The notes under the pieces: generated by a model
Seen by the model: only the letters and a program-made list of their open reading frames with translations
Told to the model about the DNA's origin: nothing
The model's database searches: none
Translations under genes and position numbers: made by a program
Shown: in pieces, positions 1 to 64,000 of the stretch
Layout of the letters: the number at the start of each line of letters is the position of its first letter
Position numbering within the stretch: position 1 is the stretch's first letter
Assembly (NCBI RefSeq): GCF_900177045.1
Contig: NZ_LT841358.1
Coordinates: forward strand, 1,673,559-1,737,558
Length of the DNA stretch: 64,000 nt
DNA from: Candidatus Nitrosotalea okcheonensis
GTDB taxonomy: Archaea; Thermoproteota; Nitrososphaeria; Nitrososphaerales; Nitrosopumilaceae
Direction of reading: 5' to 3'

Positions 1-956
1 TAAGCCATGGAATGAACAGGTCTATAATGAGAACCTGTTTCAATACCGTGGGAGCGTAGTTCCTTCATGACTTTTTTTCTGTTTTTAACTCTGATCCAGT
101 ACAAGTGATAAGAACAACCTTTACTCAAAGGCATTTTTTCACTTACATTTAGATCTGAATGATATCTTTTTGCAATCTCAAGTCTGGTCGCATTAAGTTT
201 ACTAATCTTTTTTAATTGTTCAATACCGATGGCAGCCGAAATTTCATCCATATAGTGATTATAGCCTAAACTGGTCACATCATAAAAAGAATTTTGTCTT
301 TTGTCAATACCGCACCATCTAAGAGAATTTAATCTCTTTCTCATATTTTTGCTATTTCTGGAGCTGATCGTGATTGCTCCGCCTTTAGGCATTGCAAGAT
401 TCTTTACAGGATGAAAGCTAAAACTAGTTAGTTCACTAATGTTTCCTATCATTTTGCCTTCATATTTAGAACCACATGCATGTGCTGCATCTTCGGCTAC
501 ATGAATTGAATTTTCTTTTGATATTTTTGTTATTCTAGCCATGTTGCATGGAAGACCTCCAAAGTGAACCGGAATAACTGCTTTAGTATGACTAGTGATT
601 TTATTTTCTAGATCATTAGGATCCATACATAACGTTCCAGGTTCTACATCTACAAAGACTGGAATTCCCTCATTATAAAGAATAGAGTGAACAGTTGTGA
701 CAAAGGTGAGTGAGGGAACCAGCACCTCTTTTTTTTTAATGTCAAGAATATTGAGTGCTAAATGAAGAGCATCAGTTCCATTATTTACTGCTACACATTC
801 ATCACAGCCTGTGAACTTCTTGAATCTCTGTTCAAACTCTGATACTCGACCAACCCCTGCGCCAGAAGCCCAGAAATGACTTTTCAAAGCATCCTTAGCA
901 GCATCGATTTCTTTATGGTCAAACTTGGGGGAAAATAACGGGATTCTTCTATTCAT
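1..956 (-). CDS. DegT/DnrJ/EryC1 (PseC-type) sugar aminotransferase, partial at window edge
   Basis: PLP-dependent sugar aminotransferase; 318 codons are visible and the 3' end lies outside the window. Translating the minus strand from the ATG at 956 shows the family's hallmarks: a substrate/cofactor loop NNGTDALHLAL near residues 58-68, the PLP-ring aspartate in AEDAAHACG (D156), and the Schiff-base lysine in SFHPVKN (K185). The family transfers an amino group from glutamate to a keto-sugar nucleotide. Next to NeuB-, PseB- and PseG-type genes, the likely substrate is the 4-keto UDP-sugar made by the PseB-like enzyme (PseC role). Only 31 bp separate it from the upstream NeuB-like gene on the same strand, so they are probably cotranscribed. 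The exact sugar is an inference. Confidence 0.9.
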   Translation of the reverse strand, partial: MNRRIPLFSPKFDHKEIDAAKDALKSHFWASGAGVGRVSEFEQRFKKFTGCDECVAVNNGTDALHLALNILDIKKKEVLVPSLTFVTTVHSILYNEGIPVFVDVEPGTLCMDPNDLENKITSHTKAVIPVHFGGLPCNMARITKISKENSIHVAEDAAHACGSKYEGKMIGNISELTSFSFHPVKNLAMPKGGAITISSRNSKNMRKRLNSLRWCGIDKRQNSFYDVTSLGYNHYMDEISAAIGIEQLKKISKLNATRLEIAKRYHSDLNVSEKMPLSKGCSYHLYWIRVKNRKKVMKELRSHGIETGSHYRPVHSMA

Positions 957-987
957 CTAAGATCTACATCATGAAATGTTGTTATAT

Positions 988-1728
988 CTATTGTGTTGGA
1001 AAACTCAGATTTTCTATTCTTCTCAGATGTTTTGCTAACTCTGATAACTCCTTATATGTAATTGCAAAAGAAGCATCCGGACCCTTTGAGGTTTCCAGTC
1101 TTGTGTGTTTTTCAATAAAAATATCGTTCTTTGAGTTGTTTTTCTTTAACGTTGCAAAAACAATTGGAATAGTTATGCCTAAAGTATGATCAGAGAAAAA
1201 GTCATACTTCATAATTTCTTTCCAATCAATATCATTATCAGAAGTTGGATAATTAGATACGCAATAAGTGAACTGATATTTGTCATTCATAAACTGATCT
1301 GAAATTTTTTTTCTATCTCCGCCCTCTCCTACACTTATGTATATTGGTTTTCTCACCTTTGCTACTCTTTGAATAGTTTCGAATGAAAATTTATCCTTTA
1401 ATGTAGAGGTTCTAGATGCAATTTTGTAAATGGGTACATCTAATGTTTCAAGAAAATCAACTGCCTCTGGATAAAATACACTACAAAAAAACCCAATCCC
1501 AATTTTATCTGCAAAACTCTTTAATTCTTTCGCAGCACTTTGTGTAAGTTCTGATTTTGTAATTTCATTCCAATTCGGATGTGATTTATCATAAAGATCT
1601 CTGGCACGCCACATTTGAAATTTGACAAATGAAGCTCCACTCTTCTTGGCTGATTCTATGTGTAACTTGCCTAATTCTACATCTCCCTCCCAATTAGATC
1701 CAATTTCAGCTATGATTTTGGCATACAT
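988..1728 (-). CDS. NeuB/PseI-family nonulosonic acid synthase, short form lacking the SAF domain
   Basis: TIM-barrel synthase of the NeuB family, which condenses phosphoenolpyruvate with an amino-sugar to make sialic, legionaminic or pseudaminic acid. Visible family motifs are EIGSNWEGD (8-16), VKFQ (35-38), CVSNYPT (156-162), SDHTLG (179-184) and IEKH with a following GPD (205-218). At 246 residues it holds the barrel only. Typical PseI/NeuB proteins are about 340-350 residues and end in an antifreeze-like SAF domain that closes the neighbouring active site; no such segment is present here or just downstream. It lies between the aminotransferase and a glycosyltransferase-like gene on the same strand. 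Family membership is secure; catalytic competence without SAF is open. Confidence 0.85.
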   Translation of the reverse strand: MYAKIIAEIGSNWEGDVELGKLHIESAKKSGASFVKFQMWRARDLYDKSHPNWNEITKSELTQSAAKELKSFADKIGIGFFCSVFYPEAVDFLETLDVPIYKIASRTSTLKDKFSFETIQRVAKVRKPIYISVGEGGDRKKISDQFMNDKYQFTYCVSNYPTSDNDIDWKEIMKYDFFSDHTLGITIPIVFATLKKNNSKNDIFIEKHTRLETSKGPDASFAITYKELSELAKHLRRIENLSFPTQ

Positions 1729-1755
1729 GGACTTTGTTGGACTGTCATCATATAT

Positions 1756-3465
1756 TTACTTATTATTGGTAATTTGATCCAAAAATCTCAATAATTCATA
1801 GGATGCTTTACCTCTATTAGATAGATAATCATTCACAAATCTTTTTCCATTGTTTATCTTAAATTTTGTAAAGTCTTCATCTTTTAGGATTCTTTTCAAA
1901 TTGTCTTCTAATCTTTCAGATGTAGTCACAGTGACTGCATCATATTTGAAAAGCATATCTTCCTCAGGGGAGATAAAATCGTATAACCATATGGATATAG
2001 TTGGTTTTTCCAGAATCATGGCCTCCAACAAGACTGTAGATTGTGCATATGTTATCAATACATCACAATTTTCTATTAGCTTTTCCATATTAGCATTTTG
2101 GATAATCATTGCATTTGAATTGCTTCTTTTGATTATACTCTTTACATCTATGAAATCAGATGAATAAGGATGAATTTTCACTATTAATTCATATTCTTTG
2201 AATCTCTGGCAAATTGAACAAATATTCTCAATTGATTCCTCATATTTTTTTAATATTTCAGATGTGAATCCGGCAACAAAATTATTTGCAAGTCCACTGG
2301 TTGCAAAAAGTATCGTCTTTTTTTCTTTAACATGTATCATCCTTTTTTGTGAAAAAAAACTATCATATCTTGGACTTCCAGTTTTTACCAATTTTTCTTT
2401 TTGCATACCAAGACTTATTGCATGTTTTTCCATAATGTCCCCCCAGCAACAAAGATAATCTGCCACAAGAGGCACAAGTCCATTTATTTTTATATGTGAA
2501 CGAATTTTTTCTGGGTTTTCATTATGGTTGACTATTCCATGTTGTAATACTACTGTTTGTATGCCAAGTTTTTTTCCTATTGTCATGATAGTTTTTTCTG
2601 TTTGTAAACTATCGTTCCAGCCTAAGATGCAATCTATTCTTTGGTTTTTTAGTATGGCTGTGACACTTTTTATTTCTTGTAACGCCTCTAAGAATCTGAT
2701 ATGACAAAAATTGATAAAGTCCTTTTGTATGAAAAACCAAAATGATTTATTTCTTATCGAAAAAATTTTTTCCATTTCATATGAATTTCTTAGATGGTCT
2801 ATTACACTCTTGATTTTTTCGTCTGGCACCTTATCGGTATATTCCCTTACAATGTCACAACCAGATCTCAATATAACTTTAAAAGAATTTACATTCCAAA
2901 TAGCTGGTCTTCGGAAATTGAATAGTTTTAGATTGTTGTTGTTTTTCTCTGCAGCATACAACAAATCATTATACGTAGATGGATTGAATTCAAGTAGTAA
3001 GTAATTCTTTCTTAAATTATCTCTTTTTCCTTTCACCGAAAATAATTTTAAAATCATGTTAAGAACTTTCTCATATTGTCTTCTCATCCAGAAAAACTTT
3101 TGAAGTGAAATCCTGAATGATACTGGGTGATTAAATATGTCATACTTGATTTCTATGTAATCCATGATGAATTTGTCGTCATTATGATTTTCTGACTCTT
3201 TCAACTCGTATGTTACATGATGTTTATCAAAAATTGATCCTATTTGTCCAATATCTCCATAAATGATTGCTTTTTGAGGCTTCTCCTTTTCTAGAATTTT
3301 TTCTAACATGACATAGTTTTTTATGGTTTGTATCAAATAATGAAATAGCTCCCACTCTACTAAAAATCCAAGATTTATTCCTTCAAATGTTAGCATATCT
3401 TGTATTATTGTGTTCTTATACCAATTTGTAGAAATTTCCAATGCAGTTAAATCGATTTCATTCAT
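1756..3465 (-). CDS. GT-B fold glycosyl/polyol-phosphate transferase-like protein, surface polysaccharide
   Basis: A 569-residue protein resembling CDP-glycerol glycerophosphotransferase/capsule transferases with two Rossmann-like halves. The signs are VVLQHG (305-310), VKIHPY (429-434) and a C-terminal donor-site signature with STVLLEAM (476-483). It probably transfers a sugar or sugar-phosphate in assembly of the surface polymer made from the neighbouring nonulosonic acid enzymes. No signal peptide or membrane segment is evident, so it is likely cytoplasmic or peripheral. The ATG at 3465 is the only conventional start, but the same frame stays open and protein-like back to 3657 with no ATG/GTG/TTG, so the true N-terminus may be longer. 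Donor and acceptor cannot be named. Confidence 0.7.
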   Translation of the reverse strand: MNEIDLTALEISTNWYKNTIIQDMLTFEGINLGFLVEWELFHYLIQTIKNYVMLEKILEKEKPQKAIIYGDIGQIGSIFDKHHVTYELKESENHNDDKFIMDYIEIKYDIFNHPVSFRISLQKFFWMRRQYEKVLNMILKLFSVKGKRDNLRKNYLLLEFNPSTYNDLLYAAEKNNNNLKLFNFRRPAIWNVNSFKVILRSGCDIVREYTDKVPDEKIKSVIDHLRNSYEMEKIFSIRNKSFWFFIQKDFINFCHIRFLEALQEIKSVTAILKNQRIDCILGWNDSLQTEKTIMTIGKKLGIQTVVLQHGIVNHNENPEKIRSHIKINGLVPLVADYLCCWGDIMEKHAISLGMQKEKLVKTGSPRYDSFFSQKRMIHVKEKKTILFATSGLANNFVAGFTSEILKKYEESIENICSICQRFKEYELIVKIHPYSSDFIDVKSIIKRSNSNAMIIQNANMEKLIENCDVLITYAQSTVLLEAMILEKPTISIWLYDFISPEEDMLFKYDAVTVTTSERLEDNLKRILKDEDFTKFKINNGKRFVNDYLSNRGKASYELLRFLDQITNNK

Positions 3466-3795
3466 TTCATCATGCGAGAGAATTTTATCACATATTTGAT
3501 GATCTATAGATCTTTGAGAAAGTACTTTACTCGCAAAATAATCCCATGCATAAACTACCGTGTTATTCTCATTGTCTATTGTATCTATGTCTGACTCAAG
3601 ATTCTTAATTATGCATAATTTCTTTTCCAGATCTGATTTTGATTTTATTGACGTATTTTATCTATTCCTTTAATATACACATATGGATGCCAAATTTGTT
3701 TAAAATATCTTTTATACTCATGGTTTTTCATATCTGGTATATGTGAAAAGAATAGAATTGTAAAAATAGTCTATTGACTAGAGAAGTTTTGGATT

Positions 3796-4800
3796 TTGAA
3801 GATTAAAGTTGGAATAATTGGTTCAGGTAGAATGGGTGAAAGGCATGCTGATGCATATTCACATCTAAGTGATGTAGAATTGGTTGGTTTTGCCGATGTT
3901 ATTGATGAAAGATCTGAATTATTGGCAAAAAAATTCATGAAAAAAACATTTTCTGTAAAAGAGATGCTTGAAGATGAGTCCATTAACGCAATAGATGTAT
4001 GCACTCCTAATCCACTTCATGCACAAAATGCTATTGCATCTTTGAAAGCTGGAAAACATGTTTTGGTAGAAAAACCCATGGCAACAAACTTGGATGATTG
4101 TGACAAAATGATCCAACAAGCTGAAAAATCAAAACTGATTCTAATGGTAGGACACACGTATAGATTTTATCCTTCAAGCTTAAAGACAAAGGAAATAATT
4201 GATTCTGGAGAAATAGGACCTATAAAATTAGTGTTAGAATACGGTATAGATCCAGGACAAATTCCTGGAAAAGGAAAGACGCCGGATTGGGCCTTAAAAA
4301 AAGAAATGGGTGGAGGAGTATTTTTTGATGCAATTCATGCAGTAGACAAGATTCGGTTTTGGTTGAATTCTGAAGTCTCAAGCGTATTTGTTCCTATCAT
4401 GGATAAAATAGATGATTCATCATCTGCAGAGCAAATGGGGCTCGCAACTCTTATGTTTTCATGTGGTGCAGTAGCCACTTTGATGCCTGTTGCACCAAGT
4501 TGGGGAATAAGAGATACTGGCTGTAAGATGATTGGAAAGAAGGGAGCACTCTATGTTACATATGGTGAGGAGGTAAAAGTAGGGAAAAAAGAATGGAAAC
4601 ACTATGCATTTGATCATCAAACAAAAAATGCTACATATGCACACAATTTACAAGGTTTTATAAATGAATTTTCTGAATTTTTTGATAGTATCAAAAATAA
4701 ACGGAAACCATCAGTGACAGGAGAAGAAGGCAAGAAAAATCTTAGGGTAGTGCTTGCAATGTATGAATCCTTTGAAAAAAGAAAGATTATAGATCTTTAG
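3796..4800 (+). CDS. Gfo/Idh/MocA family NAD(P)-dependent oxidoreductase
   Basis: Sugar or sugar-nucleotide dehydrogenase of 334 residues with a TTG start. The N-terminal Rossmann fold shows GIIGSGRMGERHADAY (6-21), and the family EKP motif sits at 92-94 (VEKPMA). A GGGVFFDAIHAVD stretch in the C-terminal alpha/beta domain carries the usual catalytic Asp/His pair. The family oxidises or epimerises pyranose rings using NAD(P). It is transcribed divergently from the transferase-like gene and is followed 89 bp later by the PseB-like gene on the same strand, so it probably modifies a hexose in the same surface-sugar pathway. The substrate is not deducible from sequence. Confidence 0.88.
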   Translation: MKIKVGIIGSGRMGERHADAYSHLSDVELVGFADVIDERSELLAKKFMKKTFSVKEMLEDESINAIDVCTPNPLHAQNAIASLKAGKHVLVEKPMATNLDDCDKMIQQAEKSKLILMVGHTYRFYPSSLKTKEIIDSGEIGPIKLVLEYGIDPGQIPGKGKTPDWALKKEMGGGVFFDAIHAVDKIRFWLNSEVSSVFVPIMDKIDDSSSAEQMGLATLMFSCGAVATLMPVAPSWGIRDTGCKMIGKKGALYVTYGEEVKVGKKEWKHYAFDHQTKNATYAHNLQGFINEFSEFFDSIKNKRKPSVTGEEGKKNLRVVLAMYESFEKRKIIDL

Positions 4801-4889
4801 TATTGTTTTATCTTAAAACTAATTATATGATGACTAAAATGATCTGATAATACTATCAAATTTATATTCGTCAAAAAAAGTCTCTTATT

Positions 4890-5888
4890 GTGTTTGATAA
4901 CAAAACTATTCTAATCACCGGTGGAACAGGATCATTAGGGCAAGCATTAGCTGAAAGACTATTGTCTCTAAATCCTAAAGCAATTAGGATATTTTCCCGT
5001 GATGAAAATAAACAGGTGATTATGGCAGAAAAATTTCAAGACGATAGGTTAAGATTTCTTATTGGTGATGTACGAGATAAAGAACGATTACGACGTGCAG
5101 TAGAAAACGTAGACATTGTTATTCATGCTGCGGCATTAAAACATGTACCGGTTGCAGAATACAATCCATTTGAATTTATCAAAACTAACATCGATGGTTC
5201 ACAAAATGTTGTGGATGTTTCAATGGATGAACAAGTTGAAATCTGCTTAGCTGTTAGCACAGATAAAGCAGTTTCTCCATTGAATCTTTATGGGGCAACA
5301 AAGCTAGCCATGGAAAAATTGTTCATAGCAGCCAATCATTATAAAGGAAAAAGACAAACAAAATTTTCTTGTGTTAGGTATGGTAATGTTTTAGGTAGTA
5401 GGGGTTCTGTCATACCAAAATTTATTGAACAAATAAAATCACAGGGTATGATTACAGTTACTGATCCCAATATGACTAGATTCAATATCGCCATGAATGA
5501 AGCACTAGATCTTATCATAAATGCCTTGAATTTCGCCAAAGGTTCTGAGGTATTTATCCCAAAATTGGTATCGTACAAATTATCTGATTTGGTAGGAGCA
5601 TTACAAGAAATATCTGAAATTCCTTTTAAGACAAAAAAAATTCCTGTGCGAATTGGTGAAAAACATCATGAAATATTGTTAAATGAATATGAGTCAAAAT
5701 ATTCGATTGAATATAAGAATATGTATGTCTTGTTGCCTCCAGAAAATGATAGGGTGGAATTGATAAAACGATCTTATACAAACTTTAAACCGTGCACTCT
5801 TTCAGTATATTCTTCTGATACTGTTACATGTATTTCTAAAAATGATCTTAAAAAAATTCTAATCAAACATGGTCTAGTACCACAATAG
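4890..5888 (+). CDS. pseB: UDP-N-acetylglucosamine 4,6-dehydratase (inverting, PseB-type)
   Basis: Extended SDR of 332 residues with a GTG start. It has the nucleotide loop TGGTGSLG (10-17), STDKA (123-127) and a Y134-x3-K138 pair in NLYGATK. The STDKA plus YGATK arrangement is that of FlaA1/PseB, which dehydrates UDP-GlcNAc and epimerises C5 to give the 4-keto-6-deoxy-L-sugar that starts pseudaminic acid synthesis. Length matches soluble PseB (about 330); there are no transmembrane segments as in CapD/PglF relatives. A PseG-like gene lies 95 bp downstream on the same strand, and the PseC-like and NeuB-like genes are on the other strand at the window start. A C5-retaining activity cannot be excluded by eye. 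Confidence 0.88.
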   Translation: MFDNKTILITGGTGSLGQALAERLLSLNPKAIRIFSRDENKQVIMAEKFQDDRLRFLIGDVRDKERLRRAVENVDIVIHAAALKHVPVAEYNPFEFIKTNIDGSQNVVDVSMDEQVEICLAVSTDKAVSPLNLYGATKLAMEKLFIAANHYKGKRQTKFSCVRYGNVLGSRGSVIPKFIEQIKSQGMITVTDPNMTRFNIAMNEALDLIINALNFAKGSEVFIPKLVSYKLSDLVGALQEISEIPFKTKKIPVRIGEKHHEILLNEYESKYSIEYKNMYVLLPPENDRVELIKRSYTNFKPCTLSVYSSDTVTCISKNDLKKILIKHGLVPQ

Positions 5889-5983
5889 TTCTGAAGTGAA
5901 TTTTCTACATAATAAATAATTTTGTGTGTAAAGTATATGATTGACTAAAATAGTTAATTTATCATTAAATAGTTGAAATCGTA

Positions 5984-6979
5984 GTGATTCAAAATAAAAA
6001 TAAACTGCGTATAGCATTTAGAGTAGATAGCAGTAAAACACTTGGACTTGGACATCTCAAAAGATGCTTATCTATTGCTGAGTATTTTTCAAAAAAGGGT
6101 ATGGAGTGCATCTTTCTAATTTCTAATAATAATAAAGAAGAAATTGAAAAATATGGACATATAGTCTTCAAAGTGAATCAGACTCATACAGAAGGAATCA
6201 TGATTAAAAAGATCCTTGAGAAAGAAAAATGTAAAGCACTCATAATTGACTCCAAAAGAAAATCTATTCTGAAAATAATTAAATCTGTAAAGGATAGTGT
6301 CAAAGTAGTTTTAATTGATAACAGGCAATTTGCTAATCATGCTGATTTAGCAATATTGCCTGGTATACGTGAACAATTTGGAGTCTGTCCAGAAAATTGT
6401 CTTGTTGGGCTAAAATATGTTATCATAAATCCTGAATTTAAACAGCAAAAAATAAGAAAGAAAAAAAATGTAATACTTCTTTCTATGGGTGGATCTGATA
6501 AAAAAAATATAACATTTCGTATTGTATCAGAGTTTAAAAAAGTAACATCTGACTTCAAGTTACTTGTAATCCTAGGAAAGTTTTATGTTGGTGAAAACAA
6601 ATTACGTAATCTAATTTCAAATGATGATCGTTTTAAAATCATTAAAGATCCTCAAAATTTTCCACATCTTATGTTTGAATGCTCTGTTGGCATAATTGCA
6701 TTTGGTATAACGGTTTATGAATCTGTATTCGCAAGATTACCTATATTTGTAATATCCCATAGTAACGAAAATGATATCTCTGCAAAGCGGATGGCAAATT
6801 GTAATTGGTTTAAATATCTTGGAAAATATAATAAAATAAAATATAAAGATGCTGTAAACGAAATAATCTCATATTTTCATAATGATCAATTGCTAAAAAT
6901 GTCATCATACAATAGTATTATTGATGATAAAGGTGCAGAACGAATTGCAAACGTCATACTGCAAATCATTCACAGCTGA
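5984..6979 (+). CDS. PseG-like UDP-sugar hydrolase (nonulosonic acid synthesis)
   Basis: A 331-residue GT-B-like protein, GTG start. The N-terminus has RVDSSKTLGLGHLKRCLSIA (13-32), matching the PseG signature in which the His of GHxxRC (H24 here) is catalytic. PseG removes UDP from UDP-2,4-diacetamido-2,4,6-trideoxy-L-altrose before condensation by PseI. Later features also fit, including LLSMGGSDKKN near 160-175 and an EC..GI.AFGITVYE stretch with the phosphate-binding Glu. It follows the PseB-like gene. No PseH acetyltransferase or PseF cytidylyltransferase is visible in the window; they may lie beyond the left edge. Confidence 0.82.
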   Translation: MIQNKNKLRIAFRVDSSKTLGLGHLKRCLSIAEYFSKKGMECIFLISNNNKEEIEKYGHIVFKVNQTHTEGIMIKKILEKEKCKALIIDSKRKSILKIIKSVKDSVKVVLIDNRQFANHADLAILPGIREQFGVCPENCLVGLKYVIINPEFKQQKIRKKKNVILLSMGGSDKKNITFRIVSEFKKVTSDFKLLVILGKFYVGENKLRNLISNDDRFKIIKDPQNFPHLMFECSVGIIAFGITVYESVFARLPIFVISHSNENDISAKRMANCNWFKYLGKYNKIKYKDAVNEIISYFHNDQLLKMSSYNSIIDDKGAERIANVILQIIHS

Positions 6980-7154
6980 TTCATTTGTTTGATTAAACCT
7001 GAAAATAAAATTACGATTATAATGTTTGTTATCATAATCTAGATATATTCGTTAATTGCTTGATTCACATGATTGGTTGACTATAAAATTAAATTTATCA
7101 AAGACAGAATTTTTAATAACTTTACTAGGTATCAATTATAAAATCTGGTAATAA

Positions 7155-8063
7155 GTGAATAATTTGAATCTTCATAAAGGAAAACCAATCTGGAAATCAA
7201 AAAAATATTCTGTTGTTGATTGTATCAGATGTGGATTTTGTCATCTTAATCCAATACCTGAATTAAAGGATCTAGAGAAGATGTATGCACATCACTTCTA
7301 TCAATCCATGAAACCAAAATATATCAAAAAAGATGAATCTGAATTATCATATTGGAATATTACATTTGATGATAAATTAGATACTATTGAATCAAAAATC
7401 AGAAAGAAAAAGAAAAAAATCTTAGATATAGGTTGCGGCCCTGGTTTCTTTCTAAAAAGAGCTAAGGAAAGAGGATGGAATGTCCTGGGTGTAGAACCTT
7501 CAACTACCGCCGCTCGTTATGCTAAGAGTAACGGAATACCTATTATTGAATCCCTTTTCGAACAATATCAGTCGCATACAAGTGATAAATTTGATGCAAT
7601 TCATTCCAAGTTTCTGTTGGAACATGTAATAGATCCCTCTGGCACATGTAAAAGCTGTTATAACTTACTCAATAAAGGAGGAATAGTTTGTTTTGAGGTT
7701 CCAAATGATTTCAATATTCTTCAAAATATTGTGATTAAAACTATGAAAAAACCTTACTACTGGGTAGCATCCCCCGAACATGTTAACTATTTTACGCCCA
7801 AATCATTAACGAGTCTGCTTAGAAAATCTGGGTTTAAGATAGTTTATACTGAATCTACATTTCCTCTTGAATTGTTTTTGTTGTTTGGATTAGATTATGT
7901 TGGGAATGATAAAGTTGGACAAAAAATTCATGGGATGCGAATGAAACTTGAAACTGCTATTCGTTCATCTGGATATAATGAATTAAAACGTGAACTTTAC
8001 AACTATCTTGCACATAAAGGCTTAGGAAGAGAATTTATTGTATATGCTCAAAAAAATAAATAA
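7155..8063 (+). CDS. Class I SAM-dependent methyltransferase with N-terminal CxxC metal-binding segment
   Basis: A 302-residue methyltransferase with a GTG start. Motif I is LDIGCGPGFF (about 90-99), followed by the acidic residue in GVEPS, and a motif IV-like LLEHVIDP. An N-terminal DCIRCGFCHLNP (22-33) has three cysteines as in the zinc-binding region of sugar C-methyltransferases and other Methyltransf_23 proteins. The next part of the N-terminus is short compared with full C-methyltransferases. Set among surface-sugar genes, it probably methylates a sugar or lipid carrier, but the target is unknown. A 176-bp AT-rich gap precedes it and the next gene is convergent. Confidence 0.8.
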   Translation: MNNLNLHKGKPIWKSKKYSVVDCIRCGFCHLNPIPELKDLEKMYAHHFYQSMKPKYIKKDESELSYWNITFDDKLDTIESKIRKKKKKILDIGCGPGFFLKRAKERGWNVLGVEPSTTAARYAKSNGIPIIESLFEQYQSHTSDKFDAIHSKFLLEHVIDPSGTCKSCYNLLNKGGIVCFEVPNDFNILQNIVIKTMKKPYYWVASPEHVNYFTPKSLTSLLRKSGFKIVYTESTFPLELFLLFGLDYVGNDKVGQKIHGMRMKLETAIRSSGYNELKRELYNYLAHKGLGREFIVYAQKNK

Positions 8064-8087
8064 CTTTCTAATAATTTCCTTATCACG

Positions 8088-8873
8088 TTAATTTGTGTTA
8101 TAACTTCCAAACCAAGCACTAGACAGCCATCCTCCGTCTATTACTATATTCTGTCCTGTAACAAATCCCGCGTCTTTAGATGTCAGAAATTCTATTGCCG
8201 CGCTTACATCATTAACTTCTCCTAGTCGTACAAGTGGCGTTCTTGCTAGCATGCGAGATTCACTTTTTGGATCAAGACTGAGGAACCAATTGGTTCTGGG
8301 TGTTTTTATGGGACCTGGAGAAACTGCATTTACAGTTATCTTATACTTTGCCCATTCTACTGCTAATGCTCGTGTAAGCCCAATTACACCGGTCTTTGCT
8401 GCTGCATATGCAGCTCTTTGTGGATATGTTGCAACTGAATGAAAACTAGAAATGTTAACAATTCTGCCGTATTTTGATTTTATCATCTGTTTGCCAACTT
8501 CTTTGCAAACAATAAAAGTTCCAGTCAAATCTGTATCGATTACTCTTTTCCATTCTTCAATATTGAGATCTTCACTTGGACCTATTGCAGGACCAGAAGC
8601 TGCAGAATTTACCAAAACGTCAATATGTTCATGTCTTGAAATTACTTGCTCAACCATTTCTTTTACTGATGATGGATCAATTATGTCGCATGTCAAAAAC
8701 GAAGCTATTCCTCCCTTCTTTATGATCTTTTTTGTCACTTGTTTTATTTCCTTATCTGTTCTAGATATCAAAATGCAATTGAACCCCTTTGAGGCTAATT
8801 TCTCTGCAATTCCTCTGCCTATTCCTCTGCCTGCACCTGTGATTATCGCTGTCTGTTTTTTCATTACATTCAC
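8088..8873 (-). CDS. Short-chain dehydrogenase/reductase (classical SDR)
   Basis: A 261-residue classical SDR. It has the NAD(P) loop TGAGRGIGRG (12-21), a central NSAASG (NAAG-like), ISSFHS carrying the catalytic Ser, and the YAAAK catalytic Tyr-Lys motif. The C-terminal VIDGGW is also typical of FabG-like enzymes. Its start overlaps the stop of the upstream ATP-grasp gene by 4 bp (ATGA type), so the two are translationally coupled. The partner genes (ATP-grasp, IolB-like, epimerase) suggest it reduces or oxidises a sugar-derived intermediate rather than acting in fatty-acid synthesis. An internal M4 is an equally possible start. Confidence 0.88.
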   Translation of the reverse strand: MNVMKKQTAIITGAGRGIGRGIAEKLASKGFNCILISRTDKEIKQVTKKIIKKGGIASFLTCDIIDPSSVKEMVEQVISRHEHIDVLVNSAASGPAIGPSEDLNIEEWKRVIDTDLTGTFIVCKEVGKQMIKSKYGRIVNISSFHSVATYPQRAAYAAAKTGVIGLTRALAVEWAKYKITVNAVSPGPIKTPRTNWFLSLDPKSESRMLARTPLVRLGEVNDVSAAIEFLTSKDAGFVTGQNIVIDGGWLSSAWFGSYNTN

Positions 8874-10084
8874 TTTACACGATATTTTATTAAATCCGAT
8901 CCTGCTAGAGTCAAATTGAGTGCTTCTTGATACGAACTTCCCTCTGAAATAATGTAAGCGGGTCTAACTGCACTACTTGTCATTGGGAGAATTTTATTAC
9001 CGATTTTCTTTATTAATATAATTTCCTTTATTCCGTTTATTTTTTCCAATGTTTTCAAACCATCAATTTTTGTAACTACTCCGGGTGATGACAAGACAGT
9101 CCAAACAGAAGCATATTTTTTCCATTTGTGACGCAAGTCCTTTTTGTCTATGGGTAATCCCACGGATAACATCATGGCTGCTCTTATGAAATTACGCCCA
9201 CTGGATATTGGAGTAGTCTTTTGTGAATCAAAGCCACCAGATAGTCTTGGCGTGACTTCCAAAACTATTGGACCTCTCTTAGTCATCATAGTGTCAGCTT
9301 TGAAGACTCCAAAATTTATCCCCATAGCTTTTGCAGCCTCTTGAGTTATCTTAAAAAGTGTCATCTTTTCTTTAGGTGATAAATTTGAAGGATTTACATG
9401 ACCGAGTTCTATTGACCACTTGTTTTTAGAGAAAAATCTATCAACAATGTTAAGATAAGTACATTTTTTATTTTTATCAAATAATATCTCAACACTCTGC
9501 TCATAACCTTCACATAATTCTTCTACTATGACTTTGTCATTTGATGAGTTTCTTTTTGCCAAATTGTATGCATCAATTACTCCTTTCTCATTCCATAGTT
9601 TGGTGGAACCTCTTGATGCTGAATTGTTACCTGCTTTTATTATCAAAGGAAAACCGATCTCTTTAACAGCTTTTGAAAGATTATCTCTTGATGTAATTTC
9701 TTTCCACCTTGGCATGGGTATTTTGGCTTTGCTCAGAATTCTTCTAGTCATGGTTTTATCTCTGCAATTTATTGCAGATCTTATTGAGATTGAAGGTAGT
9801 CCTAATTCGTTTGCAGCTGCTGCAACAGAAATTGTTGCCTCTGATCCTTCTGTAAAAACTCCTTTTATGTTATTTTCTTTTTTTAGTTTTCTTACTAGTT
9901 TTACATGTCCTTTAACATCATATATGTCCAAAACATAAAACTCATCAGCTAAATTTCTGCAGGGAGCATTTGGATCTCTATCAGTAACTATTGTCTTTAA
10001 ACCAAGTTTTTTTGCTTCTTCTACTGCAGGAATCTGTAATATGCCACCACAGACTATTATTATGGTATCAGGCGTATTCGCCAT
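8870..10084 (-). CDS. ATP-grasp ligase
   Basis: A 404-residue ATP-grasp enzyme related to carbamoyl-phosphate synthase/PurK-type ligases. The N-terminal preATP-grasp domain begins IIIVCGGILQIPAV. The ATP-grasp core shows PLIIKAGNNSASRG (glycine-rich loop), VIVEELCEGYEQSVEI, and the metal-binding end VLEVTPRLSGGFDSQ. Such enzymes join a carboxylate to an amine or thiol through an acyl-phosphate. The GTG/ATG start region overlaps the end of the IolB-like gene by 17 bp and its own 3' end overlaps the SDR start by 4 bp, so the three form a tight operon. Substrates are unknown; attachment of an amino acid to a sugar acid is a reasonable guess only. Confidence 0.85.
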   Translation of the reverse strand: MANTPDTIIIVCGGILQIPAVEEAKKLGLKTIVTDRDPNAPCRNLADEFYVLDIYDVKGHVKLVRKLKKENNIKGVFTEGSEATISVAAAANELGLPSISIRSAINCRDKTMTRRILSKAKIPMPRWKEITSRDNLSKAVKEIGFPLIIKAGNNSASRGSTKLWNEKGVIDAYNLAKRNSSNDKVIVEELCEGYEQSVEILFDKNKKCTYLNIVDRFFSKNKWSIELGHVNPSNLSPKEKMTLFKITQEAAKAMGINFGVFKADTMMTKRGPIVLEVTPRLSGGFDSQKTTPISSGRNFIRAAMMLSVGLPIDKKDLRHKWKKYASVWTVLSSPGVVTKIDGLKTLEKINGIKEIILIKKIGNKILPMTSSAVRPAYIISEGSSYQEALNLTLAGSDLIKYRVK

Positions 10085-10904
10085 GATCTTCTGCCCATTT
10101 TGGATAAATCTTTGGAACTGGACTTACATAAAACCATGTATACAAAAGAGTTGTATCTGGTGCGGCAACAATTGGATGGTCTCCTAAAGGCAATATTGCA
10201 TAATCGCCATTTCTGACCAATTTACTTTGTTCTCTATATTCTCCATCTACAAATACGCCATCACATCTCTGTAAACCCCAACCCTGTTTAGGCTGTGTGA
10301 AATATATGAAAAATTCTTCAAATTGATCAGCTAATTCTGGTTGATTGTCAAAAGAATGTCTGGGCCAAGAAGACCATTGACCTGGAAGATTGATTGTTTC
10401 TCCACCTCGTAATCTTTTTGATGGACCATTACCTCCTAGTATTACTCTTACTTTTCTCTTAAAATTTCCTTCTCCTATCTCATAGATCTCTACATTTTCA
10501 GGTTTGATTAAAACTGGAGCATAAGTTTTTGAATCGCTCAGTTTTACCGTAGGCATGAGGATGTCTACTGAAGTAGAAGTACATGTTATTTCATATTCTG
10601 AATTGGGTCCAATAAGTAAGCTTGTGGGTTCTTTTTCAAAAACATTTTTCCTGTCACCTAATTCTTTGAATTCTTTTATCCCTTCGTCATATTTGATCTT
10701 CACATCACACTTTCCAATTAAAATCTCAATAAGAAGCTCCGATGAACTCGTTCTACCTTTGTAAGAACTGCCTATTTTATCGAGTCTTAGTCTGCCTACC
10801 TCTAGATCTTTTAGATATGTATTATTTTTAGAAACTATTGTCTCATATCCAGCTTTAGGCTCCTTCTTTTTGAAGAAAATCGGTTTATCTTTTCCAGAGC
10901 TCAA
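10068..10904 (-). CDS. IolB-like cupin isomerase (5-deoxy-glucuronate isomerase family)
   Basis: A 278-residue bicupin protein. The C-terminal half has SSWPRHSFDNQ with EEFFIYF, then GWGLQRCDGVFVDG and LPLGDHPIVAAPDTTLLYTW. These match the IolB/KduI signature, in which a His and Glu bind the catalytic metal. IolB isomerises 5-deoxy-glucuronate in inositol breakdown. No other inositol genes are visible here; instead it sits in a coupled operon with ATP-grasp and SDR genes inside a surface-sugar region. Its real substrate may therefore be a different uronate or keto-sugar. The fold call is strong, the reaction is not. Confidence 0.82.
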   Translation of the reverse strand: MSSGKDKPIFFKKKEPKAGYETIVSKNNTYLKDLEVGRLRLDKIGSSYKGRTSSSELLIEILIGKCDVKIKYDEGIKEFKELGDRKNVFEKEPTSLLIGPNSEYEITCTSTSVDILMPTVKLSDSKTYAPVLIKPENVEIYEIGEGNFKRKVRVILGGNGPSKRLRGGETINLPGQWSSWPRHSFDNQPELADQFEEFFIYFTQPKQGWGLQRCDGVFVDGEYREQSKLVRNGDYAILPLGDHPIVAAPDTTLLYTWFYVSPVPKIYPKWAEDHGEYA

Positions 10905-10980
10905 TTGTTGTTCTACTAATTACCTCTTTTAAAAATCTATATTTCAAAGATTATCTCAAGCTCGGATCTTGTGAATTTTT

Positions 10981-11928
10981 TTAACATTCAAAAGTCTTTT
11001 TAAACCAATTGACTTGTTCTATCAAACCCTTCTTTAACATAATATTTGGTTTATAACGCAAAATCTTGGATGCTTTCTCAATATTGGATTCTGTTTTTAA
11101 AACATCGCCTTTTTGCGGGGGTTCGAAAACTATCTTGCTTTCAACACCTGTTGTATTTTCAATCATCTTGATGACTTCCTTTATTGTATGCACACTACCT
11201 CCACCTATATTCAAAGCATTTCCATGAATCTTGCTTTCTGAAACTAGAATGTTGGCATCTACAATATCTGAAACAAAAGTGAAATCTCTACTTTGACTCC
11301 CGTTTCCATATATTGTGATTTTACTTCCTTCCAAATTTGCTCTAATGAATCTAGTAAAAGCCATATCAGGTCTTTGCCTTGGTCCATAAACTGTAAAATA
11401 TCGCAATGAGGTTATAGGGAGATTGAAGTTTTGTGCATAGACAAACCCCAAGTTTTCTGAGGCTAATTTTGTTACACCATATGGCGATACTGGTCTAGGG
11501 AGTGTATCTTCACTCATTTTTCCTGGCTGATTCCCATATATTGAAGATGAAGAAGCCATAACAATTTTCTCCAGAGTCTTGACATCTTTCGCTATTTCTA
11601 GAATTCTTTGTGTGACTTGGATGTTATCCTTTACATATGCATCAAATTCTTTACCCCAACTACTTCGTACTCCTGGCTGTGCAGCTTCATGGAATAACAA
11701 TTTACTTTTTTTGAAAATTGTTTCAAGATCTACATCCATTAAATCATCTTCAATAAAAGTAAAATTTTCATTTTGAAGACATCTTTCCAAATTTTTTTTC
11801 TTTATTTCTTTAGAATAATAATTTGTAAAACAATCAATTCCTATTACCTTGAATTTATCTTTTAAAAGTCTCTCAGATAAGTGTGATCCAATAAAGCCTG
11901 CTGCTCCTGTAACTACCACTGTTTCCAT
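10981..11928 (-). CDS. NAD-dependent epimerase/dehydratase (UDP-sugar 4-epimerase type)
   Basis: Extended SDR of 315 residues. It has VTGAAGFIGSHLSERLL (6-22), a Ser-rich active-site stretch ASSSSIYG and the catalytic pair in SPYGVTKLASE. The later YGPRQRPDMAF matches UDP-glucose/UDP-glucuronate 4-epimerases. It probably converts UDP-Glc to UDP-Gal or UDP-GlcA to UDP-GalA; a UDP-glucose dehydrogenase and GalU nearby could supply the substrates. Only 7 bp separate it from the GH57-like gene upstream on the same strand, which argues for cotranscription. Epimerase versus dehydratase specificity cannot be settled by eye. Confidence 0.88.
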   Translation of the reverse strand: METVVVTGAAGFIGSHLSERLLKDKFKVIGIDCFTNYYSKEIKKKNLERCLQNENFTFIEDDLMDVDLETIFKKSKLLFHEAAQPGVRSSWGKEFDAYVKDNIQVTQRILEIAKDVKTLEKIVMASSSSIYGNQPGKMSEDTLPRPVSPYGVTKLASENLGFVYAQNFNLPITSLRYFTVYGPRQRPDMAFTRFIRANLEGSKITIYGNGSQSRDFTFVSDIVDANILVSESKIHGNALNIGGGSVHTIKEVIKMIENTTGVESKIVFEPPQKGDVLKTESNIEKASKILRYKPNIMLKKGLIEQVNWFKKTFEC

Positions 11929-11935
11929 ACTCCTC

Positions 11936-14215
11936 TCACTTGATCACTTTGATATCTGGGTTTCTAGTAAAGCACACCAGTCCTAAGAACATCATTTTGG
12001 TTGTCTTCAAGTTGTTTTCAGGGCTTTTTTCTCTTCCAAGCAATGAAAAAGATATCTCCTTTCTTCCTTTCCACCATGTCATTGTAGTATCATCCAGTTC
12101 AGAAACACTGTTGCTTATTCTATAAAAGAAACTTTTTCCTACATTGTGATAGTTTATCATGGGAACAGAATACCACAATGACTTGTCAGAAAACATGGTT
12201 ATTCCAATATTCTTGTCTCCCAAATCTAATGTGCCTTCTGTGGAACCCAAGCATCCCTGATTGGTCAGTCGAGGATCAGAAGATTCATCCTGGGTTATGG
12301 ATTCTTTGTCCAATGTAAATGATTCCAATCTACCTCCATTATGGGTTGCATAGTTGAGAGATTTTTTGTCAAAGGAATTAGGTTTTGCAGTTAGCATTCC
12401 AACTCTAAAAGATGCAGGTCGAAATTCTTTGAAATTGAAAATATATCTTATGTCAAGTCTTGCCAGTTTTTGATATGTGTAATAAATTTTAGTCAAATGA
12501 CCAAAAGGCAATTCCATGTTACAAACTAGTCTCTTTCTGATGGGAAAATTGCCCTCTTCAGCAATAGCCTCAACGTTTACCAGGTCAGTGAATTTGTTGC
12601 CATTTCTGTCAAATGTAATTACATGCCCAGAATAAAAGTCTGCAGAAAACTTTGTATCTGAAAAAGTTCCATGCTCCAAAAATCCTATCAATGGTAATTT
12701 GCTTATTTTTGGAAATATCAAATCTGAGATGCTTCCGCCTTTTCTCTTGAGTATGGATAATTCTACGGTAGGAGTTTTTATAGAATCCGTCTGTATACTC
12801 TTTGAGATTATCTTTTTCCCTGTATCTTTGATGGTGATAGTGGCAATTGTTTTTTTCCTTATGCTTGGCTCAAAGACTACAACTGCACTTCGCAGACTGC
12901 CATCCTTGTAATATTTTGCATCCTCTATCTGCGAAGAAATGGGTTTTCCATCTATGATTATCTCAAATTTTCCTTTCATCTTTCTTGGGCGAAAATGTAG
13001 TCGTAGTTCAAAGGGTATTTTATCCCAATCTGTTTCATTTGGATTAAATAAAATCAGATCAGATGACTTCTCCAAGGAAATTTTGTCATTCCATGAAAAG
13101 ATCTCTCTATCAACATCTTTGCTAAGAGATCTGGAGATGTCATTAAAATGAAGATATTTTGTCTCTGTTGTATGAGTTCGAAAGTCGCTTGCCCAACAAT
13201 CAATTAACTTTGAAATATACAAGTTATTGTTTTTATCATCTTGCATGCCTTGCAAGATTCTGATCTTCTTTAGAAGATTATAACAAATTGTATTGCTGTT
13301 GCTGTTATCTCGTCCACATGTTGCCCATCTTGTAACAATAAACTTGTCCTGTTTTTTTCCTAAAATTGCAAATTTTGCCGAATTCATTTTTATTCTATCT
13401 CTTGGAGGAAATTTTTCTATGACTTGACTTGGGAGAATAAATTCCAAATCCGATTTTTTCTCAATTTCATCTAGAATTAGTTTAAATCTCTGAATTTCTT
13501 TTCCGTCTCCCTTTAACCCCAACACTGGATTTTTATATCCAAAAATCTCCATATCGGAGCCATACAACGGAAAACAACTATCCGCTTTTTTCTTGTGTTT
13601 TAAAATATATTCAAGGTATTCTTCTTTTTCAATCTCTCCATTTACATATCTCTGAAATTTTTGATATGCTATGTAGCTATTCCAAATTATAGCCAGATCA
13701 TCATTTTTTGAACCAATTTTTTTAGGAAGAAATTTTTCATCCTCATGAAAATCTGAAAACTTGTTTGCCCACTCGTGTATTGTTATAATGTTTTTGATCT
13801 TTGCATCTAGATAAATGGGAACAAGACCAGAGCTGAACAGCTGTTCGTTGATATATGCCGTGTTACATTGAATGGAAAACAACCTTTCCATCTCATCTTT
13901 ACCAGTAGAAATGTTGACCTGATTCACATCCTCTGGAACTAGTGGAAAAACCACCTGTTCCTTGCCTGAACAAATTATCTCACATTTTTTGTTTGAGATT
14001 GCCTTTCTAAATTCTTCTATGAAAAGAGGATCTATGTCTTCTATCTTTTCAAGAGTTGCAATAGGAAACTCAATTCCTGTTTTGAATTTATAGTCCTTTA
14101 ATATGTCTAGAATCGGCCAGTAACACGAATCGATAATTTCATCATATGATTCTGGAGGAATGGATGAATAGTTCAAATTTCCATGAAAAATCGAATATAG
14201 ATATAATTTTGACAT
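11936..14215 (-). CDS. GH57-like glycoside hydrolase/4-alpha-glucanotransferase-type protein
   Basis: A 759-residue cytoplasmic protein without a signal peptide. The N-terminal domain resembles GH57: SIFHGNLNYSSIP (8-20) with the conserved His, YINEQLF (121-127, candidate catalytic E124) and YGSDMEIFGY (218-227, candidate catalytic D221, as in the family's DAELFGH). The C-terminal 400 residues are beta-rich and resemble the mannosidase/GH57 C-terminal sandwich. GH57 enzymes cleave or transfer alpha-glucans. Here the operon link with the epimerase and IolB-like genes suggests action on a specific cell-surface or storage oligosaccharide. The motifs are divergent, so the call is by pattern and the activity is unproven. 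Confidence 0.65.
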   Translation of the reverse strand: MSKLYLYSIFHGNLNYSSIPPESYDEIIDSCYWPILDILKDYKFKTGIEFPIATLEKIEDIDPLFIEEFRKAISNKKCEIICSGKEQVVFPLVPEDVNQVNISTGKDEMERLFSIQCNTAYINEQLFSSGLVPIYLDAKIKNIITIHEWANKFSDFHEDEKFLPKKIGSKNDDLAIIWNSYIAYQKFQRYVNGEIEKEEYLEYILKHKKKADSCFPLYGSDMEIFGYKNPVLGLKGDGKEIQRFKLILDEIEKKSDLEFILPSQVIEKFPPRDRIKMNSAKFAILGKKQDKFIVTRWATCGRDNSNSNTICYNLLKKIRILQGMQDDKNNNLYISKLIDCWASDFRTHTTETKYLHFNDISRSLSKDVDREIFSWNDKISLEKSSDLILFNPNETDWDKIPFELRLHFRPRKMKGKFEIIIDGKPISSQIEDAKYYKDGSLRSAVVVFEPSIRKKTIATITIKDTGKKIISKSIQTDSIKTPTVELSILKRKGGSISDLIFPKISKLPLIGFLEHGTFSDTKFSADFYSGHVITFDRNGNKFTDLVNVEAIAEEGNFPIRKRLVCNMELPFGHLTKIYYTYQKLARLDIRYIFNFKEFRPASFRVGMLTAKPNSFDKKSLNYATHNGGRLESFTLDKESITQDESSDPRLTNQGCLGSTEGTLDLGDKNIGITMFSDKSLWYSVPMINYHNVGKSFFYRISNSVSELDDTTMTWWKGRKEISFSLLGREKSPENNLKTTKMMFLGLVCFTRNPDIKVIK

Positions 14216-14275
14216 CTTGTAAGTTTCTTTTAAATGTAGAATAATAAAGAACTTTTCATCCTGATTTGAAATAGT

Positions 14276-15583
14276 TTATTCTCCAAGACCTAACGCATGA
14301 TACTCTATATCGAGATTTTTATGATTTAAAATTCGTCTAGTATCTATTACAAATTTTCTCCGCATTTTCTGAAAATCGGCATTTTTAATGCCACTATACT
14401 GTTTCCATGGGGTCATTATTACAACACATTGACTATCTCTTAATGCCTTTTTTACTGAATCAAAAAATCTTATCTTGTTACCAAACACCGATCTTGTATT
14501 TTCTATTGCCTTTGGGTCGTGGGCGATTATCTTTACATTCTTTTTTAAGAGTAAATTGATTAATTTTATCGAAACAGACTCTCTTATGTCATCACTATCT
14601 TCTTTAAATGATAATCCTAAAATGGTAATCTGTTTTCCATTTATGTTTCCTATTGATCTTTCTATCAAATCTAAAATCTTCTTTACCTGAGAATTATTTG
14701 TTTCTTGTACTGCCTTGAGTAGAATGGGCTCAACTCCTGTTTTTGAAGAAAATGCAATTAGTGCCTGCAAATCTTTTGGCAGGCAAGAGCCTCCATAACC
14801 AGGACCAGCTTTTAAAAAAAGACTTCCAATTCTAGGATCTAGTCCTATTGCTTTTGCAACGTCTTCAATGTTGGTTCCTGGTATTGATTGACAAATATTT
14901 GCAATTTGATTGACAAAACTAATCTTGGTTGCCAAAAATGAATTGTTTGCATATTTTATCAATTCTGCAGTCTGATGATTTGTTAAAATGATTGGAATCT
15001 TTACTCCGTAGAGATGCTGATAAAATTTCTTTAATTTTACTGACTCATCATTGTTACCTCCTATGACAACTATATGTGGTTTTAATGTGTCATCAATTGA
15101 TTTTCCCTCTCTCAAAAATTCAGGATTAGTTAAAATTCTAATCTTGCTTATTTTTTTGCCAATTTTATTTTTTATTATTGGCATGACAAAATCATTTGTA
15201 GTGCCGGGTACAACAGTGCTCTTGATTACCAGAATTGGTTTTTTGTTCTCTGTTGCAAGAATGTTTCCTATTTCTTCTATGGCTGATTTTAAAATAGTCA
15301 AGTCAATCTGTCCTTTTTCTGAAAGGGGTGTCCCAACTGTTACAAAAATGATATCACATTGATTTACTGCCAATCTGACATCTGTTGATATTGTTAGAGA
15401 TTTTTTTAATGCAGATTTCAATAATTCATCTAATTTTGGCTCGTAAAAAGGAGATCTTCCGGTCTTTATCTTTGCAACTTTTGTTTTATCTGAATCTATT
15501 CCTATGATAGAGTACCCTTTTGATCCCAATACTGATGCAAAAGAGAGTCCAACAAATCCAAGACCTACTATGCCTATCTTCAT
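14276..15583 (-). CDS. ugd: UDP-glucose 6-dehydrogenase (UDP-glucose/GDP-mannose dehydrogenase family)
   Basis: A 435-residue enzyme that oxidises a UDP-hexose twice to the uronate. The N-terminal Rossmann motif is GIVGLGFVGLSFASVLG (4-20). VIKSTVVPGTT (119-129) and NPEFLREG (153-160) are family signatures, and the catalytic cysteine is C267 in GYGGSCLPKD. The C-terminal UDP-binding domain is present, and length is normal for Ugd. The galU-like gene ends 29 bp upstream on the same strand, so UTP + glucose-1-phosphate to UDP-glucose to UDP-glucuronate is a plausible two-gene pathway. Confidence 0.92.
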   Translation of the reverse strand: MKIGIVGLGFVGLSFASVLGSKGYSIIGIDSDKTKVAKIKTGRSPFYEPKLDELLKSALKKSLTISTDVRLAVNQCDIIFVTVGTPLSEKGQIDLTILKSAIEEIGNILATENKKPILVIKSTVVPGTTNDFVMPIIKNKIGKKISKIRILTNPEFLREGKSIDDTLKPHIVVIGGNNDESVKLKKFYQHLYGVKIPIILTNHQTAELIKYANNSFLATKISFVNQIANICQSIPGTNIEDVAKAIGLDPRIGSLFLKAGPGYGGSCLPKDLQALIAFSSKTGVEPILLKAVQETNNSQVKKILDLIERSIGNINGKQITILGLSFKEDSDDIRESVSIKLINLLLKKNVKIIAHDPKAIENTRSVFGNKIRFFDSVKKALRDSQCVVIMTPWKQYSGIKNADFQKMRRKFVIDTRRILNHKNLDIEYHALGLGE

Positions 15584-15612
15584 GATATGTCTGATTTACC
15601 ACAGATTAAAAA

Positions 15613-16449
15613 TTATGCGCGTCTAAAGGAGATCTCTTGTGATTGTTTGAAGGATTCAACAGTTCCAACATCGAGTACATCTTCATAAGAGTTCACGGGA
15701 ATAGCTATTACTTTTTCGCCTTCCTCTATTAGTCTCTGGATTGCATCTGTAAGTTGGTATTCTCCCCCTTTTCCAGGCTTTATCTTTCTAAGACACTCAA
15801 AAATTTTAGGCTTGAAAAAGTAAAGAGGCATTAATCCCATGTTTGACTTGGGTCTTTCTGGCTTTTCTTCAACTTCTTCTACGAGAAATGATGTCTTTGA
15901 TATCTTTCTTAAAACAGGTATGCCATGTCTTTTAGGATCTTTTACTTTTCTTACTAGTAAAACTGCTGATATTGAAGGATCCTTTCCAACATCAATCAAT
16001 CGACTGATTGGATGTGGTGATTTTCCTATTATTGAAACATCGCCAGCATGAACTACTAAATCATCATTTCCTACAAATCGCTCTGCATGTTTTACTGCAT
16101 CACCAAATCCTTTTGGACTATTTTGATTAACCCAAACCAAGTGAGATTGTTCAATTTTTCTGTAAAATTTGGATATGATTGATTTATTTCTATCTGATAA
16201 AATCTTCAGAAAATCATGATCAGGAGTGAAATGGTCTTCAATTGATCTTTTCTCTCTGCCTACTATGAAACAATAATCTCGAATATTGCAAGAATAAATC
16301 TGCTCAAATATTAATTGTAAAAGTGGCAGAACCACTGGTCCATCACCATAAATTTTTGAAAAGACTGGCATCATTTCCTTTGGCATTTCTTTTGTCATTG
16401 GTAAAAGTCTAGTCCCTCTACCTGCTGCGGTAATTACAGCTTTTATCAT
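15613..16449 (-). CDS. galU: UTP-glucose-1-phosphate uridylyltransferase
   Basis: A 278-residue nucleotidyltransferase. It has the signature loop AAGRGTRLLPMTKEMPKEM (8-26), VHAGDVSIIG for the metal-binding Asp, VEEKPERP and the GKGGEYQLTDAI stretch typical of GalU. It makes UDP-glucose for the dehydrogenase, epimerase and glycosyltransferases around it. Length agrees with bacterial and archaeal GalU. It is followed 29 bp later by ugd on the same strand and diverges from the intein-containing gene, with about 90 bp between the starts as a shared promoter region. Confidence 0.92.
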   Translation of the reverse strand: MIKAVITAAGRGTRLLPMTKEMPKEMMPVFSKIYGDGPVVLPLLQLIFEQIYSCNIRDYCFIVGREKRSIEDHFTPDHDFLKILSDRNKSIISKFYRKIEQSHLVWVNQNSPKGFGDAVKHAERFVGNDDLVVHAGDVSIIGKSPHPISRLIDVGKDPSISAVLLVRKVKDPKRHGIPVLRKISKTSFLVEEVEEKPERPKSNMGLMPLYFFKPKIFECLRKIKPGKGGEYQLTDAIQRLIEEGEKVIAIPVNSYEDVLDVGTVESFKQSQEISFRRA

Positions 16450-16539
16450 GTCACACTTCTTTCACACTGTCTAAAATGGTTTTCCTTGTCTATGAACAAA
16501 TCTATTAGTTAATTTAGGTGGATTGTAAAAGTCTAGTGA

Positions 16540-18465
16540 TTGAAAACAAAGAATGTGGTCGCAGGTCTGGGAGAGATAGGAAAGCCGATATTACAACTAA
16601 TTTCCAAAGATGTGCTAACAATAGGTTATGATATAAACGAAAAACTAATGGATGAAAAAAAATTTCAGAAATATGATCAAGTACAAACCTCATTTCTTCA
16701 TGTATGCATTCCGTTTTCTGATAGTTTTATTAAAAATGTAATTTCTCTTTCTACAAAATTCAATCCTGATATAATTGTCATACACAGTACCATAAGTCCT
16801 GGAACCACCTCTAAACTACAATCTAAACTTACTGTGCCTGTAATCTATAGTGCTACTAGGGGTGTTCATAAAAGAATGTTAAGTGATTTGAAGAGATATG
16901 CAAAATTTTATGCAATTGAATCCAATGCTCCTAAAAGATCATGGGCTTCTTCAAAATATGTTCAACTTATGAAAAAAGCAGGAGTTAAGACAAAGCAAAT
17001 GTCTTCACCAATTACTCTTGAGCTTGCAAAAATAGTTGTGGATACATCATACTATGGATGGCTGATTAACTATGCACAACTAAGCAATATGATTGCAATA
17101 CAACACAAAGTCAATTATGATGAAATGTGGTCTTTTTCAGATGAGATTCACAAATTCTTGGGTAACAGACCAAAAATGTTTCCTGGTTTCATTGGTGGTC
17201 ACTGTCTTGATGGAAACGAGATTGTATTTATCAAGACTCAGATGGGCATGAGACCAGTTACCATAAAAGACTATGTAGACAAGGATTATGCAAATGATAT
17301 ATTATCATATGAACAAGAAAACAGAAAACCATTCTTTGATAAAGTTACTGCAAAATGGAAGAGAACGTTTTCTGGTACGATGATCACTTTAACATCAAGA
17401 ACAAACCGTTCTATAACAACTACGGATGAACACCTAATGCTAGTATCAGATGATCTATCAGAAAGGTTTGCAAAACAAGTCAAGACAAACGATTACATAC
17501 CATTTATGGCACAGCTACCAGAACTTGATGTCAAACAATTCTTTGATTTTGAATCAAAAAACTGGAGATTGGGATTTAACATGCCAAGATCAATCGCAAT
17601 CACTGAAGACTTTTGCAGACTCTTGGGATATTATGTAGCAGAAGGCTCGGTAAGTAACTATGGTAAAGGATATTCTGTGAGATTCTTTTTTAACAAAAAT
17701 GAAACTATCTACATCTCAGATGTTTGCAGGATTCTGGAGTCAATGGGAATAAACTATTACATCACAACAACACAAAACAATGTAACCCATGTTGGAGTCA
17801 AGTCAACCCCACTTTCATTATTTATTGCTGATATTCTGGGCTGTGGAAGAAATTCAAATGTAAAAGGTCTTCCAGAATTTATCTATTTTGCACCAAGAAA
17901 AATGAAAGAAGAGTTCCTAAGTGGATACTTTAGGAGAGATGGCTCTTTTGCACCCGAGATTGGAATGGTTCAGACAGGGACCTCCTCTAAAATGCTGGCA
18001 GCAGGTCTTGACATCTTGCTACTCTCTATGGGATATGTAATGACACTAACTGAAAATATCCCTTGTCCAAGTGTGATAGATGGAAGGACCATTAAGGGTG
18101 GATTATTGTACTCTCTTGTCTCAAAGAAGGAAACACAGTATAACAGTCTTGCATCTGTTGCAGGCTTTTCAGAGTCACAAATTACAAGAAATCACAGCAA
18201 GAACTTGTGGCATATCATAAATAATAATCTGTACATGATCAAAACTACAAAGACTGTACACCAGGAATCAGAACAAGACGTATATTCCATTGATACAAAA
18301 AATCACCTCTTTGTGTCAACTGGAGGCAGACTGATCCACAACTGTGTTATTCCTAATCTGGACCTTATTCATAATCAAACACTTGACTTGATAAGAGAGA
18401 TAAATGATGTGTATGTCAAAAAGGTAAGGAATGCAAAAACCCTTGCAAAAAAATATAAAAAATAG
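16540..18465 (+). CDS. 6-phosphogluconate/UDP-sugar dehydrogenase-like protein interrupted by an intein
   Basis: TTG-started 641-residue precursor. The extein (residues 1-221 and 602-641, 261 in all) has an N-terminal NAD loop AGLGEIGKP (8-16), HSTISPGTT, a helical middle and PGFIGGH followed after splicing by CVIPNLD. GGHC matches the catalytic-cysteine motif of UDP-GlcNAc/ManNAc dehydrogenases (GGHCIPVD). The host lacks the C-terminal UDP-binding domain of full enzymes, so its substrate is uncertain. The intein occupies residues 222-601, with Cys at +1 on both sides. It is divergent from galU and lies in the surface-sugar region. Confidence 0.85.
   Translation: MKTKNVVAGLGEIGKPILQLISKDVLTIGYDINEKLMDEKKFQKYDQVQTSFLHVCIPFSDSFIKNVISLSTKFNPDIIVIHSTISPGTTSKLQSKLTVPVIYSATRGVHKRMLSDLKRYAKFYAIESNAPKRSWASSKYVQLMKKAGVKTKQMSSPITLELAKIVVDTSYYGWLINYAQLSNMIAIQHKVNYDEMWSFSDEIHKFLGNRPKMFPGFIGGHCLDGNEIVFIKTQMGMRPVTIKDYVDKDYANDILSYEQENRKPFFDKVTAKWKRTFSGTMITLTSRTNRSITTTDEHLMLVSDDLSERFAKQVKTNDYIPFMAQLPELDVKQFFDFESKNWRLGFNMPRSIAITEDFCRLLGYYVAEGSVSNYGKGYSVRFFFNKNETIYISDVCRILESMGINYYITTTQNNVTHVGVKSTPLSLFIADILGCGRNSNVKGLPEFIYFAPRKMKEEFLSGYFRRDGSFAPEIGMVQTGTSSKMLAAGLDILLLSMGYVMTLTENIPCPSVIDGRTIKGGLLYSLVSKKETQYNSLASVAGFSESQITRNHSKNLWHIINNNLYMIKTTKTVHQESEQDVYSIDTKNHLFVSTGGRLIHNCVIPNLDLIHNQTLDLIREINDVYVKKVRNAKTLAKKYKK
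17203..18342 (+). mobile_element. Intein with LAGLIDADG homing endonuclease domain (380 residues)
   Basis: In-frame protein-splicing element. It starts at a Cys in GGH|CLDGNE (block A), has a block B-like TTTDEHLML with a His, and ends with a block F/G region FVSTGGRLIHN followed by Cys. The terminal His-Asn and the following Cys are the canonical splicing residues. Two dodecapeptide endonuclease motifs are present: LLGYYVAEGSVS and FLSGYFRRDGSF, whose acidic residues E and D are retained, so the nuclease may be active. Inserted exactly at the host's catalytic cysteine, where homing elements favour conserved DNA. The DNA encoding it is as AT-rich as its neighbours. Confidence 0.93.
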
Positions 18466-18495
18466 ATTACTTTTCTCTAAAAGTGTGTTATAATT

Positions 18496-19506
18496 CTATG
18501 ATAACTTCTTGATAAAATCAATAGACTTTGTAGGTGATGGATCAGTTTTTGTCAAAACGGCAAGGTATATTGTAGAATAATCTAGAACATAGATTAAGTT
18601 GATCAACTTTGAAATTATGGAACCCTTTACCGAATGCACTTCTCTATAGTCGATCTTGTTTGTCTTGAAATATTTCTTGAGAATCTCCCATCTTTGTTTG
18701 GTCTTGATGTAATCGTCATTTCCTTCGATAAGAATTGGCTGCACTCTATCCTTTTTTTCCCATGCTACTATGTCATTATGACCTGCCTCTATAACATCCT
18801 CAATCATTACATGTCTCTTAGCATTTTCCTGGAGTGAGTTTTTGAATCTTACAGCTGCAGCTTGCAAACCAAATGGATAGTAAATATCTGGAATACCTGA
18901 AATCCACTCTGCTAATTTTAATGATGGATTGTCTTTATCCAAATTTTCTGAAGAAATCATCTTTGAGGTCTTTTCAAGGTCTGTAATTGAATCGAGTATG
19001 TCTTTTTCTTTTACTGGAAGTATATGTCCTAATACTTTTAAAATGGAATATAAAAATCCTGGAAAAGATGCTCTCGGCGAATGAATTTTAGGAATTTTTC
19101 TATATTCTACCTTATATCTAACACAATACTCCTGCATTTTCCCCCCTGAAGAAAATGCGATTAATCTACACTTTGTCTTTCTTGCAGTGTCAAGTACAGA
19201 TAAAGTTTCAGCAGTATTTCCTGAAATGCTAGTGGTAACAACTAGTGTTTTTGAATCTACTGTATTTGGGGGATGATATCCTTTTACTACTGCTACATGA
19301 ATATTTGTCTTGGAAAGTATGGCTGATAAAATATCCCCAATTGCGCCTGAACCACCCATGCCTGCAAATACTATGTGATCTATATTATCAAAATCAATTA
19401 ACTCTTGAGGGGATAGATATGAATCTCTTGCAATTTTAGGCCATGTATCATATACCTTGTACATACCTGAAACATCATACTTGTTTAATGTATTATGATT
19501 GAGCAA
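18496..19506 (-). CDS. Bifunctional phosphoglucose/phosphomannose isomerase
   Basis: SIS-domain sugar isomerase of 336 residues. The first SIS domain has FAGMGGSGAIGD (47-58) and TTSISGNTAETL; the catalytic C-terminal region shows EDVIEAGHNDIVAWE, which resembles the PGI/PMI motif with its Glu and His. The archaeal PGI/PMI family interconverts fructose-6-phosphate with glucose- or mannose-6-phosphate and so feeds GalU/nucleotide-sugar synthesis. The length is normal (about 320-340). It is convergent with the intein-bearing gene, with 30 bp between the ends. Confidence 0.88.
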   Translation of the reverse strand: MLNHNTLNKYDVSGMYKVYDTWPKIARDSYLSPQELIDFDNIDHIVFAGMGGSGAIGDILSAILSKTNIHVAVVKGYHPPNTVDSKTLVVTTSISGNTAETLSVLDTARKTKCRLIAFSSGGKMQEYCVRYKVEYRKIPKIHSPRASFPGFLYSILKVLGHILPVKEKDILDSITDLEKTSKMISSENLDKDNPSLKLAEWISGIPDIYYPFGLQAAAVRFKNSLQENAKRHVMIEDVIEAGHNDIVAWEKKDRVQPILIEGNDDYIKTKQRWEILKKYFKTNKIDYREVHSVKGSIISKLINLIYVLDYSTIYLAVLTKTDPSPTKSIDFIKKLS

Positions 19507-19592
19507 CTGTTGACTTGAAATACTGATTGCAATATAATGTTTAATAGTAAAACATGTAACGATTATAAAAAAGCCAGAATTTTAAACAAATA

Positions 19593-20654
19593 TTGAAGCA
19601 AGAAACAAAGATTCACTCTAGCTTGAAAACAGTAGAGTGGAAGAACAATACTGTAATCATGATTGACCAGACAAAGCTTCCAAACAAACTCGAATATGTA
19701 AAATTCAAAGATTATAACAAGGTGGCTGACGCCATACGAAATCTTGTAGTGCGAGGTGCACCTGCAATCGGGGTTGCAGGAGCATTTGGTCTGGCACTTG
19801 CATCTTTACAAAGTAAGGCAAAGACAAAAGAAAAATTGCTAGAAGACATGGAAAAGGCAAAAAAAATCCTTTTTGAGACAAGACCGACTGCTGTAAACCT
19901 AGCATGGGGACTGGAAAAAATAATGGAAACAGCAAAGAAAGGGAATGATACAAACGAAATCAGAAAACAAGTTGTGGAAACAGCACAAAAGATGGCAGTC
20001 GAAGATGTTGAAATCAACATGAGGATGGGAAAATTCGGCTCTGAACTATTTTCAAACAATGATGTTATTATGACCCACTGCAACGCAGGAGCACTAGCTA
20101 CAGTAGGATATGGAACCGCACTTGGTGTAATCCGTGCAACAAAGGACAGCGGAAAAAACATCAAGGTTATAGCAACAGAAACAAGGCCTGTAATGCAAGG
20201 CTCAAGGCTGACAGCATTTGAACTACAACATGATAACATTGATGTCAGCCTAATCCCAGATACCGCAGTAGGTTATGCAATGGCAAAGGGACTGGTCAAC
20301 AAGGTAGTAGTTGGTGCAGACCGAATCTTAAGCACAGGACATGTCTACAATAAAATTGGCACATACCAAGTAGCTACGATGGCAAGACAGCACAACATTC
20401 CATTTTATGTTGCAGCACCACTCTCAACATTTGACCTAAAAAACAAACCTGATGACATCATAATAGAACAAAGAAAGGCAAGCGAGGTGACAGGAGTGGC
20501 AGGAAAAAAGACAGCACCTGACGGAATCAACGTGATAAACCCGGCATTTGACATGACCCCACCTGAGCTGATATCTGGAATCATAACCGAGGCAGGTATT
20601 GCAAAACCACCATTTGAGATATCAATCAAAAAATTATTCGAGTCCAAGTTGTAA
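19593..20654 (+). CDS. mtnA: MtnA-type aldose-phosphate isomerase (eIF2B-like family)
   Basis: A 353-residue protein with a TTG start. Motifs VRGAPAIGVAGAFGLALA (53-70), THCNAGALATVGYGTALG with catalytic-type C163, ETRPVMQGSRLT, and GADRI with D243 match methylthioribose-1-phosphate isomerase. MtnA interconverts 5-methylthioribose-1-phosphate and the ribulose form in methionine salvage. Archaeal homologues can instead act as ribose-1,5-bisphosphate isomerases, and the N-terminal extension about residues 1-40 is more like MtnA. No other salvage genes lie nearby. A SufT-like gene follows 33 bp later in the same direction. Confidence 0.85.
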   Translation: MKQETKIHSSLKTVEWKNNTVIMIDQTKLPNKLEYVKFKDYNKVADAIRNLVVRGAPAIGVAGAFGLALASLQSKAKTKEKLLEDMEKAKKILFETRPTAVNLAWGLEKIMETAKKGNDTNEIRKQVVETAQKMAVEDVEINMRMGKFGSELFSNNDVIMTHCNAGALATVGYGTALGVIRATKDSGKNIKVIATETRPVMQGSRLTAFELQHDNIDVSLIPDTAVGYAMAKGLVNKVVVGADRILSTGHVYNKIGTYQVATMARQHNIPFYVAAPLSTFDLKNKPDDIIIEQRKASEVTGVAGKKTAPDGINVINPAFDMTPPELISGIITEAGIAKPPFEISIKKLFESKL

Positions 20655-20687
20655 AGTATTTATTTCATTGTAGAAACAACTCAATTC

Positions 20688-21317
20688 ATGACAACTGTCA
20701 CTTCACAACAGGTACTGGATTCACTAAAACAATGCATGGACCCAGAGATTCCAATCAGTGTGGTGGATATGGGATTAATCTATGGCGTTAGCATCAATCC
20801 TGACAATAAAGTAGACATCAAAATGACAATGACAACACGTGGTTGTCCGTTACATGATACACTAGTTACTGATGTAAAACGTTACGTAACCAAAGTTCCA
20901 GGAGTATCTGCAGTAGATGTAGAAATTGTATGGGAGCCAGCGTGGACTCCAGAAAAAATGTCAGACGAGGGAAAGAAAATGATAAACTATGGAAAACAAA
21001 AAACTGTTGCACCGATTAACTATGAGATCGCCATGCCACAGGGTGTAGGCTCACTGGTAAAACAAGAAGACGGTTCTCTCATTCTAATGGATGAAAAACA
21101 GCAAGGGTTCATGGTAAATCAAGCCATAGTAGAATTTTGGAAATTATGCAATGGACAAAGAAAAATTACAGAACTAGTTGATCTTTTTGCAAAACAAGTT
21201 GGAATACAGCGAGGCCAGATGGAAAAAGAAGTCTTGCAGTTGATACAGCAACTACGTGATGGTGGATTGATAATAATAAAAGAGCCCGAAGTATCTAACG
21301 TACAATTTAAAAAATAG
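20688..21317 (+). CDS. SufT/MIP18 (DUF59)-PqqD-like fusion protein
   Basis: A 209-residue two-domain protein. Residues 1-90 are a MIP18/DUF59 domain, with DPEIPISVVDMGLIYG and the conserved TTRGCPLHD cysteine, involved elsewhere in iron-sulfur cluster maturation. Residues about 110-205 look like a PqqD-type peptide-binding winged helix, with GFMVNQAIVEFWKLCNG and ITELVDLFAKQ. PqqD domains guide peptides to radical SAM enzymes, so the fusion could link cluster assembly to a client protein. The fusion is noted by eye, with the first domain secure and the second likely. It follows the mtnA-like gene. Confidence 0.8.
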   Translation: MTTVTSQQVLDSLKQCMDPEIPISVVDMGLIYGVSINPDNKVDIKMTMTTRGCPLHDTLVTDVKRYVTKVPGVSAVDVEIVWEPAWTPEKMSDEGKKMINYGKQKTVAPINYEIAMPQGVGSLVKQEDGSLILMDEKQQGFMVNQAIVEFWKLCNGQRKITELVDLFAKQVGIQRGQMEKEVLQLIQQLRDGGLIIIKEPEVSNVQFKK

Positions 21318-21364
21318 ATCTTTTGGACATCTAACCTAAAAGTAAGAAAGTTCTTACTCTGGTC

Positions 21365-21646
21365 ATGAAAGCAGCTACTGACAATCTAAAATTCAGATCG
21401 ATTAAAGTTTCAGCAAAAGGACAGATAACCCTACCTTCTAATATACAAAAAGAAATAGGAATAAAAAAAGGCGACGAGATAATTCTTGTCAGAAAAGGAG
21501 AAAAAATAATCCTTGAAAAATCTGAAAGGATGACAAAGAGTCTAAAAGATGAGTTTGCAGATATTAAATCGCTATCTGAACAATCACTGCATAAGCTGTG
21601 GTTAAACAAAGATGATGAAATCTGGAACCAGTATCTGAAAAAGTGA
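21365..21646 (+). CDS. AbrB/MazE-type SpoVT-like DNA-binding protein
   Basis: A 93-residue protein. Residues 15-48 carry the swapped-hairpin DNA-binding signature (VSAKGQITLPSNIQKEIGIK then GDEIILVRKGEKIIL). Such proteins are transcription regulators or antitoxins. The C-terminal 35 residues, with LSEQSLHKLWLNKDDEIWNQYLK, are the usual toxin- or partner-binding tail of archaeal AbrB-like antitoxins. No PIN toxin gene follows: the next 140 bp contain no recognisable gene before the small CWC gene. It may be a solitary regulator. Confidence 0.85.
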   Translation: MKAATDNLKFRSIKVSAKGQITLPSNIQKEIGIKKGDEIILVRKGEKIILEKSERMTKSLKDEFADIKSLSEQSLHKLWLNKDDEIWNQYLKK

Positions 21647-21790
21647 AATGATAAATGATTTTACAAAGAGATAAGTCTTAATCTCATTTCCATTCTCAGA
21701 TCTAAAAAGTTCCAAAGTAAGGCCTGTGTTGGTCTTATCAAATGACAAATACAACAGAAAGTTTGGAGATTTTATCGCTATGCCACGAAG

Positions 21791-21970
21791 ATGAAAAAGA
21801 ATTGTATGAAATGCGGTTCTTCTTTTGAATGTCAAGAAAATGAATCATGTTGGTGTTCCAAAGAATCCAAATTATCAGGTAAAGAAATCACATATGATGA
21901 CTGTGTATGTAAAAACTGCTTATTGTTACAATACAGGCAGAAAATAATTCCAGATGAGGTCAAAGAATAA
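21791..21970 (+). CDS. Cysteine-rich CWC protein, 59 aa
   Basis: Small ORF below common length cut-offs: ATG at 21791 to TAA at 21970. It contains eight cysteines, in NCMKCG, FECQ, the hallmark CWCSKE and DDCVCKNCLL. This matches the bacterial Cys_rich_CWC family, a small zinc- or metal-binding protein of unknown function. Spacing of the cysteines (CxxC, CxC, CxCxxC) supports a folded metal-binding unit rather than chance. It stands alone between the AbrB-like gene and a minus-strand gene. No start-codon alternative changes the cysteine set. Confidence 0.8.
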   Translation: MKKNCMKCGSSFECQENESCWCSKESKLSGKEITYDDCVCKNCLLLQYRQKIIPDEVKE

Positions 21971-22175
21971 AAACTATGGAGACAAACCTACATACTATTT
22001 TACAGATTGGATGGTTTCTACAGGACCAGTCCGAATGAACATAAGGTAGAATCCACAATTGATACTTACACCAGAATCAAGAAAATACTAGATCTGATTG
22101 AATGATGTGATTTTCACTTGTATCATGAGAATTGCCAAGTCCGAATATCTTGACATGCAATTTAGAAAATAGATT

Positions 22176-22415
22176 CTAGATCTCTCTAATCTCGGTTACC
22201 GTACCTTGCACAGAATCCATCTTTACTATGGCTCGCTTCTCTCCAAACCCAAGTGCCACATACCAGTCTCCACCGTCAACATCAAACTTGGTCTCTAGTG
22301 TCTTGATGCCATCTGGCTTGACTCCATATTTTTGCACTAGCCCTGACACCGCAACAGGTATCGCTTCCTTTTCTGTCGGAAGTCTTCTCTTCATCAATCC
22401 TATGCCTGGACTCAT
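22176..22415 (-). CDS. Conserved-looking hypothetical protein, 79 aa
   Basis: Not recognised. A 79-residue protein with a Met-Ser-Pro-Gly N-terminus, a basic LMKRRLPTEKE segment and a predicted beta-rich C-terminal half (KFDVDGGDWYVALGFGEKRAIVKMDS). The reading frame has no low-complexity sequence. It stands alone on the minus strand, 126 bp before the divergently transcribed membrane protein gene. No membrane segment or cysteine is present. A shorter start at M8 is possible. Confidence 0.65.
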   Translation of the reverse strand: MSPGIGLMKRRLPTEKEAIPVAVSGLVQKYGVKPDGIKTLETKFDVDGGDWYVALGFGEKRAIVKMDSVQGTVTEIREI

Positions 22416-22541
22416 GGTATCATGTTACCACAATCCAGTATAATAGTCATTTCCAAAAAATCACACCCACAGATAAAAATCAATAAAACAAGATGCTAAA
22501 AATCCCATAACAAAATTCTATATAACAAGATCATTTCGAGT

Positions 22542-23132
22542 GTGAGTATGGTAATACCGCAAATTGTATCAAAATCATTTCTATCACGACAAAATGATCT
22601 ACTGTTTATCGCCGCAGTCATGGCAGTCCTTGGCACCTCTAGTGTACTGATTGGGGGAATATGGGACTCGGCATCACATGCGCTAAAAATACCGGACAGT
22701 TTCTGGACCATCCAGCATGTTACTGTATATACAGGAGTGAGCATAGTGGCACTTTCTGCATCATTTGGAACCATTTTATCCTTGAAGAACAGAAAGGTAA
22801 TCATTGGGATGGTATTATTGCTTGCAGGCTCTGTAATGCAGCTTGGAGGGGGCTATGTTGATTACAGCTTCCACGAGATATATGGAATTGACGGGCTGGT
22901 AACATCATCCCATCTTACCATAGAATCCGGATTGTTGCTGGCCTCTATCGGGGGCTTTCTCACGCTCTCAAAGTTTGGCTACACCAAGACAAAAAAGCTT
23001 GTCCCATTTGCAATTGTAAATGTGATATTTTCTGCTACCTGGATAGGATTCAACTTGTCCTTGCTGGTTGGCGCAATCATGTTGTGCATCCCAGTCTATG
23101 ACTTGTTCTCGTCTGGCTGCTCTATAATGTAG
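22542..23132 (+). CDS. Multi-spanning membrane protein with conserved-looking histidines
   Basis: A 196-residue protein with about six predicted membrane helices. Histidines lie near helix ends in DSASHAL, IQHVTVY, YSFHEIYG and SSHLTIESG, which could bind metal or haem. The frame can start at GTG 22542 or ATG 22548; the latter gives the better-placed hydrophobic start. No family is recognised. Its 3' end overlaps the convergent membrane protein gene by 37 bp. Function is unknown; in this lineage a respiratory or copper role is conceivable but not shown. Confidence 0.7.
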   Translation: MSMVIPQIVSKSFLSRQNDLLFIAAVMAVLGTSSVLIGGIWDSASHALKIPDSFWTIQHVTVYTGVSIVALSASFGTILSLKNRKVIIGMVLLLAGSVMQLGGGYVDYSFHEIYGIDGLVTSSHLTIESGLLLASIGGFLTLSKFGYTKTKKLVPFAIVNVIFSATWIGFNLSLLVGAIMLCIPVYDLFSSGCSIM

Positions 23133-23590
23133 TTTTTTAACTTTCTATATCCAGAAAAGACCAAGATAAGAGCACCTGCAAATATCAATACTGCAGGAAA
23201 CATGATCTCCTGCACTCTTGTATCTCCTATTGTAGCTGTAATGTTTACAGGCTTGTCGGAAAGATTGGTAACCTCTAGTGTAACCTGATCGCCATGTTCA
23301 AAATGAAAATAGTCAACCGTGACCTTGTTTGTTATTTTTCTTATATCAAGAGTGTTTCCATGCGGATCAATCACTTTAGCCAAAATATCATTCTGGTAAC
23401 TATCAGATGATATCAGATAATACCCAATTCCATCTCCTTGGATCTTTACTGGAATATTATTGGCTTCAAGATTCTCAAGCAAAAAACTGTTAGCGCTCTT
23501 GCTTGATTCTGATAAAATAATTCCAGCTCCAATTGATCCTGTTATGATGGATAAAATCCCAACATAGAATAAAGAAATCTGAAATCTCAT
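23096..23590 (-). CDS. Two-TM surface-exposed membrane protein, hypothetical
   Basis: A 164-residue protein with an N-terminal signal anchor (LFYVGILSIITGSIGAGIIL), an extracellular beta-rich middle of about 100 residues and a C-terminal helix MFPAVLIFAGALILVFSG followed by a Lys-Arg tail. The middle region (VKIQGDGIGYYLIS..., FEHGDQVTLEVTNLSDKP) suggests an immunoglobulin-like or galactose-binding fold. No enzymatic motif is visible. It overlaps the previous gene tail-to-tail by 37 bp, so the two transcripts would be antisense over their last codons. It may be part of an envelope complex. Confidence 0.65.
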   Translation of the reverse strand: MRFQISLFYVGILSIITGSIGAGIILSESSKSANSFLLENLEANNIPVKIQGDGIGYYLISSDSYQNDILAKVIDPHGNTLDIRKITNKVTVDYFHFEHGDQVTLEVTNLSDKPVNITATIGDTRVQEIMFPAVLIFAGALILVFSGYRKLKNYIIEQPDENKS

Positions 23591-23717
23591 ACAGACATGA
23601 TCTGAATTTCCGTCTATTTATTATCAAGGGTTTGAAAAATTCTGTCTTAGAGATCTAATGAAAAATACATAGAATGCGCAAAAACTTGAATAATTAAAAA
23701 GAATATCCAATTATTAC

Positions 23718-24023
23718 ATGTCAGTTAAGATAAAAGATATCAAAACCAAGGTAATCCAGGAAGATGTTGATTGTCTCAAGATATCTTTTTTGGCATCCCT
23801 TAGATTTTTGCCGTGCTATAAACACCCAATGCAGAGCATGCAATGGAATGAGAACCAAACTTCATTTGTCGGTATCAAGAGAAAAATCTATTGTGACTTG
23901 AAAAATCTTGTACCAGTTCAGGGGAGAAAATTAATCAAAATTCTTTGTAACAAATTTGGCTTGACAAATAATGAAAAAAGGTTTGATGTAAAAGGCACAG
24001 AATTGGAACTTGGGTTTCTGTAA
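23718..24023 (+). CDS. Hypothetical protein, 101 aa
   Basis: Not recognised. The frame encodes a 101-residue mixed alpha/beta protein with charge pattern MSVKIKDIKTKVIQED followed by LKISFLASLRFLPCYK and three cysteines, none in a CxxC pair. It begins with ATG at 23718 and lies alone between the divergent membrane gene and tRNA-Arg(TCG). Codon use and absence of internal stops suggest coding, but no motif supports a function. Confidence 0.5.
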   Translation: MSVKIKDIKTKVIQEDVDCLKISFLASLRFLPCYKHPMQSMQWNENQTSFVGIKRKIYCDLKNLVPVQGRKLIKILCNKFGLTNNEKRFDVKGTELELGFL

Positions 24024-24109
24024 TCTTATATTGATGAATGCCATATTGATTGAAACATCGTTTTCACACTGTTGTATGCATTTGACTGGTTATAGACTCA
24101 TCAAGTAAA

Positions 24110-24183
24110 GGGCTCGGTGGGATTCGAACCCACGACCTGGTGGTCCGAAGCCACCCGCACTATCCTGGCTATGCAACGAGTCC
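24110..24183 (-). tRNA. tRNA-Arg(TCG)
   Basis: Minus-strand cloverleaf: D stem GCAT/GTGC, anticodon stem GGTGG/CCACC around loop CTTCGGA (anticodon TCG), T arm GTGGG-TTCGAAT-CCCAC. The acceptor is GGACTCG against CGAGCCC, which leaves an A3-C70 mismatch; all other pairs are Watson-Crick or a single T-G in the D stem. The residue at 73 is T. Reads CGA arginine codons. CCA is not encoded. The 5' end is at 24183. Confidence 0.88.
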
Positions 24184-24226
24184 AATTAATTAAGAATTTA
24201 ACGGGGCTAAATATCTGTCTAGGTAA

Positions 24227-25399
24227 TTGAAGATTTCACAAAGGGTGGCAGGAGTCGAGTATGCAATACGGGATATTGCACTGGAGGCAAGAAAACTTCA
24301 GAAACAGGGAAAAAATATAACATATCTTAACATCGGAGACCCGCTCCAGTACGGATTCCAGCCACCTGACAGAGTAAAAGAGGCATTCATCAAGGCAATA
24401 CGAGACGGACAGAATTATTATGCATCATCAGAGGGACTCCCAGAACTACGGCAAGCAATTGCAAAAAAAGAGGCAAAAAAAAGTCTCCGGGTTTTAGAAG
24501 ATGACATCCTGGTAACAAACGGAGTATCAGAAGGTCTGGAAATGATAATGGCATCTATTGTGGAAACAGGTGACGAGGTCCTGATACCTGGACCGTACTA
24601 TCCACCATATGCATCATACGTAAGACTGTTTGGAGGAAAACCAATTGAATTTCTAGTGGACCTGCACAGCTCAACTCCTGATCTTGGTGATATACGATCA
24701 AAAATTACAGAAAAGACAGTTGCAATATGCCTTATCAGTCCAAACAATCCCACAGGTGTAGTATTTAGCGAAAAGTCACTGAAGGATCTAGTTGACCTTG
24801 CAAACGAGCATGACCTGTACATCATCTGTGATGAAATATACGACCAGATTGTATTTGACGAAAAATTCACCGGAATAGGCAAGGTCAGCGGTGACTCGCC
24901 TGTAATATTACTTAATGGATTCTCAAAGGTTCACCTGATGTCTGGCTGGAGAGTTGGATATATCGCATTTAACCAATCAAAGAGACTGGAACTATTGAGA
25001 GAAAATGTACCAAAGTTATCTAGGGTGAGGATTGCAACAAATCTTCCAGTACAGTATGCCGCACTAGAATCACTGAACGGACCGCAGGATTATGTATCCA
25101 ATTTTGTCTCTGATCTCAAAAAGAGACGAGACTATACAATAAAGCGACTGAACGAAATGAACGGCATCAGCTGCTCAAATCCAAAGGGTGCATTTTATGC
25201 ATTTCCAAAAATAGAGCACAACAAGTATGGTTCAGACAAAGAATTTGTAACAGAACTATTGAAGGAAACCGGAATCCTTACAGTCCACGGCTCTGGATTT
25301 GGAACAAAATATGGCACAGGCCACTTTAGGATGGTCTTTCTGCCCGACATTCCAATATTGCAGGGTGCACTGGATAAGATAGAAAAATTTGTTGCCTAG
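24227..25399 (+). CDS. Class I/II PLP aminotransferase (aspartate/alanine type)
   Basis: A 390-residue aminotransferase of fold type I with a TTG start. Characteristic residues are NPTG (SPNNPTGVVF, 171-180), CDEIYDQIVF (D202, Y205 for the PLP ring) and the Schiff-base lysine K234 in NGFSKVHLMSGWR. The later R in FRMVF binds the substrate carboxylate. It resembles archaeal aspartate/alanine aminotransferases; the exact amino donor cannot be determined. Start assigned to TTG because the ISQRVAGVEYAIRDIA N-terminus is typical. The next gene is convergent and overlaps its stop by 4 bp. Confidence 0.9.
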   Translation: MKISQRVAGVEYAIRDIALEARKLQKQGKNITYLNIGDPLQYGFQPPDRVKEAFIKAIRDGQNYYASSEGLPELRQAIAKKEAKKSLRVLEDDILVTNGVSEGLEMIMASIVETGDEVLIPGPYYPPYASYVRLFGGKPIEFLVDLHSSTPDLGDIRSKITEKTVAICLISPNNPTGVVFSEKSLKDLVDLANEHDLYIICDEIYDQIVFDEKFTGIGKVSGDSPVILLNGFSKVHLMSGWRVGYIAFNQSKRLELLRENVPKLSRVRIATNLPVQYAALESLNGPQDYVSNFVSDLKKRRDYTIKRLNEMNGISCSNPKGAFYAFPKIEHNKYGSDKEFVTELLKETGILTVHGSGFGTKYGTGHFRMVFLPDIPILQGALDKIEKFVA

Positions 25400-25794
25400 T
25401 ACTTCCACTCTGTGACCTTTCCTGGAGTTATTTGTATGATACAGTCAGTCTGGTCAAAGAGCTGCTGTGCTGATTTATTTTTCAGACTCTTAAAATATCG
25501 AAGCAAGATCTTTTTTGCAAGTGATCCAACCAATTTTTTTTCCAGGATCAATTTTGCCCTTCCAGTTCCCATCACGCCAACTATGTCTGGTGATCGTATC
25601 CCTGTATCAACACAAAATGACACTTTGGGATTTTTCTTGATGTTTCTTGCCTTTCTTGTACTTGTGTTTGTTCCTATGTAGAATTTACCGCTTGTATACC
25701 TGTACCATACGGGAACAATGTGAGGTACTCCAGACGAACCTATTGTAGCAAGCCGTAAAATTTTCTGTGATTTGAGAAACTTTTCATTCTTCAT
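25396..25794 (-). CDS. PPOX-class F420/flavin-binding protein
   Basis: A 132-residue pyridoxamine-phosphate-oxidase-like split barrel protein. The N-terminal LATIGSSGVPHIVPVWYRY and the strand KFYIGTNTSTRKARNIKKNPKVSF match F420- or FMN-binding oxidoreductases in archaea. The family reduces small molecules or senses redox with a deazaflavin or flavin. It overlaps the end of the upstream small membrane gene by 11 bp, so they are likely cotranscribed. The F420 reductase gene on the same strand upstream strengthens the F420 reading. Substrate unknown. Confidence 0.8.
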   Translation of the reverse strand: MKNEKFLKSQKILRLATIGSSGVPHIVPVWYRYTSGKFYIGTNTSTRKARNIKKNPKVSFCVDTGIRSPDIVGVMGTGRAKLILEKKLVGSLAKKILLRYFKSLKNKSAQQLFDQTDCIIQITPGKVTEWKY

Positions 25795-26008
25795 AGTTTT
25801 CTCCCCGCAGCCCCAAAATAATGAGAAATCCTGCTATACCAAACATGGCTACAGATATCTTTTCACTTGTAATGTCAGAAGACGTAAAAAAGTCTGACGT
25901 AAACTCTGGTCCCCATATGAGCAAATCCCGTATGATTGCAATGGATGCTACAACAATGAACAGTACACCCATTGCAGTAAACCAATTCTTTCTTCTTACC
26001 TGTCCCAT
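25784..26008 (-). CDS. Small two-TM membrane protein, 74 aa
   Basis: A 74-residue protein with two predicted helices: TAMGVLFIVVASIAIIRDLL and VAMFGIAGFLIILGL, separated by a loop of about 25 residues. It starts with a short MGQVRRKNW basic segment, giving an N-in orientation. Located between the NADPH:F420 reductase and the PPOX-class gene on the same strand; it overlaps the latter by 11 bp. It may anchor one of these to the membrane, but this is only inferred from position. Confidence 0.65.
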   Translation of the reverse strand: MGQVRRKNWFTAMGVLFIVVASIAIIRDLLIWGPEFTSDFFTSSDITSEKISVAMFGIAGFLIILGLRGENYEE

Positions 26009-26034
26009 GTTGATTACTGGTATGATGATGATAT

Positions 26035-26706
26035 CTAGATTATCTTTATGCCGGGGTTCTTCATCTTGTTTTTTATCATTGCGTTGAGAAGAATTGGCGT
26101 TGTCACTTCTGCAAGATATGACAAGGAACCAGGCCCCAACAGTATTGGTCTGAGATTTTTTATCTCAGTTACTAGCTTGCACACTAGGTTTATCGAGTCT
26201 TCGGCATCTCCGCACACAAATATGTCAGAATCAAGTACAAGTTTTGGATCAATTAGCTTTTTCTCTGATATTGTATGAAATGCAGAAACCAGCCTGGATT
26301 TATTCTTCATGTATTTATGGACCAACTCAAACGCAGATGGTTTCCTGTCCTTGAACGAAATGAACTCAAAACCAAGATCAGTCCTGGTCAGTGGCACTAT
26401 GGGGGATATGACTGTACAATCATCTTTCACATTAGGTAATACCTGAGAACATATCGCATCAATGTTTTCATATGGAATTGACAAAACCAAAACATCGCTT
26501 TCTTTTGCAACAGACGTGTTGTCTTTTCCGGTGATTTTTCCTTTGAATGTACCATGTTCTTTTTGCGCCAGTCCAAAATATTCCCTTGCAGCTTCCTCTG
26601 CCTTGGAAGATTCTCTTGATCCAATGATGATGTCATGGTTTTCACACCATCGTAAAGCAAATCCTTTTCCCATTCCACCTGTTCCACCAATTATTCCAAT
26701 CTTCAT
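26035..26706 (-). CDS. npdG: NADPH-dependent F420 reductase-like protein
   Basis: A 223-residue protein after choosing the ATG at 26706. The first upstream start at 26724 would add six residues not typical of the Rossmann N-terminus MKIGIIGGTGGMGKG. The nucleotide motif GIIGGTGGMGKG is that of Fno/NpdG. VLVLSIPYENID and the C-terminal LRPILLGPGSLSYLAEVTTPIL segment also fit the family. It transfers hydride between NADP and coenzyme F420. AOA use F420, and a PPOX-class gene lies 240 bp downstream on the same strand. Confidence 0.85.
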   Translation of the reverse strand: MKIGIIGGTGGMGKGFALRWCENHDIIIGSRESSKAEEAAREYFGLAQKEHGTFKGKITGKDNTSVAKESDVLVLSIPYENIDAICSQVLPNVKDDCTVISPIVPLTRTDLGFEFISFKDRKPSAFELVHKYMKNKSRLVSAFHTISEKKLIDPKLVLDSDIFVCGDAEDSINLVCKLVTEIKNLRPILLGPGSLSYLAEVTTPILLNAMIKNKMKNPGIKII

Positions 26707-26761
26707 GAAATCAAACACAGGCAATGTTATTATTATCTTTATTCAATAACTGTGATCGTTA

Positions 26762-27382
26762 TTGCCACTATTTCTTTTTCTAAGACACGGTCAGGCCAAA
26801 AATAACGTTGAACGAATTTTAGCTGGACGCACCAAGGGATTTCCACTGACAGAATTGGGAATTCAACAGGCCGAGCAAATAGGAATTTTTCTCAAGCCTT
26901 TTAACATATCTAAAATATATTCTAGCCCTATAGAGAGGGCAGAGCATACCGCCAAAATAGTTGCCGACAGTATAGGGTTGACATGTACAGTTGATGAGCG
27001 GCTGACTGAGATAGACATGGGATCGTTTTCAGGAATGCATTATGATGAAATGTTAAAAAAACATGGAAATGTCTTCTTGAAATTCTACCAAGGTCATCCG
27101 GTAGTTGAGACAAACGGCATCGAGACATTTACAAATGTGAAAAAAAGGGTCTTGGACATGGTTGATCATTGCTTGAAAAAACATGTCGGGCAAACCGTTT
27201 TACTTGTTACTCACATGGATCCCATCAAATCAATGATCTCTACTATTTTACAACCAAAACCTGAATTACTATACGAGATGATAATACGAAATGCTTCTCT
27301 TACAATATTGAAAAACGAACAATCAAGTTTTTCCATGGTTGCAATAAACTCTATGAATCCTGAACGGTATTCTAATGAATAG
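26762..27382 (+). CDS. Histidine phosphatase family (phosphoglycerate mutase-like)
   Basis: A 206-residue protein with a TTG start. The phosphate pocket LRHGQAKNN (R8, H9) and the second pocket VLLVTHMDPIK (His in VTHMD) are both intact. Conserved EIDMGSFSGM and ERAEHTA lie between, as in cobalamin phosphatase, GpmB and RNase H-fused phosphatases. It removes phosphate from a small metabolite, which cannot be named. Divergent from the F420 reductase, with a shared short intergenic region. Confidence 0.85.
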   Translation: MPLFLFLRHGQAKNNVERILAGRTKGFPLTELGIQQAEQIGIFLKPFNISKIYSSPIERAEHTAKIVADSIGLTCTVDERLTEIDMGSFSGMHYDEMLKKHGNVFLKFYQGHPVVETNGIETFTNVKKRVLDMVDHCLKKHVGQTVLLVTHMDPIKSMISTILQPKPELLYEMIIRNASLTILKNEQSSFSMVAINSMNPERYSNE

Positions 27383-27436
27383 TCTTTTCATCATATGCTA
27401 ATCTGCGCATGAATTAGCAGAACCAATATCTATGGG

Positions 27437-28441
27437 TTGACGAAATCATACTTATTGAAACTAGTGATGCTTGGATTGTTAATTCTCGTAATTGCAAGCA
27501 GTTTCTTGACCAACGCTTTTGCCTTACAGTTGTCTACCGACAGAAATGTTTACTCGGAGGGCCAGCCTCTCCTTGTATATGGACAAGCTCTGCCAAACGA
27601 ACCGCTGATAATCAGACTATTTGCACCAGATGGTACCATTGCACAATTCAACCAGATCTCTGCTGATAATACTGGTGCTTTTAGCCATATACTCATACGA
27701 TGGCCTAATGCCACATCTACCTATTCGTATGGAACATATTCTGTAGAAGCAATTGCCACAAAAGAGCAAGGAACATCACAGACAATTAATGTAAAGTTCT
27801 TGGCAAATTCATCATTGACACAAGTTCCCCAGCAACCAATTGTCCTGGTGTCTGTATTTGCTCCACAAAATGCAGCTATTAATCAAACATTCCGAGTCTT
27901 TATCCAGGTAACAAGTGATGGCTTGCTTGTTGCTGGAAATCCGTCTGTTGTACTCAGATCGTCACATGTTCACATGCCCGATGGAAGTGTGGTTGATCTT
28001 TCCGATTCTCTGAAAACACTTCACCAGGGACTCTTTTATGTGGATTTTACACCGACTCAAGAGGGTACCTATATTTTTCATATAACCGCTACTAGCAAGG
28101 GTACTATTGCCAATGGATCTGTTGCCACTCTAGTCCTTAAGCAAGACATAGCAGGAATATCTAACCAGATATTGAAACTCAATTCTGTCTTGGGTTCTAC
28201 CTCTAAAGAACTTGATAGACTAAAGTCCGAAATCCAAGGGTTTGGAACGGTACTAAATAGCAGCCAACAATCTATATCTCAAGCAAATGAGAATCTAAAC
28301 AAGAGTGTAACCAAAATGTCTGATTCCGTTACAAACATTGACCAGGCATCTACACAATTAAATTCATTATTCCTTCCTGTCGTAGCTCTGATAGCAATAA
28401 TCATCGCACTACAAATAACAATTCTTGCTAGGCGACGATAG
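27437..28441 (+). CDS. Secreted, membrane-anchored MG2/Ig-like domain protein
   Basis: A 334-residue surface protein with a TTG start. An N-terminal signal (LVMLGLLILVIASSFLTNAFA) is followed by an Ig-like MG2-type domain with LQLSTDRNVYSEGQPLLVYG (the DRNVY..G pattern). A second beta-rich domain spans residues about 140-240. Then comes a coiled coil about residues 245-310 and a C-terminal helix LFLPVVALIAIIIALQI ending in ARRR. It starts the same transcription unit as the subtilase (5 bp gap). Probably an adhesin or accessory surface protein for the protease. Confidence 0.78.
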   Translation: MTKSYLLKLVMLGLLILVIASSFLTNAFALQLSTDRNVYSEGQPLLVYGQALPNEPLIIRLFAPDGTIAQFNQISADNTGAFSHILIRWPNATSTYSYGTYSVEAIATKEQGTSQTINVKFLANSSLTQVPQQPIVLVSVFAPQNAAINQTFRVFIQVTSDGLLVAGNPSVVLRSSHVHMPDGSVVDLSDSLKTLHQGLFYVDFTPTQEGTYIFHITATSKGTIANGSVATLVLKQDIAGISNQILKLNSVLGSTSKELDRLKSEIQGFGTVLNSSQQSISQANENLNKSVTKMSDSVTNIDQASTQLNSLFLPVVALIAIIIALQITILARRR

Positions 28442-28446
28442 TTCCT

Positions 28447-31400
28447 ATGGTTAAGAAAAAAAACACCGCGCTAACAATAGGATTTTTTTTAATCTTTATC
28501 CTGTTATTTTCGCTTTTCCCTAGAACAGCAATGGGATCATATGATATGGATCTTCCAAAAAATAATCTAAACATAAAAACAGATCAAGTGTCAGGTCTCA
28601 TAAATTTTCAACCATCTTCATATCAAGATGTCATTAAAAGATACATTGTATTTGGTTCTGGTTCTGTATCTGATATAGTATCACGGGCTGGCAATGTTGT
28701 CTATGGAATGGATTCAAATCACGGTTCGGTTGCTATGGGTTTTTTCAATCAGGATGAAGTCTCAAATTTAAAATTAAATGGATATGACGTGGTTGAGGAC
28801 TTGCCATTAGAGTTTGATTCCATAAAACCTGATCTGCCGGTAACCCAAGTCTCGACAGTTGATGATATTCTTGGTTCTAACAAAGTAACTCAAAAGTATG
28901 GATATACAGGAAATGGTATCAAGATAGGGATAGTGGATACGGGAACAGACTTTACAAATCCAGATGTAAAAGATTCTGTAGCCCGTGATAAAAATAATGT
29001 TCCAGTGATGATCGACGCTGATGGACAGGGTATAGTACTGACCAATACTACGTTTGTTGCAAATATCAACAGTAAGGGAGTAGTACAAAATTATACAAAT
29101 GCACTTCCAAAAAATGTCACATCTTCTGTCTATGTAACTTCAAAAGGAGTATTTCTTGATCTGCACAAAAAGGGCAAGGGAACATATGTTCAAGTTTATA
29201 ATTCATTATACCCCAAAGGCGGCAATCCAGTCCTAAACGGAACAGTATCAAGTGACTATAAAATAGGAAAGGATTCCCGACACTTTATCATCTCCAAAAG
29301 TGGCGTGTATCACTTTGGTATGATATATGAAAGCGTCTCCCAAGGCCAATATTACAGGCTGCAAATAGTTCCAGTTCTTGTAGTTGATTCAAACATTGCA
29401 GGTTTATACGATACCATAATTGCAGACATGTCAGATTCTTGGAAAGATTATAAAAAATTTAACAGTTTTATCATTCCTAAATATGATTTTGATTTCACTG
29501 ATGAAACCCCAATCACACTCGGAGGAGGCAATGAAAATCTAATCTATGATTCAAATCATGATGGAAATGCCGATTATGGTGCGGGAACAGTTGGCGCACG
29601 CGTACTTGATGTATATGGCGTAATTGCAAAACCATCCCGTGTTGACCAAAAACTGGGTGCAATGAATGGCACACTTCTTCCCCCTCTTGACCCACATGGA
29701 AATTTTTTTGGAGTGATGTATGATTTTGGTGGTCATGGAACAGAGACTGCCAGCTCCATAACATCTACTGGAAAACAAAGTTATGGCATCTACACCAACT
29801 CTACAAAATATCACATAAAGGGCATTGCTCCCGGTGCAAAAATTGTTCCTATCAAAGCTCTTTGGTTAGGAGATGCAATTTATGGCTGGCTCTGGGCTGC
29901 CGGGTTTGATCAAGAAAAAAATCAATGGAAATACAGCGGAAATACCAGAGTTGATATCATATCAAACAGTTGGGGAATATCGACTTTTCCTGCCCTAAAA
30001 TCAGTTCCAGGACTTGATATCCAATCGCTTTTGCTTGGTGCACTCTGCGTTCCTCACTCTCTTGATGTGAACTATCCTGGAGTCTTGGTAGTTAGCAGTT
30101 CTGGAAATGCAGGGCCTGGTTATGGAACCATAGGAATTCCTGATGCTGCACCGTTTGGGATTACAGTGGGGGCAGTCACTGATAATGTCTTTGTGGGTTA
30201 TGGTCCATTTAAGAATCAACCACGATTTGGTAACAGTACGTCTCATTATGGAGAGGTGTCGGGATTTTCCAGCAAGGGTCCATCTTTGATTGGAGACCCT
30301 AAACCTGATCTTATGGCAGTAGGGGAATATAGCTACGTTCCTACATCTCTGCAAACTGGTAACAATACACACCAGTATGGTCTGTTTGGAGGAACCAGCT
30401 TGGCTGCACCTCTGGTAGCAGGTTCTGCAGCAGTTCTTATGGAAAGTCTAAAAGATAAAAATATTCCATACGACTCTTTTACCATAAAAAATATTCTCAT
30501 GTCAACTGCAACTGATCTGGGAAATGATCCGTTTTCTCAAGGCGCTGGATTGATAAATGTAACAAGGGCAATTGATTTTGTATTGGGAAATGGCGGTGTA
30601 TTTGAAGTCTACAATGATGCATCATATCGTAATACCAAGAAAATTCTAGATGCTGCTTTAGAAACAACAAACTCATCTTCAGTCGATTTGTCGACAATAA
30701 AATTTACCAATTCTTTCTTGCCAGAGACATCCTGGTTTGGAGGTAGGCTGTATCCTGGGGACAGGACATCGGCTACTTTTACAATAGTAAATCCAACTAA
30801 TGATACATTGGAAATCAATATCGAACCACAAAAACTTGGATTGATAAAAACTGACACCTATAACGGAACTACCCAGGTGCAGTTACAGGATCCATTGATG
30901 AACAAATCCGGAACCTATAGGCCAGATTATGTTCCATTGCAAGAAATAAAAAACCATGCTGGACTGGCATCATTCTTTGAAAATATAAATCCAGTCCCTG
31001 ACGACGCTTCTCTACTGGTTCTCAATCTCGCATTTCCATTTTCACAGTTCATGAACTCGTCTGCAAAAACATATGCCGATGACATGAAAATCTCGTCTCT
31101 ATATCTATATGATTGGGACAAGAAAAATAACGCCTCTGTTCCAGTATCCCAAGATCTCTCCCTGATTAACAGGGGTGGTGTGTGGGGGACTGTCCAAGAA
31201 CTTAGAGTCTCCGATCCTGCTACGAAAATAAAACATGTTCCTCTAGTAGGAGTATATCCTGTACCTACAAGATATTCATACTGGACAGGTGATACAAAGA
31301 AAAACTCTACATCAACAGACTATACACTGACTGCAAGTTATTACAAAAAAGTATCCTGGAATGAGATTTGGTTAAATTCAAAAAATATTCAAGTCAAACC

Positions 31401-32691
31401 TCATGAATCTGCCAAGGTAATAGCTACTCTGATTGTTCCCCAAGACCAAGCTCCTGGATTGTATCAAGCCTTTCTTACATTTGAGGGAAAATCGCACACT
31501 GTAAATGTTCCAGTTTCGTATGCTGTAATGAAAAAACTCCAACCAAAAGATCTGCCCACTGTGATACACGGACGGCAAGGCAATACATTGTACGGGAATG
31601 GTTACATTGGAGGAGGATTTGACATGGCAAACAGGTATAATGCAGGGGACTGGCGCCAATATTATTTTGATGTCACCGACAAGACAATAAACTCGGTTGC
31701 CATGACTCTTTCTTGGGAAGATCCTAACACAAACCTGTCTGTCTTTGTAGTAGATCCGCAAGGAAAAATTATCCAAACAAATACTCCGCCTGGTGTACTT
31801 GGACAGTTTCAAGGATGGCCTACCGGAGACTGGCTTGGTCCAAGTATTCCATTTAGTGAAGGAGGTGGATTTTATCCTATAAAGAACAAGGATGCCACAT
31901 CTACTGTATTATACGCATCAATAAACCAGACCGGTGTATATTCTGTATTGATACATGCTCCACTGTTTGGAGGAAGATCAATTGCAGAACCCATAACGAT
32001 TGCTGCAAAATTCTCTACAATATTGCCGATAGAGTCTCAACCTAAAATGATCGTAGACATTCCGCTTTTTATTAACAATAACTATACAATAGCTCCAAAA
32101 ATAATTGGGCAAGAAATTGAAGACGAGCAATACTATCTTGATAATGAAAGACCAAAAATAATCAATCAAACTAGACTGGCAGAAGATGTACGAAATCTTT
32201 CTGAGGGAGAGCATGACATTAAATTTGTCATAACTGATACCGTAGGGCACTACGTCTCAAAGGAATTCAAATTCATAATGGACAACACTGCGCCACAGAT
32301 TATAGTACAATCACCACAGAACAACTCTAAAGTTTCTGGAGTGGTTAACATTGATCTAGATGTAAATGAGTTAAACCTGGCACAAAAAGACTGGTTGACT
32401 GTACAAACTCCCAAGCAGACTTTTCATGATGTCAAAAATATACAATTTGATACAACAGACCTTGCTAATGGAAATTATACAATAAACGCAACTGCAAAAG
32501 ATAGGGCAGGAAATGTAGGGACTGCAAATATTGTACTTGCTGTGGATAATTCTGGTCCTAATATTGCATCCAGTCAGGTCAAAGGCGATCAAGATTCTGC
32601 AACTCTAGTTGAGATCTTGGTTGGGATTGGAATTGCATCGGCAATAACTGTTTTTACTTTGAAAAGATTAAGAATTTCAAAAAGAGGCTAG
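28447..32691 (+). CDS. Large membrane-anchored subtilisin-like serine protease (S8)
   Basis: A 1414-residue secreted protease. Signal peptide about residues 10-30, then an N-terminal prodomain-like region. The catalytic triad is visible: D164 in VDTGTDF, H430 in GGHGTETASS and S651 in GGTSLAAPLVAG. The gap of about 265 residues between D and H is a large insertion. Beta-rich C-terminal domains follow, including a CARDB-like region and a final NNTAPQIIVQSP bacterial-Ig-like unit. A terminal helix VEILVGIGIASAITVFTL and a KRLRISKRG tail anchor it in the membrane. It is cotranscribed with the preceding surface protein. The target is unknown. Confidence 0.9.
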   Translation: MVKKKNTALTIGFFLIFILLFSLFPRTAMGSYDMDLPKNNLNIKTDQVSGLINFQPSSYQDVIKRYIVFGSGSVSDIVSRAGNVVYGMDSNHGSVAMGFFNQDEVSNLKLNGYDVVEDLPLEFDSIKPDLPVTQVSTVDDILGSNKVTQKYGYTGNGIKIGIVDTGTDFTNPDVKDSVARDKNNVPVMIDADGQGIVLTNTTFVANINSKGVVQNYTNALPKNVTSSVYVTSKGVFLDLHKKGKGTYVQVYNSLYPKGGNPVLNGTVSSDYKIGKDSRHFIISKSGVYHFGMIYESVSQGQYYRLQIVPVLVVDSNIAGLYDTIIADMSDSWKDYKKFNSFIIPKYDFDFTDETPITLGGGNENLIYDSNHDGNADYGAGTVGARVLDVYGVIAKPSRVDQKLGAMNGTLLPPLDPHGNFFGVMYDFGGHGTETASSITSTGKQSYGIYTNSTKYHIKGIAPGAKIVPIKALWLGDAIYGWLWAAGFDQEKNQWKYSGNTRVDIISNSWGISTFPALKSVPGLDIQSLLLGALCVPHSLDVNYPGVLVVSSSGNAGPGYGTIGIPDAAPFGITVGAVTDNVFVGYGPFKNQPRFGNSTSHYGEVSGFSSKGPSLIGDPKPDLMAVGEYSYVPTSLQTGNNTHQYGLFGGTSLAAPLVAGSAAVLMESLKDKNIPYDSFTIKNILMSTATDLGNDPFSQGAGLINVTRAIDFVLGNGGVFEVYNDASYRNTKKILDAALETTNSSSVDLSTIKFTNSFLPETSWFGGRLYPGDRTSATFTIVNPTNDTLEINIEPQKLGLIKTDTYNGTTQVQLQDPLMNKSGTYRPDYVPLQEIKNHAGLASFFENINPVPDDASLLVLNLAFPFSQFMNSSAKTYADDMKISSLYLYDWDKKNNASVPVSQDLSLINRGGVWGTVQELRVSDPATKIKHVPLVGVYPVPTRYSYWTGDTKKNSTSTDYTLTASYYKKVSWNEIWLNSKNIQVKPHESAKVIATLIVPQDQAPGLYQAFLTFEGKSHTVNVPVSYAVMKKLQPKDLPTVIHGRQGNTLYGNGYIGGGFDMANRYNAGDWRQYYFDVTDKTINSVAMTLSWEDPNTNLSVFVVDPQGKIIQTNTPPGVLGQFQGWPTGDWLGPSIPFSEGGGFYPIKNKDATSTVLYASINQTGVYSVLIHAPLFGGRSIAEPITIAAKFSTILPIESQPKMIVDIPLFINNNYTIAPKIIGQEIEDEQYYLDNERPKIINQTRLAEDVRNLSEGEHDIKFVITDTVGHYVSKEFKFIMDNTAPQIIVQSPQNNSKVSGVVNIDLDVNELNLAQKDWLTVQTPKQTFHDVKNIQFDTTDLANGNYTINATAKDRAGNVGTANIVLAVDNSGPNIASSQVKGDQDSATLVEILVGIGIASAITVFTLKRLRISKRG

Positions 32692-32730
32692 ACAAGGTTT
32701 ATATGCAAATTTTCAAGAACGGAGCTTTGG

Positions 32731-33339
32731 ATGTCTGAGCAAGATTCTGCCAAAGATGCCCTATCTCGACGTGATTTTCTCAAGTTACTTGGTGCTGCTG
32801 GAGTTGCTTTAACATTTACACCGTTTGTTCCATGGGGCAAATTCATGCCCAATCCGTCAAATGCCTCTCTTGAGAGGGCACAGGTTATTCTGCCTGATGG
32901 AACCCAGGCAAACGTCAAGACTTTTCCAAAGAATCATTCCGAGGTTATCACTTATCCAAAAACAGGGGATACCGTACTTGATCAAGAGGCATTCAAAAAA
33001 TGGCAGTTTATCAGGTTGCCAGAGGAACTTGGTGGAGGAAAAGACGATGTTAGCGCTTTTCGTGCTTATAGTATGGTTTGCTTGCACCTGTGGTGTCTGT
33101 GGAAATACTGGCCACAAGAAGGTAGAAAAAGAGGTGAATGTCCATGTCATGGAAGTATGTACAATCCATTAAATGGAAAGGCATTTGCAGGACCTGCTTC
33201 GCTTCAAGCTGCACCATCAAATGTGTTGGCAACACTTTATTTTGAAACTGATAATGATGGAAATTTATGGATTAAACCAGCTGTATGGAATGTAAATGAA
33301 AATGGAGTTGTAGGATATGGTCGTTTCCTTAAAACGTAG
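32731..33339 (+). CDS. Rieske iron-sulfur protein of complex III
   Basis: A 202-residue membrane-anchored Rieske subunit. A Tat-type signal SRRDFLKLLG (12-21) with a hydrophobic stretch leads it across the membrane. Box I is C117-L-H119-L-W-C122 and box II is C137-P-C139-H140-G-S; both cluster pairs and the disulfide Cys pair are present. The spacing between boxes carries a charged loop (PQEGRKRGE). It transfers electrons from quinol to a blue copper acceptor. It overlaps the cytochrome b gene by 23 bp, so translation is coupled. Together with the copper protein two genes on, this forms the AOA complex III. Confidence 0.92.
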   Translation: MSEQDSAKDALSRRDFLKLLGAAGVALTFTPFVPWGKFMPNPSNASLERAQVILPDGTQANVKTFPKNHSEVITYPKTGDTVLDQEAFKKWQFIRLPEELGGGKDDVSAFRAYSMVCLHLWCLWKYWPQEGRKRGECPCHGSMYNPLNGKAFAGPASLQAAPSNVLATLYFETDNDGNLWIKPAVWNVNENGVVGYGRFLKT

Positions 33340-34756
33340 AAACGGTCTAGTAGATTTCTTCTACTGGATATGGGACGGACTGGAACGAACCGTTTTCATT
33401 GGAACCAAGTTCTCATTCCCTGCAAGATTTGTAAGCCCCTTTGGATTCTTGGGAATGCTTACATTTGTAATATTTATAATTCTAGGAATTTCTGGTGCGT
33501 TGCTGATGTTTTACTATCAGCCAATATTAGACAGGGCGTGGGACAGTGTTCAAAAAATTAATGATACGGTTCCCTATGGATTTATGATACGAAATATTCA
33601 CTATCATGCATCAAACGCAATGGTTCTTCTTGCAGTACTTCACATGTATTATCAATACTTTAGTGGAAGGTACAAGATAAGAAATGAAATAATTTGGGTT
33701 ACGGGTGTGGTACTTGGTACTGTAACTATCTTGGAGGCATTTACTGGTTATGATATCATATTTAGCGAACGTGCCGAACTTGCAATCAGTATAGCTGCGT
33801 CTCTTACCAATTCCATGCCTGTAGTTGGACCAACAATTCGTGATGCAATGTTTGGTTCTGGCTTTGCCGACTTTATCCTCAGGTTTTACACCATGCACGT
33901 GTTTCTCCTACCAATAGTAATGCTGGGACTCATGGCAGTTCACATGCCAAGATTCTTGGTCTTTGATGTTCCTATGGTAATGGCAATTTCTGGTGCTATA
34001 TTTATCACAGGTGGAGTATTCCCAGTAGATCTTGGTTCCAAGTTTGAACCTACGGTACCGCCCGGAATTACGGTGCCGGAGTGGTATCTTACTGGAATCT
34101 ATGCATTCTTGAGAACGCAATATGACAAATTTGTGACAGGTGTGCTATGGCCTGGAATATTTATTGTAGCGATAGCTATGACACCATTCATAGATAGGTA
34201 CAAAAAATTCTCGTGGAAAGATAGGCCGCTAGTAACTGCATTTGGCATAACTGGTATCACACAGGTCATGGTGACAACATATTGGGGCTTTTACATTACG
34301 CCAGATATTACAAAACCGCTAGTTGCACGACTTGTAATTGATCCGATATTCTTCTACTCGATAATGTTGTTATTGGTTCCAATAGGATTTGGGTTTTCAT
34401 ATATGATGATATTGCTTGCAAAAGAATCAGAAAGAAAGGCAAAGTTAGCAGCTTCCAAAGGTCCTCACAAATCATCACCAATTAACCTGTCTGGAAAATG
34501 GATTAATTGGCTAATTATAGGACTTTTGGCATTCCAAGTGTATCTTAACATTGCAGCATACAATGCAGCCCTGAGCGGAATGAAGAACTTTGCACTATTC
34601 CTAACTGGACTTATTCTTATGGTGTTTGCAGGACTATTCCATCTGTACAGACATGGACTCAACGAGGCAAAGAAGATTCCTGTCCCGCCGCAGGCAGAAC
34701 CTGAATCTCCAAAACCGCTTGACAGTAAAGAATCACCTGCAAGTCTGCCCTCTTAG
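33317..34756 (+). CDS. Cytochrome b of complex III
   Basis: A 479-residue membrane protein with several helices. Haem-ligating histidine pairs are at H95/H109 (NIHYHASN and VLHMYY) and H194/H209 (YTMHVFL and MAVHMPRF). PEWYL (PEWY Qo-site motif) is near residue 255. The protein extends through a helical C-terminal domain with a Pro-rich tail, which fits a fused cytochrome b6/subunit IV arrangement. It sits between the Rieske gene (23 bp overlap) and the copper protein gene. It oxidises quinol at Qo and reduces at Qi. Confidence 0.93.
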   Translation: MVVSLKRRNGLVDFFYWIWDGLERTVFIGTKFSFPARFVSPFGFLGMLTFVIFIILGISGALLMFYYQPILDRAWDSVQKINDTVPYGFMIRNIHYHASNAMVLLAVLHMYYQYFSGRYKIRNEIIWVTGVVLGTVTILEAFTGYDIIFSERAELAISIAASLTNSMPVVGPTIRDAMFGSGFADFILRFYTMHVFLLPIVMLGLMAVHMPRFLVFDVPMVMAISGAIFITGGVFPVDLGSKFEPTVPPGITVPEWYLTGIYAFLRTQYDKFVTGVLWPGIFIVAIAMTPFIDRYKKFSWKDRPLVTAFGITGITQVMVTTYWGFYITPDITKPLVARLVIDPIFFYSIMLLLVPIGFGFSYMMILLAKESERKAKLAASKGPHKSSPINLSGKWINWLIIGLLAFQVYLNIAAYNAALSGMKNFALFLTGLILMVFAGLFHLYRHGLNEAKKIPVPPQAEPESPKPLDSKESPASLPS

Positions 34757-34880
34757 ATTTTAAATAAATTCAGGTTTTAATTTTTATATTTTATGTACCT
34801 ACAAAACCACATCTAGCGTTTATTATCACAAAATTATTTTTGTATAGCTTTATAAGACTACAAACAAGATTGGCAAATAG

Positions 34881-35360
34881 TTGAGTCTTCCATCCTCTAG
34901 TCATGCGTATGGAATAGGATTGATTGCAGTAATTGTAGGTGCTGCTATTGGAGTTTCTTATTACCAGCTTTATTTTATTCCAGAGTTTAATGCAAAACCA
35001 ATAATTCCTGATAAAATTCTCCACCCAGGCGATAAAACTACCATAATCATCGTACCCGGTGCAGAAAACCAGGCACAGGAACAAAACTTTGTACCAAAAA
35101 AAATTGAAGCCCAACTTGGCGTAAATAATTTAGTCATTTGGAAAAATACCAGTCCTGATACTGGTCACACCGTCACACCTGATCAAAATAGCTTGTTCAC
35201 TGATAGCTATAGCGGCAAATTTGGCTCTCCTGGGATAATTAAACCAGGGAAAACATATCAATTTCTATTTACACAGGAAGCTACAATAAAGTATCATTGT
35301 GATCCTCATCCTTGGATGACTGGTGAAATCGACGTAGTGCACGGTGCCCTAACATCCTAG
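34881..35360 (+). CDS. Membrane-anchored blue copper (plastocyanin-like) protein
   Basis: A 159-residue cupredoxin, TTG start. N-terminal helix about residues 9-30 is a signal anchor. The copper site is type I: H96 (TGHTV) and C140-D-P-H143-P-W-M146, the CxxHxxM motif. It likely accepts electrons from the Rieske protein and passes them to the terminal oxidase, because AOA use blue copper proteins in place of cytochrome c. It is 125 bp downstream of the cytochrome b gene in the same direction, with a possible own promoter in that gap. Confidence 0.88.
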   Translation: MSLPSSSHAYGIGLIAVIVGAAIGVSYYQLYFIPEFNAKPIIPDKILHPGDKTTIIIVPGAENQAQEQNFVPKKIEAQLGVNNLVIWKNTSPDTGHTVTPDQNSLFTDSYSGKFGSPGIIKPGKTYQFLFTQEATIKYHCDPHPWMTGEIDVVHGALTS

Positions 35361-35372
35361 TAAAAAGTAACA

Positions 35373-35723
35373 TCAGGGCATTAATCTTCCAAAAACAACA
35401 TCGCTTTCAATCTCTTTGTGTTCTTGGATTATGGATGCCCTAAATTTGATCTCATGAACTTCTTTTGTCTCAAATTCTATTGAAGCTGTAAACTCGACTA
35501 AATCTTGTGGCATGTCATTTTTGTTGATAAACAATCTTGAGAGATTTTGTGATATGGATTTGTTGTTGTATGATCTGTATATTATGAGTTGGTTGGAACC
35601 TAAAATCTGGGCATTTACTACCACTCCGTCATATCTTCCAGAGTAGTTCACTTGGATCTTTCCCTTGATTATCTCGCTACGTCTGAATGTCAAATTCTCT
35701 ATCTTTATCTCAATGTCTTTCAT
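35373..35723 (-). CDS. Beta-sandwich (arrestin-like) hypothetical protein
   Basis: A 116-residue protein made of alternating strands, with a pattern like arrestin or Spo0M-type beta-sandwiches: MKDIEIKIENLTFRRSEIIKG with KVQVNYSG-like strand pairs, and KEVHEIKFRAS near the end. No catalytic residues or membrane segments. Convergent with the copper protein gene, 12 bp apart. The function is unknown; a scaffolding or sorting role is only a family-level hint. Confidence 0.6.
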   Translation of the reverse strand: MKDIEIKIENLTFRRSEIIKGKIQVNYSGRYDGVVVNAQILGSNQLIIYRSYNNKSISQNLSRLFINKNDMPQDLVEFTASIEFETKEVHEIKFRASIIQEHKEIESDVVFGRLMP

Positions 35724-36011
35724 ATTGCATTGATTTTTAGATGAAGATAATTAAATTATTGGAACCTATGTGTAATTGTTTCTCTTGAATTATCTAGAAA
35801 GTGGACCCAAATGTTTGCATCATGGTATACTAATCCACAAGATCTTGAAAACCTGAGAAATTATCCACGGAAAGACACAATAGAAAATCAAACATGGAAA
35901 ATAAACAATTAGAATATCTTTGTAAAATGAGATTTTTTAACTGGTCATATCATCAAAATGACACAAATTTAATTAACGGGAAGCAGGATAAACTCTACAT
36001 CGAGTAAAAAT

Positions 36012-36239
36012 ATGCCATATGACGAAAACCACGAGATGATCATAGGCCAGTACATGCAAAAACTGGCCAAATCTAGGGAACACTACAAAAAAGGCATGGC
36101 ATTCAGGCTGGATCTAGACATCATATCCAAAATGACTGGGATCGATTTCAGCAAATCCCGCGACTCGAAAGAATATCTAAAAGAGCATCCAAAACTTGAT
36201 TCTGTAATAAACGCATTTTACAAATCAAGAACAAGATGA
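36012..36239 (+). CDS. Putative antitoxin-like small protein upstream of a broken PIN-like gene
   Basis: A 75-residue helical protein with a charged N-terminus MPYDENHEMIIGQYMQ and a basic end FYKSRTR. Its TGA stop overlaps an ATG by ATGA coupling (36236-36239) with the PIN-like frame that follows, as in toxin-antitoxin pairs. No DNA-binding motif is recognisable. If the PIN gene is dead, the antitoxin would be a leftover. The function is inferred from the coupling only. Confidence 0.5.
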   Translation: MPYDENHEMIIGQYMQKLAKSREHYKKGMAFRLDLDIISKMTGIDFSKSRDSKEYLKEHPKLDSVINAFYKSRTR

Positions 36240-36726
36240 AAATATACGTTGAACCTCCGGTCTTCTTTTTTGCTTTTGATAAAAGCGATGTAAGCATACT
36301 TCCAAGAAAAATTTTTGAAAGAGCTAACAGGGAAAGATAGAAGTTGTAACATCCATATGGTCAATCAGTCAATACATTGGTGGTATCAACGAGCTTTACG
36401 TAAAGGGGGACATAAAACTACAATCCAGAAACGACTTTCTATTCGAATTTAGCAGACTGGAAAGCGATCTAAAAACACATCTTGCCAAAGTATATCCCAC
36501 AAAAGAGATCCAAGATGTATGTATCGGTTACATTCTTGACAGGGACTTGGATTACGAAAGGGCATGGCATCTTGCTACTGCACGATTAAGTGGATGCACA
36601 ACATACGTCATGGTGGACAAGTTCCAGGATATTGACAAAAAACAATGGAAAAACGAATTTGATGTCTTTAACATACTTGATGAAAAAGACGTAAAAGAGT
36701 TGTTAGAAAAAATCAATTCACTGTAA
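36236..36726 (+). pseudogene. PIN-domain-like toxin, frameshifted
   Basis: The first frame from ATG 36236 reads MKIYVEPPVFFFAFDKSDVS for about 33 codons, then hits TAG near 36338. Continuing in the next frame gives VVTSIWSISQYIGG and a coding-like sequence to the TAA at 36726. The later part has ERAWHLATARLSGCTTYVMV followed by DKFQDI, matching the PIN motif of A-x2-H...T-x-D-x2-F. The first acidic residue of PIN domains (D in DTSVF) is E here, and the frame break needs one nucleotide. A coupled small gene upstream suggests a former VapBC-like pair. A sequencing error cannot be excluded from the sequence alone. Confidence 0.65.
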
Positions 36727-36948
36727 AAATCTAAGCGGAAAGATACAACGGAAAAAAGCCGATTTAATCTAGTTCTGGAAGATGGGGTTCTCCTAGACAA
36801 GTCGGTTTTTGACGAGACCTTTGTGCAGGAAAGACCGGTCACAAGAAACAGACACGTCAAGAAGGTGGTGATCTGGTTAGATCATACATATCTACCTGCG
36901 GATCAACTTGTGCAAACCAGATTTTCAAAAGAGCCTGATACAAGTTAG
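36727..36948 (+). pseudogene. Open, coding-like fragment without a start codon
   Basis: After the PIN-like stop a 73-codon frame stays open to TAG at 36948. It reads NLVLEDGVLLDKSVFDETFV then ERPVTRNRHVKKVVIWLDHTY and has a normal amino-acid composition. There is no ATG, and the first GTG is late, so this looks like the 3' end of a gene that lost its 5' end. I do not recognise the family. An antisense ORF over the same stretch is probably a shadow. Confidence 0.4.
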
Positions 36949-37219
36949 TCGTTTAACACTGCCATGACTCACAAAAAGTCTGGCGAGTCCTCTGTTAAGT
37001 TCAGAATTGGAACGGGTCCGAAGGTTCTTGCCAGATCAGTTCTAATGCACCCCCTCAAATTTTTTGATTTTTATTAATTTATTGGGGATTTGTTAAGAGG
37101 TTCTCTTCCTAGTTACAAAACTCCTTTTTCTTAATTTTTTAGGACAAAGATCCAAAATGGAACCATATTTGACTAGTTCTTTCCGCGCTGATTATCTTTG
37201 TTTGCGGATATTGATACTT

Positions 37220-38071
37220 ATGGTAAAAAGACTAATGGTAATGTCAATATTATTTGTAATGGTAGTTCTGTCAATAGGTTTTGAACTTACATTCTCTAAT
37301 GCAGAAGCCCAGGTGGAACCACAGAGCCAACCACAGCGTGAAGAACAGAAGCAGCAGCAGATTCAGCAGCAGCAGATTCAGCAGCAGATTCAGCAGCAGA
37401 TTCAGCAGCAGATTCAGCTGAAGCAGATTGCTGGTTCTGTTGCTCCTGTTGTTGCTCCTGTTGTTGCTCCTGTTGAATCTGCCCCTGTTGTTGCCCCTGT
37501 TGTTGCCCCTGTTGTTGCCCATATTGTTGCCCCTGTTGAATCTGCTGCTGTTGAACAGCAGAACCAGCAAGAACAGCAGAACCAGCAAGAACAGCAGAAC
37601 CAGCAAGAACAGCAGAAACAACAAGAACAACAGAAACAACAAGAACAGCAGAAACAACAAGAACAGCAGAAACAACAAGAACAGCAGAAACAACAAGAAC
37701 AACAGAACCAGCAAGAACAGCAGAAACAACAAGAACAGCAGAAACAACAAGAACAACAGAACCAGCAAGAACAACAGAACCAGCAAGAACAGCAGAAACA
37801 ACAAGAACAGCAGAAACAACAAGAACAGCAGAACCAGCAAGAACAGCAGAAACAACAAGAACAGCAGAAACAACAAGAACAGCAGAACCAGCAAGAACAG
37901 CAGAAACAACAAGAACAGCAGAAACAACAAGAACAGCAGAAACAACAAGAACAGCAGAACCAGCAAGAACAGCAGAACCAGAAACAGCAACAGAACCAGA
38001 ACCAGAAACAGGAACAACAACAGGAACAACAACAGAAATCAGATAATCAGAAAGGACACAGAGATCACTAG
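37220..38071 (+). CDS. Secreted Gln-rich tandem-repeat protein
   Basis: A low-complexity surface protein of 283 residues from the ATG at 37220, chosen because MVKRLMVMSILFVMVVLS then begins a normal signal peptide; upstream in-frame residues have no such property. A short mature N-terminus leads into IQQQ-type repeats, a VAPVVAPV block (about 37434-37550) and a long stretch of 6-residue QQEQQK/QQEQQN units (about 37555-38035). The tract probably forms an extended polar coil or aggregating matrix. There is no stop in several frames because of the repeat, so antisense and shifted ORFs are not genes. Followed by the secreted pentapeptide-repeat gene. Confidence 0.75.
   Translation: MVKRLMVMSILFVMVVLSIGFELTFSNAEAQVEPQSQPQREEQKQQQIQQQQIQQQIQQQIQQQIQLKQIAGSVAPVVAPVVAPVESAPVVAPVVAPVVAHIVAPVESAAVEQQNQQEQQNQQEQQNQQEQQKQQEQQKQQEQQKQQEQQKQQEQQKQQEQQNQQEQQKQQEQQKQQEQQNQQEQQNQQEQQKQQEQQKQQEQQNQQEQQKQQEQQKQQEQQNQQEQQKQQEQQKQQEQQKQQEQQNQQEQQNQKQQQNQNQKQEQQQEQQQKSDNQKGHRDH
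37555..38035 (+). repeat. 18-bp minisatellite encoding QQEQQK/N
   Basis: A tandem array of 18-bp units, typically GAACAGCAGAAACAACAA or GAACAGCAGAACCAGCAA. Two unit types (K and N variants) are mixed in irregular order, which suggests unequal exchange and slippage. Every unit is a multiple of three, so length changes keep the reading frame. The array probably varies between strains. Confidence 0.9.
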
Positions 38072-38150
38072 GATGGAAATAAGTAATTTCAGTAATGGAT
38101 TAACTAATTTTTTCCTCTGTTATTAAAATAAAAAAAACAGTGTTGAATAT

Positions 38151-39080
38151 GTGATAATGAAATCAATGCACATTACAGAAATTCTGATTTTAATCATTCT
38201 AGCTAACTTTATTCCTGCTCACCTAGGGTCTGCTGATGCTACAAATACCCAGCCTACGAACTGTTACATATCGCCACAACCAAGAATCAATTGGCATGAT
38301 TGTTCCCTTACAGGAAAAAACCTATCTGGTGCAAAATTAGACGACTCAGATCTGTCCTATACTGATCTTTCCAATGCTAATTTAGCGGGTGCAAGTCTTA
38401 AAGGAGTTAATCTCTCTGGGGCAAATCTAAGTGGGGCAAATCTCTCTGGAGCAAATCTCGCTTACGCAAAACTGTATGGAGTAAACCTAATGCATGCAAA
38501 ACTTGCAGGGGCAAACTTATATCAATCATCATTAGCGGGAGCAAATCTGGAGAATCTGAATCTTTCAAACATTTCTATGCCGTTTACCGATCTTTCATAT
38601 GCCTACATGAAAGGTGATAACTTGAACGGAGCAGATCTTTCCAGTGCAAATCTAAGCTATGTAATTCTTACCGGATCTAATTTACATGGAGCCAAATTAT
38701 ACAATACTAATTTTTTTAATGCAAATGCCGGAAATGTGGATTTTTCTAAATCTATTCTTGGAGGCATCAACTTTTTTAATGCAAATCTGACTGGATCAAA
38801 TTTATCGTATGCTGATCTTACTGCCGCTAACTTGTCATATTCAAAAAGCAATGGAGCAGATTTTACTGGATCAACCCTGGTTGATTCCAATTTTAACTAT
38901 GCAGAATTAAACGGCGCAAAATTTGAGAAGAGTGATCTAACTAATTCAATTCTTAGTAATGCTATACTCTCTAATACTGATTTCCTAGATGCGAATCTAC
39001 AAAATGCAGATCTATCAAATGCTAAAATTACATACTCTATATTTTTCTGCTTTAATAATCCTGTCTGCCTCAAGCCCTAG
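38151..39080 (+). CDS. Secreted pentapeptide-repeat protein
   Basis: A 309-residue protein. It has a signal peptide (ILILIILANFIPAHLG) and, from about residue 50 to 300, regular A(N/D)LXX pentapeptides such as LSGANLSGANLSGANLAYAK. These fold into a right-handed quadrilateral beta helix. It probably lies outside the membrane as a structural or binding protein; pentapeptide repeats are also used to mimic DNA in other contexts. Start could be GTG 38151 or ATG 38157; both keep the signal. It lies 80 bp after the Gln-rich gene in the same direction. A CFNNPVC end gives two Cys. Confidence 0.85.
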   Translation: MIMKSMHITEILILIILANFIPAHLGSADATNTQPTNCYISPQPRINWHDCSLTGKNLSGAKLDDSDLSYTDLSNANLAGASLKGVNLSGANLSGANLSGANLAYAKLYGVNLMHAKLAGANLYQSSLAGANLENLNLSNISMPFTDLSYAYMKGDNLNGADLSSANLSYVILTGSNLHGAKLYNTNFFNANAGNVDFSKSILGGINFFNANLTGSNLSYADLTAANLSYSKSNGADFTGSTLVDSNFNYAELNGAKFEKSDLTNSILSNAILSNTDFLDANLQNADLSNAKITYSIFFCFNNPVCLKP

Positions 39081-39214
39081 TTTTATCATGTCAGAACTTA
39101 CTACGATAGATATAACACATATCATACTCCCTGCTAAAAGATGGGAATCTTCATTACTGTGCGGAAGGTACCATCTTGAAAAATCGACATATATTTTTTC
39201 TAAATAAAATTCCA

Positions 39215-39289
39215 CGGGCCCGAAGGGCTTCGATCCCTTGACCACTGGATTAGAAGTCCAGCACTCTATCCAAGCTGAGCTACAGGCCC
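39215..39289 (-). tRNA. tRNA-Arg(TCT)
   Basis: Minus-strand cloverleaf. Acceptor GGGCCTG/CGGGCCC with discriminator G, anticodon arm CTGGA-CTTCTAA-TCCAG (anticodon TCT, reads AGA). The T arm is AAGGG-ATCGAAG-CCCTT, so position 54 is A where elongator tRNAs normally have T. All other stems are regular. No CCA is encoded and no intron is present. Confidence 0.92.
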
Positions 39290-39324
39290 AAATACCCGGC
39301 AATTGGTAACCATATTAAGGGTTT

Positions 39325-40173
39325 TTACAACCAATTTTTTTTGTTAAGATCTCTTTCCATCTTGAAGAGAAACTGTTGTGAATATCCTGCATACGGACCA
39401 AAATGTTTTACAATCTCTTCATGAATTTTTTCATATCTTTTTCCAGTCACAGGTTTTTCTGTCATGTCATCAAAAAATTTCTTGTAATACTTTAACAAAA
39501 TTCTTTGTGTCCATCTGTCGATTGGAAATGCTTCCATCTTATCCAGTGAAAACAATGCAATACAATCTGCCACCTTGTTTCCTATCCCGAGAATTTTTTT
39601 TAATGATTCTAAAGCAGTGTGGTAATCTGTTTTTTTTAGCCACTCAAAATCGATCTTGCCGGAATTTACTGCCTGAGCTGCTGCCTTGACATACTTTGCC
39701 CTAAATCCAAGTTTGCAACCAATGAGGTCCTTCATGGTTGCACCTGCTAGGATGTCTGCTTTTGGGAATGTATGCAGTGTATGCCCCTCAAACTCTTGTT
39801 TGGCACCAAATTTTTTGCACAAGTTTTCTAGCATTAATTTGATGTTTTGTATGGACGAATTTGATGAGCAAATAAACGATATGTAGCATTGGAATGGATC
39901 TTGTCTTACAAGTCTTAAACCTGGGGACTGTTTTACCGCACTTTTTACAATTCTATCTTTTGAAATGCTTGACAATATTGTATCTAAATCGTCGTCTGTT
40001 CTTAGAAAATTATCTGTTTCACCAGACGATGATCTTGCACTAGAAGGAGACTGTTTTAGCACTAGTATGTCTTGGCCGTCTACTCCTACCCACTGTTCAC
40101 CGATCTTATTCCACAGAAAGACCTGTCCACTGTTGATTGTATCTTCAATGTCTATCGCATCTATCTTCTGCAT
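39325..40173 (-). CDS. 8-oxoguanine DNA glycosylase (OGG1-type)
   Basis: A 282-residue HhH-GPD glycosylase/AP lyase. It has ILGIGNKVADCIALF with the helix-hairpin-helix and lysine K200, aligned with human OGG1 K249, and AFPIDRW with D219, aligned with OGG1 D268. The N-terminal part carries DPFQCYISFICSSN, also characteristic of OGG1. It removes oxidised guanine, which is relevant to an aerobic archaeon. It ends the transcription unit that begins with the beta-CASP nuclease; the ATG is 2 bp from that gene's stop. Confidence 0.92.
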   Translation of the reverse strand: MQKIDAIDIEDTINSGQVFLWNKIGEQWVGVDGQDILVLKQSPSSARSSSGETDNFLRTDDDLDTILSSISKDRIVKSAVKQSPGLRLVRQDPFQCYISFICSSNSSIQNIKLMLENLCKKFGAKQEFEGHTLHTFPKADILAGATMKDLIGCKLGFRAKYVKAAAQAVNSGKIDFEWLKKTDYHTALESLKKILGIGNKVADCIALFSLDKMEAFPIDRWTQRILLKYYKKFFDDMTEKPVTGKRYEKIHEEIVKHFGPYAGYSQQFLFKMERDLNKKNWL

Positions 40174-40174
40174 G

Positions 40175-41431
40175 TTATACTGTTATTGTTTGGCCAGCAT
40201 CTGGTGCATAGGCATCAAATCCAAACTTCTCATGTATCTCATCTGCAAACGTTGTACAAGAATCCTTATCACCGTGAATAGTGAGGACTTTGGGATTGCC
40301 TTTGATCTTTTTAATCATTTCAAAAAGAGAGTTCCTGTCTGCGTGTCCTGAAAATTCAAACTGCCTTACCTCCGCTTCACACTTGAATTCCTTTCCTCTC
40401 ATGCCGACCATTCCAGTATCCAAAAGTTTTCTTCCAGGTGTTCCTTCTCCTTGATACGAAACCAATGCAATTCCATTTCTCTTGTCTGCTGCCAGGTTTT
40501 GTAAATAAAATACTGCTGAACCGCCAACTAGCATACCTGCAGGTGAAATTATCACAGACGGTTCGCTTAATGCATTCTTTCTTTCTTTTTCTCCCTTGAT
40601 CCAAACTGCCTGATTGACAGAATCTGCAAAAACTTTAGAGTCGCGCAAATATTCCGGATAGTTTAGCATTATCTCATTTACCTTGACTGCCATTCCGTCC
40701 ATTACTACTCTGTGTTTGAACCCTGCATTCTTGAGCACACATGCAATCTCCTGGGATCTTTCCACTGAAAAGGCAGGTACAAACAAAGAACCTTTTCTGT
40801 CCAACACTTCATATGCAAACTCCATGAATTTTTCTTCTGATTCATTTCTAGGCATCTGGTTTGTCTGAGAATAGGTACTTTCTGTGATTACCATGTCCAC
40901 TTCACCAAAATCAAGGTCTGCATCCCTTAACATTCTGGATCCCCTTGGATTGATGTCTGCCGTGTAAAACAGCCTCTTATTTTCAGATTCAACTAGGACT
41001 GACGCACCACCTAAAACATGGCCTGATTCAAGTAGTTGAAAAGAGGCATTTCCCCGCTCCACTTTTTCTCTATATTTTATTTCCTTTGAATACATCATCA
41101 TCTTTGAAACACTAGCAAAATCATATGGCAGTTGACTTTTTTGAATTCTAAGCATGTCTTCAATCAATAACCGTGACAGGTCAAATGTAGGAGGAGTGGC
41201 ATATACATCAGTGCTGCCGTTTACAAAAAGTGACGGCATGTTTCCCGAGTGGTCCAAGTGGGCATGAGTTATGATGGCTGCAGTAATTTCACGTGGGTTG
41301 ACTGCAATCGGGTATAGTGATTCCTTTTTTAGCTCTACGCCATAGTCTAGTAGAAAACTAGCCCCGTTACAATTGACCTGAAAAGCTGATCTGCCTACTT
41401 CCTTGGCAGCGCCCAGAACTCTTACTTGCAA
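40175..41431 (-). CDS. Beta-CASP metallo-hydrolase (CPSF-like RNA nuclease)
   Basis: A 418-residue metallo-beta-lactamase fold nuclease without an N-terminal KH domain. HAHLDHSG (56-63) supplies the zinc ligands, TESTYS follows in the second motif, and SGHADRNSLFEMI and IHGDKDSC complete the beta-CASP set. It belongs to archaeal aCPSF2-like/RNase J-like enzymes that process RNA 3' ends or degrade 5'-3'. Its 3' end runs directly into the OGG1-type gene (1 bp apart), so they form an operon. Confidence 0.88.
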   Translation of the reverse strand: MQVRVLGAAKEVGRSAFQVNCNGASFLLDYGVELKKESLYPIAVNPREITAAIITHAHLDHSGNMPSLFVNGSTDVYATPPTFDLSRLLIEDMLRIQKSQLPYDFASVSKMMMYSKEIKYREKVERGNASFQLLESGHVLGGASVLVESENKRLFYTADINPRGSRMLRDADLDFGEVDMVITESTYSQTNQMPRNESEEKFMEFAYEVLDRKGSLFVPAFSVERSQEIACVLKNAGFKHRVVMDGMAVKVNEIMLNYPEYLRDSKVFADSVNQAVWIKGEKERKNALSEPSVIISPAGMLVGGSAVFYLQNLAADKRNGIALVSYQGEGTPGRKLLDTGMVGMRGKEFKCEAEVRQFEFSGHADRNSLFEMIKKIKGNPKVLTIHGDKDSCTTFADEIHEKFGFDAYAPDAGQTITV

Positions 41432-41549
41432 GAATTCAAAACTTTTTCAAAGTACTTTTAAATCTTTAGCACTCTTCCTTACCTGATCTGTTATACTGCT
41501 TGCACAATTTACAAAAGACTTAATTAGATCAAAAAAAAATGATCCGAGT

Positions 41550-41771
41550 ATGGGTAGAACTTTTGAACAATGGTGGAGTACAATCCCAAAAGACCTCAGA
41601 GACAAAGTTCGAAGAGGCGATGAAGGAAACAAACCATTATTGAATCAAGTAAACTGGATTTGGGTTCATAATATGATGAATCAGAAAGGAGATCTAAATC
41701 CTACATCTGCGGAATTGCTTGACTGGGTAACATCAGGCCAGATTGAAGCAATGCGCCAAATAAAGAAGTAA
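41550..41771 (+). CDS. Small hypothetical protein with Trp-rich helical sequence
   Basis: A 73-residue protein with ATG start, MGRTFEQWWSTIPKDLRD and a WIWVHNMMNQKGDLN centre. It is rich in Trp, Asp and Lys and likely helical. Divergent from the beta-CASP gene. No motif is recognised; the sequence composition and the T-rich terminator behind it support a real gene. Confidence 0.65.
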   Translation: MGRTFEQWWSTIPKDLRDKVRRGDEGNKPLLNQVNWIWVHNMMNQKGDLNPTSAELLDWVTSGQIEAMRQIKK

Positions 41772-41788
41772 AAATATCATTTATACCT

Positions 41789-41816
41789 TCTTTTTGTTTT
41801 TCTTTTCTTTTTAAAA
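41789..41816 (+). terminator. T-rich archaeal terminator
   Basis: A run of T tracts (CTTCTTTTTGTTTTTCTTTT continuing TCTTTTT) starts 18 nt after the stop of the preceding small gene. Archaeal RNA polymerase terminates at such oligo-T without needing a hairpin. The next gene has its own TATA box 40 bp later. Confidence 0.6.
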
Positions 41817-41857
41817 TTGAAATAATTCTATAACTCCGTTATAGATTTTGCAGATCA

Positions 41858-41865
41858 TTTAAATA
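41858..41865 (+). promoter_or_regulatory. TATA box of the ferredoxin gene
   Basis: TTTAAATA centred about 30 bp before the ATG at 41892. The distance from TATA centre to ATG predicts a transcription start a few bases before the ATG, so the mRNA is leaderless or nearly so. Confidence 0.65.
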
Positions 41866-41891
41866 GCAAACGATGAAAGATCAAAAACAGA

Positions 41892-42194
41892 ATGCCAATC
41901 GCAATTCTTCCAGACGTTGATGAGCAGAGATGTATAGGTTGTGCACTATGTGTAGAAATCTGTACTTCTCTTGGCCCAGACGTTCTTCGTGTAAAACCAG
42001 TAGATGGTTGGAAGAGAGGTAAAGCATTTGTATTTTATCCAGAAAGATGCATCTCAGACGGAGCATGCATTGGAGTTTGCCCAACAAAAGCAATCTTCTG
42101 GATGAGACCAATGACTTACACTCCAGGCCAACCAGTACCTCTACACAAGAATGGTATATTCGTAAAAGGCTGGGCAGAAGACGCCGCACTATAA
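41892..42194 (+). CDS. Ferredoxin with one Cys-ligated and one Asp-ligated cluster motif
   Basis: A 100-residue 2[4Fe-4S]-type ferredoxin. First motif C14-x2-C17-x2-C20-x3-C24; second motif C53-x2-D56-x2-C59-x3-C63-P. The Asp in place of the second Cys is the arrangement of the Pyrococcus furiosus ferredoxin, where it ligates the cluster and allows interconversion to [3Fe-4S]. A loop of 28 residues separates the motifs. It is monocistronic, with its own TATA box. Likely the main electron carrier, in keeping with its leaderless-type promoter. Confidence 0.92.
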   Translation: MPIAILPDVDEQRCIGCALCVEICTSLGPDVLRVKPVDGWKRGKAFVFYPERCISDGACIGVCPTKAIFWMRPMTYTPGQPVPLHKNGIFVKGWAEDAAL

Positions 42195-42218
42195 AAGCGG
42201 AATCTATCTTCTTTTTTA

Positions 42219-43733
42219 TTATTTTTTGATATTGAAAAATTTAATTTTTATTTTCAAACCTTTGGAATGATATTTTAAAAATTCATTCTTTGTTGTATAG
42301 ATGTTCTTGAATTTGTTATTCTTCAAAAACATGCTCCAAGTTTTGGCAAATTCTGGAAACTCGTCTTGGTTATACTCTGTATCAGATATCACATAATGCG
42401 CAGCAGGATAAATGTCTGACAATTCCAATGGAATTATTCCAAGGTATGGATTGTACTGGCAAAACTGTATGTCGTCAAGATTTGAAGAAAATTTCTTTTT
42501 TAGATTGTTATACTCTGACGAAGTATAAAATGGCCTTATGCTTCCGTCTGGTATGATTACCAATGTTTTCTTTTTTGTTCTAAATTTGCGTACCATGGAA
42601 TGAAACCTCCCAAGTTCTGGTCTGAACTGGTCTTCCTTGGAAAAAAGAAACACTGCATTTTCTTTGTATCGCGGGGTGGTCTCTGTGAAAAATGTGGTAT
42701 TCTTTGTAAAGATGGATATGCTTTCAAATAACTTGGGGTGCGCTCTTGCCTTTTTTATGGTATACTCCCATAATCGTCCCTCATGAATGGCTTCTTTTAC
42801 TCGGTCCACTTCGGCCTTTATGGCATAAAGATTGTGAAGTGCTATCTTGTTGGTTCTGTCCTCTTTATCTAGTGTCATCATCTCCTTCGGTTTTAGTTTG
42901 GTACAGACCTCGCAATTGCAGGAAAAATAAGCCATCTCGGAAAGATGAGCCGTACCGTCTTCCATGATGTATCTGTCATGTTTTGCATATAACATGTATG
43001 ACGCAGAGTCAAATGTATCACAACCAAGCGATACTGCAAGAGGTATAGTAAGTGGATGTCCTGCCCCAAACAGATGAAGCGGAATGGAGTCTGGAATATT
43101 TTTCTTTGCTGTCATTATCATTTTAGCAAGAAGATTGTATTCGTATGATTCCATAAACTCAACTGGACTGCCTAATGCTAACATCTGAAAACCTGAATCA
43201 ACAAGTGCCTTGGTTGATTTTGTAACTAGATCAGAATGTTCGCTTCCTTGAATTGGCCCCACCCATATCTGGCTATTGTCGTCTCTTGAGTCCAGGGTCT
43301 CCTTTGAGACCCGGAGTGTGTGCTGTACGTATTCGATTGCCTTCTTTTTTGATAGTCCAAGTCCTGTTGGACGATCTAAAGGAATGGCAATGTCTGTCTT
43401 TATCCCCTTTTCAAAATCTGCAATTTTTCTATAATCTACATCAATATCTCCGTACTCCAAGACCTGGTATCCTCCAGAGTCTGTCATGATTGCACCATCA
43501 TAGTCAATTATCTTGTGGATGCCTTGTTTTAATGCCTCATCTCCATATCTCTTCAGCGTGATGTACGCATTTGTTATTACTAGATCAAATCCCATTTCTC
43601 TTAATTTTTTAGCAGGAATTTTTTGTTTCACTGGATGAATTACTGGAACAAACGCTGGAGTCTCAATTTTGCCATGGTTTGTGTAAAGTGTTCCTATCCT
43701 TGCGGCAAGATCAGATTTTTTTATCTCAAACAT
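42219..43733 (-). CDS. tgtA: Archaeosine tRNA-guanine transglycosylase
   Basis: A 504-residue archaeal TGT that exchanges G15 of tRNA for preQ0. The catalytic barrel shows TDSGGYQVLEYGDIDVDY (the SGGF/YQ loop), GHPLTIPLAVSLGCDTFDSA with the nucleophilic-type Asp, and a zinc site SCNCEVC followed by H in LHNLYAIK. The C-terminal 150 residues are an archaeal-specific domain; a separate PUA domain is not obvious. It is convergent with the ferredoxin gene. A kinase gene lies upstream on the same strand. Confidence 0.92.
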   Translation of the reverse strand: MFEIKKSDLAARIGTLYTNHGKIETPAFVPVIHPVKQKIPAKKLREMGFDLVITNAYITLKRYGDEALKQGIHKIIDYDGAIMTDSGGYQVLEYGDIDVDYRKIADFEKGIKTDIAIPLDRPTGLGLSKKKAIEYVQHTLRVSKETLDSRDDNSQIWVGPIQGSEHSDLVTKSTKALVDSGFQMLALGSPVEFMESYEYNLLAKMIMTAKKNIPDSIPLHLFGAGHPLTIPLAVSLGCDTFDSASYMLYAKHDRYIMEDGTAHLSEMAYFSCNCEVCTKLKPKEMMTLDKEDRTNKIALHNLYAIKAEVDRVKEAIHEGRLWEYTIKKARAHPKLFESISIFTKNTTFFTETTPRYKENAVFLFSKEDQFRPELGRFHSMVRKFRTKKKTLVIIPDGSIRPFYTSSEYNNLKKKFSSNLDDIQFCQYNPYLGIIPLELSDIYPAAHYVISDTEYNQDEFPEFAKTWSMFLKNNKFKNIYTTKNEFLKYHSKGLKIKIKFFNIKK

Positions 43734-43767
43734 TTTACATTATAGCCTCATATGGCGTAATTTGAAC

Positions 43768-44319
43768 CTAGTATGGAAAGAATTTTTGCATGTCTCCTTT
43801 TTTGAGAATCATCTGCAGCCAGTCTACTTTATCATCCCTTGTCCTCGCTCTCTTGAATATTGATTCTACCTTTTTTGCCGTATCGGAAATTGTTCTATCA
43901 CTTGTATCAATCTGAAAGGTCTTTTTCTTTCCAAATTCATGTACCGTATCATAATATGTAATGCCAAGTATTTCGCTGCCAAGATTTTCAAGCGATTTTT
44001 TGCCAGAATACCTTCTCCTTTTGTATATGCGTTGAAGCTTGTATGGGCTTTTTCTTAACACTATTGAAACTTCGACATTTCTTGAAGATATCACATATGG
44101 CGCAAGATGTCCTACTAGTATGGAATTTTTTGATATTTTTTTGTCTATTATCTTCTTCAATTTGTTTACATCTACATCAAGAGTTCCATTATTTTTCCTG
44201 GCCAGCCCTTGCTCTATTGCAATTCTGTTGATATCGACCATCTCAAGGTTTAGCTTTTCTGAAATCAATTTTGATATGGTGTGTTTGCCTGTTCCGGGGC
44301 TTCCAGTTATTATTTTCAA
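43768..44319 (-). CDS. AK6/Fap7-like adenylate kinase
   Basis: A 183-residue P-loop kinase with ITGSPGTGKHTISKLI (P-loop 6-14) and the lid-like YKRRRYSGKKSLENLGSEIL, as in Fap7/AK6 proteins of archaea. These combine adenylate-kinase/ATPase activity with a role in 18S/16S rRNA maturation. It lies just upstream of tgtA on the same strand and its start lies 75 bp from the divergent GTPase gene. The length is normal for the family (about 180). Confidence 0.85.
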   Translation of the reverse strand: MKIITGSPGTGKHTISKLISEKLNLEMVDINRIAIEQGLARKNNGTLDVDVNKLKKIIDKKISKNSILVGHLAPYVISSRNVEVSIVLRKSPYKLQRIYKRRRYSGKKSLENLGSEILGITYYDTVHEFGKKKTFQIDTSDRTISDTAKKVESIFKRARTRDDKVDWLQMILKKGDMQKFFPY

Positions 44320-44393
44320 TAAATATCCTGAAATGGATTGAAATTAAACATTTTTGGAATGCTAATAAAAGAGCATGCCTTGAACTCTTTTGC

Positions 44394-45587
44394 ATGCAAA
44401 TTGGCCTGCTGGGAAAAACAAATGTTGGAAAATCTACATTTTTCTCAGCTGCTACTCAGACTAGTGCACAGATTGGTAATTACCCGTTTACAACTATTGA
44501 ACCAAATGTGGGAATTGCCTATGTGAAAACTGATTGCGCATGCAAGCATTTTGCCATAGAACACAATCATCCATTATGCACTAGTGGAACTAGGTATGTG
44601 GCAATCAAGTTAATCGATGTTGCAGGCCTTGTCCCAGGTGCTCATGAGGGCAAAGGCCTTGGTAACAAATTCCTGGATGATGCAAGAACATCCGAAGTTT
44701 TAATCCATGTGATAGATGCATCTGGCTCTACTGATATACAGGGCCAATCAGTTCCTGCTGGATCTCATGACCCACTTGAAGATGTTAAATTTGTTGAGGA
44801 TGAATTTGATCAATGGATGAAACAGATACTTCAACGAGAATGGCAAAAACTTGCCAGGGAATTGGAAAGCAAAAGTGGCAAGGTAATTCAGGCTATTGCA
44901 CAACGGTTTAGCGGACTTGGGATAGACGAGTATGACGTAGAACACGTACTGCATAACTTGAATCTACAATCAAAGAAACCACATGATTGGAGTGAGGACG
45001 ATCTCTTGTCATTTGTTAAAACACTCAGAAAACGAACAAAACCCATCATGATAGCTGCAAATAAATCAGATCTCTGTCATGATCTTAGCATCCTCGACGA
45101 GTTTAAAAAAACACATCCAACTATTGCATGTAGTGCAGAAACCGAACTTCTTCTCAGAAAAGCAGCAAAGAATGGAATCATAGAATATCTGCCAGGCGCC
45201 AAGTCCTTCAAGATAAAAAATGGAATAAATCTGAATCCTCAACAGCAAAAGGCATTGGAGTTGGCAGAAAAAGTCATGTCAAAATTAGGCGGAACTGGAA
45301 TCCAGCAGGCTCTTGATTGTGCATGTTTTGATCTTTTAAAACTGATTACTGTATTTCCAGTAGAAGACGAAACAAAGCTATCTAACAAAAATGGAGAGAT
45401 ACTGCCTGATGCAAAGCTCTTGCGTGTGGGCTCTACCGCACGAGACTTGGCAAAATCCATACATCAAGACCTTGCAAAAGGATTTCTTTTTGCCATTGAT
45501 GCAAAGACAAAACAAAGAGTTGGTGCAGAATATCAGCTCAAAAATGGAGATGTCTTGAAAATTGTATCAACTTTGAGTAGGGGATAA
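44394..45587 (+). CDS. OBG-family GTPase with TGS domain (YchF/Drg-like)
   Basis: A 397-residue GTPase. I start at ATG 44394: an upstream in-frame start at 44271 would add 41 residues that do not resemble the family. G1 is GLLGKTNVGKST, G3 region DVAGLVPGAHEGKGLGN (the HExx form seen in YchF/OLA1) and G4 NKSD. A C-terminal TGS-like region with ARDLAKSIHQDLAKGFLFAI and a VGAEYQLKNGDVLKI end is present. It likely acts at the ribosome or in stress. The following Kae1 gene starts 1 bp after its stop, so they are cotranscribed. Confidence 0.9.
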   Translation: MQIGLLGKTNVGKSTFFSAATQTSAQIGNYPFTTIEPNVGIAYVKTDCACKHFAIEHNHPLCTSGTRYVAIKLIDVAGLVPGAHEGKGLGNKFLDDARTSEVLIHVIDASGSTDIQGQSVPAGSHDPLEDVKFVEDEFDQWMKQILQREWQKLARELESKSGKVIQAIAQRFSGLGIDEYDVEHVLHNLNLQSKKPHDWSEDDLLSFVKTLRKRTKPIMIAANKSDLCHDLSILDEFKKTHPTIACSAETELLLRKAAKNGIIEYLPGAKSFKIKNGINLNPQQQKALELAEKVMSKLGGTGIQQALDCACFDLLKLITVFPVEDETKLSNKNGEILPDAKLLRVGSTARDLAKSIHQDLAKGFLFAIDAKTKQRVGAEYQLKNGDVLKIVSTLSRG

Positions 45588-45588
45588 A

Positions 45589-46572
45589 ATGCTCTGTCTT
45601 GGAATAGAAAGTACTGCCCACACATTTTCTTGTGCAATAGTAGAAAGAAAAGGAAAACAAGGAAAAATACTATCTGATGTAAGAAAGATCTACAGACCTC
45701 CAGCGGGAGAGGGAATTCATCCTAGGGAGGCATCACGCCATCATGCGGAGAATTCACCAGAGGTTCTCTCAGAGTGTCTCAAAAAAGCAAATGTGAAGAT
45801 TGATGATATTGACATGATATCATATGCGGCAGGCCCCGGGCTTGGCCCTTGTTTGAGAATTGGTGCAGTTGTAGCCAGGTCTCTATCTGCATATTATGGC
45901 ATCCCGATATATCCAGTAAATCATGCATTGGGTCATATCGAACTAGGAAAAATGCTGACTGGAGCAAAAGACCCGCTTGTACTGCTTGTTTCGGGGGGCC
46001 ACACGATGATCTTGGCATTTCTTTCAAAGAAATGGAGAGTTTTTGGTGAAACACTGGATATTACTGTAGGTCAACTACTTGATCAAATTGGAAGGTATGC
46101 AGGCTTTGCATCGCCTTGCGGTCCTAAGATCGAAGAACTTGCATCACAATCAACAGAGTATGTACCATTACCATATGTTGTAAAAGGAAATGATGTATCA
46201 TTCTCAGGTCTCTTGTCTGCAACAAAAAGAGCGATTCCAAGGGGAATAGAGGCTGCGTGTTTCTCACTGCAGGAAACTGCGTTCTCTATGATGGGAGAAG
46301 CCACGGAAAGAGCACTCTCATTTACGGGAAAAAAAGAACTCTTGGTTGTTGGCGGGGTTGCTGCAAACAAGAGATTGTCCAACATACTTTCAAGCATATG
46401 TGCAAGACATGATTGCAAGTTTTTTGTAGCGCCAAAAGAATATTCTGGGGATTGCGGTTCGCAAATATCTTGGATAGGACTGTTGGAATCCTCAAAGAAA
46501 CCTGGAATAACTATAGAAGATACTTTTGTAAAACAATCGTGGCGTCTAGATACTGTTGAAATTCTTTACTAG
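45589..46572 (+). CDS. kae1: KEOPS tRNA N6-threonylcarbamoyladenosine transferase Kae1
   Basis: A 327-residue ASKHA-fold protein. It has GIESTAHTFS, a metal-binding HPREASRHHAEN and AGPGLGPCLRIGAVVARSLS, and VSGGHTM. These are the signature of Kae1/TsaD. With Bud32 it makes t6A37 in ANN-decoding tRNAs. The distance to bud32 is interrupted by a convergent small gene. The stop overlaps that gene by 4 bp. Confidence 0.95.
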   Translation: MLCLGIESTAHTFSCAIVERKGKQGKILSDVRKIYRPPAGEGIHPREASRHHAENSPEVLSECLKKANVKIDDIDMISYAAGPGLGPCLRIGAVVARSLSAYYGIPIYPVNHALGHIELGKMLTGAKDPLVLLVSGGHTMILAFLSKKWRVFGETLDITVGQLLDQIGRYAGFASPCGPKIEELASQSTEYVPLPYVVKGNDVSFSGLLSATKRAIPRGIEAACFSLQETAFSMMGEATERALSFTGKKELLVVGGVAANKRLSNILSSICARHDCKFFVAPKEYSGDCGSQISWIGLLESSKKPGITIEDTFVKQSWRLDTVEILY

Positions 46573-46892
46573 GGAGAGTACTTGGAAATAGCTTCCTTTA
46601 CATCCTTTTCCCACTTGCCTGTGTTGTACACTCCAAACTTGTAGGTTTTTTCACTTTCGTCTGTCTTTACCTTTATTCTCACTTTTTTTATTAGCCGACC
46701 TTCTTTTGCTACCTCTGTTATCTGATTTAGGTTAGCTTCAAGAACTGTTTGCCCAAACTTCTTTGAGAAATCAATTATTCTCCCTGATGTCTTGTCAAAG
46801 GCAATCCTCTTGTTTGTCAGTGTGAGAATGCCAGGACCTAACGAGTCTTCGGAGCAATCTTCTTGCGTTATCCGCTTCTCGTCTGATTCCAT
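46569..46892 (-). CDS. PH/GRAM-like domain protein, antisense within the KEOPS gene pair
   Basis: A 107-residue protein with the pattern of bacterial PH/GRAM domains: GILTLTNKRIAFDKTSG followed by hydrophobic strands and the C-terminal amphipathic helix TGKWEKDVKEAISKYS. Such domains bind lipids or proteins. It sits on the minus strand between kae1 and bud32 and overlaps kae1 by 4 bp. No transmembrane segment. Function unknown. Confidence 0.7.
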   Translation of the reverse strand: MESDEKRITQEDCSEDSLGPGILTLTNKRIAFDKTSGRIIDFSKKFGQTVLEANLNQITEVAKEGRLIKKVRIKVKTDESEKTYKFGVYNTGKWEKDVKEAISKYSP

Positions 46893-46986
46893 GACACTTG
46901 TCTTGTATCCTGTGTTATAATTGTATATTTAGAAAATTATTATTTCAAAAAACTAATTCTATGACACCATAATTGTAACTTAAATT

Positions 46987-47631
46987 ATGCAAAGACTTTT
47001 TGATCTCTCATTGAAACTTGTCAAAAAAGGTGCAGAGGCAGACATCTATCTTACATCTTGGAATGGTCATGATTCTATTTTAAAAATCAGAAAAAAGAAA
47101 GATTACCGGGTTCATTCACTTGATACACGCATACGGACTCTGAGAACAATAAGGGAAGCAAAAATGATCTCAGAAGCCAAGTCCTTTGGAGTGACTACCC
47201 CCCTTGTTTATTTTGTAGATGAGAAAAAATGTGAGATATACCTCCAATTCATACAAGGTAAACTAGTTAGAGACCTACCTGCCAAACAAATTGTAAAAAC
47301 ATGTAAGGAAATAGGAAAACTAGTTGGAATTCTTCACAAGAACGGCATAATGCATGGAGATTTGACCACATCAAACTTTATTCTCTCTCCCAGGGGACTT
47401 GTAATACTTGACTTTGGACTTTCACAAAAAACTGACAAGGTCGATGATTATGCAATTGATCTTCGTTTATTCAAGGAAGTTCTAAACAGCGCACATGCTC
47501 AAATTGTAGATGATGCGTGGATATCATTTACACTGGGATACCAAGAGATACTGGGAAGCCTTTTCACAGACAAGGTCATCAATCAAGTTTTAGTAATAGA
47601 AAAAAGGGGCAGGTATGCAAATGTTGTCTGA
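46987..47631 (+). CDS. bud32: KEOPS atypical kinase Bud32
   Basis: A 214-residue kinase/ATPase. KGAEADIY starts the fold, ILKIRKKKDYRVHSLD includes the catalytic lysine, NGIMHGDLTTSN has the catalytic Asp and ILDFGLSQ the metal-binding DFG. It is the Kae1 partner in KEOPS. The downstream ITPase ATG at 47615 overlaps its end by 17 bp. The gene is separated from kae1 by about 415 bp that holds a minus-strand gene. Confidence 0.95.
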   Translation: MQRLFDLSLKLVKKGAEADIYLTSWNGHDSILKIRKKKDYRVHSLDTRIRTLRTIREAKMISEAKSFGVTTPLVYFVDEKKCEIYLQFIQGKLVRDLPAKQIVKTCKEIGKLVGILHKNGIMHGDLTTSNFILSPRGLVILDFGLSQKTDKVDDYAIDLRLFKEVLNSAHAQIVDDAWISFTLGYQEILGSLFTDKVINQVLVIEKRGRYANVV

Positions 47632-48184
47632 CATATTTTTTGCAAGTTCAAACAAAAACAAGTTTGAAGAGGCAAAAGACATTGCATCAGAATTCGGCCT
47701 AAAACTGAAATTTTTAAAATACACTCTCCAAGAAATTCAGGCAGATACTTTGGAAGAAATTGCAACACACAAGGCCATGCAAGCATTTTCTATCTGTTCA
47801 AGGCCCGTGATTGTTGAAGATGCAGGTCTCTTTATAAAATCATTAAATGGATTCCCAGGACCATATTCATCATTTGTATTTGATACTATTGGCAACAAAG
47901 GGATTCTAAGGCTTGTGCCCATGAAACGTGATGCAATATTTAGATCAGTTATTGCGTACTGTGAAAAACATGGTAATGTACATTTGTTCAGTGCTGGTGT
48001 GAATGGAGTAATATCAAAAAAAGAGCAGGGTAAACGATGGGGTTTTGATCCTATTTTTATCCCATCGGGGGAAAATAAAACATATTCTCAACTTGCAGAA
48101 AAAAACAAAATCTCTCATAGGTATCTGGCATTGAAAAATTTTTCTAATTGGTATCTGAGTAAGAAGAAATCCAGCGATCCATGA
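47615..48184 (+). CDS. XTP/dITP diphosphatase (Ham1/RdgB family)
   Basis: A 189-residue nucleotide sanitising enzyme, with ASSNKNKFEEAKDIASEFG (SxNxxK substrate-binding) and VIVEDAGLFI with the catalytic Asp, plus GWG-like KRWGFDPIF. It hydrolyses ITP/XTP to the monophosphate. The start overlaps bud32 by 17 bp (ATG 47615 or 47621). Its 3' end overlaps the convergent Taw1-like gene by 41 bp. Confidence 0.92.
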   Translation: MQMLSDIFFASSNKNKFEEAKDIASEFGLKLKFLKYTLQEIQADTLEEIATHKAMQAFSICSRPVIVEDAGLFIKSLNGFPGPYSSFVFDTIGNKGILRLVPMKRDAIFRSVIAYCEKHGNVHLFSAGVNGVISKKEQGKRWGFDPIFIPSGENKTYSQLAEKNKISHRYLALKNFSNWYLSKKKSSDP

Positions 48185-49172
48185 ATCGTTTTTGATTTTG
48201 GAGAACAACAATTCTTGACATGTCGCTTTCATCCATGACTGAATAGATCTCACTCTGTTTTGCAAGCTCGTTTGCAAAATATCTTATTTCGGACATATCT
48301 GGAGAGTTTGAATATTCCAGTCTGTTAGTTGATCTTCCCACATGCATGTACGATTTTATTTCTATAAAGTGTGCCCCGGAACGCGTTACCATGTCTACAT
48401 ATTCTGGAATCAACTTTTCATCGGCATTATAGCCTTTGATTAACGTGAACCGCAGTACAGTTCTTGTATCAAGTTCTGCAAGCATTTCAAGACTTGTGTT
48501 CCATCTCTCCCATGCGTCTTTGTACTTGGGTCTGTTTACAAGTGTGAATATCTCGGAGTTTGGGGCATTTGTTGAGAGGTATAACTGTGTTGGCAACGCA
48601 TCCTCGTCCCTTAGCCTTTCTAGCATTTCAGGTTCCTGACCATTGGTTACAAGGAAAATTGACTTTGTATTTTGTAGATTCTTTAGATATTTTATTAGAT
48701 CTGGTAATTGGGGATACATTGTAGGCTCGCCTGATAATGAGATTGCATAATGGCTGGGAAGAAGTGATTCGTCAAGTTTCTCTTTGTTACTTTTTGGGTC
48801 TCCATAGTGGCCCATGATCAACTTTCTCCGCTCTTCCATCAAGTTAACCATGATGACCTCTGGGGGTGCAACTTTTTCTACTGGCATTTTTAGAGCGCTG
48901 TAAAACTCCATTGGTCTCCAGCAGTATACGCATCTATTTTCACAAAACATTCCAGCTGGTGAAAATTCCATGCATCTGTGAGTCGAAATGCCATAGAACT
49001 TGTGTTTGTAACACTGGCCGTCATCTTTGAATGATTTTTTTGTCCAGTGGCATAGCTCTACAGTTGCATGATCTGCAATTCCATATTTTGCTTTTTTTAA
49101 TTGATCTAAAATTAATGGTTTGATCTGAATGAACTCGTCCTCAACTTTAACAGTTTCCCCAGAACAACTCAT
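48144..49172 (-). CDS. taw1: tRNA 4-demethylwyosine synthase (Taw1)
   Basis: Radical SAM enzyme of 342 residues. The SAM cluster motif is C77-ENR-C81-VY-C84 (CxxxCxxC). A second cluster uses C41, C54 and C67, spaced 13 and 13 as in Methanocaldococcus TYW1. Basic residues and SLSGEPTMYPQLPDLI follow. It condenses N1-methylguanosine-37 of tRNA-Phe with pyruvate. No flavodoxin domain, as expected for archaea. Overlaps the ITPase gene by 41 bp tail-to-tail. Confidence 0.93.
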   Translation of the reverse strand: MSCSGETVKVEDEFIQIKPLILDQLKKAKYGIADHATVELCHWTKKSFKDDGQCYKHKFYGISTHRCMEFSPAGMFCENRCVYCWRPMEFYSALKMPVEKVAPPEVIMVNLMEERRKLIMGHYGDPKSNKEKLDESLLPSHYAISLSGEPTMYPQLPDLIKYLKNLQNTKSIFLVTNGQEPEMLERLRDEDALPTQLYLSTNAPNSEIFTLVNRPKYKDAWERWNTSLEMLAELDTRTVLRFTLIKGYNADEKLIPEYVDMVTRSGAHFIEIKSYMHVGRSTNRLEYSNSPDMSEIRYFANELAKQSEIYSVMDESDMSRIVVLQNQKRFMDRWISSYSDTN

Positions 49173-49213
49173 GACTAGGTTTTTGCACTGGTTTTAAATA
49201 AATCTAGGGTGAC

Positions 49214-49342
49214 CTATTTCAAAAATGACACGCATGGAGCATTTTCCATTGGAACACAGAGAACTGTTCCTAGATATAGCATGGCATAAAAGACCACTCC
49301 TGCAGCGATTCCCATAGAAACCCACCACATTCTTATCTTCAT
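49214..49342 (-). CDS. Small single-TM membrane protein, 42 aa
   Basis: Short ORF on the minus strand, ATG at 49342, TAG at 49214. It encodes MKIRMWWVSMGIAAGVVFYA followed by MLYLGTVLCVPMENAPC, that is one hydrophobic helix with two Cys at the outer side. No homologue is recognised. It lies 41 bp upstream of taw1 on the same strand and could be cotranscribed. The Lys-Arg start and helix give it good coding character. Confidence 0.6.
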   Translation of the reverse strand: MKIRMWWVSMGIAAGVVFYAMLYLGTVLCVPMENAPCVSFLK

Positions 49343-49496
49343 ATTTTCGATTAGTTTTTCTGTTGCTAATAAACCTAACCTTGATTTTCAGAAAATAATT
49401 GGTAAAATGTTACAACCTGATCTAAAGATTTACTGGATTGTAACACTGGATCATTTCACAAAACTATCTTATATGACATGTTGATAACCTTACTAC

Positions 49497-50549
49497 ATGA
49501 ATGCTGCAAGAATAGTAAAAGTAAAAGAACCACTTGAAATCCAGTCTCTTGAAACTCCAAAACCTCGCGGTTCCCAAGTTCTCATTAAAGTAGAATCAGC
49601 CGGCGTATGTCACAGTGACATACACCTGTGGGATGGCGGATATGAGGGTCCTGCCGGTTCATTCATGAAAACAACTGATAGGGGTGTAAAGTATCCATTG
49701 ACTCCTGGACATGAGGTAGCTGGAATAGTGGAGAGTATGGGTGAGGATGTAGAAGGATTTGTAAAGAATGAAAAAGTTTTGGTGTTTCCTTGGATAGGAG
49801 AAGGTCTGTGTCCAGCTTGCAGAGTTGGCGAGGAAAACCTTTGTGACAAGCCTAGATCCTTGGGTGTTTACAATGATGGCGGTTATGCCGAATATGTTCT
49901 TGTTCCACATTACAGATATCTGGCAAAAATAAATGACATGGATACAGATGTATGTGCTCCTCTGTCTTGTTCTGCTCTTACTGCTTATGGTGCAATCAAG
50001 ACTGCTAAATTAAACCCTGGTGATAATGTGGTAGTTGTAGGTGCTGGAGGTCTTGGATTGATGGGTATACAGTTGGCCAAAGCCATCAGCGGCGCAAGAA
50101 TAATTTCATTAGATGTTAATGATGATAAATTAAAAATTGCAAAACAAAGCGGAGCAGACTTTACTATCAATTCCGCCAAGGAAGATCCTGTAAAAGCCAT
50201 AATGGAATTAACAGGCAACTTGGGAGCTGATGCTGTAATTGATTTTGTTAATGCTACAAAATCAGTAGAAACTGATATGCAGATACTCAGGCGTAGAGCA
50301 CGTGTTGTTCTTGTAGGACTCTTTGGTGGCTCTCTACAACTAAATCTTGTAACAATGCCTACTAGGGCATACAAGCTCATGGGTTCATACACCGGTTCTA
50401 TGACTGATATGATAGAATTGATTTCGCTTGCTCGCAGAGAAATAATAAAGCCTGTGATCTCAAACAGATTCAAACTCAACCAAGCTACGGAAGCGCTAAC
50501 GATGCTCAAAGAAGGAAAGATAATCGGCAGGGGAATTATTAATCCATAA
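49497..50549 (+). CDS. Zinc-dependent medium-chain alcohol dehydrogenase
   Basis: A 350-residue MDR enzyme. Catalytic zinc residues C38 (AGVCHSD) and H72-E73 (PGHEVAG) are present, and NAD binding GAGGLGLMG follows. The structural zinc site is E102-x2-C105-x2-C108-x7-C116, with Glu in place of the first Cys as in the Sulfolobus solfataricus enzyme. It oxidises alcohols or reduces aldehydes. In AOA such enzymes are candidates for the semialdehyde reductase steps of the 3-hydroxypropionate/4-hydroxybutyrate cycle; I cannot assign this one. A mobile element begins 7 bp after the stop. Confidence 0.9.
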   Translation: MNAARIVKVKEPLEIQSLETPKPRGSQVLIKVESAGVCHSDIHLWDGGYEGPAGSFMKTTDRGVKYPLTPGHEVAGIVESMGEDVEGFVKNEKVLVFPWIGEGLCPACRVGEENLCDKPRSLGVYNDGGYAEYVLVPHYRYLAKINDMDTDVCAPLSCSALTAYGAIKTAKLNPGDNVVVVGAGGLGLMGIQLAKAISGARIISLDVNDDKLKIAKQSGADFTINSAKEDPVKAIMELTGNLGADAVIDFVNATKSVETDMQILRRRARVVLVGLFGGSLQLNLVTMPTRAYKLMGSYTGSMTDMIELISLARREIIKPVISNRFKLNQATEALTMLKEGKIIGRGIINP

Positions 50550-50564
50550 ACTCTCTGATTGTAA

Positions 50565-50582
50565 GGTTCTGTCGGGTTGTCG
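50565..50582 (+). repeat. Left terminal inverted repeat
   Basis: GGTTCTGTCGGGTTGTCG. It is the perfect inverse of the right repeat and is flanked outward by the GATTGTAA duplication. Confidence 0.9.
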
Positions 50583-50602
50583 GGCGATAAATAATTTGGA
50601 CA

Positions 50603-51751
50603 TCATTTCTTCCCTACAATCAACTTGCTTCCATCGACTCGCAGGATTAGTGGCGTGTCCACGTTCCCGTTCACCGCTTCAATTGGAAACCCTCGAGGAT
50701 GGCAAAACCTACTCCACCCCTTGTAAGCAATATTCATGGATGCAATTACATCCCTGTCCATCGTTCTCTTACAATTAATGCACAACAATTTTCTTCGTTG
50801 AAACTTGTCCTCTTGGAGTCTATCTCCGCATATTGGACAGAGTTGGCTTGTGCGTTTAGGATCTATGAATTCAACAGGAATCCTTTCCCATTCTGCCTTG
50901 TATGCAATCTGCCTTTGCAGTTCATAGAACTACCATGAGTTTAATTTTCTGCGATACTTGTTTCCCTGACCGTTTCCCTTTCTGTATAACTTCCTGATTC
51001 CTTTCAAATCTTCCATAACTATGATTGATTTTGATTCTACGGCTCTTTGTACGATGTCCTTTGATATTTTGTGTAAATGCTGTTGTATTCTCCTGCTTTT
51101 GCGATTACCTAATCTTTGTTGGTATGATTTCTTCACTCTTACATCAAGTCTCTTGAAAGATGATATCACATGAGATGTGTTTTCTTTTATTGATAGTAAC
51201 TTGTTGGTCTTGTACATTATTGATTTTTCTCCATCAAACGTTGTGATGTTTCTGAGGTTTCTGTCTATACCAATAACGTTTTGTGGAATGATTTGCTCAA
51301 TAGTTTTTCTTACTGAGATTGAGATAGAGTTTGGTGTTATCGTGAATGAACGTGGTTCTACATTTTCTAGTTGTGATATTGTATGATTGTTTAGTTTGAC
51401 CAAAAACTTGTCGCCATGGTACATTGGAATTGACAGCAATGCACCAATTATCTTGAAACCATAGCAAGAAACTAGATATGGTTTTGATACATATGGAGAT
51501 TTTGAAGTTCTTCCCTTCTTGATGTCTTTTTTCATCAATGCCAACCTTCCAGATGCCTGAGATATTGCAGTTAACTTGTAATATGATAGTATTTTGTAAT
51601 TGCTCAGTTCCTTGTATGATAACATTGATAGTCTTTTCATGGTTGAACAATTGTTTGCTATTCCAATTCTGATACAATCATTTACCATTTGCCTGAATGT
51701 TTCCATCATGTACAAAAGTTCATGTGGTGATTGGTATGTTGTTTTATACAT
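50603..51751 (-). pseudogene. tnpB: TnpB (IS200/IS605 OrfB-type nuclease) with one in-frame amber codon
   Basis: A single frame of 383 codons interrupted only by TAG at 50930-50932. It falls within KLNSW-TAG-FYELQRQI, where TnpB usually has one residue. RuvC-like acidic residues are kept: D in GIDRNLRNI, E in IVMEDLKGI and D in MDRDVIASMNIA. The zinc ribbon is also complete, with CPICG and CINC. TnpB is a guide-RNA-directed DNA nuclease, and its 3' end normally overlaps the guide RNA. Apart from the amber codon it looks intact, so it died recently or is read through at low level. The 273-codon 5' part is longer than a minimal N-terminus but lacks the C-terminal zinc ribbon and final Asp. Confidence 0.88.
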
Positions 51752-51812
51752 TTGGTTGCCAATGATGTCCTACATAGTTGTTTTTGACGGTATTTATCGT
51801 TTGTATGTCACT

Positions 51813-51830
51813 CGACAACCCGACAGAACC
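51813..51830 (-). repeat. Right terminal inverted repeat
   Basis: CGACAACCCGACAGAACC, the exact reverse complement of the left repeat, followed by GATTGTAA. The tnpB start lies about 60 bp inside. Confidence 0.9.
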
Positions 51831-51924
51831 GATTGTAACAAAAAGTAATACAGGCACACTAAAAGTTGGCATTTGTCCAGTTGAGTTAAGATTAATACTG
51901 GATTGCAAAAGATTTTCTTCATGT

Positions 51925-51997
51925 GGCCCTTGTAGTACAGTGGCGAGTATAGGGGACTGTGGATCCCCGGACAGGGGTTCGATTCCCCTCAAGGGCC
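51925..51997 (+). tRNA. tRNA-His(GTG)
   Basis: Plus-strand cloverleaf. The extra G-1 is encoded and faces C73. Acceptor G1-CCCTTG against CAAGGGC, anticodon arm GGGGA-CTGTGGA-TCCCC (anticodon GTG) and T arm AGGGG-TTCGATT-CCCCT. CCA is not encoded. The 3' end overlaps a sequence TCAAGGGCCC repeated at 52669-52678. Confidence 0.95.
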
Positions 51998-51998
51998 C
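51989..51998 (+). repeat. Putative attL at the tRNA-His 3' end
   Basis: TCAAGGGCCC, covering the acceptor 3' strand and the next base. A second copy lies at 52669-52678. tRNA 3' ends are common integration sites for mobile DNA. The repeat is only 10 bp, so chance cannot be excluded. Confidence 0.45.
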
Positions 51999-52167
51999 TC
52001 CTCACCTTTTAGTTTAATTCCCTTACTCCCCGTCTTTATGGTGTGAATGGCCAAGGAATTGTAGGAAGATAGCTTCGGAGAAATCAAAATGTTCCACTAA
52101 TATCGAACTTTTGTAGTGGACTCGCGGGGAAAGCTTTTTGCCTTGGAGCTCGTAGATAGTTGAAATA

Positions 52168-52608
52168 ATGAATGAGCAATTTCAGGATGGGTTAAGACAA
52201 TTATTGGTTGAAATCGGCGCGGCAGCAGGAACTGTGCATATGTGCGAGGGTCAAGGTCTACGTCTTGCAGCTGCGATAAATATCCCTGATGCGGTAAAGG
52301 AAGCTATGAACTGGATTCCGTCCGGGAAAGGGATGGCCGGTTTGGCGTTAGAGCAAGGAAAACCGATAAAGACCTGCAATCTCAAAGACGACCGTTCCGG
52401 TAACGTGCGTCCCGGAGCAAGAGCGGTGGATGCAAAGGCGGCAGTTGCCATTCCGATCAGAGATCATGATGATGCAATCGTGGCTGTTTTGGGGGTGGCC
52501 TTTGCTGACGAAAGGGAGATTGGCGACAGCGAACTGCAGGAACTGGAAAATCGAGCTGAAGAATTATTGCCACATTTGAAAAGTAAAAGTCACGAGGATA
52601 AATCATGA
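52168..52608 (+). CDS. GAF-domain protein, probably acquired
   Basis: A 146-residue single-domain GAF protein, with AAGTVHMCEGQGLRLAAAINI, WIPSGKGMAGLALEQGKPIK and AAVAIPIRDHDDAIVAVLGV. The Cys in HMCEG and the V(A)IPI strand are typical of small-molecule or redox-sensing GAF domains. Its GC content is visibly higher than neighbours (CGG/GCG-rich codons such as ATCGGCGCGGCAGCAGG), which suggests transfer from a bacterium. It lies between tRNA-His and a repeat of the tRNA end. No integrase is present. The ligand is unknown. Confidence 0.82.
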   Translation: MNEQFQDGLRQLLVEIGAAAGTVHMCEGQGLRLAAAINIPDAVKEAMNWIPSGKGMAGLALEQGKPIKTCNLKDDRSGNVRPGARAVDAKAAVAIPIRDHDDAIVAVLGVAFADEREIGDSELQELENRAEELLPHLKSKSHEDKS

Positions 52609-52668
52609 ATTATGACACGTGATTATCTTGCCAAAAGGAGAGGGAATCAAACTATTTGCACTAACCCA

Positions 52669-52678
52669 TCAAGGGCCC
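52669..52678 (+). repeat. Putative attR repeat of the tRNA-His end
   Basis: Second TCAAGGGCCC, 680 bp from the first, flanked by CCCA where the tRNA has CCCC. The two copies bound the foreign-looking GAF gene and about 230 bp of non-coding DNA. Confidence 0.45.
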
Positions 52679-52801
52679 GTCTAATACTTTTTTGACGGAA
52701 ATTATGGCCGAAAATTAAACTAACTGAATAACTCTCCCAACGAGTCTTATTGGATTGGAATTTTAGGTTTTAGACTTATGAGAAGTTCATAGATCGCACG
52801 G

Positions 52802-52951
52802 TCATCTTATGATGACATCATGTCCATAAAATTCATGCAATGAACCGTATCTATTTTTTAATTTTTCAAGATTTTTTTCAGAGAAAAACTTCTCATTGTA
52901 TACTCCAAATGACTTCTTGCATTGATTACAAAATATCTCCCTCAAATCCAT
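52802..52951 (-). CDS. Small CxxC protein, 49 aa
   Basis: ATG at 52951 to TGA at 52802, encoding MDLREIFCNQCKKSFGVYNE, then a basic-hydrophobic tail ending in GHDVIIR. The single CNQC pair resembles half of a zinc finger, as in the 61-residue C2H2 protein at 55584. Likely to bind zinc as a dimer or with another protein. No homologue is named. It follows the UreA-like/ureohydrolase unit on the same strand. Confidence 0.55.
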   Translation of the reverse strand: MDLREIFCNQCKKSFGVYNEKFFSEKNLEKLKNRYGSLHEFYGHDVIIR

Positions 52952-52963
52952 CACCTATTCTTT

Positions 52964-53077
52964 CTATTCATCATCAAAAAGTGTAGCCACATTTGCCTTT
53001 CCAGTTAATCCTGAAATAATTATAATTGCCATTGAAGTCCAGATTTTTTCAAAAATGTTCTTATCTTTGTTTCTCAC
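52964..53077 (-). CDS. Very small protein after the UreA-like gene, 37 aa
   Basis: GTG-start frame overlapping the end of the UreA-like gene by 17 bp. It encodes FEKIWTSMAIIIISGLTGKA, a weak membrane-like stretch, and an acidic end FDDE. The overlap and composition suggest a coupled small gene, but the length is too short for certainty. Confidence 0.3.
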   Translation of the reverse strand: MRNKDKNIFEKIWTSMAIIIISGLTGKANVATLFDDE

Positions 53078-53480
53078 AGGTTATCCCAATGGTTTTAGAA
53101 TCTGTCATTATGTAATTCATAATTGGAATCGGTTTAGTGAATTGAATTATCTTTTTTGGCAAATTATCCACAGTAGTATTGAACGTAATTTGTCTTAAAG
53201 TTTCTGGCACTCCGAACAAGACATTTTCACTTGTCAAAATTTTCGATGAATCATTTATAATCTGTGATTCTGACTTTCTTGACCGAATCTCACTAACAAT
53301 GTATGCGCAAAATACCACTAGAGATTCATGAGTGTTTAACTTTAAATTTCTTGAGAGTTTGTCTTTGACCATTTCTATTACGTTGAGAAAAATTGCTTCG
53401 TCTTCATCTTTGAATTCAAAAAGTTTGGTAGAAGGAGGAATGTCTGGCTCCCCTTCTACCATAACTTCGATTCTAATCAA
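53061..53480 (-). CDS. Urease gamma-subunit-like protein (UreA homologue)
   Basis: A 139-residue protein. From about residue 28 it aligns with urease gamma over its full length. LKLNTHESLVVFCAYIV matches GLKLNYPEAVALI, and ILTSENVLFGVPETL matches VLTRDDVMEGVPEMI; a final TKPIPI matches HNPI. UreA has no active-site residues and needs UreB/UreC. No intact urease genes lie in the window, only remnants of ureC. The gene starts in the ATGA overlap of the preceding ureohydrolase stop (53477-53480), so it is translationally coupled. Possible roles are a subunit or regulator of the ureohydrolase, or a relict. Confidence 0.75.
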   Translation of the reverse strand: MIRIEVMVEGEPDIPPSTKLFEFKDEDEAIFLNVIEMVKDKLSRNLKLNTHESLVVFCAYIVSEIRSRKSESQIINDSSKILTSENVLFGVPETLRQITFNTTVDNLPKKIIQFTKPIPIMNYIMTDSKTIGITCEKQR

Positions 53481-54592
53481 TTTCTTTTTGGAATCTGGGC
53501 TTTGGGTTTGCCAAAGCTGTACGTGTTGCCAGTACCGCGATAAGGTTTTGGTCTTACAGGTTTACCTTCAGTCTCTCCCTTCTTTGTCAGGGATAGTCCT
53601 GCTAAGAGCTCAACTATCAAGCGGTTTGCAAGTCCTGAAGTAATTCCACCGTTGTATGAACTACCATCACTTACATCATAGTTGGGAGCTACTTCGACCA
53701 AGTCGAAAGCAAACTTGTCTGGATCAAACGAGGTTGAAAGCAATCTCATCAATCTCATACCTTCTCTGGATGTAAGCCCGTTTGGTTCAGGTTCTCCAGT
53801 TCCTGGAGCATATGCTGGGTCAAACGTATCAATATCCCAGCTAATGTATACTGCATCGACGTTGTCATTAGCTCTGTCTGCAGCTTCTTTGGCAATCCTA
53901 TCTATGCCTAATTCTTCTACATCTAGCATAGTAAACCATTGAAAGTCTTGATCTGCCATCCATTTGTATAGATCTGGACCTGGCCAGTATCCACGAGGTC
54001 CAATTAGGGTGTAATTCTTTCCTTTCAGGCACCCTAATTCCATTATTCTTCGAATATGTGCTCCATGGTCATACTTGAAACCACATAGACCCTGTGGTGC
54101 ACAGTCTGCATGTGTATCAATGTGGATCATTCCTATGTTCTTGTATTTCTTTGCAAAGGCTCGTACATTTGCAAAGGTGATGGAATGATCACCACCAAGC
54201 ATGACAGGAATGCCATCAATGTCTAATACTTCTTTGACTTTGTCAGTCATTCTTCTGTGGGATTCAACCACATCACCTGGTGAAATATTTACATCTCCAT
54301 AATCAACCGTTTTAAAAACCCCAAATGGATCAACACCTGTTTCAATGTTGAAATGCTCATACGGCGGAGATGGCACTGTAGATGCAGCTCGTATGGCTCT
54401 AGGTCCGTATCTAGCACCTGGTCTGATTGTTGTACCAAAATCAAAAGGTTCTCCTATTATTGCTACATCTGGACGGACTTTTTCCAGTTCTGCCTTATTT
54501 CTGAGCAAAGGCAATTTCAAGAACGTAGGTATTCCCACAAAAATTGGTTCGTCATTGCCCTTGTATGATTCTCCGTAGAATTCCATACCCAT
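53477..54592 (-). CDS. Ureohydrolase (agmatinase/guanidinase/arginase family)
   Basis: A metal-dependent ureohydrolase of about 371 residues. Metal ligands are H139 (GGDHS), D162/H164/D166 (IHIDTHADC) and D256/D258 (SWDIDTFDP), counted from the GTG at 54601. The PNGLTSREG motif near the C-terminus is typical of agmatinase-like proteins. Members release urea from agmatine, guanidine or related compounds; the substrate is not deducible. The start is uncertain: GTG 54601, ATG 54592 (used here) or ATG 54586. A TATA-like box lies about 54618-54630. The TGA overlaps the UreA-like ATG. The 60-residue N-terminus is longer than in minimal agmatinases. Confidence 0.88.
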   Translation of the reverse strand: MGMEFYGESYKGNDEPIFVGIPTFLKLPLLRNKAELEKVRPDVAIIGEPFDFGTTIRPGARYGPRAIRAASTVPSPPYEHFNIETGVDPFGVFKTVDYGDVNISPGDVVESHRRMTDKVKEVLDIDGIPVMLGGDHSITFANVRAFAKKYKNIGMIHIDTHADCAPQGLCGFKYDHGAHIRRIMELGCLKGKNYTLIGPRGYWPGPDLYKWMADQDFQWFTMLDVEELGIDRIAKEAADRANDNVDAVYISWDIDTFDPAYAPGTGEPEPNGLTSREGMRLMRLLSTSFDPDKFAFDLVEVAPNYDVSDGSSYNGGITSGLANRLIVELLAGLSLTKKGETEGKPVRPKPYRGTGNTYSFGKPKAQIPKRN

Positions 54593-54638
54593 ATTAATCA
54601 CTTTAGTATTACATTACTATATACTTAAATTTGTCTAA

Positions 54639-54649
54639 GTAATCTACGT
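54639..54649 (+). promoter_or_regulatory. GTAATCTACGT repeat, copy 1
   Basis: An 11-bp direct repeat upstream of the ureohydrolase. Its second copy is at 54713-54723. A 9-bp inverted copy (GTAGATTAC) lies at 58968-58976. The role is unknown. Confidence 0.4.
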
Positions 54650-54660
54650 TTTCGAATTAG

Positions 54661-54673
54661 TTCTGCAGTCGAA
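54661..54673 (+). promoter_or_regulatory. Palindrome site A, upstream of the ureohydrolase
   Basis: TTCTGCAGTCGAA, a variant of TTCGNNNGTCGAA with one mismatch in the left arm. It lies about 60-70 bp upstream of the possible starts and about 35 bp from the TATA region. Confidence 0.55.
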
Positions 54674-54712
54674 CTTTTTTGTACTGGATTCATAAATTGT
54701 GAAAAGAGTTCC

Positions 54713-54723
54713 GTAATCTACGT
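54713..54723 (+). promoter_or_regulatory. GTAATCTACGT repeat, copy 2
   Basis: Second exact copy of the repeat at 54639-54649, spaced 74 bp start to start. It flanks palindrome site A on the far side. Confidence 0.4.
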
Positions 54724-54849
54724 GTTAAATCAGAAGAAAAATGATCAAAAAATTACCTCAAGCAAACAATGTACTACAGATCAAAATTTACCTGCAAAAA
54801 TTGTTCATGTAAATAAAATTTTAAATATGCTGGAATTAATAATAGGGGG

Positions 54850-54987
54850 ATGGATTTAAGTGGGGTTTATGGAATGTTTGCTGCAATATTGGTTGCAGCC
54901 GGATTCTTCTTGTTTGTAGGCACAATTGGAATAAAAGGTGACAAAAAAGAAGACGATTTACACAAGGTAGAATCTGAAGAATCTTAA
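54850..54987 (+). CDS. Small single-TM protein, 45 aa
   Basis: ATG 54850 to TAA 54987, with an AGGGGG purine run just before it. It encodes MDLSGVYGMFAAILVAAGFF and a charged tail with KKEDDLHKVESEES. The single helix with an acidic C-terminus suggests an inner-membrane micro-protein. It runs divergent from the ureohydrolase. No family is recognised. Confidence 0.6.
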   Translation: MDLSGVYGMFAAILVAAGFFLFVGTIGIKGDKKEDDLHKVESEES

Positions 54988-55046
54988 TTTTCTCTATTTA
55001 TTTTTTAATAAATACTAATTTAAATCACTATGTGTTATCACATAAC

Positions 55047-55562
55047 ATGATATTTCACTGGTTTAAGAAGAATAGATCCGAAATTCCTCCAGTAGAATAC
55101 AAGAAAGTTTCAAGAAAAGAAGCTTCAGAAGACTTGGTGAAGTTAGGTGAAGATCTTGCAAATGATAGGCATTATGACCGAGCGCTTGAATATTTCAACA
55201 AGGCTATAGAAATAAACTCTAAAAATGATTTTGCGTGGGGAGATCGTGGATTGATGCTGGACAAACAAGGAAGAAAAAATGAAGCGATCGAATCTTTTTC
55301 TAGGGCATTGGAGATTGATCCTTCAAATTCTATAACTTGGCACAATCAGGGGTTGACGCTCTTAAAATTAAATAAACTTGATGAAGCAATTGAATGCTTC
55401 AACAAAGCGATAGAAATCAACGAAAAATATGCAAAAGCATGGTATAACAAGGGTCGTGGGCTATCTATGTTGGGAAAAATAAATGAATCCCAAAGAAGTT
55501 TTGACACTGCAAAAAAACTCGATCCACTACTTTTTAGCAAATTAAAGAAAATGAAGTCATAA
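55047..55562 (+). CDS. TPR-repeat protein
   Basis: A 171-residue protein if ATG 55047 is used; GTG 55032 would add five. Three to four TPR units are visible, each with A-x3-Y-x2-A or W-x2-G patterns (YDRALEYFNKAIEINSKNDF, EAIESFSRALEIDPSNSITW, EAIECFNKAIEINEKYAKAW). It is a protein-protein docking module. No signal peptide. It follows the small membrane protein gene in the same direction, with 59 bp between. Confidence 0.85.
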   Translation: MIFHWFKKNRSEIPPVEYKKVSRKEASEDLVKLGEDLANDRHYDRALEYFNKAIEINSKNDFAWGDRGLMLDKQGRKNEAIESFSRALEIDPSNSITWHNQGLTLLKLNKLDEAIECFNKAIEINEKYAKAWYNKGRGLSMLGKINESQRSFDTAKKLDPLLFSKLKKMKS

Positions 55563-55583
55563 AATTTTATTCGTGAGATGAAT

Positions 55584-55769
55584 TCAAATTTTATGATTGC
55601 GAATCATATGCATTCTAAAAGATGATTCATTTTCAAATGATTCATCACATGTTATGCACAGGTAGGTTGTCTTTTTATCATGAATCTCTTGTGCATGATT
55701 GAGCAAATCCTCACGGTCTTTAAATTGCATACCGCATGCGCCACATCCGTAACTTTTTTTTCCAAACAA
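55584..55769 (-). CDS. Two C2H2 zinc fingers, 61 aa
   Basis: A tiny protein consisting of two classical C2H2 fingers. The first is CGACGMQFKDREDLLNHAQ followed by EIH; the second is CITCDESFENESSFRMHM followed by IRNH. Spacing fits C-x2-C-x12-H-x3/4-H. Archaeal C2H2 proteins bind DNA or proteins. It lies between the TPR gene and the symporter; the 205-bp gap to the symporter holds palindrome site B. Confidence 0.85.
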   Translation of the reverse strand: MFGKKSYGCGACGMQFKDREDLLNHAQEIHDKKTTYLCITCDESFENESSFRMHMIRNHKI

Positions 55770-55908
55770 TTATTGCTCATTGAATTTGTTTTTATATAAA
55801 AATTTCTAGGTAGATCTAACAAATTGTTTTTTTATTTAGTTGTTTGTCTAGTGATTTTTTAGGTTCAAACTATTTTTATGATTTTTTGATCTACGATCTT
55901 ATTTATTA

Positions 55909-55921
55909 TTCGACTGTCGAA
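55909..55921 (+). promoter_or_regulatory. Palindrome site B, upstream of the symporter
   Basis: TTCGACTGTCGAA, a perfect 13-bp palindrome around a central T. It ends 20 bp before the TATA region and 53 bp before the ATG of the symporter gene, a position typical of an archaeal activator. Confidence 0.65.
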
Positions 55922-55941
55922 ACCTGTCAAAATACCGGCAT

Positions 55942-55956
55942 ATTTATTAATATATA
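55942..55956 (+). promoter_or_regulatory. TATA region of the symporter gene
   Basis: ATTTATTAATATATA centred about 25 bp before ATG 55974, implying a leaderless transcript. The palindrome site B lies just upstream. Confidence 0.6.
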
Positions 55957-55973
55957 ATTACTAATCATACGGG

Positions 55974-57563
55974 ATGGCCGACACAATTCCACTTTATTAT
56001 CCGATTATAGTTCTAGCATTCGTTGGTGCAACTGCATTCATTGGAGTTATTGCAGTAAAATTTGTCAAAAAAAGTAGCAAGCGATACATTGTTGCTGGAA
56101 AAAGTTTGCCACTTTTCTTCATAGGTACAATGCTGGTGTCAGAAGCAGTTGATGGTAATGCATCACTTGGAAATGTCTCATTAACATTCACTGGTGGTTT
56201 TTGGGGAGGTGCTGTCATTCCTTTGGGATTGGCTATTTGTCTTGTGTTGACTGGATTATTTTTTGGAAAACGATTTAACCGTATGAATATGATTACACTT
56301 GCAGATTTCTACTATAGACGATATGGGAACACAACTGAAGTAATGTCGGGAACCGTCATGGCAATCAGTTTCATAGTCCTTGTTGCTGGTAACCTTGCTG
56401 CAAGTGGATATATTTTATCAGTAGTGTTACAGATTCCATTAATCTATGCAATGCTAATTTCTACGGCAGTTGTCTTACTCTATACATATTTTGGAGGATT
56501 GTTCTCTTGTGCATACACGGATATTTTCCACATCTATTTGGCTGTGATAGGATTTTGGGCTGGATTCTTGTACTTCATAGGACCATGGTCTCCAATTCCT
56601 GGCGGATTGGATACTATAGTAGCAAATGCTCCTGCAGGATTCATGGACATGTCAGGTTTGTACAGTGTAGGTAATGGTGCTTTGTTAAACTGGGCTTCAA
56701 TAATATCACTAGGATTGGGAGATATTGTCGCATTAGACTTTATGGAAAGAGTATTTGCAGCTGATGGAGGTCGTACTGCCACAAAGAGTTGTTACATGGG
56801 CGCTGGAATAACTCTCTTAATTCTAATTCCTGTGACTATGGTAGGAATTGTTGGATTCACATTGGAACCAAAACTTGCTGATCCTTATACTCTGTATCCA
56901 CTCATTGCAATAAAACATGTACCTGCGGTAATCGGTATACTCATGCTTGTAAGTACAGTCAGTTGTGGTATGTCTACTGCTAATGGCGGTACATTAGCAA
57001 TAGCAAGTGTACTGTCTAGGAACATGTTACAACGAAATATTATAGCAAAATTACTCAAAAGACCAAAACTGTCAGATCGTCAATTACTTGTGGCAACAAG
57101 ACTCTTTGTGATTCCTATGTTCTTTACCGCTTTTGCATTAGGATATCTTATTCCAAGACCAGGTGCATATCTTATCTTGGCATTTGATATTGTTTTAGCT
57201 GGATGTCTTGTCCCGCTCGTTTTTGGAACCTTTTGGAAAAAATCAACTGCATCTGGTGCTGTTGCATCAATTGTGGTAGGTTCCATCATGCGATTAATCT
57301 TATTCTTTGTGATTACAATAGCACCATCTGACAGTCCATATTATCAGTATGGTGGACTTGACACAATGATCCCACCACTCATATCATTACCCGTCTTCAT
57401 ACTAGTCAGTCTAGCTACACAAAAGAGAACACCTCCAAGACATGATGTGGTTTATCTTATTCCAAGTGATGCAGATGTAGTAAGCGGTGCTGATGTTAAA
57501 GAATGGAATAATCCTATAGATGTAAGGCAAATTTCTCATAACAACAAGAAAGGACCTGTATAG
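55974..57563 (+). CDS. Sodium:solute symporter (SSS family), probable urea or related solute uptake
   Basis: A 529-residue membrane protein with about 13 hydrophobic segments. The first helices read PIIVLAFVGATAFIGVIAV and the SSS-like GFWGGAVIPLGLAICLVL. SSS members couple Na+ to uptake of proline, urea or other solutes; DUR3-type urea transporters belong here. Location near ureC/ureG/ureD remnants and a ureohydrolase suggests urea, agmatine or guanidine as a substrate, but this is inference. It has its own promoter with palindrome site B, and a UspA gene follows 12 bp after its stop. Confidence 0.85.
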   Translation: MADTIPLYYPIIVLAFVGATAFIGVIAVKFVKKSSKRYIVAGKSLPLFFIGTMLVSEAVDGNASLGNVSLTFTGGFWGGAVIPLGLAICLVLTGLFFGKRFNRMNMITLADFYYRRYGNTTEVMSGTVMAISFIVLVAGNLAASGYILSVVLQIPLIYAMLISTAVVLLYTYFGGLFSCAYTDIFHIYLAVIGFWAGFLYFIGPWSPIPGGLDTIVANAPAGFMDMSGLYSVGNGALLNWASIISLGLGDIVALDFMERVFAADGGRTATKSCYMGAGITLLILIPVTMVGIVGFTLEPKLADPYTLYPLIAIKHVPAVIGILMLVSTVSCGMSTANGGTLAIASVLSRNMLQRNIIAKLLKRPKLSDRQLLVATRLFVIPMFFTAFALGYLIPRPGAYLILAFDIVLAGCLVPLVFGTFWKKSTASGAVASIVVGSIMRLILFFVITIAPSDSPYYQYGGLDTMIPPLISLPVFILVSLATQKRTPPRHDVVYLIPSDADVVSGADVKEWNNPIDVRQISHNNKKGPV

Positions 57564-57575
57564 GAAAGAAACGAA

Positions 57576-58082
57576 ATGTCTAAGAATAATCAAACCAAAA
57601 AAAATGGCACGACTACATTCGAAGATTCACATGTAACTATAAACAAAATCCTTGTTGCAATTGACAAGTCTGGATATAAGAACAAAGCAACTGCATATGC
57701 TGTAACTTTGGCAAAATCTTTGGGAGCGGAGTTAACTGTTATCCATGTGATAGCAAAGTCATCATTTGGGGCTACTGGAGATTTGCTTTCGTATTATAGG
57801 GGTGGAAAACTCAAGGCCTATCAAGACGCACTTAGAAATGAGGCTGAAAAATTACTCAAAAAAGCAGTAGAATTTGGTGAGAATGAAGGAATACAGATGC
57901 ATTCTGAGGTTATAATGGATTCATCAGCAGAGAAAGCAATCATAGATTATGCCAAAAAACAGAAGATGGATTTGATTGTAATTGGAACAAAAGGCATGAC
58001 GGGAATTGAAAAATTCCTTATGGGAAGTGTAGCTAATGATGTTATAACATATGCACACTGTCCAGTATTGGCTATAAGATAG
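57576..58082 (+). CDS. Universal stress protein (UspA family)
   Basis: A 168-residue UspA protein. It has KILVAIDKSGYKNKATAYAV at the start of the fold, the ATP-binding GTKGMTGIEKFLMGSVANDV (G-x2-G-x9-G(S)) and VLAIR at the end. An N-terminal low-complexity lead of about 20 residues precedes it. It is probably cotranscribed with the symporter and may bind ATP to regulate it, as seen with some UspA-transporter pairs. The next gene is convergent, with palindrome site C between. Confidence 0.9.
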   Translation: MSKNNQTKKNGTTTFEDSHVTINKILVAIDKSGYKNKATAYAVTLAKSLGAELTVIHVIAKSSFGATGDLLSYYRGGKLKAYQDALRNEAEKLLKKAVEFGENEGIQMHSEVIMDSSAEKAIIDYAKKQKMDLIVIGTKGMTGIEKFLMGSVANDVITYAHCPVLAIR

Positions 58083-58104
58083 GCTAAATTTATCAGGGCT
58101 AAAG

Positions 58105-58117
58105 TTCGGTCGTCGAA
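58105..58117 (+). promoter_or_regulatory. Palindrome site C, next to the ParB-like gene
   Basis: TTCGGTCGTCGAA, matching TTCGNNNGTCGAA. It lies between the convergent uspA and ParB-like genes and immediately abuts the ParB-like stop codon, so it is not at a promoter. This could mean a parS-like centromere site or chance. Confidence 0.5.
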
Positions 58118-58867
58118 CTAGTTGAGTTGTTTCATGAGTATGTTTTTAACATAATCTGTTACTTCTAATCCATTTTGAGAAGCTTGATCATTTAATTGAT
58201 CCCACATTTTTTTATCAAATTTCTTCTTTGGATTGAAAACAAGACGTACAGTCAAAAGTCCTTTTGGTGCTCCGCGTTTTACCCCGGTTCTTATCATAAC
58301 TTCTTGAAGTTTTCCATCAGATACTGCATTGACTAATTTTTCTTGTAGTGCTTTTGGTTTTCTTGCAATCTGTATTGCTTCATAAAGTGTTATTTCTCCA
58401 CTCTCTAATGCTTGTTGCAATGGCTCTGCTAATGTCAATACGCTTAGCCATTCACTTACTGTACTTTTAGACAATCCATATTTTTTTGATACTCCAGTAA
58501 TGCCTGACTGTGTTGAATCAACTAATTTTCTTACCATTTTTGCTTTTTCAATTGGTGGCAGATCTTTACGAATTAAATTCTCAAACAAAGAAGCTGCTTC
58601 CGCTTCTGCACCTTCAAGTTCTGTTACTACTGCAGGTATTTCTCTTGTTCCCTTTGCACTCAGTGATAAAAATCTCCTGCGACCTATGAGTAACTTGTAT
58701 CTCTTACTTGCATTATCAAATCTAACAACTACCGGTTGTAATAATTCGAACTTGGACAAATGATCTTTGATCAATTGGTCTCTGGAATCTTCTCCAAAAG
58801 GATGGTCTTTTCTAACATTTTCATCTGCAATATCTATGAGCTTGAGGGGAATGTTCTTAATTTTCAT
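58118..58867 (-). CDS. ParB/Spo0J-like DNA-binding protein
   Basis: A 249-residue protein. The N-terminal ParB nuclease-like domain shows IPLKLIDIADENVRKD, LLIGRRRFLSLSAKG (the GERR-type motif) and FENLIRKDLPPIEKA. A helix-turn-helix (GVSKKYGLSKSTVSEWL) follows. The C-terminal part is basic. ParB proteins bind short palindromes and can spread along DNA; some archaeal members act as transcription factors. Four palindromes of one type lie within 4 kb on either side, the nearest against its stop codon. No ParA gene is visible. Confidence 0.88.
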   Translation of the reverse strand: MKIKNIPLKLIDIADENVRKDHPFGEDSRDQLIKDHLSKFELLQPVVVRFDNASKRYKLLIGRRRFLSLSAKGTREIPAVVTELEGAEAEAASLFENLIRKDLPPIEKAKMVRKLVDSTQSGITGVSKKYGLSKSTVSEWLSVLTLAEPLQQALESGEITLYEAIQIARKPKALQEKLVNAVSDGKLQEVMIRTGVKRGAPKGLLTVRLVFNPKKKFDKKMWDQLNDQASQNGLEVTDYVKNILMKQLN

Positions 58868-58967
58868 AATGATATTTAATTACTAAATGTATTTATAATT
58901 TCCTTCTCCTAGATTAGGCTATTTTATGGCTAAAATGCCTCAATTTACAACAATTTTCAAATAAAAT

Positions 58968-58976
58968 GTAGATTAC
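58968..58976 (-). promoter_or_regulatory. Inverted GTAATCTAC copy
   Basis: GTAGATTAC, the reverse complement of the 9-bp core found twice upstream of the ureohydrolase. It lies between the ParB-like gene and the divergent hypothetical gene. Confidence 0.35.
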
Positions 58977-59037
58977 GCATCATTTTTTCTCTGTGAATCA
59001 GTAGTTTACATTTTTTACCCTAAACCTTAAATCGTTT

Positions 59038-59352
59038 TTGAAAGATCTAAAAAAAACTATGGAAAGAATCAGTCTCGGATTTGATATCAATACTGAAGAA
59101 ATCCTAAGCAAAACATCATTCCTAAGTTATCATATTGCAACATACAACGCAGTAAATGGAGAATTAGGAATGGCAGATGGGCCTGTGACAGTGGATGAAA
59201 TATTTGATTACATAAATGATCTAAAACATGAAGGAGTAGTGACAGACATGCCAAGTATCACAAAATTGGATGTTTTGTTAACCTTCAGACTTCTCTTAAA
59301 AACAGGATTAGGAAAACAGACTACCAATAATCTTGCTATTCTGTCAAACTGA
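59038..59352 (+). CDS. Hypothetical protein, 104 aa
   Basis: A helical, acidic protein of about 97-104 residues. The TTG at 59038 or the ATG at 59059 may start it. No motif is recognised; GPVTVDEIFDYINDLKHEGV suggests a small alpha-helical fold. It is divergent from the ParB-like gene, sharing a 170-bp promoter gap. The lysine-rich start with TTG is doubtful; the later ATG is more likely. Confidence 0.6.
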   Translation: MKDLKKTMERISLGFDINTEEILSKTSFLSYHIATYNAVNGELGMADGPVTVDEIFDYINDLKHEGVVTDMPSITKLDVLLTFRLLLKTGLGKQTTNNLAILSN

Positions 59353-59396
59353 ATCATAGGCTGATATTCAGTTAGGAGTTTATGAAATCTGAATTT

Positions 59397-59918
59397 TTAT
59401 AATGCTAATATTTTTTTTGCAGAATTGATTCTTTCAAGTATCTCCTTTAGAAATATGTCTGCAAAGTGTTCGAATGTTCTTACACCATATTTTGACTCGT
59501 ATTCTTTTTTTCTTTGGTTATATTCTGACTTTAACCAGTTAAAGTCTGCCTCCTTTAATCTAATCATGTTGTTTTGTGATACTGCTTTAGATTCAAACAT
59601 GTTGAGCATGAAAATGCTTGCAAATTTTGTAAAGTTATTAGCCTTGTATTTTTTTTCATATTTTTCTTTTAATATCTTATAGTTTTCCTCAAACCATATC
59701 TTCACATCTGATCTGACTGTTAATGATGTGTATCGACCTGAAAAGTCAATCTTTATGCTATGCATTCCAACCTCGTAGTATTCACGTTTTATCTCATTCA
59801 TCATAATTATCAAAGCACTAGGTAGGAACATTCCAGGATAGTATTCATCAGTGGCTTTTTGTAGTGTAGTTATGATGGCAGGTTTTAGTCCTATTGTTCC
59901 ATATCCTTGACTGGGCAT
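59397..59918 (-). CDS. Hypothetical protein with an internal duplication, 173 aa
   Basis: A protein made of two similar helical units: one around IWFEENYKILKEKYEKKYKA then NFTKFASIFMLNMFE, the other around FNWLKSEYNQRKKEYESKYG then RTFEHFADIFLKEILE. The first 45 residues, with GLKPAIITTLQKATDEYYPG, form a separate helical part. No DNA-binding motif is certain, though a ribbon-helix-helix or coiled region is possible. Not recognised. It lies between two genes of the same region. Confidence 0.6.
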   Translation of the reverse strand: MPSQGYGTIGLKPAIITTLQKATDEYYPGMFLPSALIIMMNEIKREYYEVGMHSIKIDFSGRYTSLTVRSDVKIWFEENYKILKEKYEKKYKANNFTKFASIFMLNMFESKAVSQNNMIRLKEADFNWLKSEYNQRKKEYESKYGVRTFEHFADIFLKEILERINSAKKILAL

Positions 59919-60059
59919 ATGATTTGAACAATGAGTTGCATTAAAAATCTTTAATTAGTATTTAAATAAAATCACATAGTTTTCTGGAGATGATACGATT
60001 GTAGGAATGTGATAAAATCTATTGTTTAAAAATAATTAAAAATATTTTTGGCAATGGTC

Positions 60060-60314
60060 CTATAAGGGAACCATTGTATCAATTAATCTTGTATTGGTTA
60101 CGTGCCCATCTTTCTGTTGAATAACCAAATCTACGGTGTGTTTCAATTTGTTTAACAGAAAAGTCACTTGTACATCCCATGAGTCTTGAGGGCCCTTTTC
60201 TGGTAAAGCAAAGAGTTCTCTGATCTTGAAATCTTGGATTTCAGTACCATATAGTGACTCTGTTATTTTTCTAGAAGCTTTTTCAACTTCATCGCGTGTC
60301 TTGACTGGAGTCAT
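60060..60314 (-). CDS. Hypothetical protein controlled by palindrome site D, 84 aa
   Basis: An 84-residue protein, alpha then beta, with SWDVQVTFLLNKLKHTVDLV, like a PepSY or similar ligand-binding small domain; not recognised. It has no Cys. Its promoter has TATA-like AAATATAAAAATATA at 60334-60348 and palindrome site D at 60355-60367 just upstream, the same layout as at the symporter. So it may share regulation with the ureohydrolase and symporter. Confidence 0.6.
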   Translation of the reverse strand: MTPVKTRDEVEKASRKITESLYGTEIQDFKIRELFALPEKGPQDSWDVQVTFLLNKLKHTVDLVIQQKDGHVTNTRLIDTMVPL

Positions 60315-60333
60315 GAATTAGTATATGATTAGT

Positions 60334-60348
60334 AAATATAAAAATATA
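60334..60348 (-). promoter_or_regulatory. TATA region of the 84-aa gene
   Basis: AAATATAAAAATATA on the plus strand, centred about 27 bp before the ATG at 60314, predicting a leaderless transcript. Confidence 0.5.
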
Positions 60349-60354
60349 TTGATT

Positions 60355-60367
60355 TTCGATTGTCGAA
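60355..60367 (+). promoter_or_regulatory. Palindrome site D
   Basis: TTCGATTGTCGAA, nearly perfect (one mismatch between arms). It is followed by CTAAAAC; site C is likewise followed by CTA. It lies 41-53 bp before the ATG of the 84-aa gene. Confidence 0.6.
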
Positions 60368-60424
60368 CTAAAACAAATGATACAGTCTAGCCAAGGACAA
60401 TTTTTGTGCTGGCTCTGATGTGAT

Positions 60425-60598
60425 TCACTTCATATCAACTGTAACTTTGTGGGTTTCAGGATCAATCTCTATTTTTGGAACTGCGTTGTTGTAGAGCATA
60501 TTTTTCTTGCCAATCTTTCTGCAATTTTTGACTGGGAGTAATTTCTTTTTCAAACCATTTTTTATTACTAGTTTTGAAGTAAAAGTTACAGATGTTGC
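60425..60598 (-). pseudogene. ureC: ureC (urease alpha) 3' fragment
   Basis: The minus strand reads SVTFTSKLVIKNGLKK, LLPVKNCRKIGKKNMLYNNA and VPKIEIDPETHKVTVDMK to a stop at 60425. This matches the urease alpha C-terminus, where PV(R/K)NCRxIGKKDM and PxIxVDPETYxV are conserved; the usual final LPLAQRYFLF part is missing. No upstream ureC sequence is present. The 5' limit about 60598 is the point where the plus-strand ureG-like sequence starts. It is a deletion remnant. Confidence 0.85.
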
Positions 60599-61088
60599 AT
60601 AATATCAAACGATGTTATATCAAAAGAAGACGCAGAACGAATGCAACGAATACTTTCTACAGAACTAAAAGTTATGCCTGAAAATATGATTATAGGAATA
60701 GCTACTGGAGGTTGTCCGCATCTGCAATACGCGAAGATCCAACGATAAATTTGGCTGTAATTGATGAAATAGAAAAGAAAGATCCCACTCTTGACATGAT
60801 CATAATTGAAAGTGGAGGTGATAATGTCATGACTACCTTCAGTCCAGCTCTCGCAGATTATTTAATTTACATAGTAGATGTAGCTGGTGGAGACAAATAT
60901 CCTAGAAAAGGCGGACTGGGAATAGAGAGTTGTGACATGCTTGTGATCAATAAAATTGATCTTGCATCACACGTGGGAGCAGATCTTGCTATGATGAAAA
61001 AAGATGCAAAAAAATGCGAGCAGAGAAACCATACGTATTTGTTAATTGTCAAACCGGTGAAGGACTAGATGACTTGCTGAACACATAA
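60588..61088 (+). pseudogene. ureG: ureG (urease GTPase) remnant, truncated and frameshifted
   Basis: Starts in the ISNDVISKEDAERMQRILST region, so the P-loop half is gone. Continuing: [12 protein letters not shown], then a one-base loss near 60711 and [48 protein letters not shown], and INKID. A second loss in the A-run near 61010 is needed to reach KPYVFVN and TGEGLDDLL before the stop at 61088. These are UreG motifs, including the switch ESGGDN and the guanine-binding NKID. Without the Walker A it cannot be a GTPase. It is clearly inactivated. Confidence 0.9.
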
Positions 61089-61140
61089 TAAAATCAATAC
61101 TGTTTGACAAAAAACCTATTGTCAAAAAGGATCAAACAAG

Positions 61141-62041
61141 ATGAATTCACTCATTCCAGACATTTTCAAAAACTATGTAAATAAAGAATTCAAAATGCCA
61201 GGTCAAAATGGTGTTATACGGATAGAACTTCATACAAATGATGATTCTAAAACATATATCAAATCACTGTCATCAAAAGCACCGTTTTTAATTCAAAAAG
61301 CAATGTATCCTGATTCTAAAATCCGTATTTTGCTCATATCTACATAATGTCATCTTCTGGAGGTATTCTGCAAGGCGATGAACAGAAAATTAATGTTGTA
61401 ATGGGAAAAAATTCTACCGCAAGAATCACGACTCAATCAGCAACCAAAATTTACAAGATGGAAAACGGCTATGCTTCTTAATACATTGACATACTCAGTC
61501 AAGAAGGTAGCTATCTGGAATTTGTTCCACACCAGATTATCCCATTCAAATCATCTAGTTTTATCAAGAAGTAAATCTTGAAGTTGAAAAAGATGCCATT
61601 CTCATCTATTCAGAGATCATATAGGCAGGTTGTATTGCATCTGGCGAAAAATTTGATTTTGATCTTTGTTTTCTTCGTACTTCAGCTAGTAGGAATGGTA
61701 AGATACTTTTCACAGATGTCATGAACTTGAGTCGTAAAGACAAGGCAAATTTTGAATCAATATTTGGAGGAAAAGACATATTTTTGACAATTTACATAAT
61801 TAGAGATTCTATATCTGTAGAAATGATTGTGGATAAAATCAATTCAGCTGTAAATGCCTCTTTTTTGGCTAGTTGCTCTACCTTACCCAATAATTCTGGC
61901 ATTATTGTAAGAATACTTGCTAACTCTGTTTCTGAAATTGTGACTCTGGCAGAACATGTTACTGACATCCTTCGATCTTTTACTGAGAAAAATTCTCCAA
62001 TAACGTCTACAACTCAAAACTCATCAGTAAATATTGTATAA
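61141..62041 (+). pseudogene. ureD: ureD/ureH (urease accessory) remnant with multiple lesions
   Basis: First open part: IPDIFKNYVNKEFKMPGQNG and KAPFLIQKAMYPDS, to a stop at about 61347. The next frame then gives MSSSGGILQGDEQKINVV, ARITTQSATKIYKMENGYAS and a stop; further stops and shifts follow. The last open part, 61721-62041, contains ESIFGGKDIFLTIY and STLPNNSGIIVRILANSV. These are the SSSGGILQGD and TQxATKIYKM signatures of UreD. At least three lesions are needed for one frame. A pseudogene. Confidence 0.88.
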
Positions 62042-62118
62042 TTCGCATTTTTCAATTTTTTAGAATTTGAAATCTTGCTGATCAGAAGTTTTATAATTAC
62101 TAAATCCTTTATATCTAC

Positions 62119-63816
62119 ATGAGTTTTACAGATGGCATACTTGGTGAAGGTACACAATTCTCTGTAGGCGAAGAAACGCGAAGATACAATTTACTTGCTG
62201 GACAATTAATTGCTGATCTTATCAAAACCTCATTTGGACCTAGAGGGTTTGAAAAAATCTACATTGATCTTTTGGGTGAAGCTACCTTGACAAAGAATGG
62301 CTCTACGATGTTGCGTAAAATCGACGTTGAACACCCTGCTGCCAAGGCAATGATAGATGCTTCAAATTCTGTTGACAATGAAGTTGGTGATGGAACAATA
62401 TCGGTAGTTATTTTGGCTGGGTCTTTGCTTGAAAAGGCGGGAAAATTACTGGATCTGGGTATGTCGCCTTCTACAATTGAGGCAGGATACAGGAAAGCGA
62501 CTGAATATTCACTTGATATTGTAAAATCAATTGCAAAAGTTTCTCATTATTCAAATAAAGAAGTCATGCTCAAGTTGGCTGAAACATGCTTGCGAACAAA
62601 GGCAATCTCTGTATTTAGCGAAAATAAATATGTAGCAAAACTAGTAACTGACGCATTTTGTACAATTGCAGATTTTGTAAATCGTACAGTTGAAGTAGAT
62701 GATATTAAAATAGAAGAAAAACCTGGCAATACTTCAGATATCCAACTGGTAAGAGGGGTGGTTATTGACAAAACAATAGATTATTCTGGAATGCCAAGGA
62801 TGATTGAAAACTCAAACATTCTTCTAATCAATGTAGAGCTTGATGATGAAAGAACAAAGACTGATGCAGAGATTGTAATTAGCTCTCCGCAAGAAATGCA
62901 AGCATACATTTTGAAAGAAAGTGATGACATAAAGAGAAAAGTCCAAAAAATAATTGATTCAGGTGCAAATCTTGTGGTTTCCCAAAAGGGAATTAGTCGA
63001 TCGGCCCAAAATTACCTGTCTAGGGCAGGCATAATATCGCTTCGTAGGGTAAAAGAAAATGACCTCCATTGGTTGGAAAAAGCATCAGGTGCTTTGACAG
63101 TGACTGATCTTGACAATATATCTGAAAAACATCTGGGATTTGCAGGTAAAGTTTATGAGAAATTTGTAGGTGATGATAAGATGGTATTTGTAGAAGGATG
63201 TAAAAATCCAAAATCAGTCACTATACTATTACGAGCAAATTCCAAGAGAATGCTTGATGAATACCACCGTACGGTACTTGATGCTATAATAGTTCTCAAA
63301 GATTTCTTTATCAATCCGTCTATAGTAGTTGGTGGAGGTTCTACTGAAATGATTATTGCAAATGAGCTTAGAAAAAGATCACTTTCAATAGAAGGGAAAG
63401 AACAGATTGTGATTCAAAATTTTGCTGAAGCCTTTGAAGAAATTCCACTAACAATTGCTAGAAACTCAGGAATGAATATGGTTGATACAATTGTTCAGTT
63501 AAGAAATAAAAACTCTGAACATAACAATGGGCGTATTCATTCATGGTATGGAGTGGATGCAATTGAAAGAAAAGTTCGAGAGATGTATTCGCAGGATGTT
63601 ATCGAACCACTTGCAGTCAAGGAACAGGTAATAAAAACAGCTTCTGAAGTAGCATCATTATTGATACATGTGGATGAAGTTATCATGAAACAACCTATAA
63701 TGTATACTCATACTCATGGTGATGGAAAAACACATTCACATGCACGAGGTAACCAACCTCACGATCATTTTGACAAACTTGGTAAGATGCAACGACCATC
63801 TCACCATTATTATTGA
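62119..63816 (+). CDS. Divergent group II chaperonin (thermosome-like) with His-rich C-terminus
   Basis: A 565-residue group II chaperonin with GDGT and the EHPAAKAM stretch, GGGSTEMIIA near the end and WYGVDAIERKV. The ATP-site elements are altered: LTKNGSTML replaces the usual TNDGATIL (Asp to Asn), and NSGMNMVD replaces NAGLDPID. The C-terminus carries MYTHTHGDGKTHSHARG then PHDHF and SHHYY, eight His in about 38 residues. His-rich tails on bacterial GroEL and HypB/UreE bind Ni. Adjacent to urease gene remnants, it could have served nickel handling or urease assembly. A TATA-like TTATAATT lies at 62091-62098, implying a leaderless transcript. Confidence 0.9.
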   Translation: MSFTDGILGEGTQFSVGEETRRYNLLAGQLIADLIKTSFGPRGFEKIYIDLLGEATLTKNGSTMLRKIDVEHPAAKAMIDASNSVDNEVGDGTISVVILAGSLLEKAGKLLDLGMSPSTIEAGYRKATEYSLDIVKSIAKVSHYSNKEVMLKLAETCLRTKAISVFSENKYVAKLVTDAFCTIADFVNRTVEVDDIKIEEKPGNTSDIQLVRGVVIDKTIDYSGMPRMIENSNILLINVELDDERTKTDAEIVISSPQEMQAYILKESDDIKRKVQKIIDSGANLVVSQKGISRSAQNYLSRAGIISLRRVKENDLHWLEKASGALTVTDLDNISEKHLGFAGKVYEKFVGDDKMVFVEGCKNPKSVTILLRANSKRMLDEYHRTVLDAIIVLKDFFINPSIVVGGGSTEMIIANELRKRSLSIEGKEQIVIQNFAEAFEEIPLTIARNSGMNMVDTIVQLRNKNSEHNNGRIHSWYGVDAIERKVREMYSQDVIEPLAVKEQVIKTASEVASLLIHVDEVIMKQPIMYTHTHGDGKTHSHARGNQPHDHFDKLGKMQRPSHHYY

Positions 63817-63852
63817 ATTATGAAATCGTGATTAGAAAATCTTTCATATTTT

Positions 63853-64000
63853 TCATCTATTTATTCTGGCAAGTAGTGCTGAATAGATGAATGGTAAAAT
63901 GGTTGTTATTTCTGCATGTATCGTAGTTTGTTTTGCATTTTGAGTTACCTTGCCCCATGAAATAGCCTCTCTTACAAGTGCTCCACTCAAACTTCCGTCA
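63853..64000 (-). CDS. Deoxyhypusine synthase, C-terminal part (cut by the window)
   Basis: The minus strand from the right edge reads DGSLSGALVREAISWGKVTQ, NAKQTTIHAEITTILPFIYS and ends ALLARINR at a stop at 63853. GSLSGA..EA(I/V)SWGK and ATI.LP are the C-terminal motifs of deoxyhypusine synthase. It uses spermidine to modify archaeal aIF5A. Only 49 codons lie in the window; the remainder is beyond it. The gene is convergent with the chaperonin gene. Confidence 0.82.
   Translation of the reverse strand, partial: DGSLSGALVREAISWGKVTQNAKQTTIHAEITTILPFIYSALLARINR

What the first reader, a model, noticed from the sequence alone, without database searches (positions are those of the whole stretch)
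50557..51838. tnpB in a DDE-style element (18-bp inverted repeats, 8-bp duplication)
TnpB elements of the IS200/IS605 group have no inverted repeats or target duplication. Here both are perfect, and no transposase is inside. A TnpB cargo mobilised in trans by an IS6- or IS1595-like enzyme is a novel arrangement. The guide RNA at the tnpB 3' end would then span the left inverted repeat.
Basis: partly seen in the sequence, partly recalled or inferred. Interest (0 to 1): 0.75.

Follow-up and report, generated by a model that had tools for sequence, protein, structure and literature searches.

The report
TnpB riding an IS6-type DDE transposon
In ammonia-oxidising archaea, the RNA-guided DNA cutter TnpB (a relative of Cas12) sits in small non-autonomous jumping elements whose ends belong to an unrelated DDE transposase; those ends are folded into TnpB's predicted guide RNA, and nearly every insertion site carries a TnpB-style recognition motif, which suggests that TnpB decides which insertions survive.

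Summary
Sister genomes have an empty site at the orthologous locus. The genome holds about eight more copies with the same kind of ends, most with exact 8-bp duplications. Related genomes hold transposons with the same ends and duplications that carry an IS6-like DDE transposase (above the IS6 model cut-off) and other cargo, never tnpB.

Three further results. (1) Synonymous sites at the tnpB 3' end are strongly conserved and a covarying RNA fold is present; the right repeat closes its terminal hairpin and its tip (GGTTCT) pairs with an upstream loop. (2) Left of the duplication, in tnpB orientation, stands T[AG] (mostly TTTR) in 28 of 30 elements, against 5 of 30 on the other side and 5 of 40 flanks of transposase-bearing elements: a TAM signature, with the guide starting in the duplicated 8 bp. 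(3) tnpB is under purifying selection. Fanzors in eukaryotic DDE transposons are the nearest precedent; I found no prokaryotic one. Cleavage, RNA and transposition are untested.

The parts
50557..50564 (.). 8-bp target-site duplication, copy 1 (GATTGTAA); in tnpB orientation the first 8 nt of the predicted guide
   Evidence: sequence; single copy at the orthologous empty site in sister genomes
50545..50564 (-). predicted 20-nt guide (duplication plus right flank in tnpB orientation)
   Evidence: inferred from the position of the TAM-like motif next to the duplication in 28/30 elements; length is an assumption
50565..50582 (+). 18-bp terminal inverted repeat, the right end in tnpB orientation
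50565..50720 (-). predicted omega-RNA scaffold (3' end of tnpB, 3' UTR and the whole right repeat)
   Evidence: doubled synonymous conservation; covarying structure, 97.4% of cells paired
50571..50624 (-). terminal hairpin closed by the interior of the inverted repeat
   Evidence: native end plus repeat folds better than with repeats of other subtypes, p about 1e-6 over 34 elements
50565..50570 (-). pseudoknot 3' strand AGAACC = tip of the inverted repeat
   Evidence: pairs with loop 50704-50709
50704..50709 (-). pseudoknot loop GGTTTT (Arg-Phe codons of tnpB)
   Evidence: 24/26 relatives form 5 or more of 6 pairs with the repeat tip; control positions 1%
50603..51751 (-). tnpB; protein truncated by an in-frame TAG at 50930-50932 in this copy (several other copies in the genome are intact)
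51813..51830 (-). 18-bp terminal inverted repeat, the left end in tnpB orientation
51831..51838 (.). 8-bp target-site duplication, copy 2 (GATTGTAA)
51839..51843 (-). candidate TAM, TTTTG, directly upstream of the duplication in tnpB orientation
   Evidence: motif T[AG] at this place in 28/30 elements

Best explanation
The element is a non-autonomous transposon of an archaeal IS6-like DDE family whose only gene is tnpB. An IS6-like transposase made elsewhere acts in trans on the roughly 23-bp GGTTCTGTCGGGTTRTCGAGACC-type ends and inserts the element with an 8-bp duplication (the insertion type is shown by anatomy; trans action is inferred). The tnpB mRNA 3' end is processed into an omega-RNA whose scaffold runs through the right inverted repeat: the repeat interior closes the last hairpin and its tip GGTTCT forms the pseudoknot (covariation shown, RNA not shown). 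The guide starts at the first base outside the element, so it is the 8-bp duplication plus the neighbouring flank. TnpB cuts sites that match this guide next to a TTTR-like TAM, that is, the empty allele on a sister chromosome, plasmid or incoming DNA, and the break is repaired from the filled copy. Insertions that by luck land with a TAM just 5' of the duplication, in the right orientation, can defend and copy themselves; others are lost, which leaves the TAM signature (inferred).
For: Ends, duplication and empty site. Same arrangement at about eight other sites of this genome and in many relatives. Transposase-bearing elements with the same ends and exact 8-bp duplications; the interior 16 nt of the repeats match those of tnpB elements at 13-16 positions for about half of the tnpB elements (99th percentile of shuffles 11). 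Transposase is IS6-like. No tnpB inside the transposase-bearing elements. TnpB is a TnpB: NCBIfam NF040570 136.6 bits (cut-off 100), RuvC D/E/D and four zinc-ribbon Cys invariant; homologous to solved ISDra2 TnpB and Cas12f. Purifying selection, dN/dS 0.13-0.27. omega-RNA. TAM: 22/23 left against 2/23 right (p 1.5e-9) and 5/40 around transposase-bearing elements (p 3e-11); seven further loci looked at afterwards 6/7 left, 3/7 right; other genomes only 21/23 against 5/23 (p 3e-6), all 28/30 against 5/30 (p 1.4e-9).
Against: No transposase closer than 42% identity is present in this genome now, so the helper is inferred from sister genomes. The seven-locus later set alone is not significant (right side 3/7, p 0.27). 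Two elements (L190, L331) lack the motif. The window copy has a stop in tnpB. No RNA, cleavage or transposition data. That insertions are filtered afterwards by homing is an inference: the same motif would arise if TnpB or its TAM recognition helped choose the site at insertion, though guide-directed insertion is unlikely because flanks of sister copies share no seed.
Confidence: 0.8

Rival explanations
1. TnpB acts at insertion: the TnpB-RNA complex (or TnpB alone, by TAM recognition) tethers the IS6-like transposase so that it cuts directly beside a TAM, rather than filtering insertions afterwards.
For: The TAM stands at a fixed distance, directly against the 8-bp duplication, in 28/30 elements.
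Against: Right flanks of the copies in one genome share no seed, so a donor's guide did not direct the new insertion. The same position is also what the homing model predicts. Transposase-bearing elements insert without tnpB.
Confidence: 0.15
2. Decay product: a former transposase-plus-tnpB transposon lost its transposase; tnpB is inert cargo, and RNA and motif are relics of a former IS605 life.
For: The window copy has a stop codon; several copies are remnants; transposase-bearing relatives carry other cargo.
Against: dN/dS 0.13-0.27 between copies; no element with both genes among 28 transposase loci; repeat and tnpB 3' end covary across repeat subtypes; TAM signature at many separate insertions.
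Confidence: 0.05
3. An ordinary IS200/IS605 (IS1341-type) tnpB element; repeats and duplication are coincidence or belong to a nested MITE.
For: The protein matches TnpB/OrfB_IS605 families; TAM-like left flank as in IS605.
Against: The empty site shows a true 8-bp duplication; 30 separate elements with repeats plus 7-8/8 duplications; permutation control.
Confidence: 0.01

Closest known systems
Fanzor1/Fanzor2* in eukaryotic DDE transposons (PMC3627910; PMC10711439)
   Same: TnpB-family nuclease inside elements with terminal inverted repeats and target duplications, often non-autonomous; the inverted repeat is predicted to be part of the guide-RNA scaffold (PMC10711439).
   Different: Eukaryotic and viral hosts; other transposase families (Mariner, Sola, IS4-like, MuDr, Helitron). 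There the duplication is predicted to belong to the scaffold; here the 8-bp duplication is variable and appears to be the start of the guide.
IS200/IS605 and IS1341-type TnpB elements
   Same: TnpB, omega-RNA at the tnpB 3' end, TAM directly 5' of the target, guide from the right flank.
   Different: No terminal inverted repeats or duplication there, Y1 transposase; here IS6-like DDE ends and 8-bp duplications, with the duplication lying between TAM and element.
IS6 family, archaeal members (PMC7986276; PMC6807381)
   Same: GG-starting repeats with G at position 7, 8-bp duplications, DDE_Tnp_IS240 transposase; MITEs known.
   Different: Transposase of about 370-390 aa with an N-terminal Cys/His-rich part (SWIM-like by eye, no Pfam call); elements of about 1.9-6.8 kb with passenger genes, whereas the review lists a single passenger-bearing member (ISDsp3) and does not mention TnpB.

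Membership tests
TnpB RNA-guided nuclease | TnpB profile match | tested here: met
   NF040570 136.6 bits, cut-off 100; PF07282 E 3e-21, for an intact copy
TnpB RNA-guided nuclease | RuvC D/E/D and zinc-ribbon Cys | tested here: met
   D167, E251, D338, C309, C312, C328, C331 invariant in 15 relatives; the window copy's stop lies upstream of the third Asp
TnpB RNA-guided nuclease | omega-RNA overlapping the tnpB 3' end | tested here: met
   synonymous conservation, covariation score 0.319 against 0.129 +/- 0.010 in shuffles, pseudoknot; expression not shown
TnpB RNA-guided nuclease | guided DNA cleavage at a TAM | not testable with these tools
   TAM-like motif only
IS200/IS605 (incl. IS1341) element | no terminal inverted repeats, no target duplication | tested here: not met
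IS200/IS605 (incl. IS1341) element | Y1 (HUH) TnpA in the element or acting in trans | tested here: inconclusive
   none inside the element; the genome was not searched for Y1
IS6-like element (non-autonomous derivative) | 8-bp target duplication | tested here: met
IS6-like element (non-autonomous derivative) | repeats shared with transposase-bearing members | tested here: met
   L127, L128, L126, L264, L263, L273
IS6-like element (non-autonomous derivative) | transposase of the IS6 family | tested here: met
   in the relatives: NF033587 128.7 bits, cut-off 125; PF13610 E 1.7e-13. Harmer and Hall (PMC6807381) would separate archaeal members from IS6/IS26
IS6-like element (non-autonomous derivative) | mobilised in trans by that transposase | not testable with these tools
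   closest gene in this genome 42% identical
Fanzor (eukaryotic TnpB-like) transposons | eukaryotic or eukaryotic-virus host; Fanzor clade signatures | tested here: not met
   archaeal hosts; clade signatures not examined

The most novel reading that the evidence does not exclude
A prokaryotic TnpB lineage moved wholesale onto DDE transposons and turned the transposase's own end sequence into part of its guide RNA; a homing nuclease with a TAM then acts as a selection filter on the near-random insertions of an IS6-like transposase, so that only insertions beside a TAM, in the right orientation, persist. The 8-bp duplication is the guide seed.
Probability: 0.55. Interest if true: 0.87.

Novelty: new variant of a known kind. 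Interest (0 to 1): 0.76.

Why it matters
How TnpB-only (IS1341-type) elements move, and whether TnpB serves transposition itself or the survival of insertions, is an open question: reports on Haloquadratum (PMC3119063) and on six bacterial species (PMC9956272) could not explain their mobility without TnpA. Here the mover can be named from its footprints, and, to judge from tnpB-less elements, it does not itself prefer a TAM. The TAM signature at the insertion sites is therefore a clean natural experiment on what TnpB does. It also shows in archaea the kind of capture (transposon end recoded as guide-RNA scaffold) inferred for eukaryotic Fanzors, and supplies a family of TnpBs with a predicted TTTR-like TAM and a well-supported RNA fold.

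Tried and rejected
IS1595 origin: not supported, the transposase scored as IS6. A helper in the same genome: best relative 42% identical; its element (L150 5164-7499) has GGTTCTGTCAACTT-type repeats and no clear duplication. Transposase plus tnpB in one element: none among 28 transposase loci. The DDE insertion sequence inside copy G000:C1:1611586-1613987 as the helper: it has other ends and is simply nested. Known RNA family: no Rfam match of note in the window element. A first duplex-energy test of the terminal hairpin was noisy (p 0.004) and was replaced by a hairpin-swap test. C1824 and L205 sharing one site were considered as independent homing events; flanks 91-95% identical and a mosaic tnpB indicate an old shared insertion with gene conversion. 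Centring a genome search on a locus was not possible; the class was searched instead. Searches were input errors.

Full report
THE OBSERVATION. The repeats (18/18), the 8-bp duplication and the lack of a transposase are exactly as reported. tnpB lies on the minus strand and has one in-frame TAG, so this copy's protein is probably dead, although its guide-RNA region is whole and could serve TnpB from other copies (inference). The window is 1673559-1737558 of a 1.97-Mb single-contig archaeal genome. Its genus includes Candidatus Nitrosotalea: the same-genus contig G028:C61 has the length and the insertion of the record titled Candidatus Nitrosotalea sp. Martin2. In sister genomes the orthologous place between an alcohol dehydrogenase gene and tRNA-His is empty, with a single copy of the 8-mer.

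A FAMILY, NOT A SINGLE CASE. The genome holds copies at 380284, 637710, 1824018, 1628464, 1504578, 1876033, 1611586 and 1765262. Most have exact and mutually different 8-bp duplications; the copy at 1824018 has 7 bp next to a lost base, and the one at 1504578 has none. One copy is interrupted by a nested DDE insertion sequence. Several tnpB genes are intact, and dN/dS between copies is 0.13-0.27. Similar elements occur in Nitrosotalea, Nitrosotenuis, Nitrososphaera and soil MAGs labelled Bathyarchaeota. In each, left and right repeats match each other although repeat types differ between elements.

THE HELPER. Searching sister genomes for the repeat itself led to larger elements with the same ends and exact 8-bp duplications: L127 (4910 bp, TTTATTGA, transposase plus a type IIG-like restriction-modification enzyme), L128 (4645 bp, CTTTGAAG), L126 (3168 bp, TTAAAAAA, transposase plus a NurA-domain protein), L144, and about 16 more around other relatives of the transposase. 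The shared gene is an IS6-like DDE transposase. A 383-bp MITE with the same ends also exists. The subtype-specific interior of the repeats (16 nt) matches between tnpB elements and transposase elements at 13-16 positions for about half of the tnpB elements, above all shuffles. None of 28 transposase loci encodes tnpB. This supports mobilisation in trans. The present genome lacks a close helper (42%), so its own copies may be stranded or use a distant enzyme.

THE GUIDE RNA USES THE REPEAT. In 28 tnpB genes, identical-codon usage at shared residues rises from about 1.17 times to about 2 times expectation in most of the last 85 codons or so, as expected if an RNA overlaps. RNAalifold on 20 elements finds a multi-helix fold; with the pseudoknot added, 11 of 31 pairs show changes on both sides and 97.4% of cells pair, against 35-54% when the partners are slid. 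The last helix is closed by the right inverted repeat; exchanging repeats of other subtypes destabilises it (p about 1e-6), that is, the tnpB 3' end has changed in step with the transposase's repeat. The outermost repeat bases (AGAACC in the RNA) pair with a loop about 130 nt upstream: 24 of 26 elements form 5-6 of 6 pairs, against 1% of control positions, and two elements with GGC in the loop have GCC in the tip in place of GGT and ACC. A pseudoknot between the scaffold's 3' end and a place about 130 nt upstream was shown by mutation for ISXfa1 (PMC10711439).

THE TAM SIGNATURE. In tnpB orientation the two bases before the left duplication are T[AG], usually TTTR or YTTR. I noticed it in this genome and then tested it with boundaries called without regard to it: 22/23 left against 2/23 right, and 5/40 around 20 transposase-bearing elements. 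Seven more loci fetched afterwards gave 6/7 against 3/7, too few to be significant alone. Leaving out this genome altogether: 21/23 against 5/23, p 3e-6. In the window the motif is TTTTG at 51839-51843 on the minus strand. A transposase with symmetrical ends would not be expected to produce a motif that follows the orientation of tnpB, and elements without tnpB lack it. It fits a guide that starts at the first base outside the right repeat.

MECHANISM. Shown: DDE-type insertion; shared ends with IS6-like transposons; conserved TnpB with RuvC and zinc-ribbon residues; conserved RNA fold that includes the repeat; orientated TAM-like motif. Inferred: that the IS6-like enzyme moves the element in trans; that the RNA is made and ends outside the repeat; that TnpB cuts empty alleles and so retains or copies insertions that have a TAM. 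Guide-directed insertion is unlikely because right flanks of sister copies share no seed, but TAM-assisted insertion is not excluded.

WHAT IS KNOWN. Fanzors sit in eukaryotic elements with inverted repeats and duplications (PMC3627910), and their repeat and duplication are predicted to be part of the RNA scaffold (PMC10711439). The IS6 review lists one member with a passenger gene and does not mention TnpB (PMC7986276); the archaeal members may deserve a family of their own (PMC6807381). Eight literature searches in the open-access library found no prokaryotic TnpB in a DDE element; most subscription papers could not be checked. I therefore file it as a new variant of a known kind.

Noticed in passing
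L127:2223-7132 (G123:C14:3722-8631): IS6-like transposon with 24-bp identical ends and an 8-bp duplication that carries a 978-aa type IIG-like restriction-modification enzyme: a defence gene as transposon cargo.
   Followed up: partly
L264:5344-13218 (G074:C5) and L276:3150-7331 (G104:C2): Two different IS6-like transposons lie in tandem sharing the duplication TGTTTTAG; an element in another genome sits at the same 18-bp sequence ATAAGAGTATTGTTTTAG. Possible preferred or shared insertion site.
   Followed up: no
L205:3947-5209 and L017:5019-6295: Same insertion in two Nitrosotalea genomes (flanks 91-95% identical) but the 5' half of tnpB is strongly diverged while the 3' part is 91% identical: looks like gene conversion between family members.
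   Followed up: partly
L013:6587-8988 (G000:C1:1611586-1613987): A different DDE insertion sequence (transposase of about 347 aa, direct repeats AGTTAATTGAGA) is nested inside a tnpB copy.
   Followed up: partly
L151:4880-7783 (G000:C1:34879-37782): Another IS6-like transposase relative in this genome inside a 2.9-kb element with 26-bp identical ends ACTTCTGGAAAGAGAACGGGGTTTGA and 8-bp duplication TGATGGTA.
   Followed up: no
L126:4580-5422: Protein with a NurA nuclease domain as cargo of an IS6-like transposon.
   Followed up: no
L130:1598-1980 (G079:C4:18097-18479): 383-bp MITE with the same ends and 8-bp duplication TACTTTAC.
   Followed up: partly
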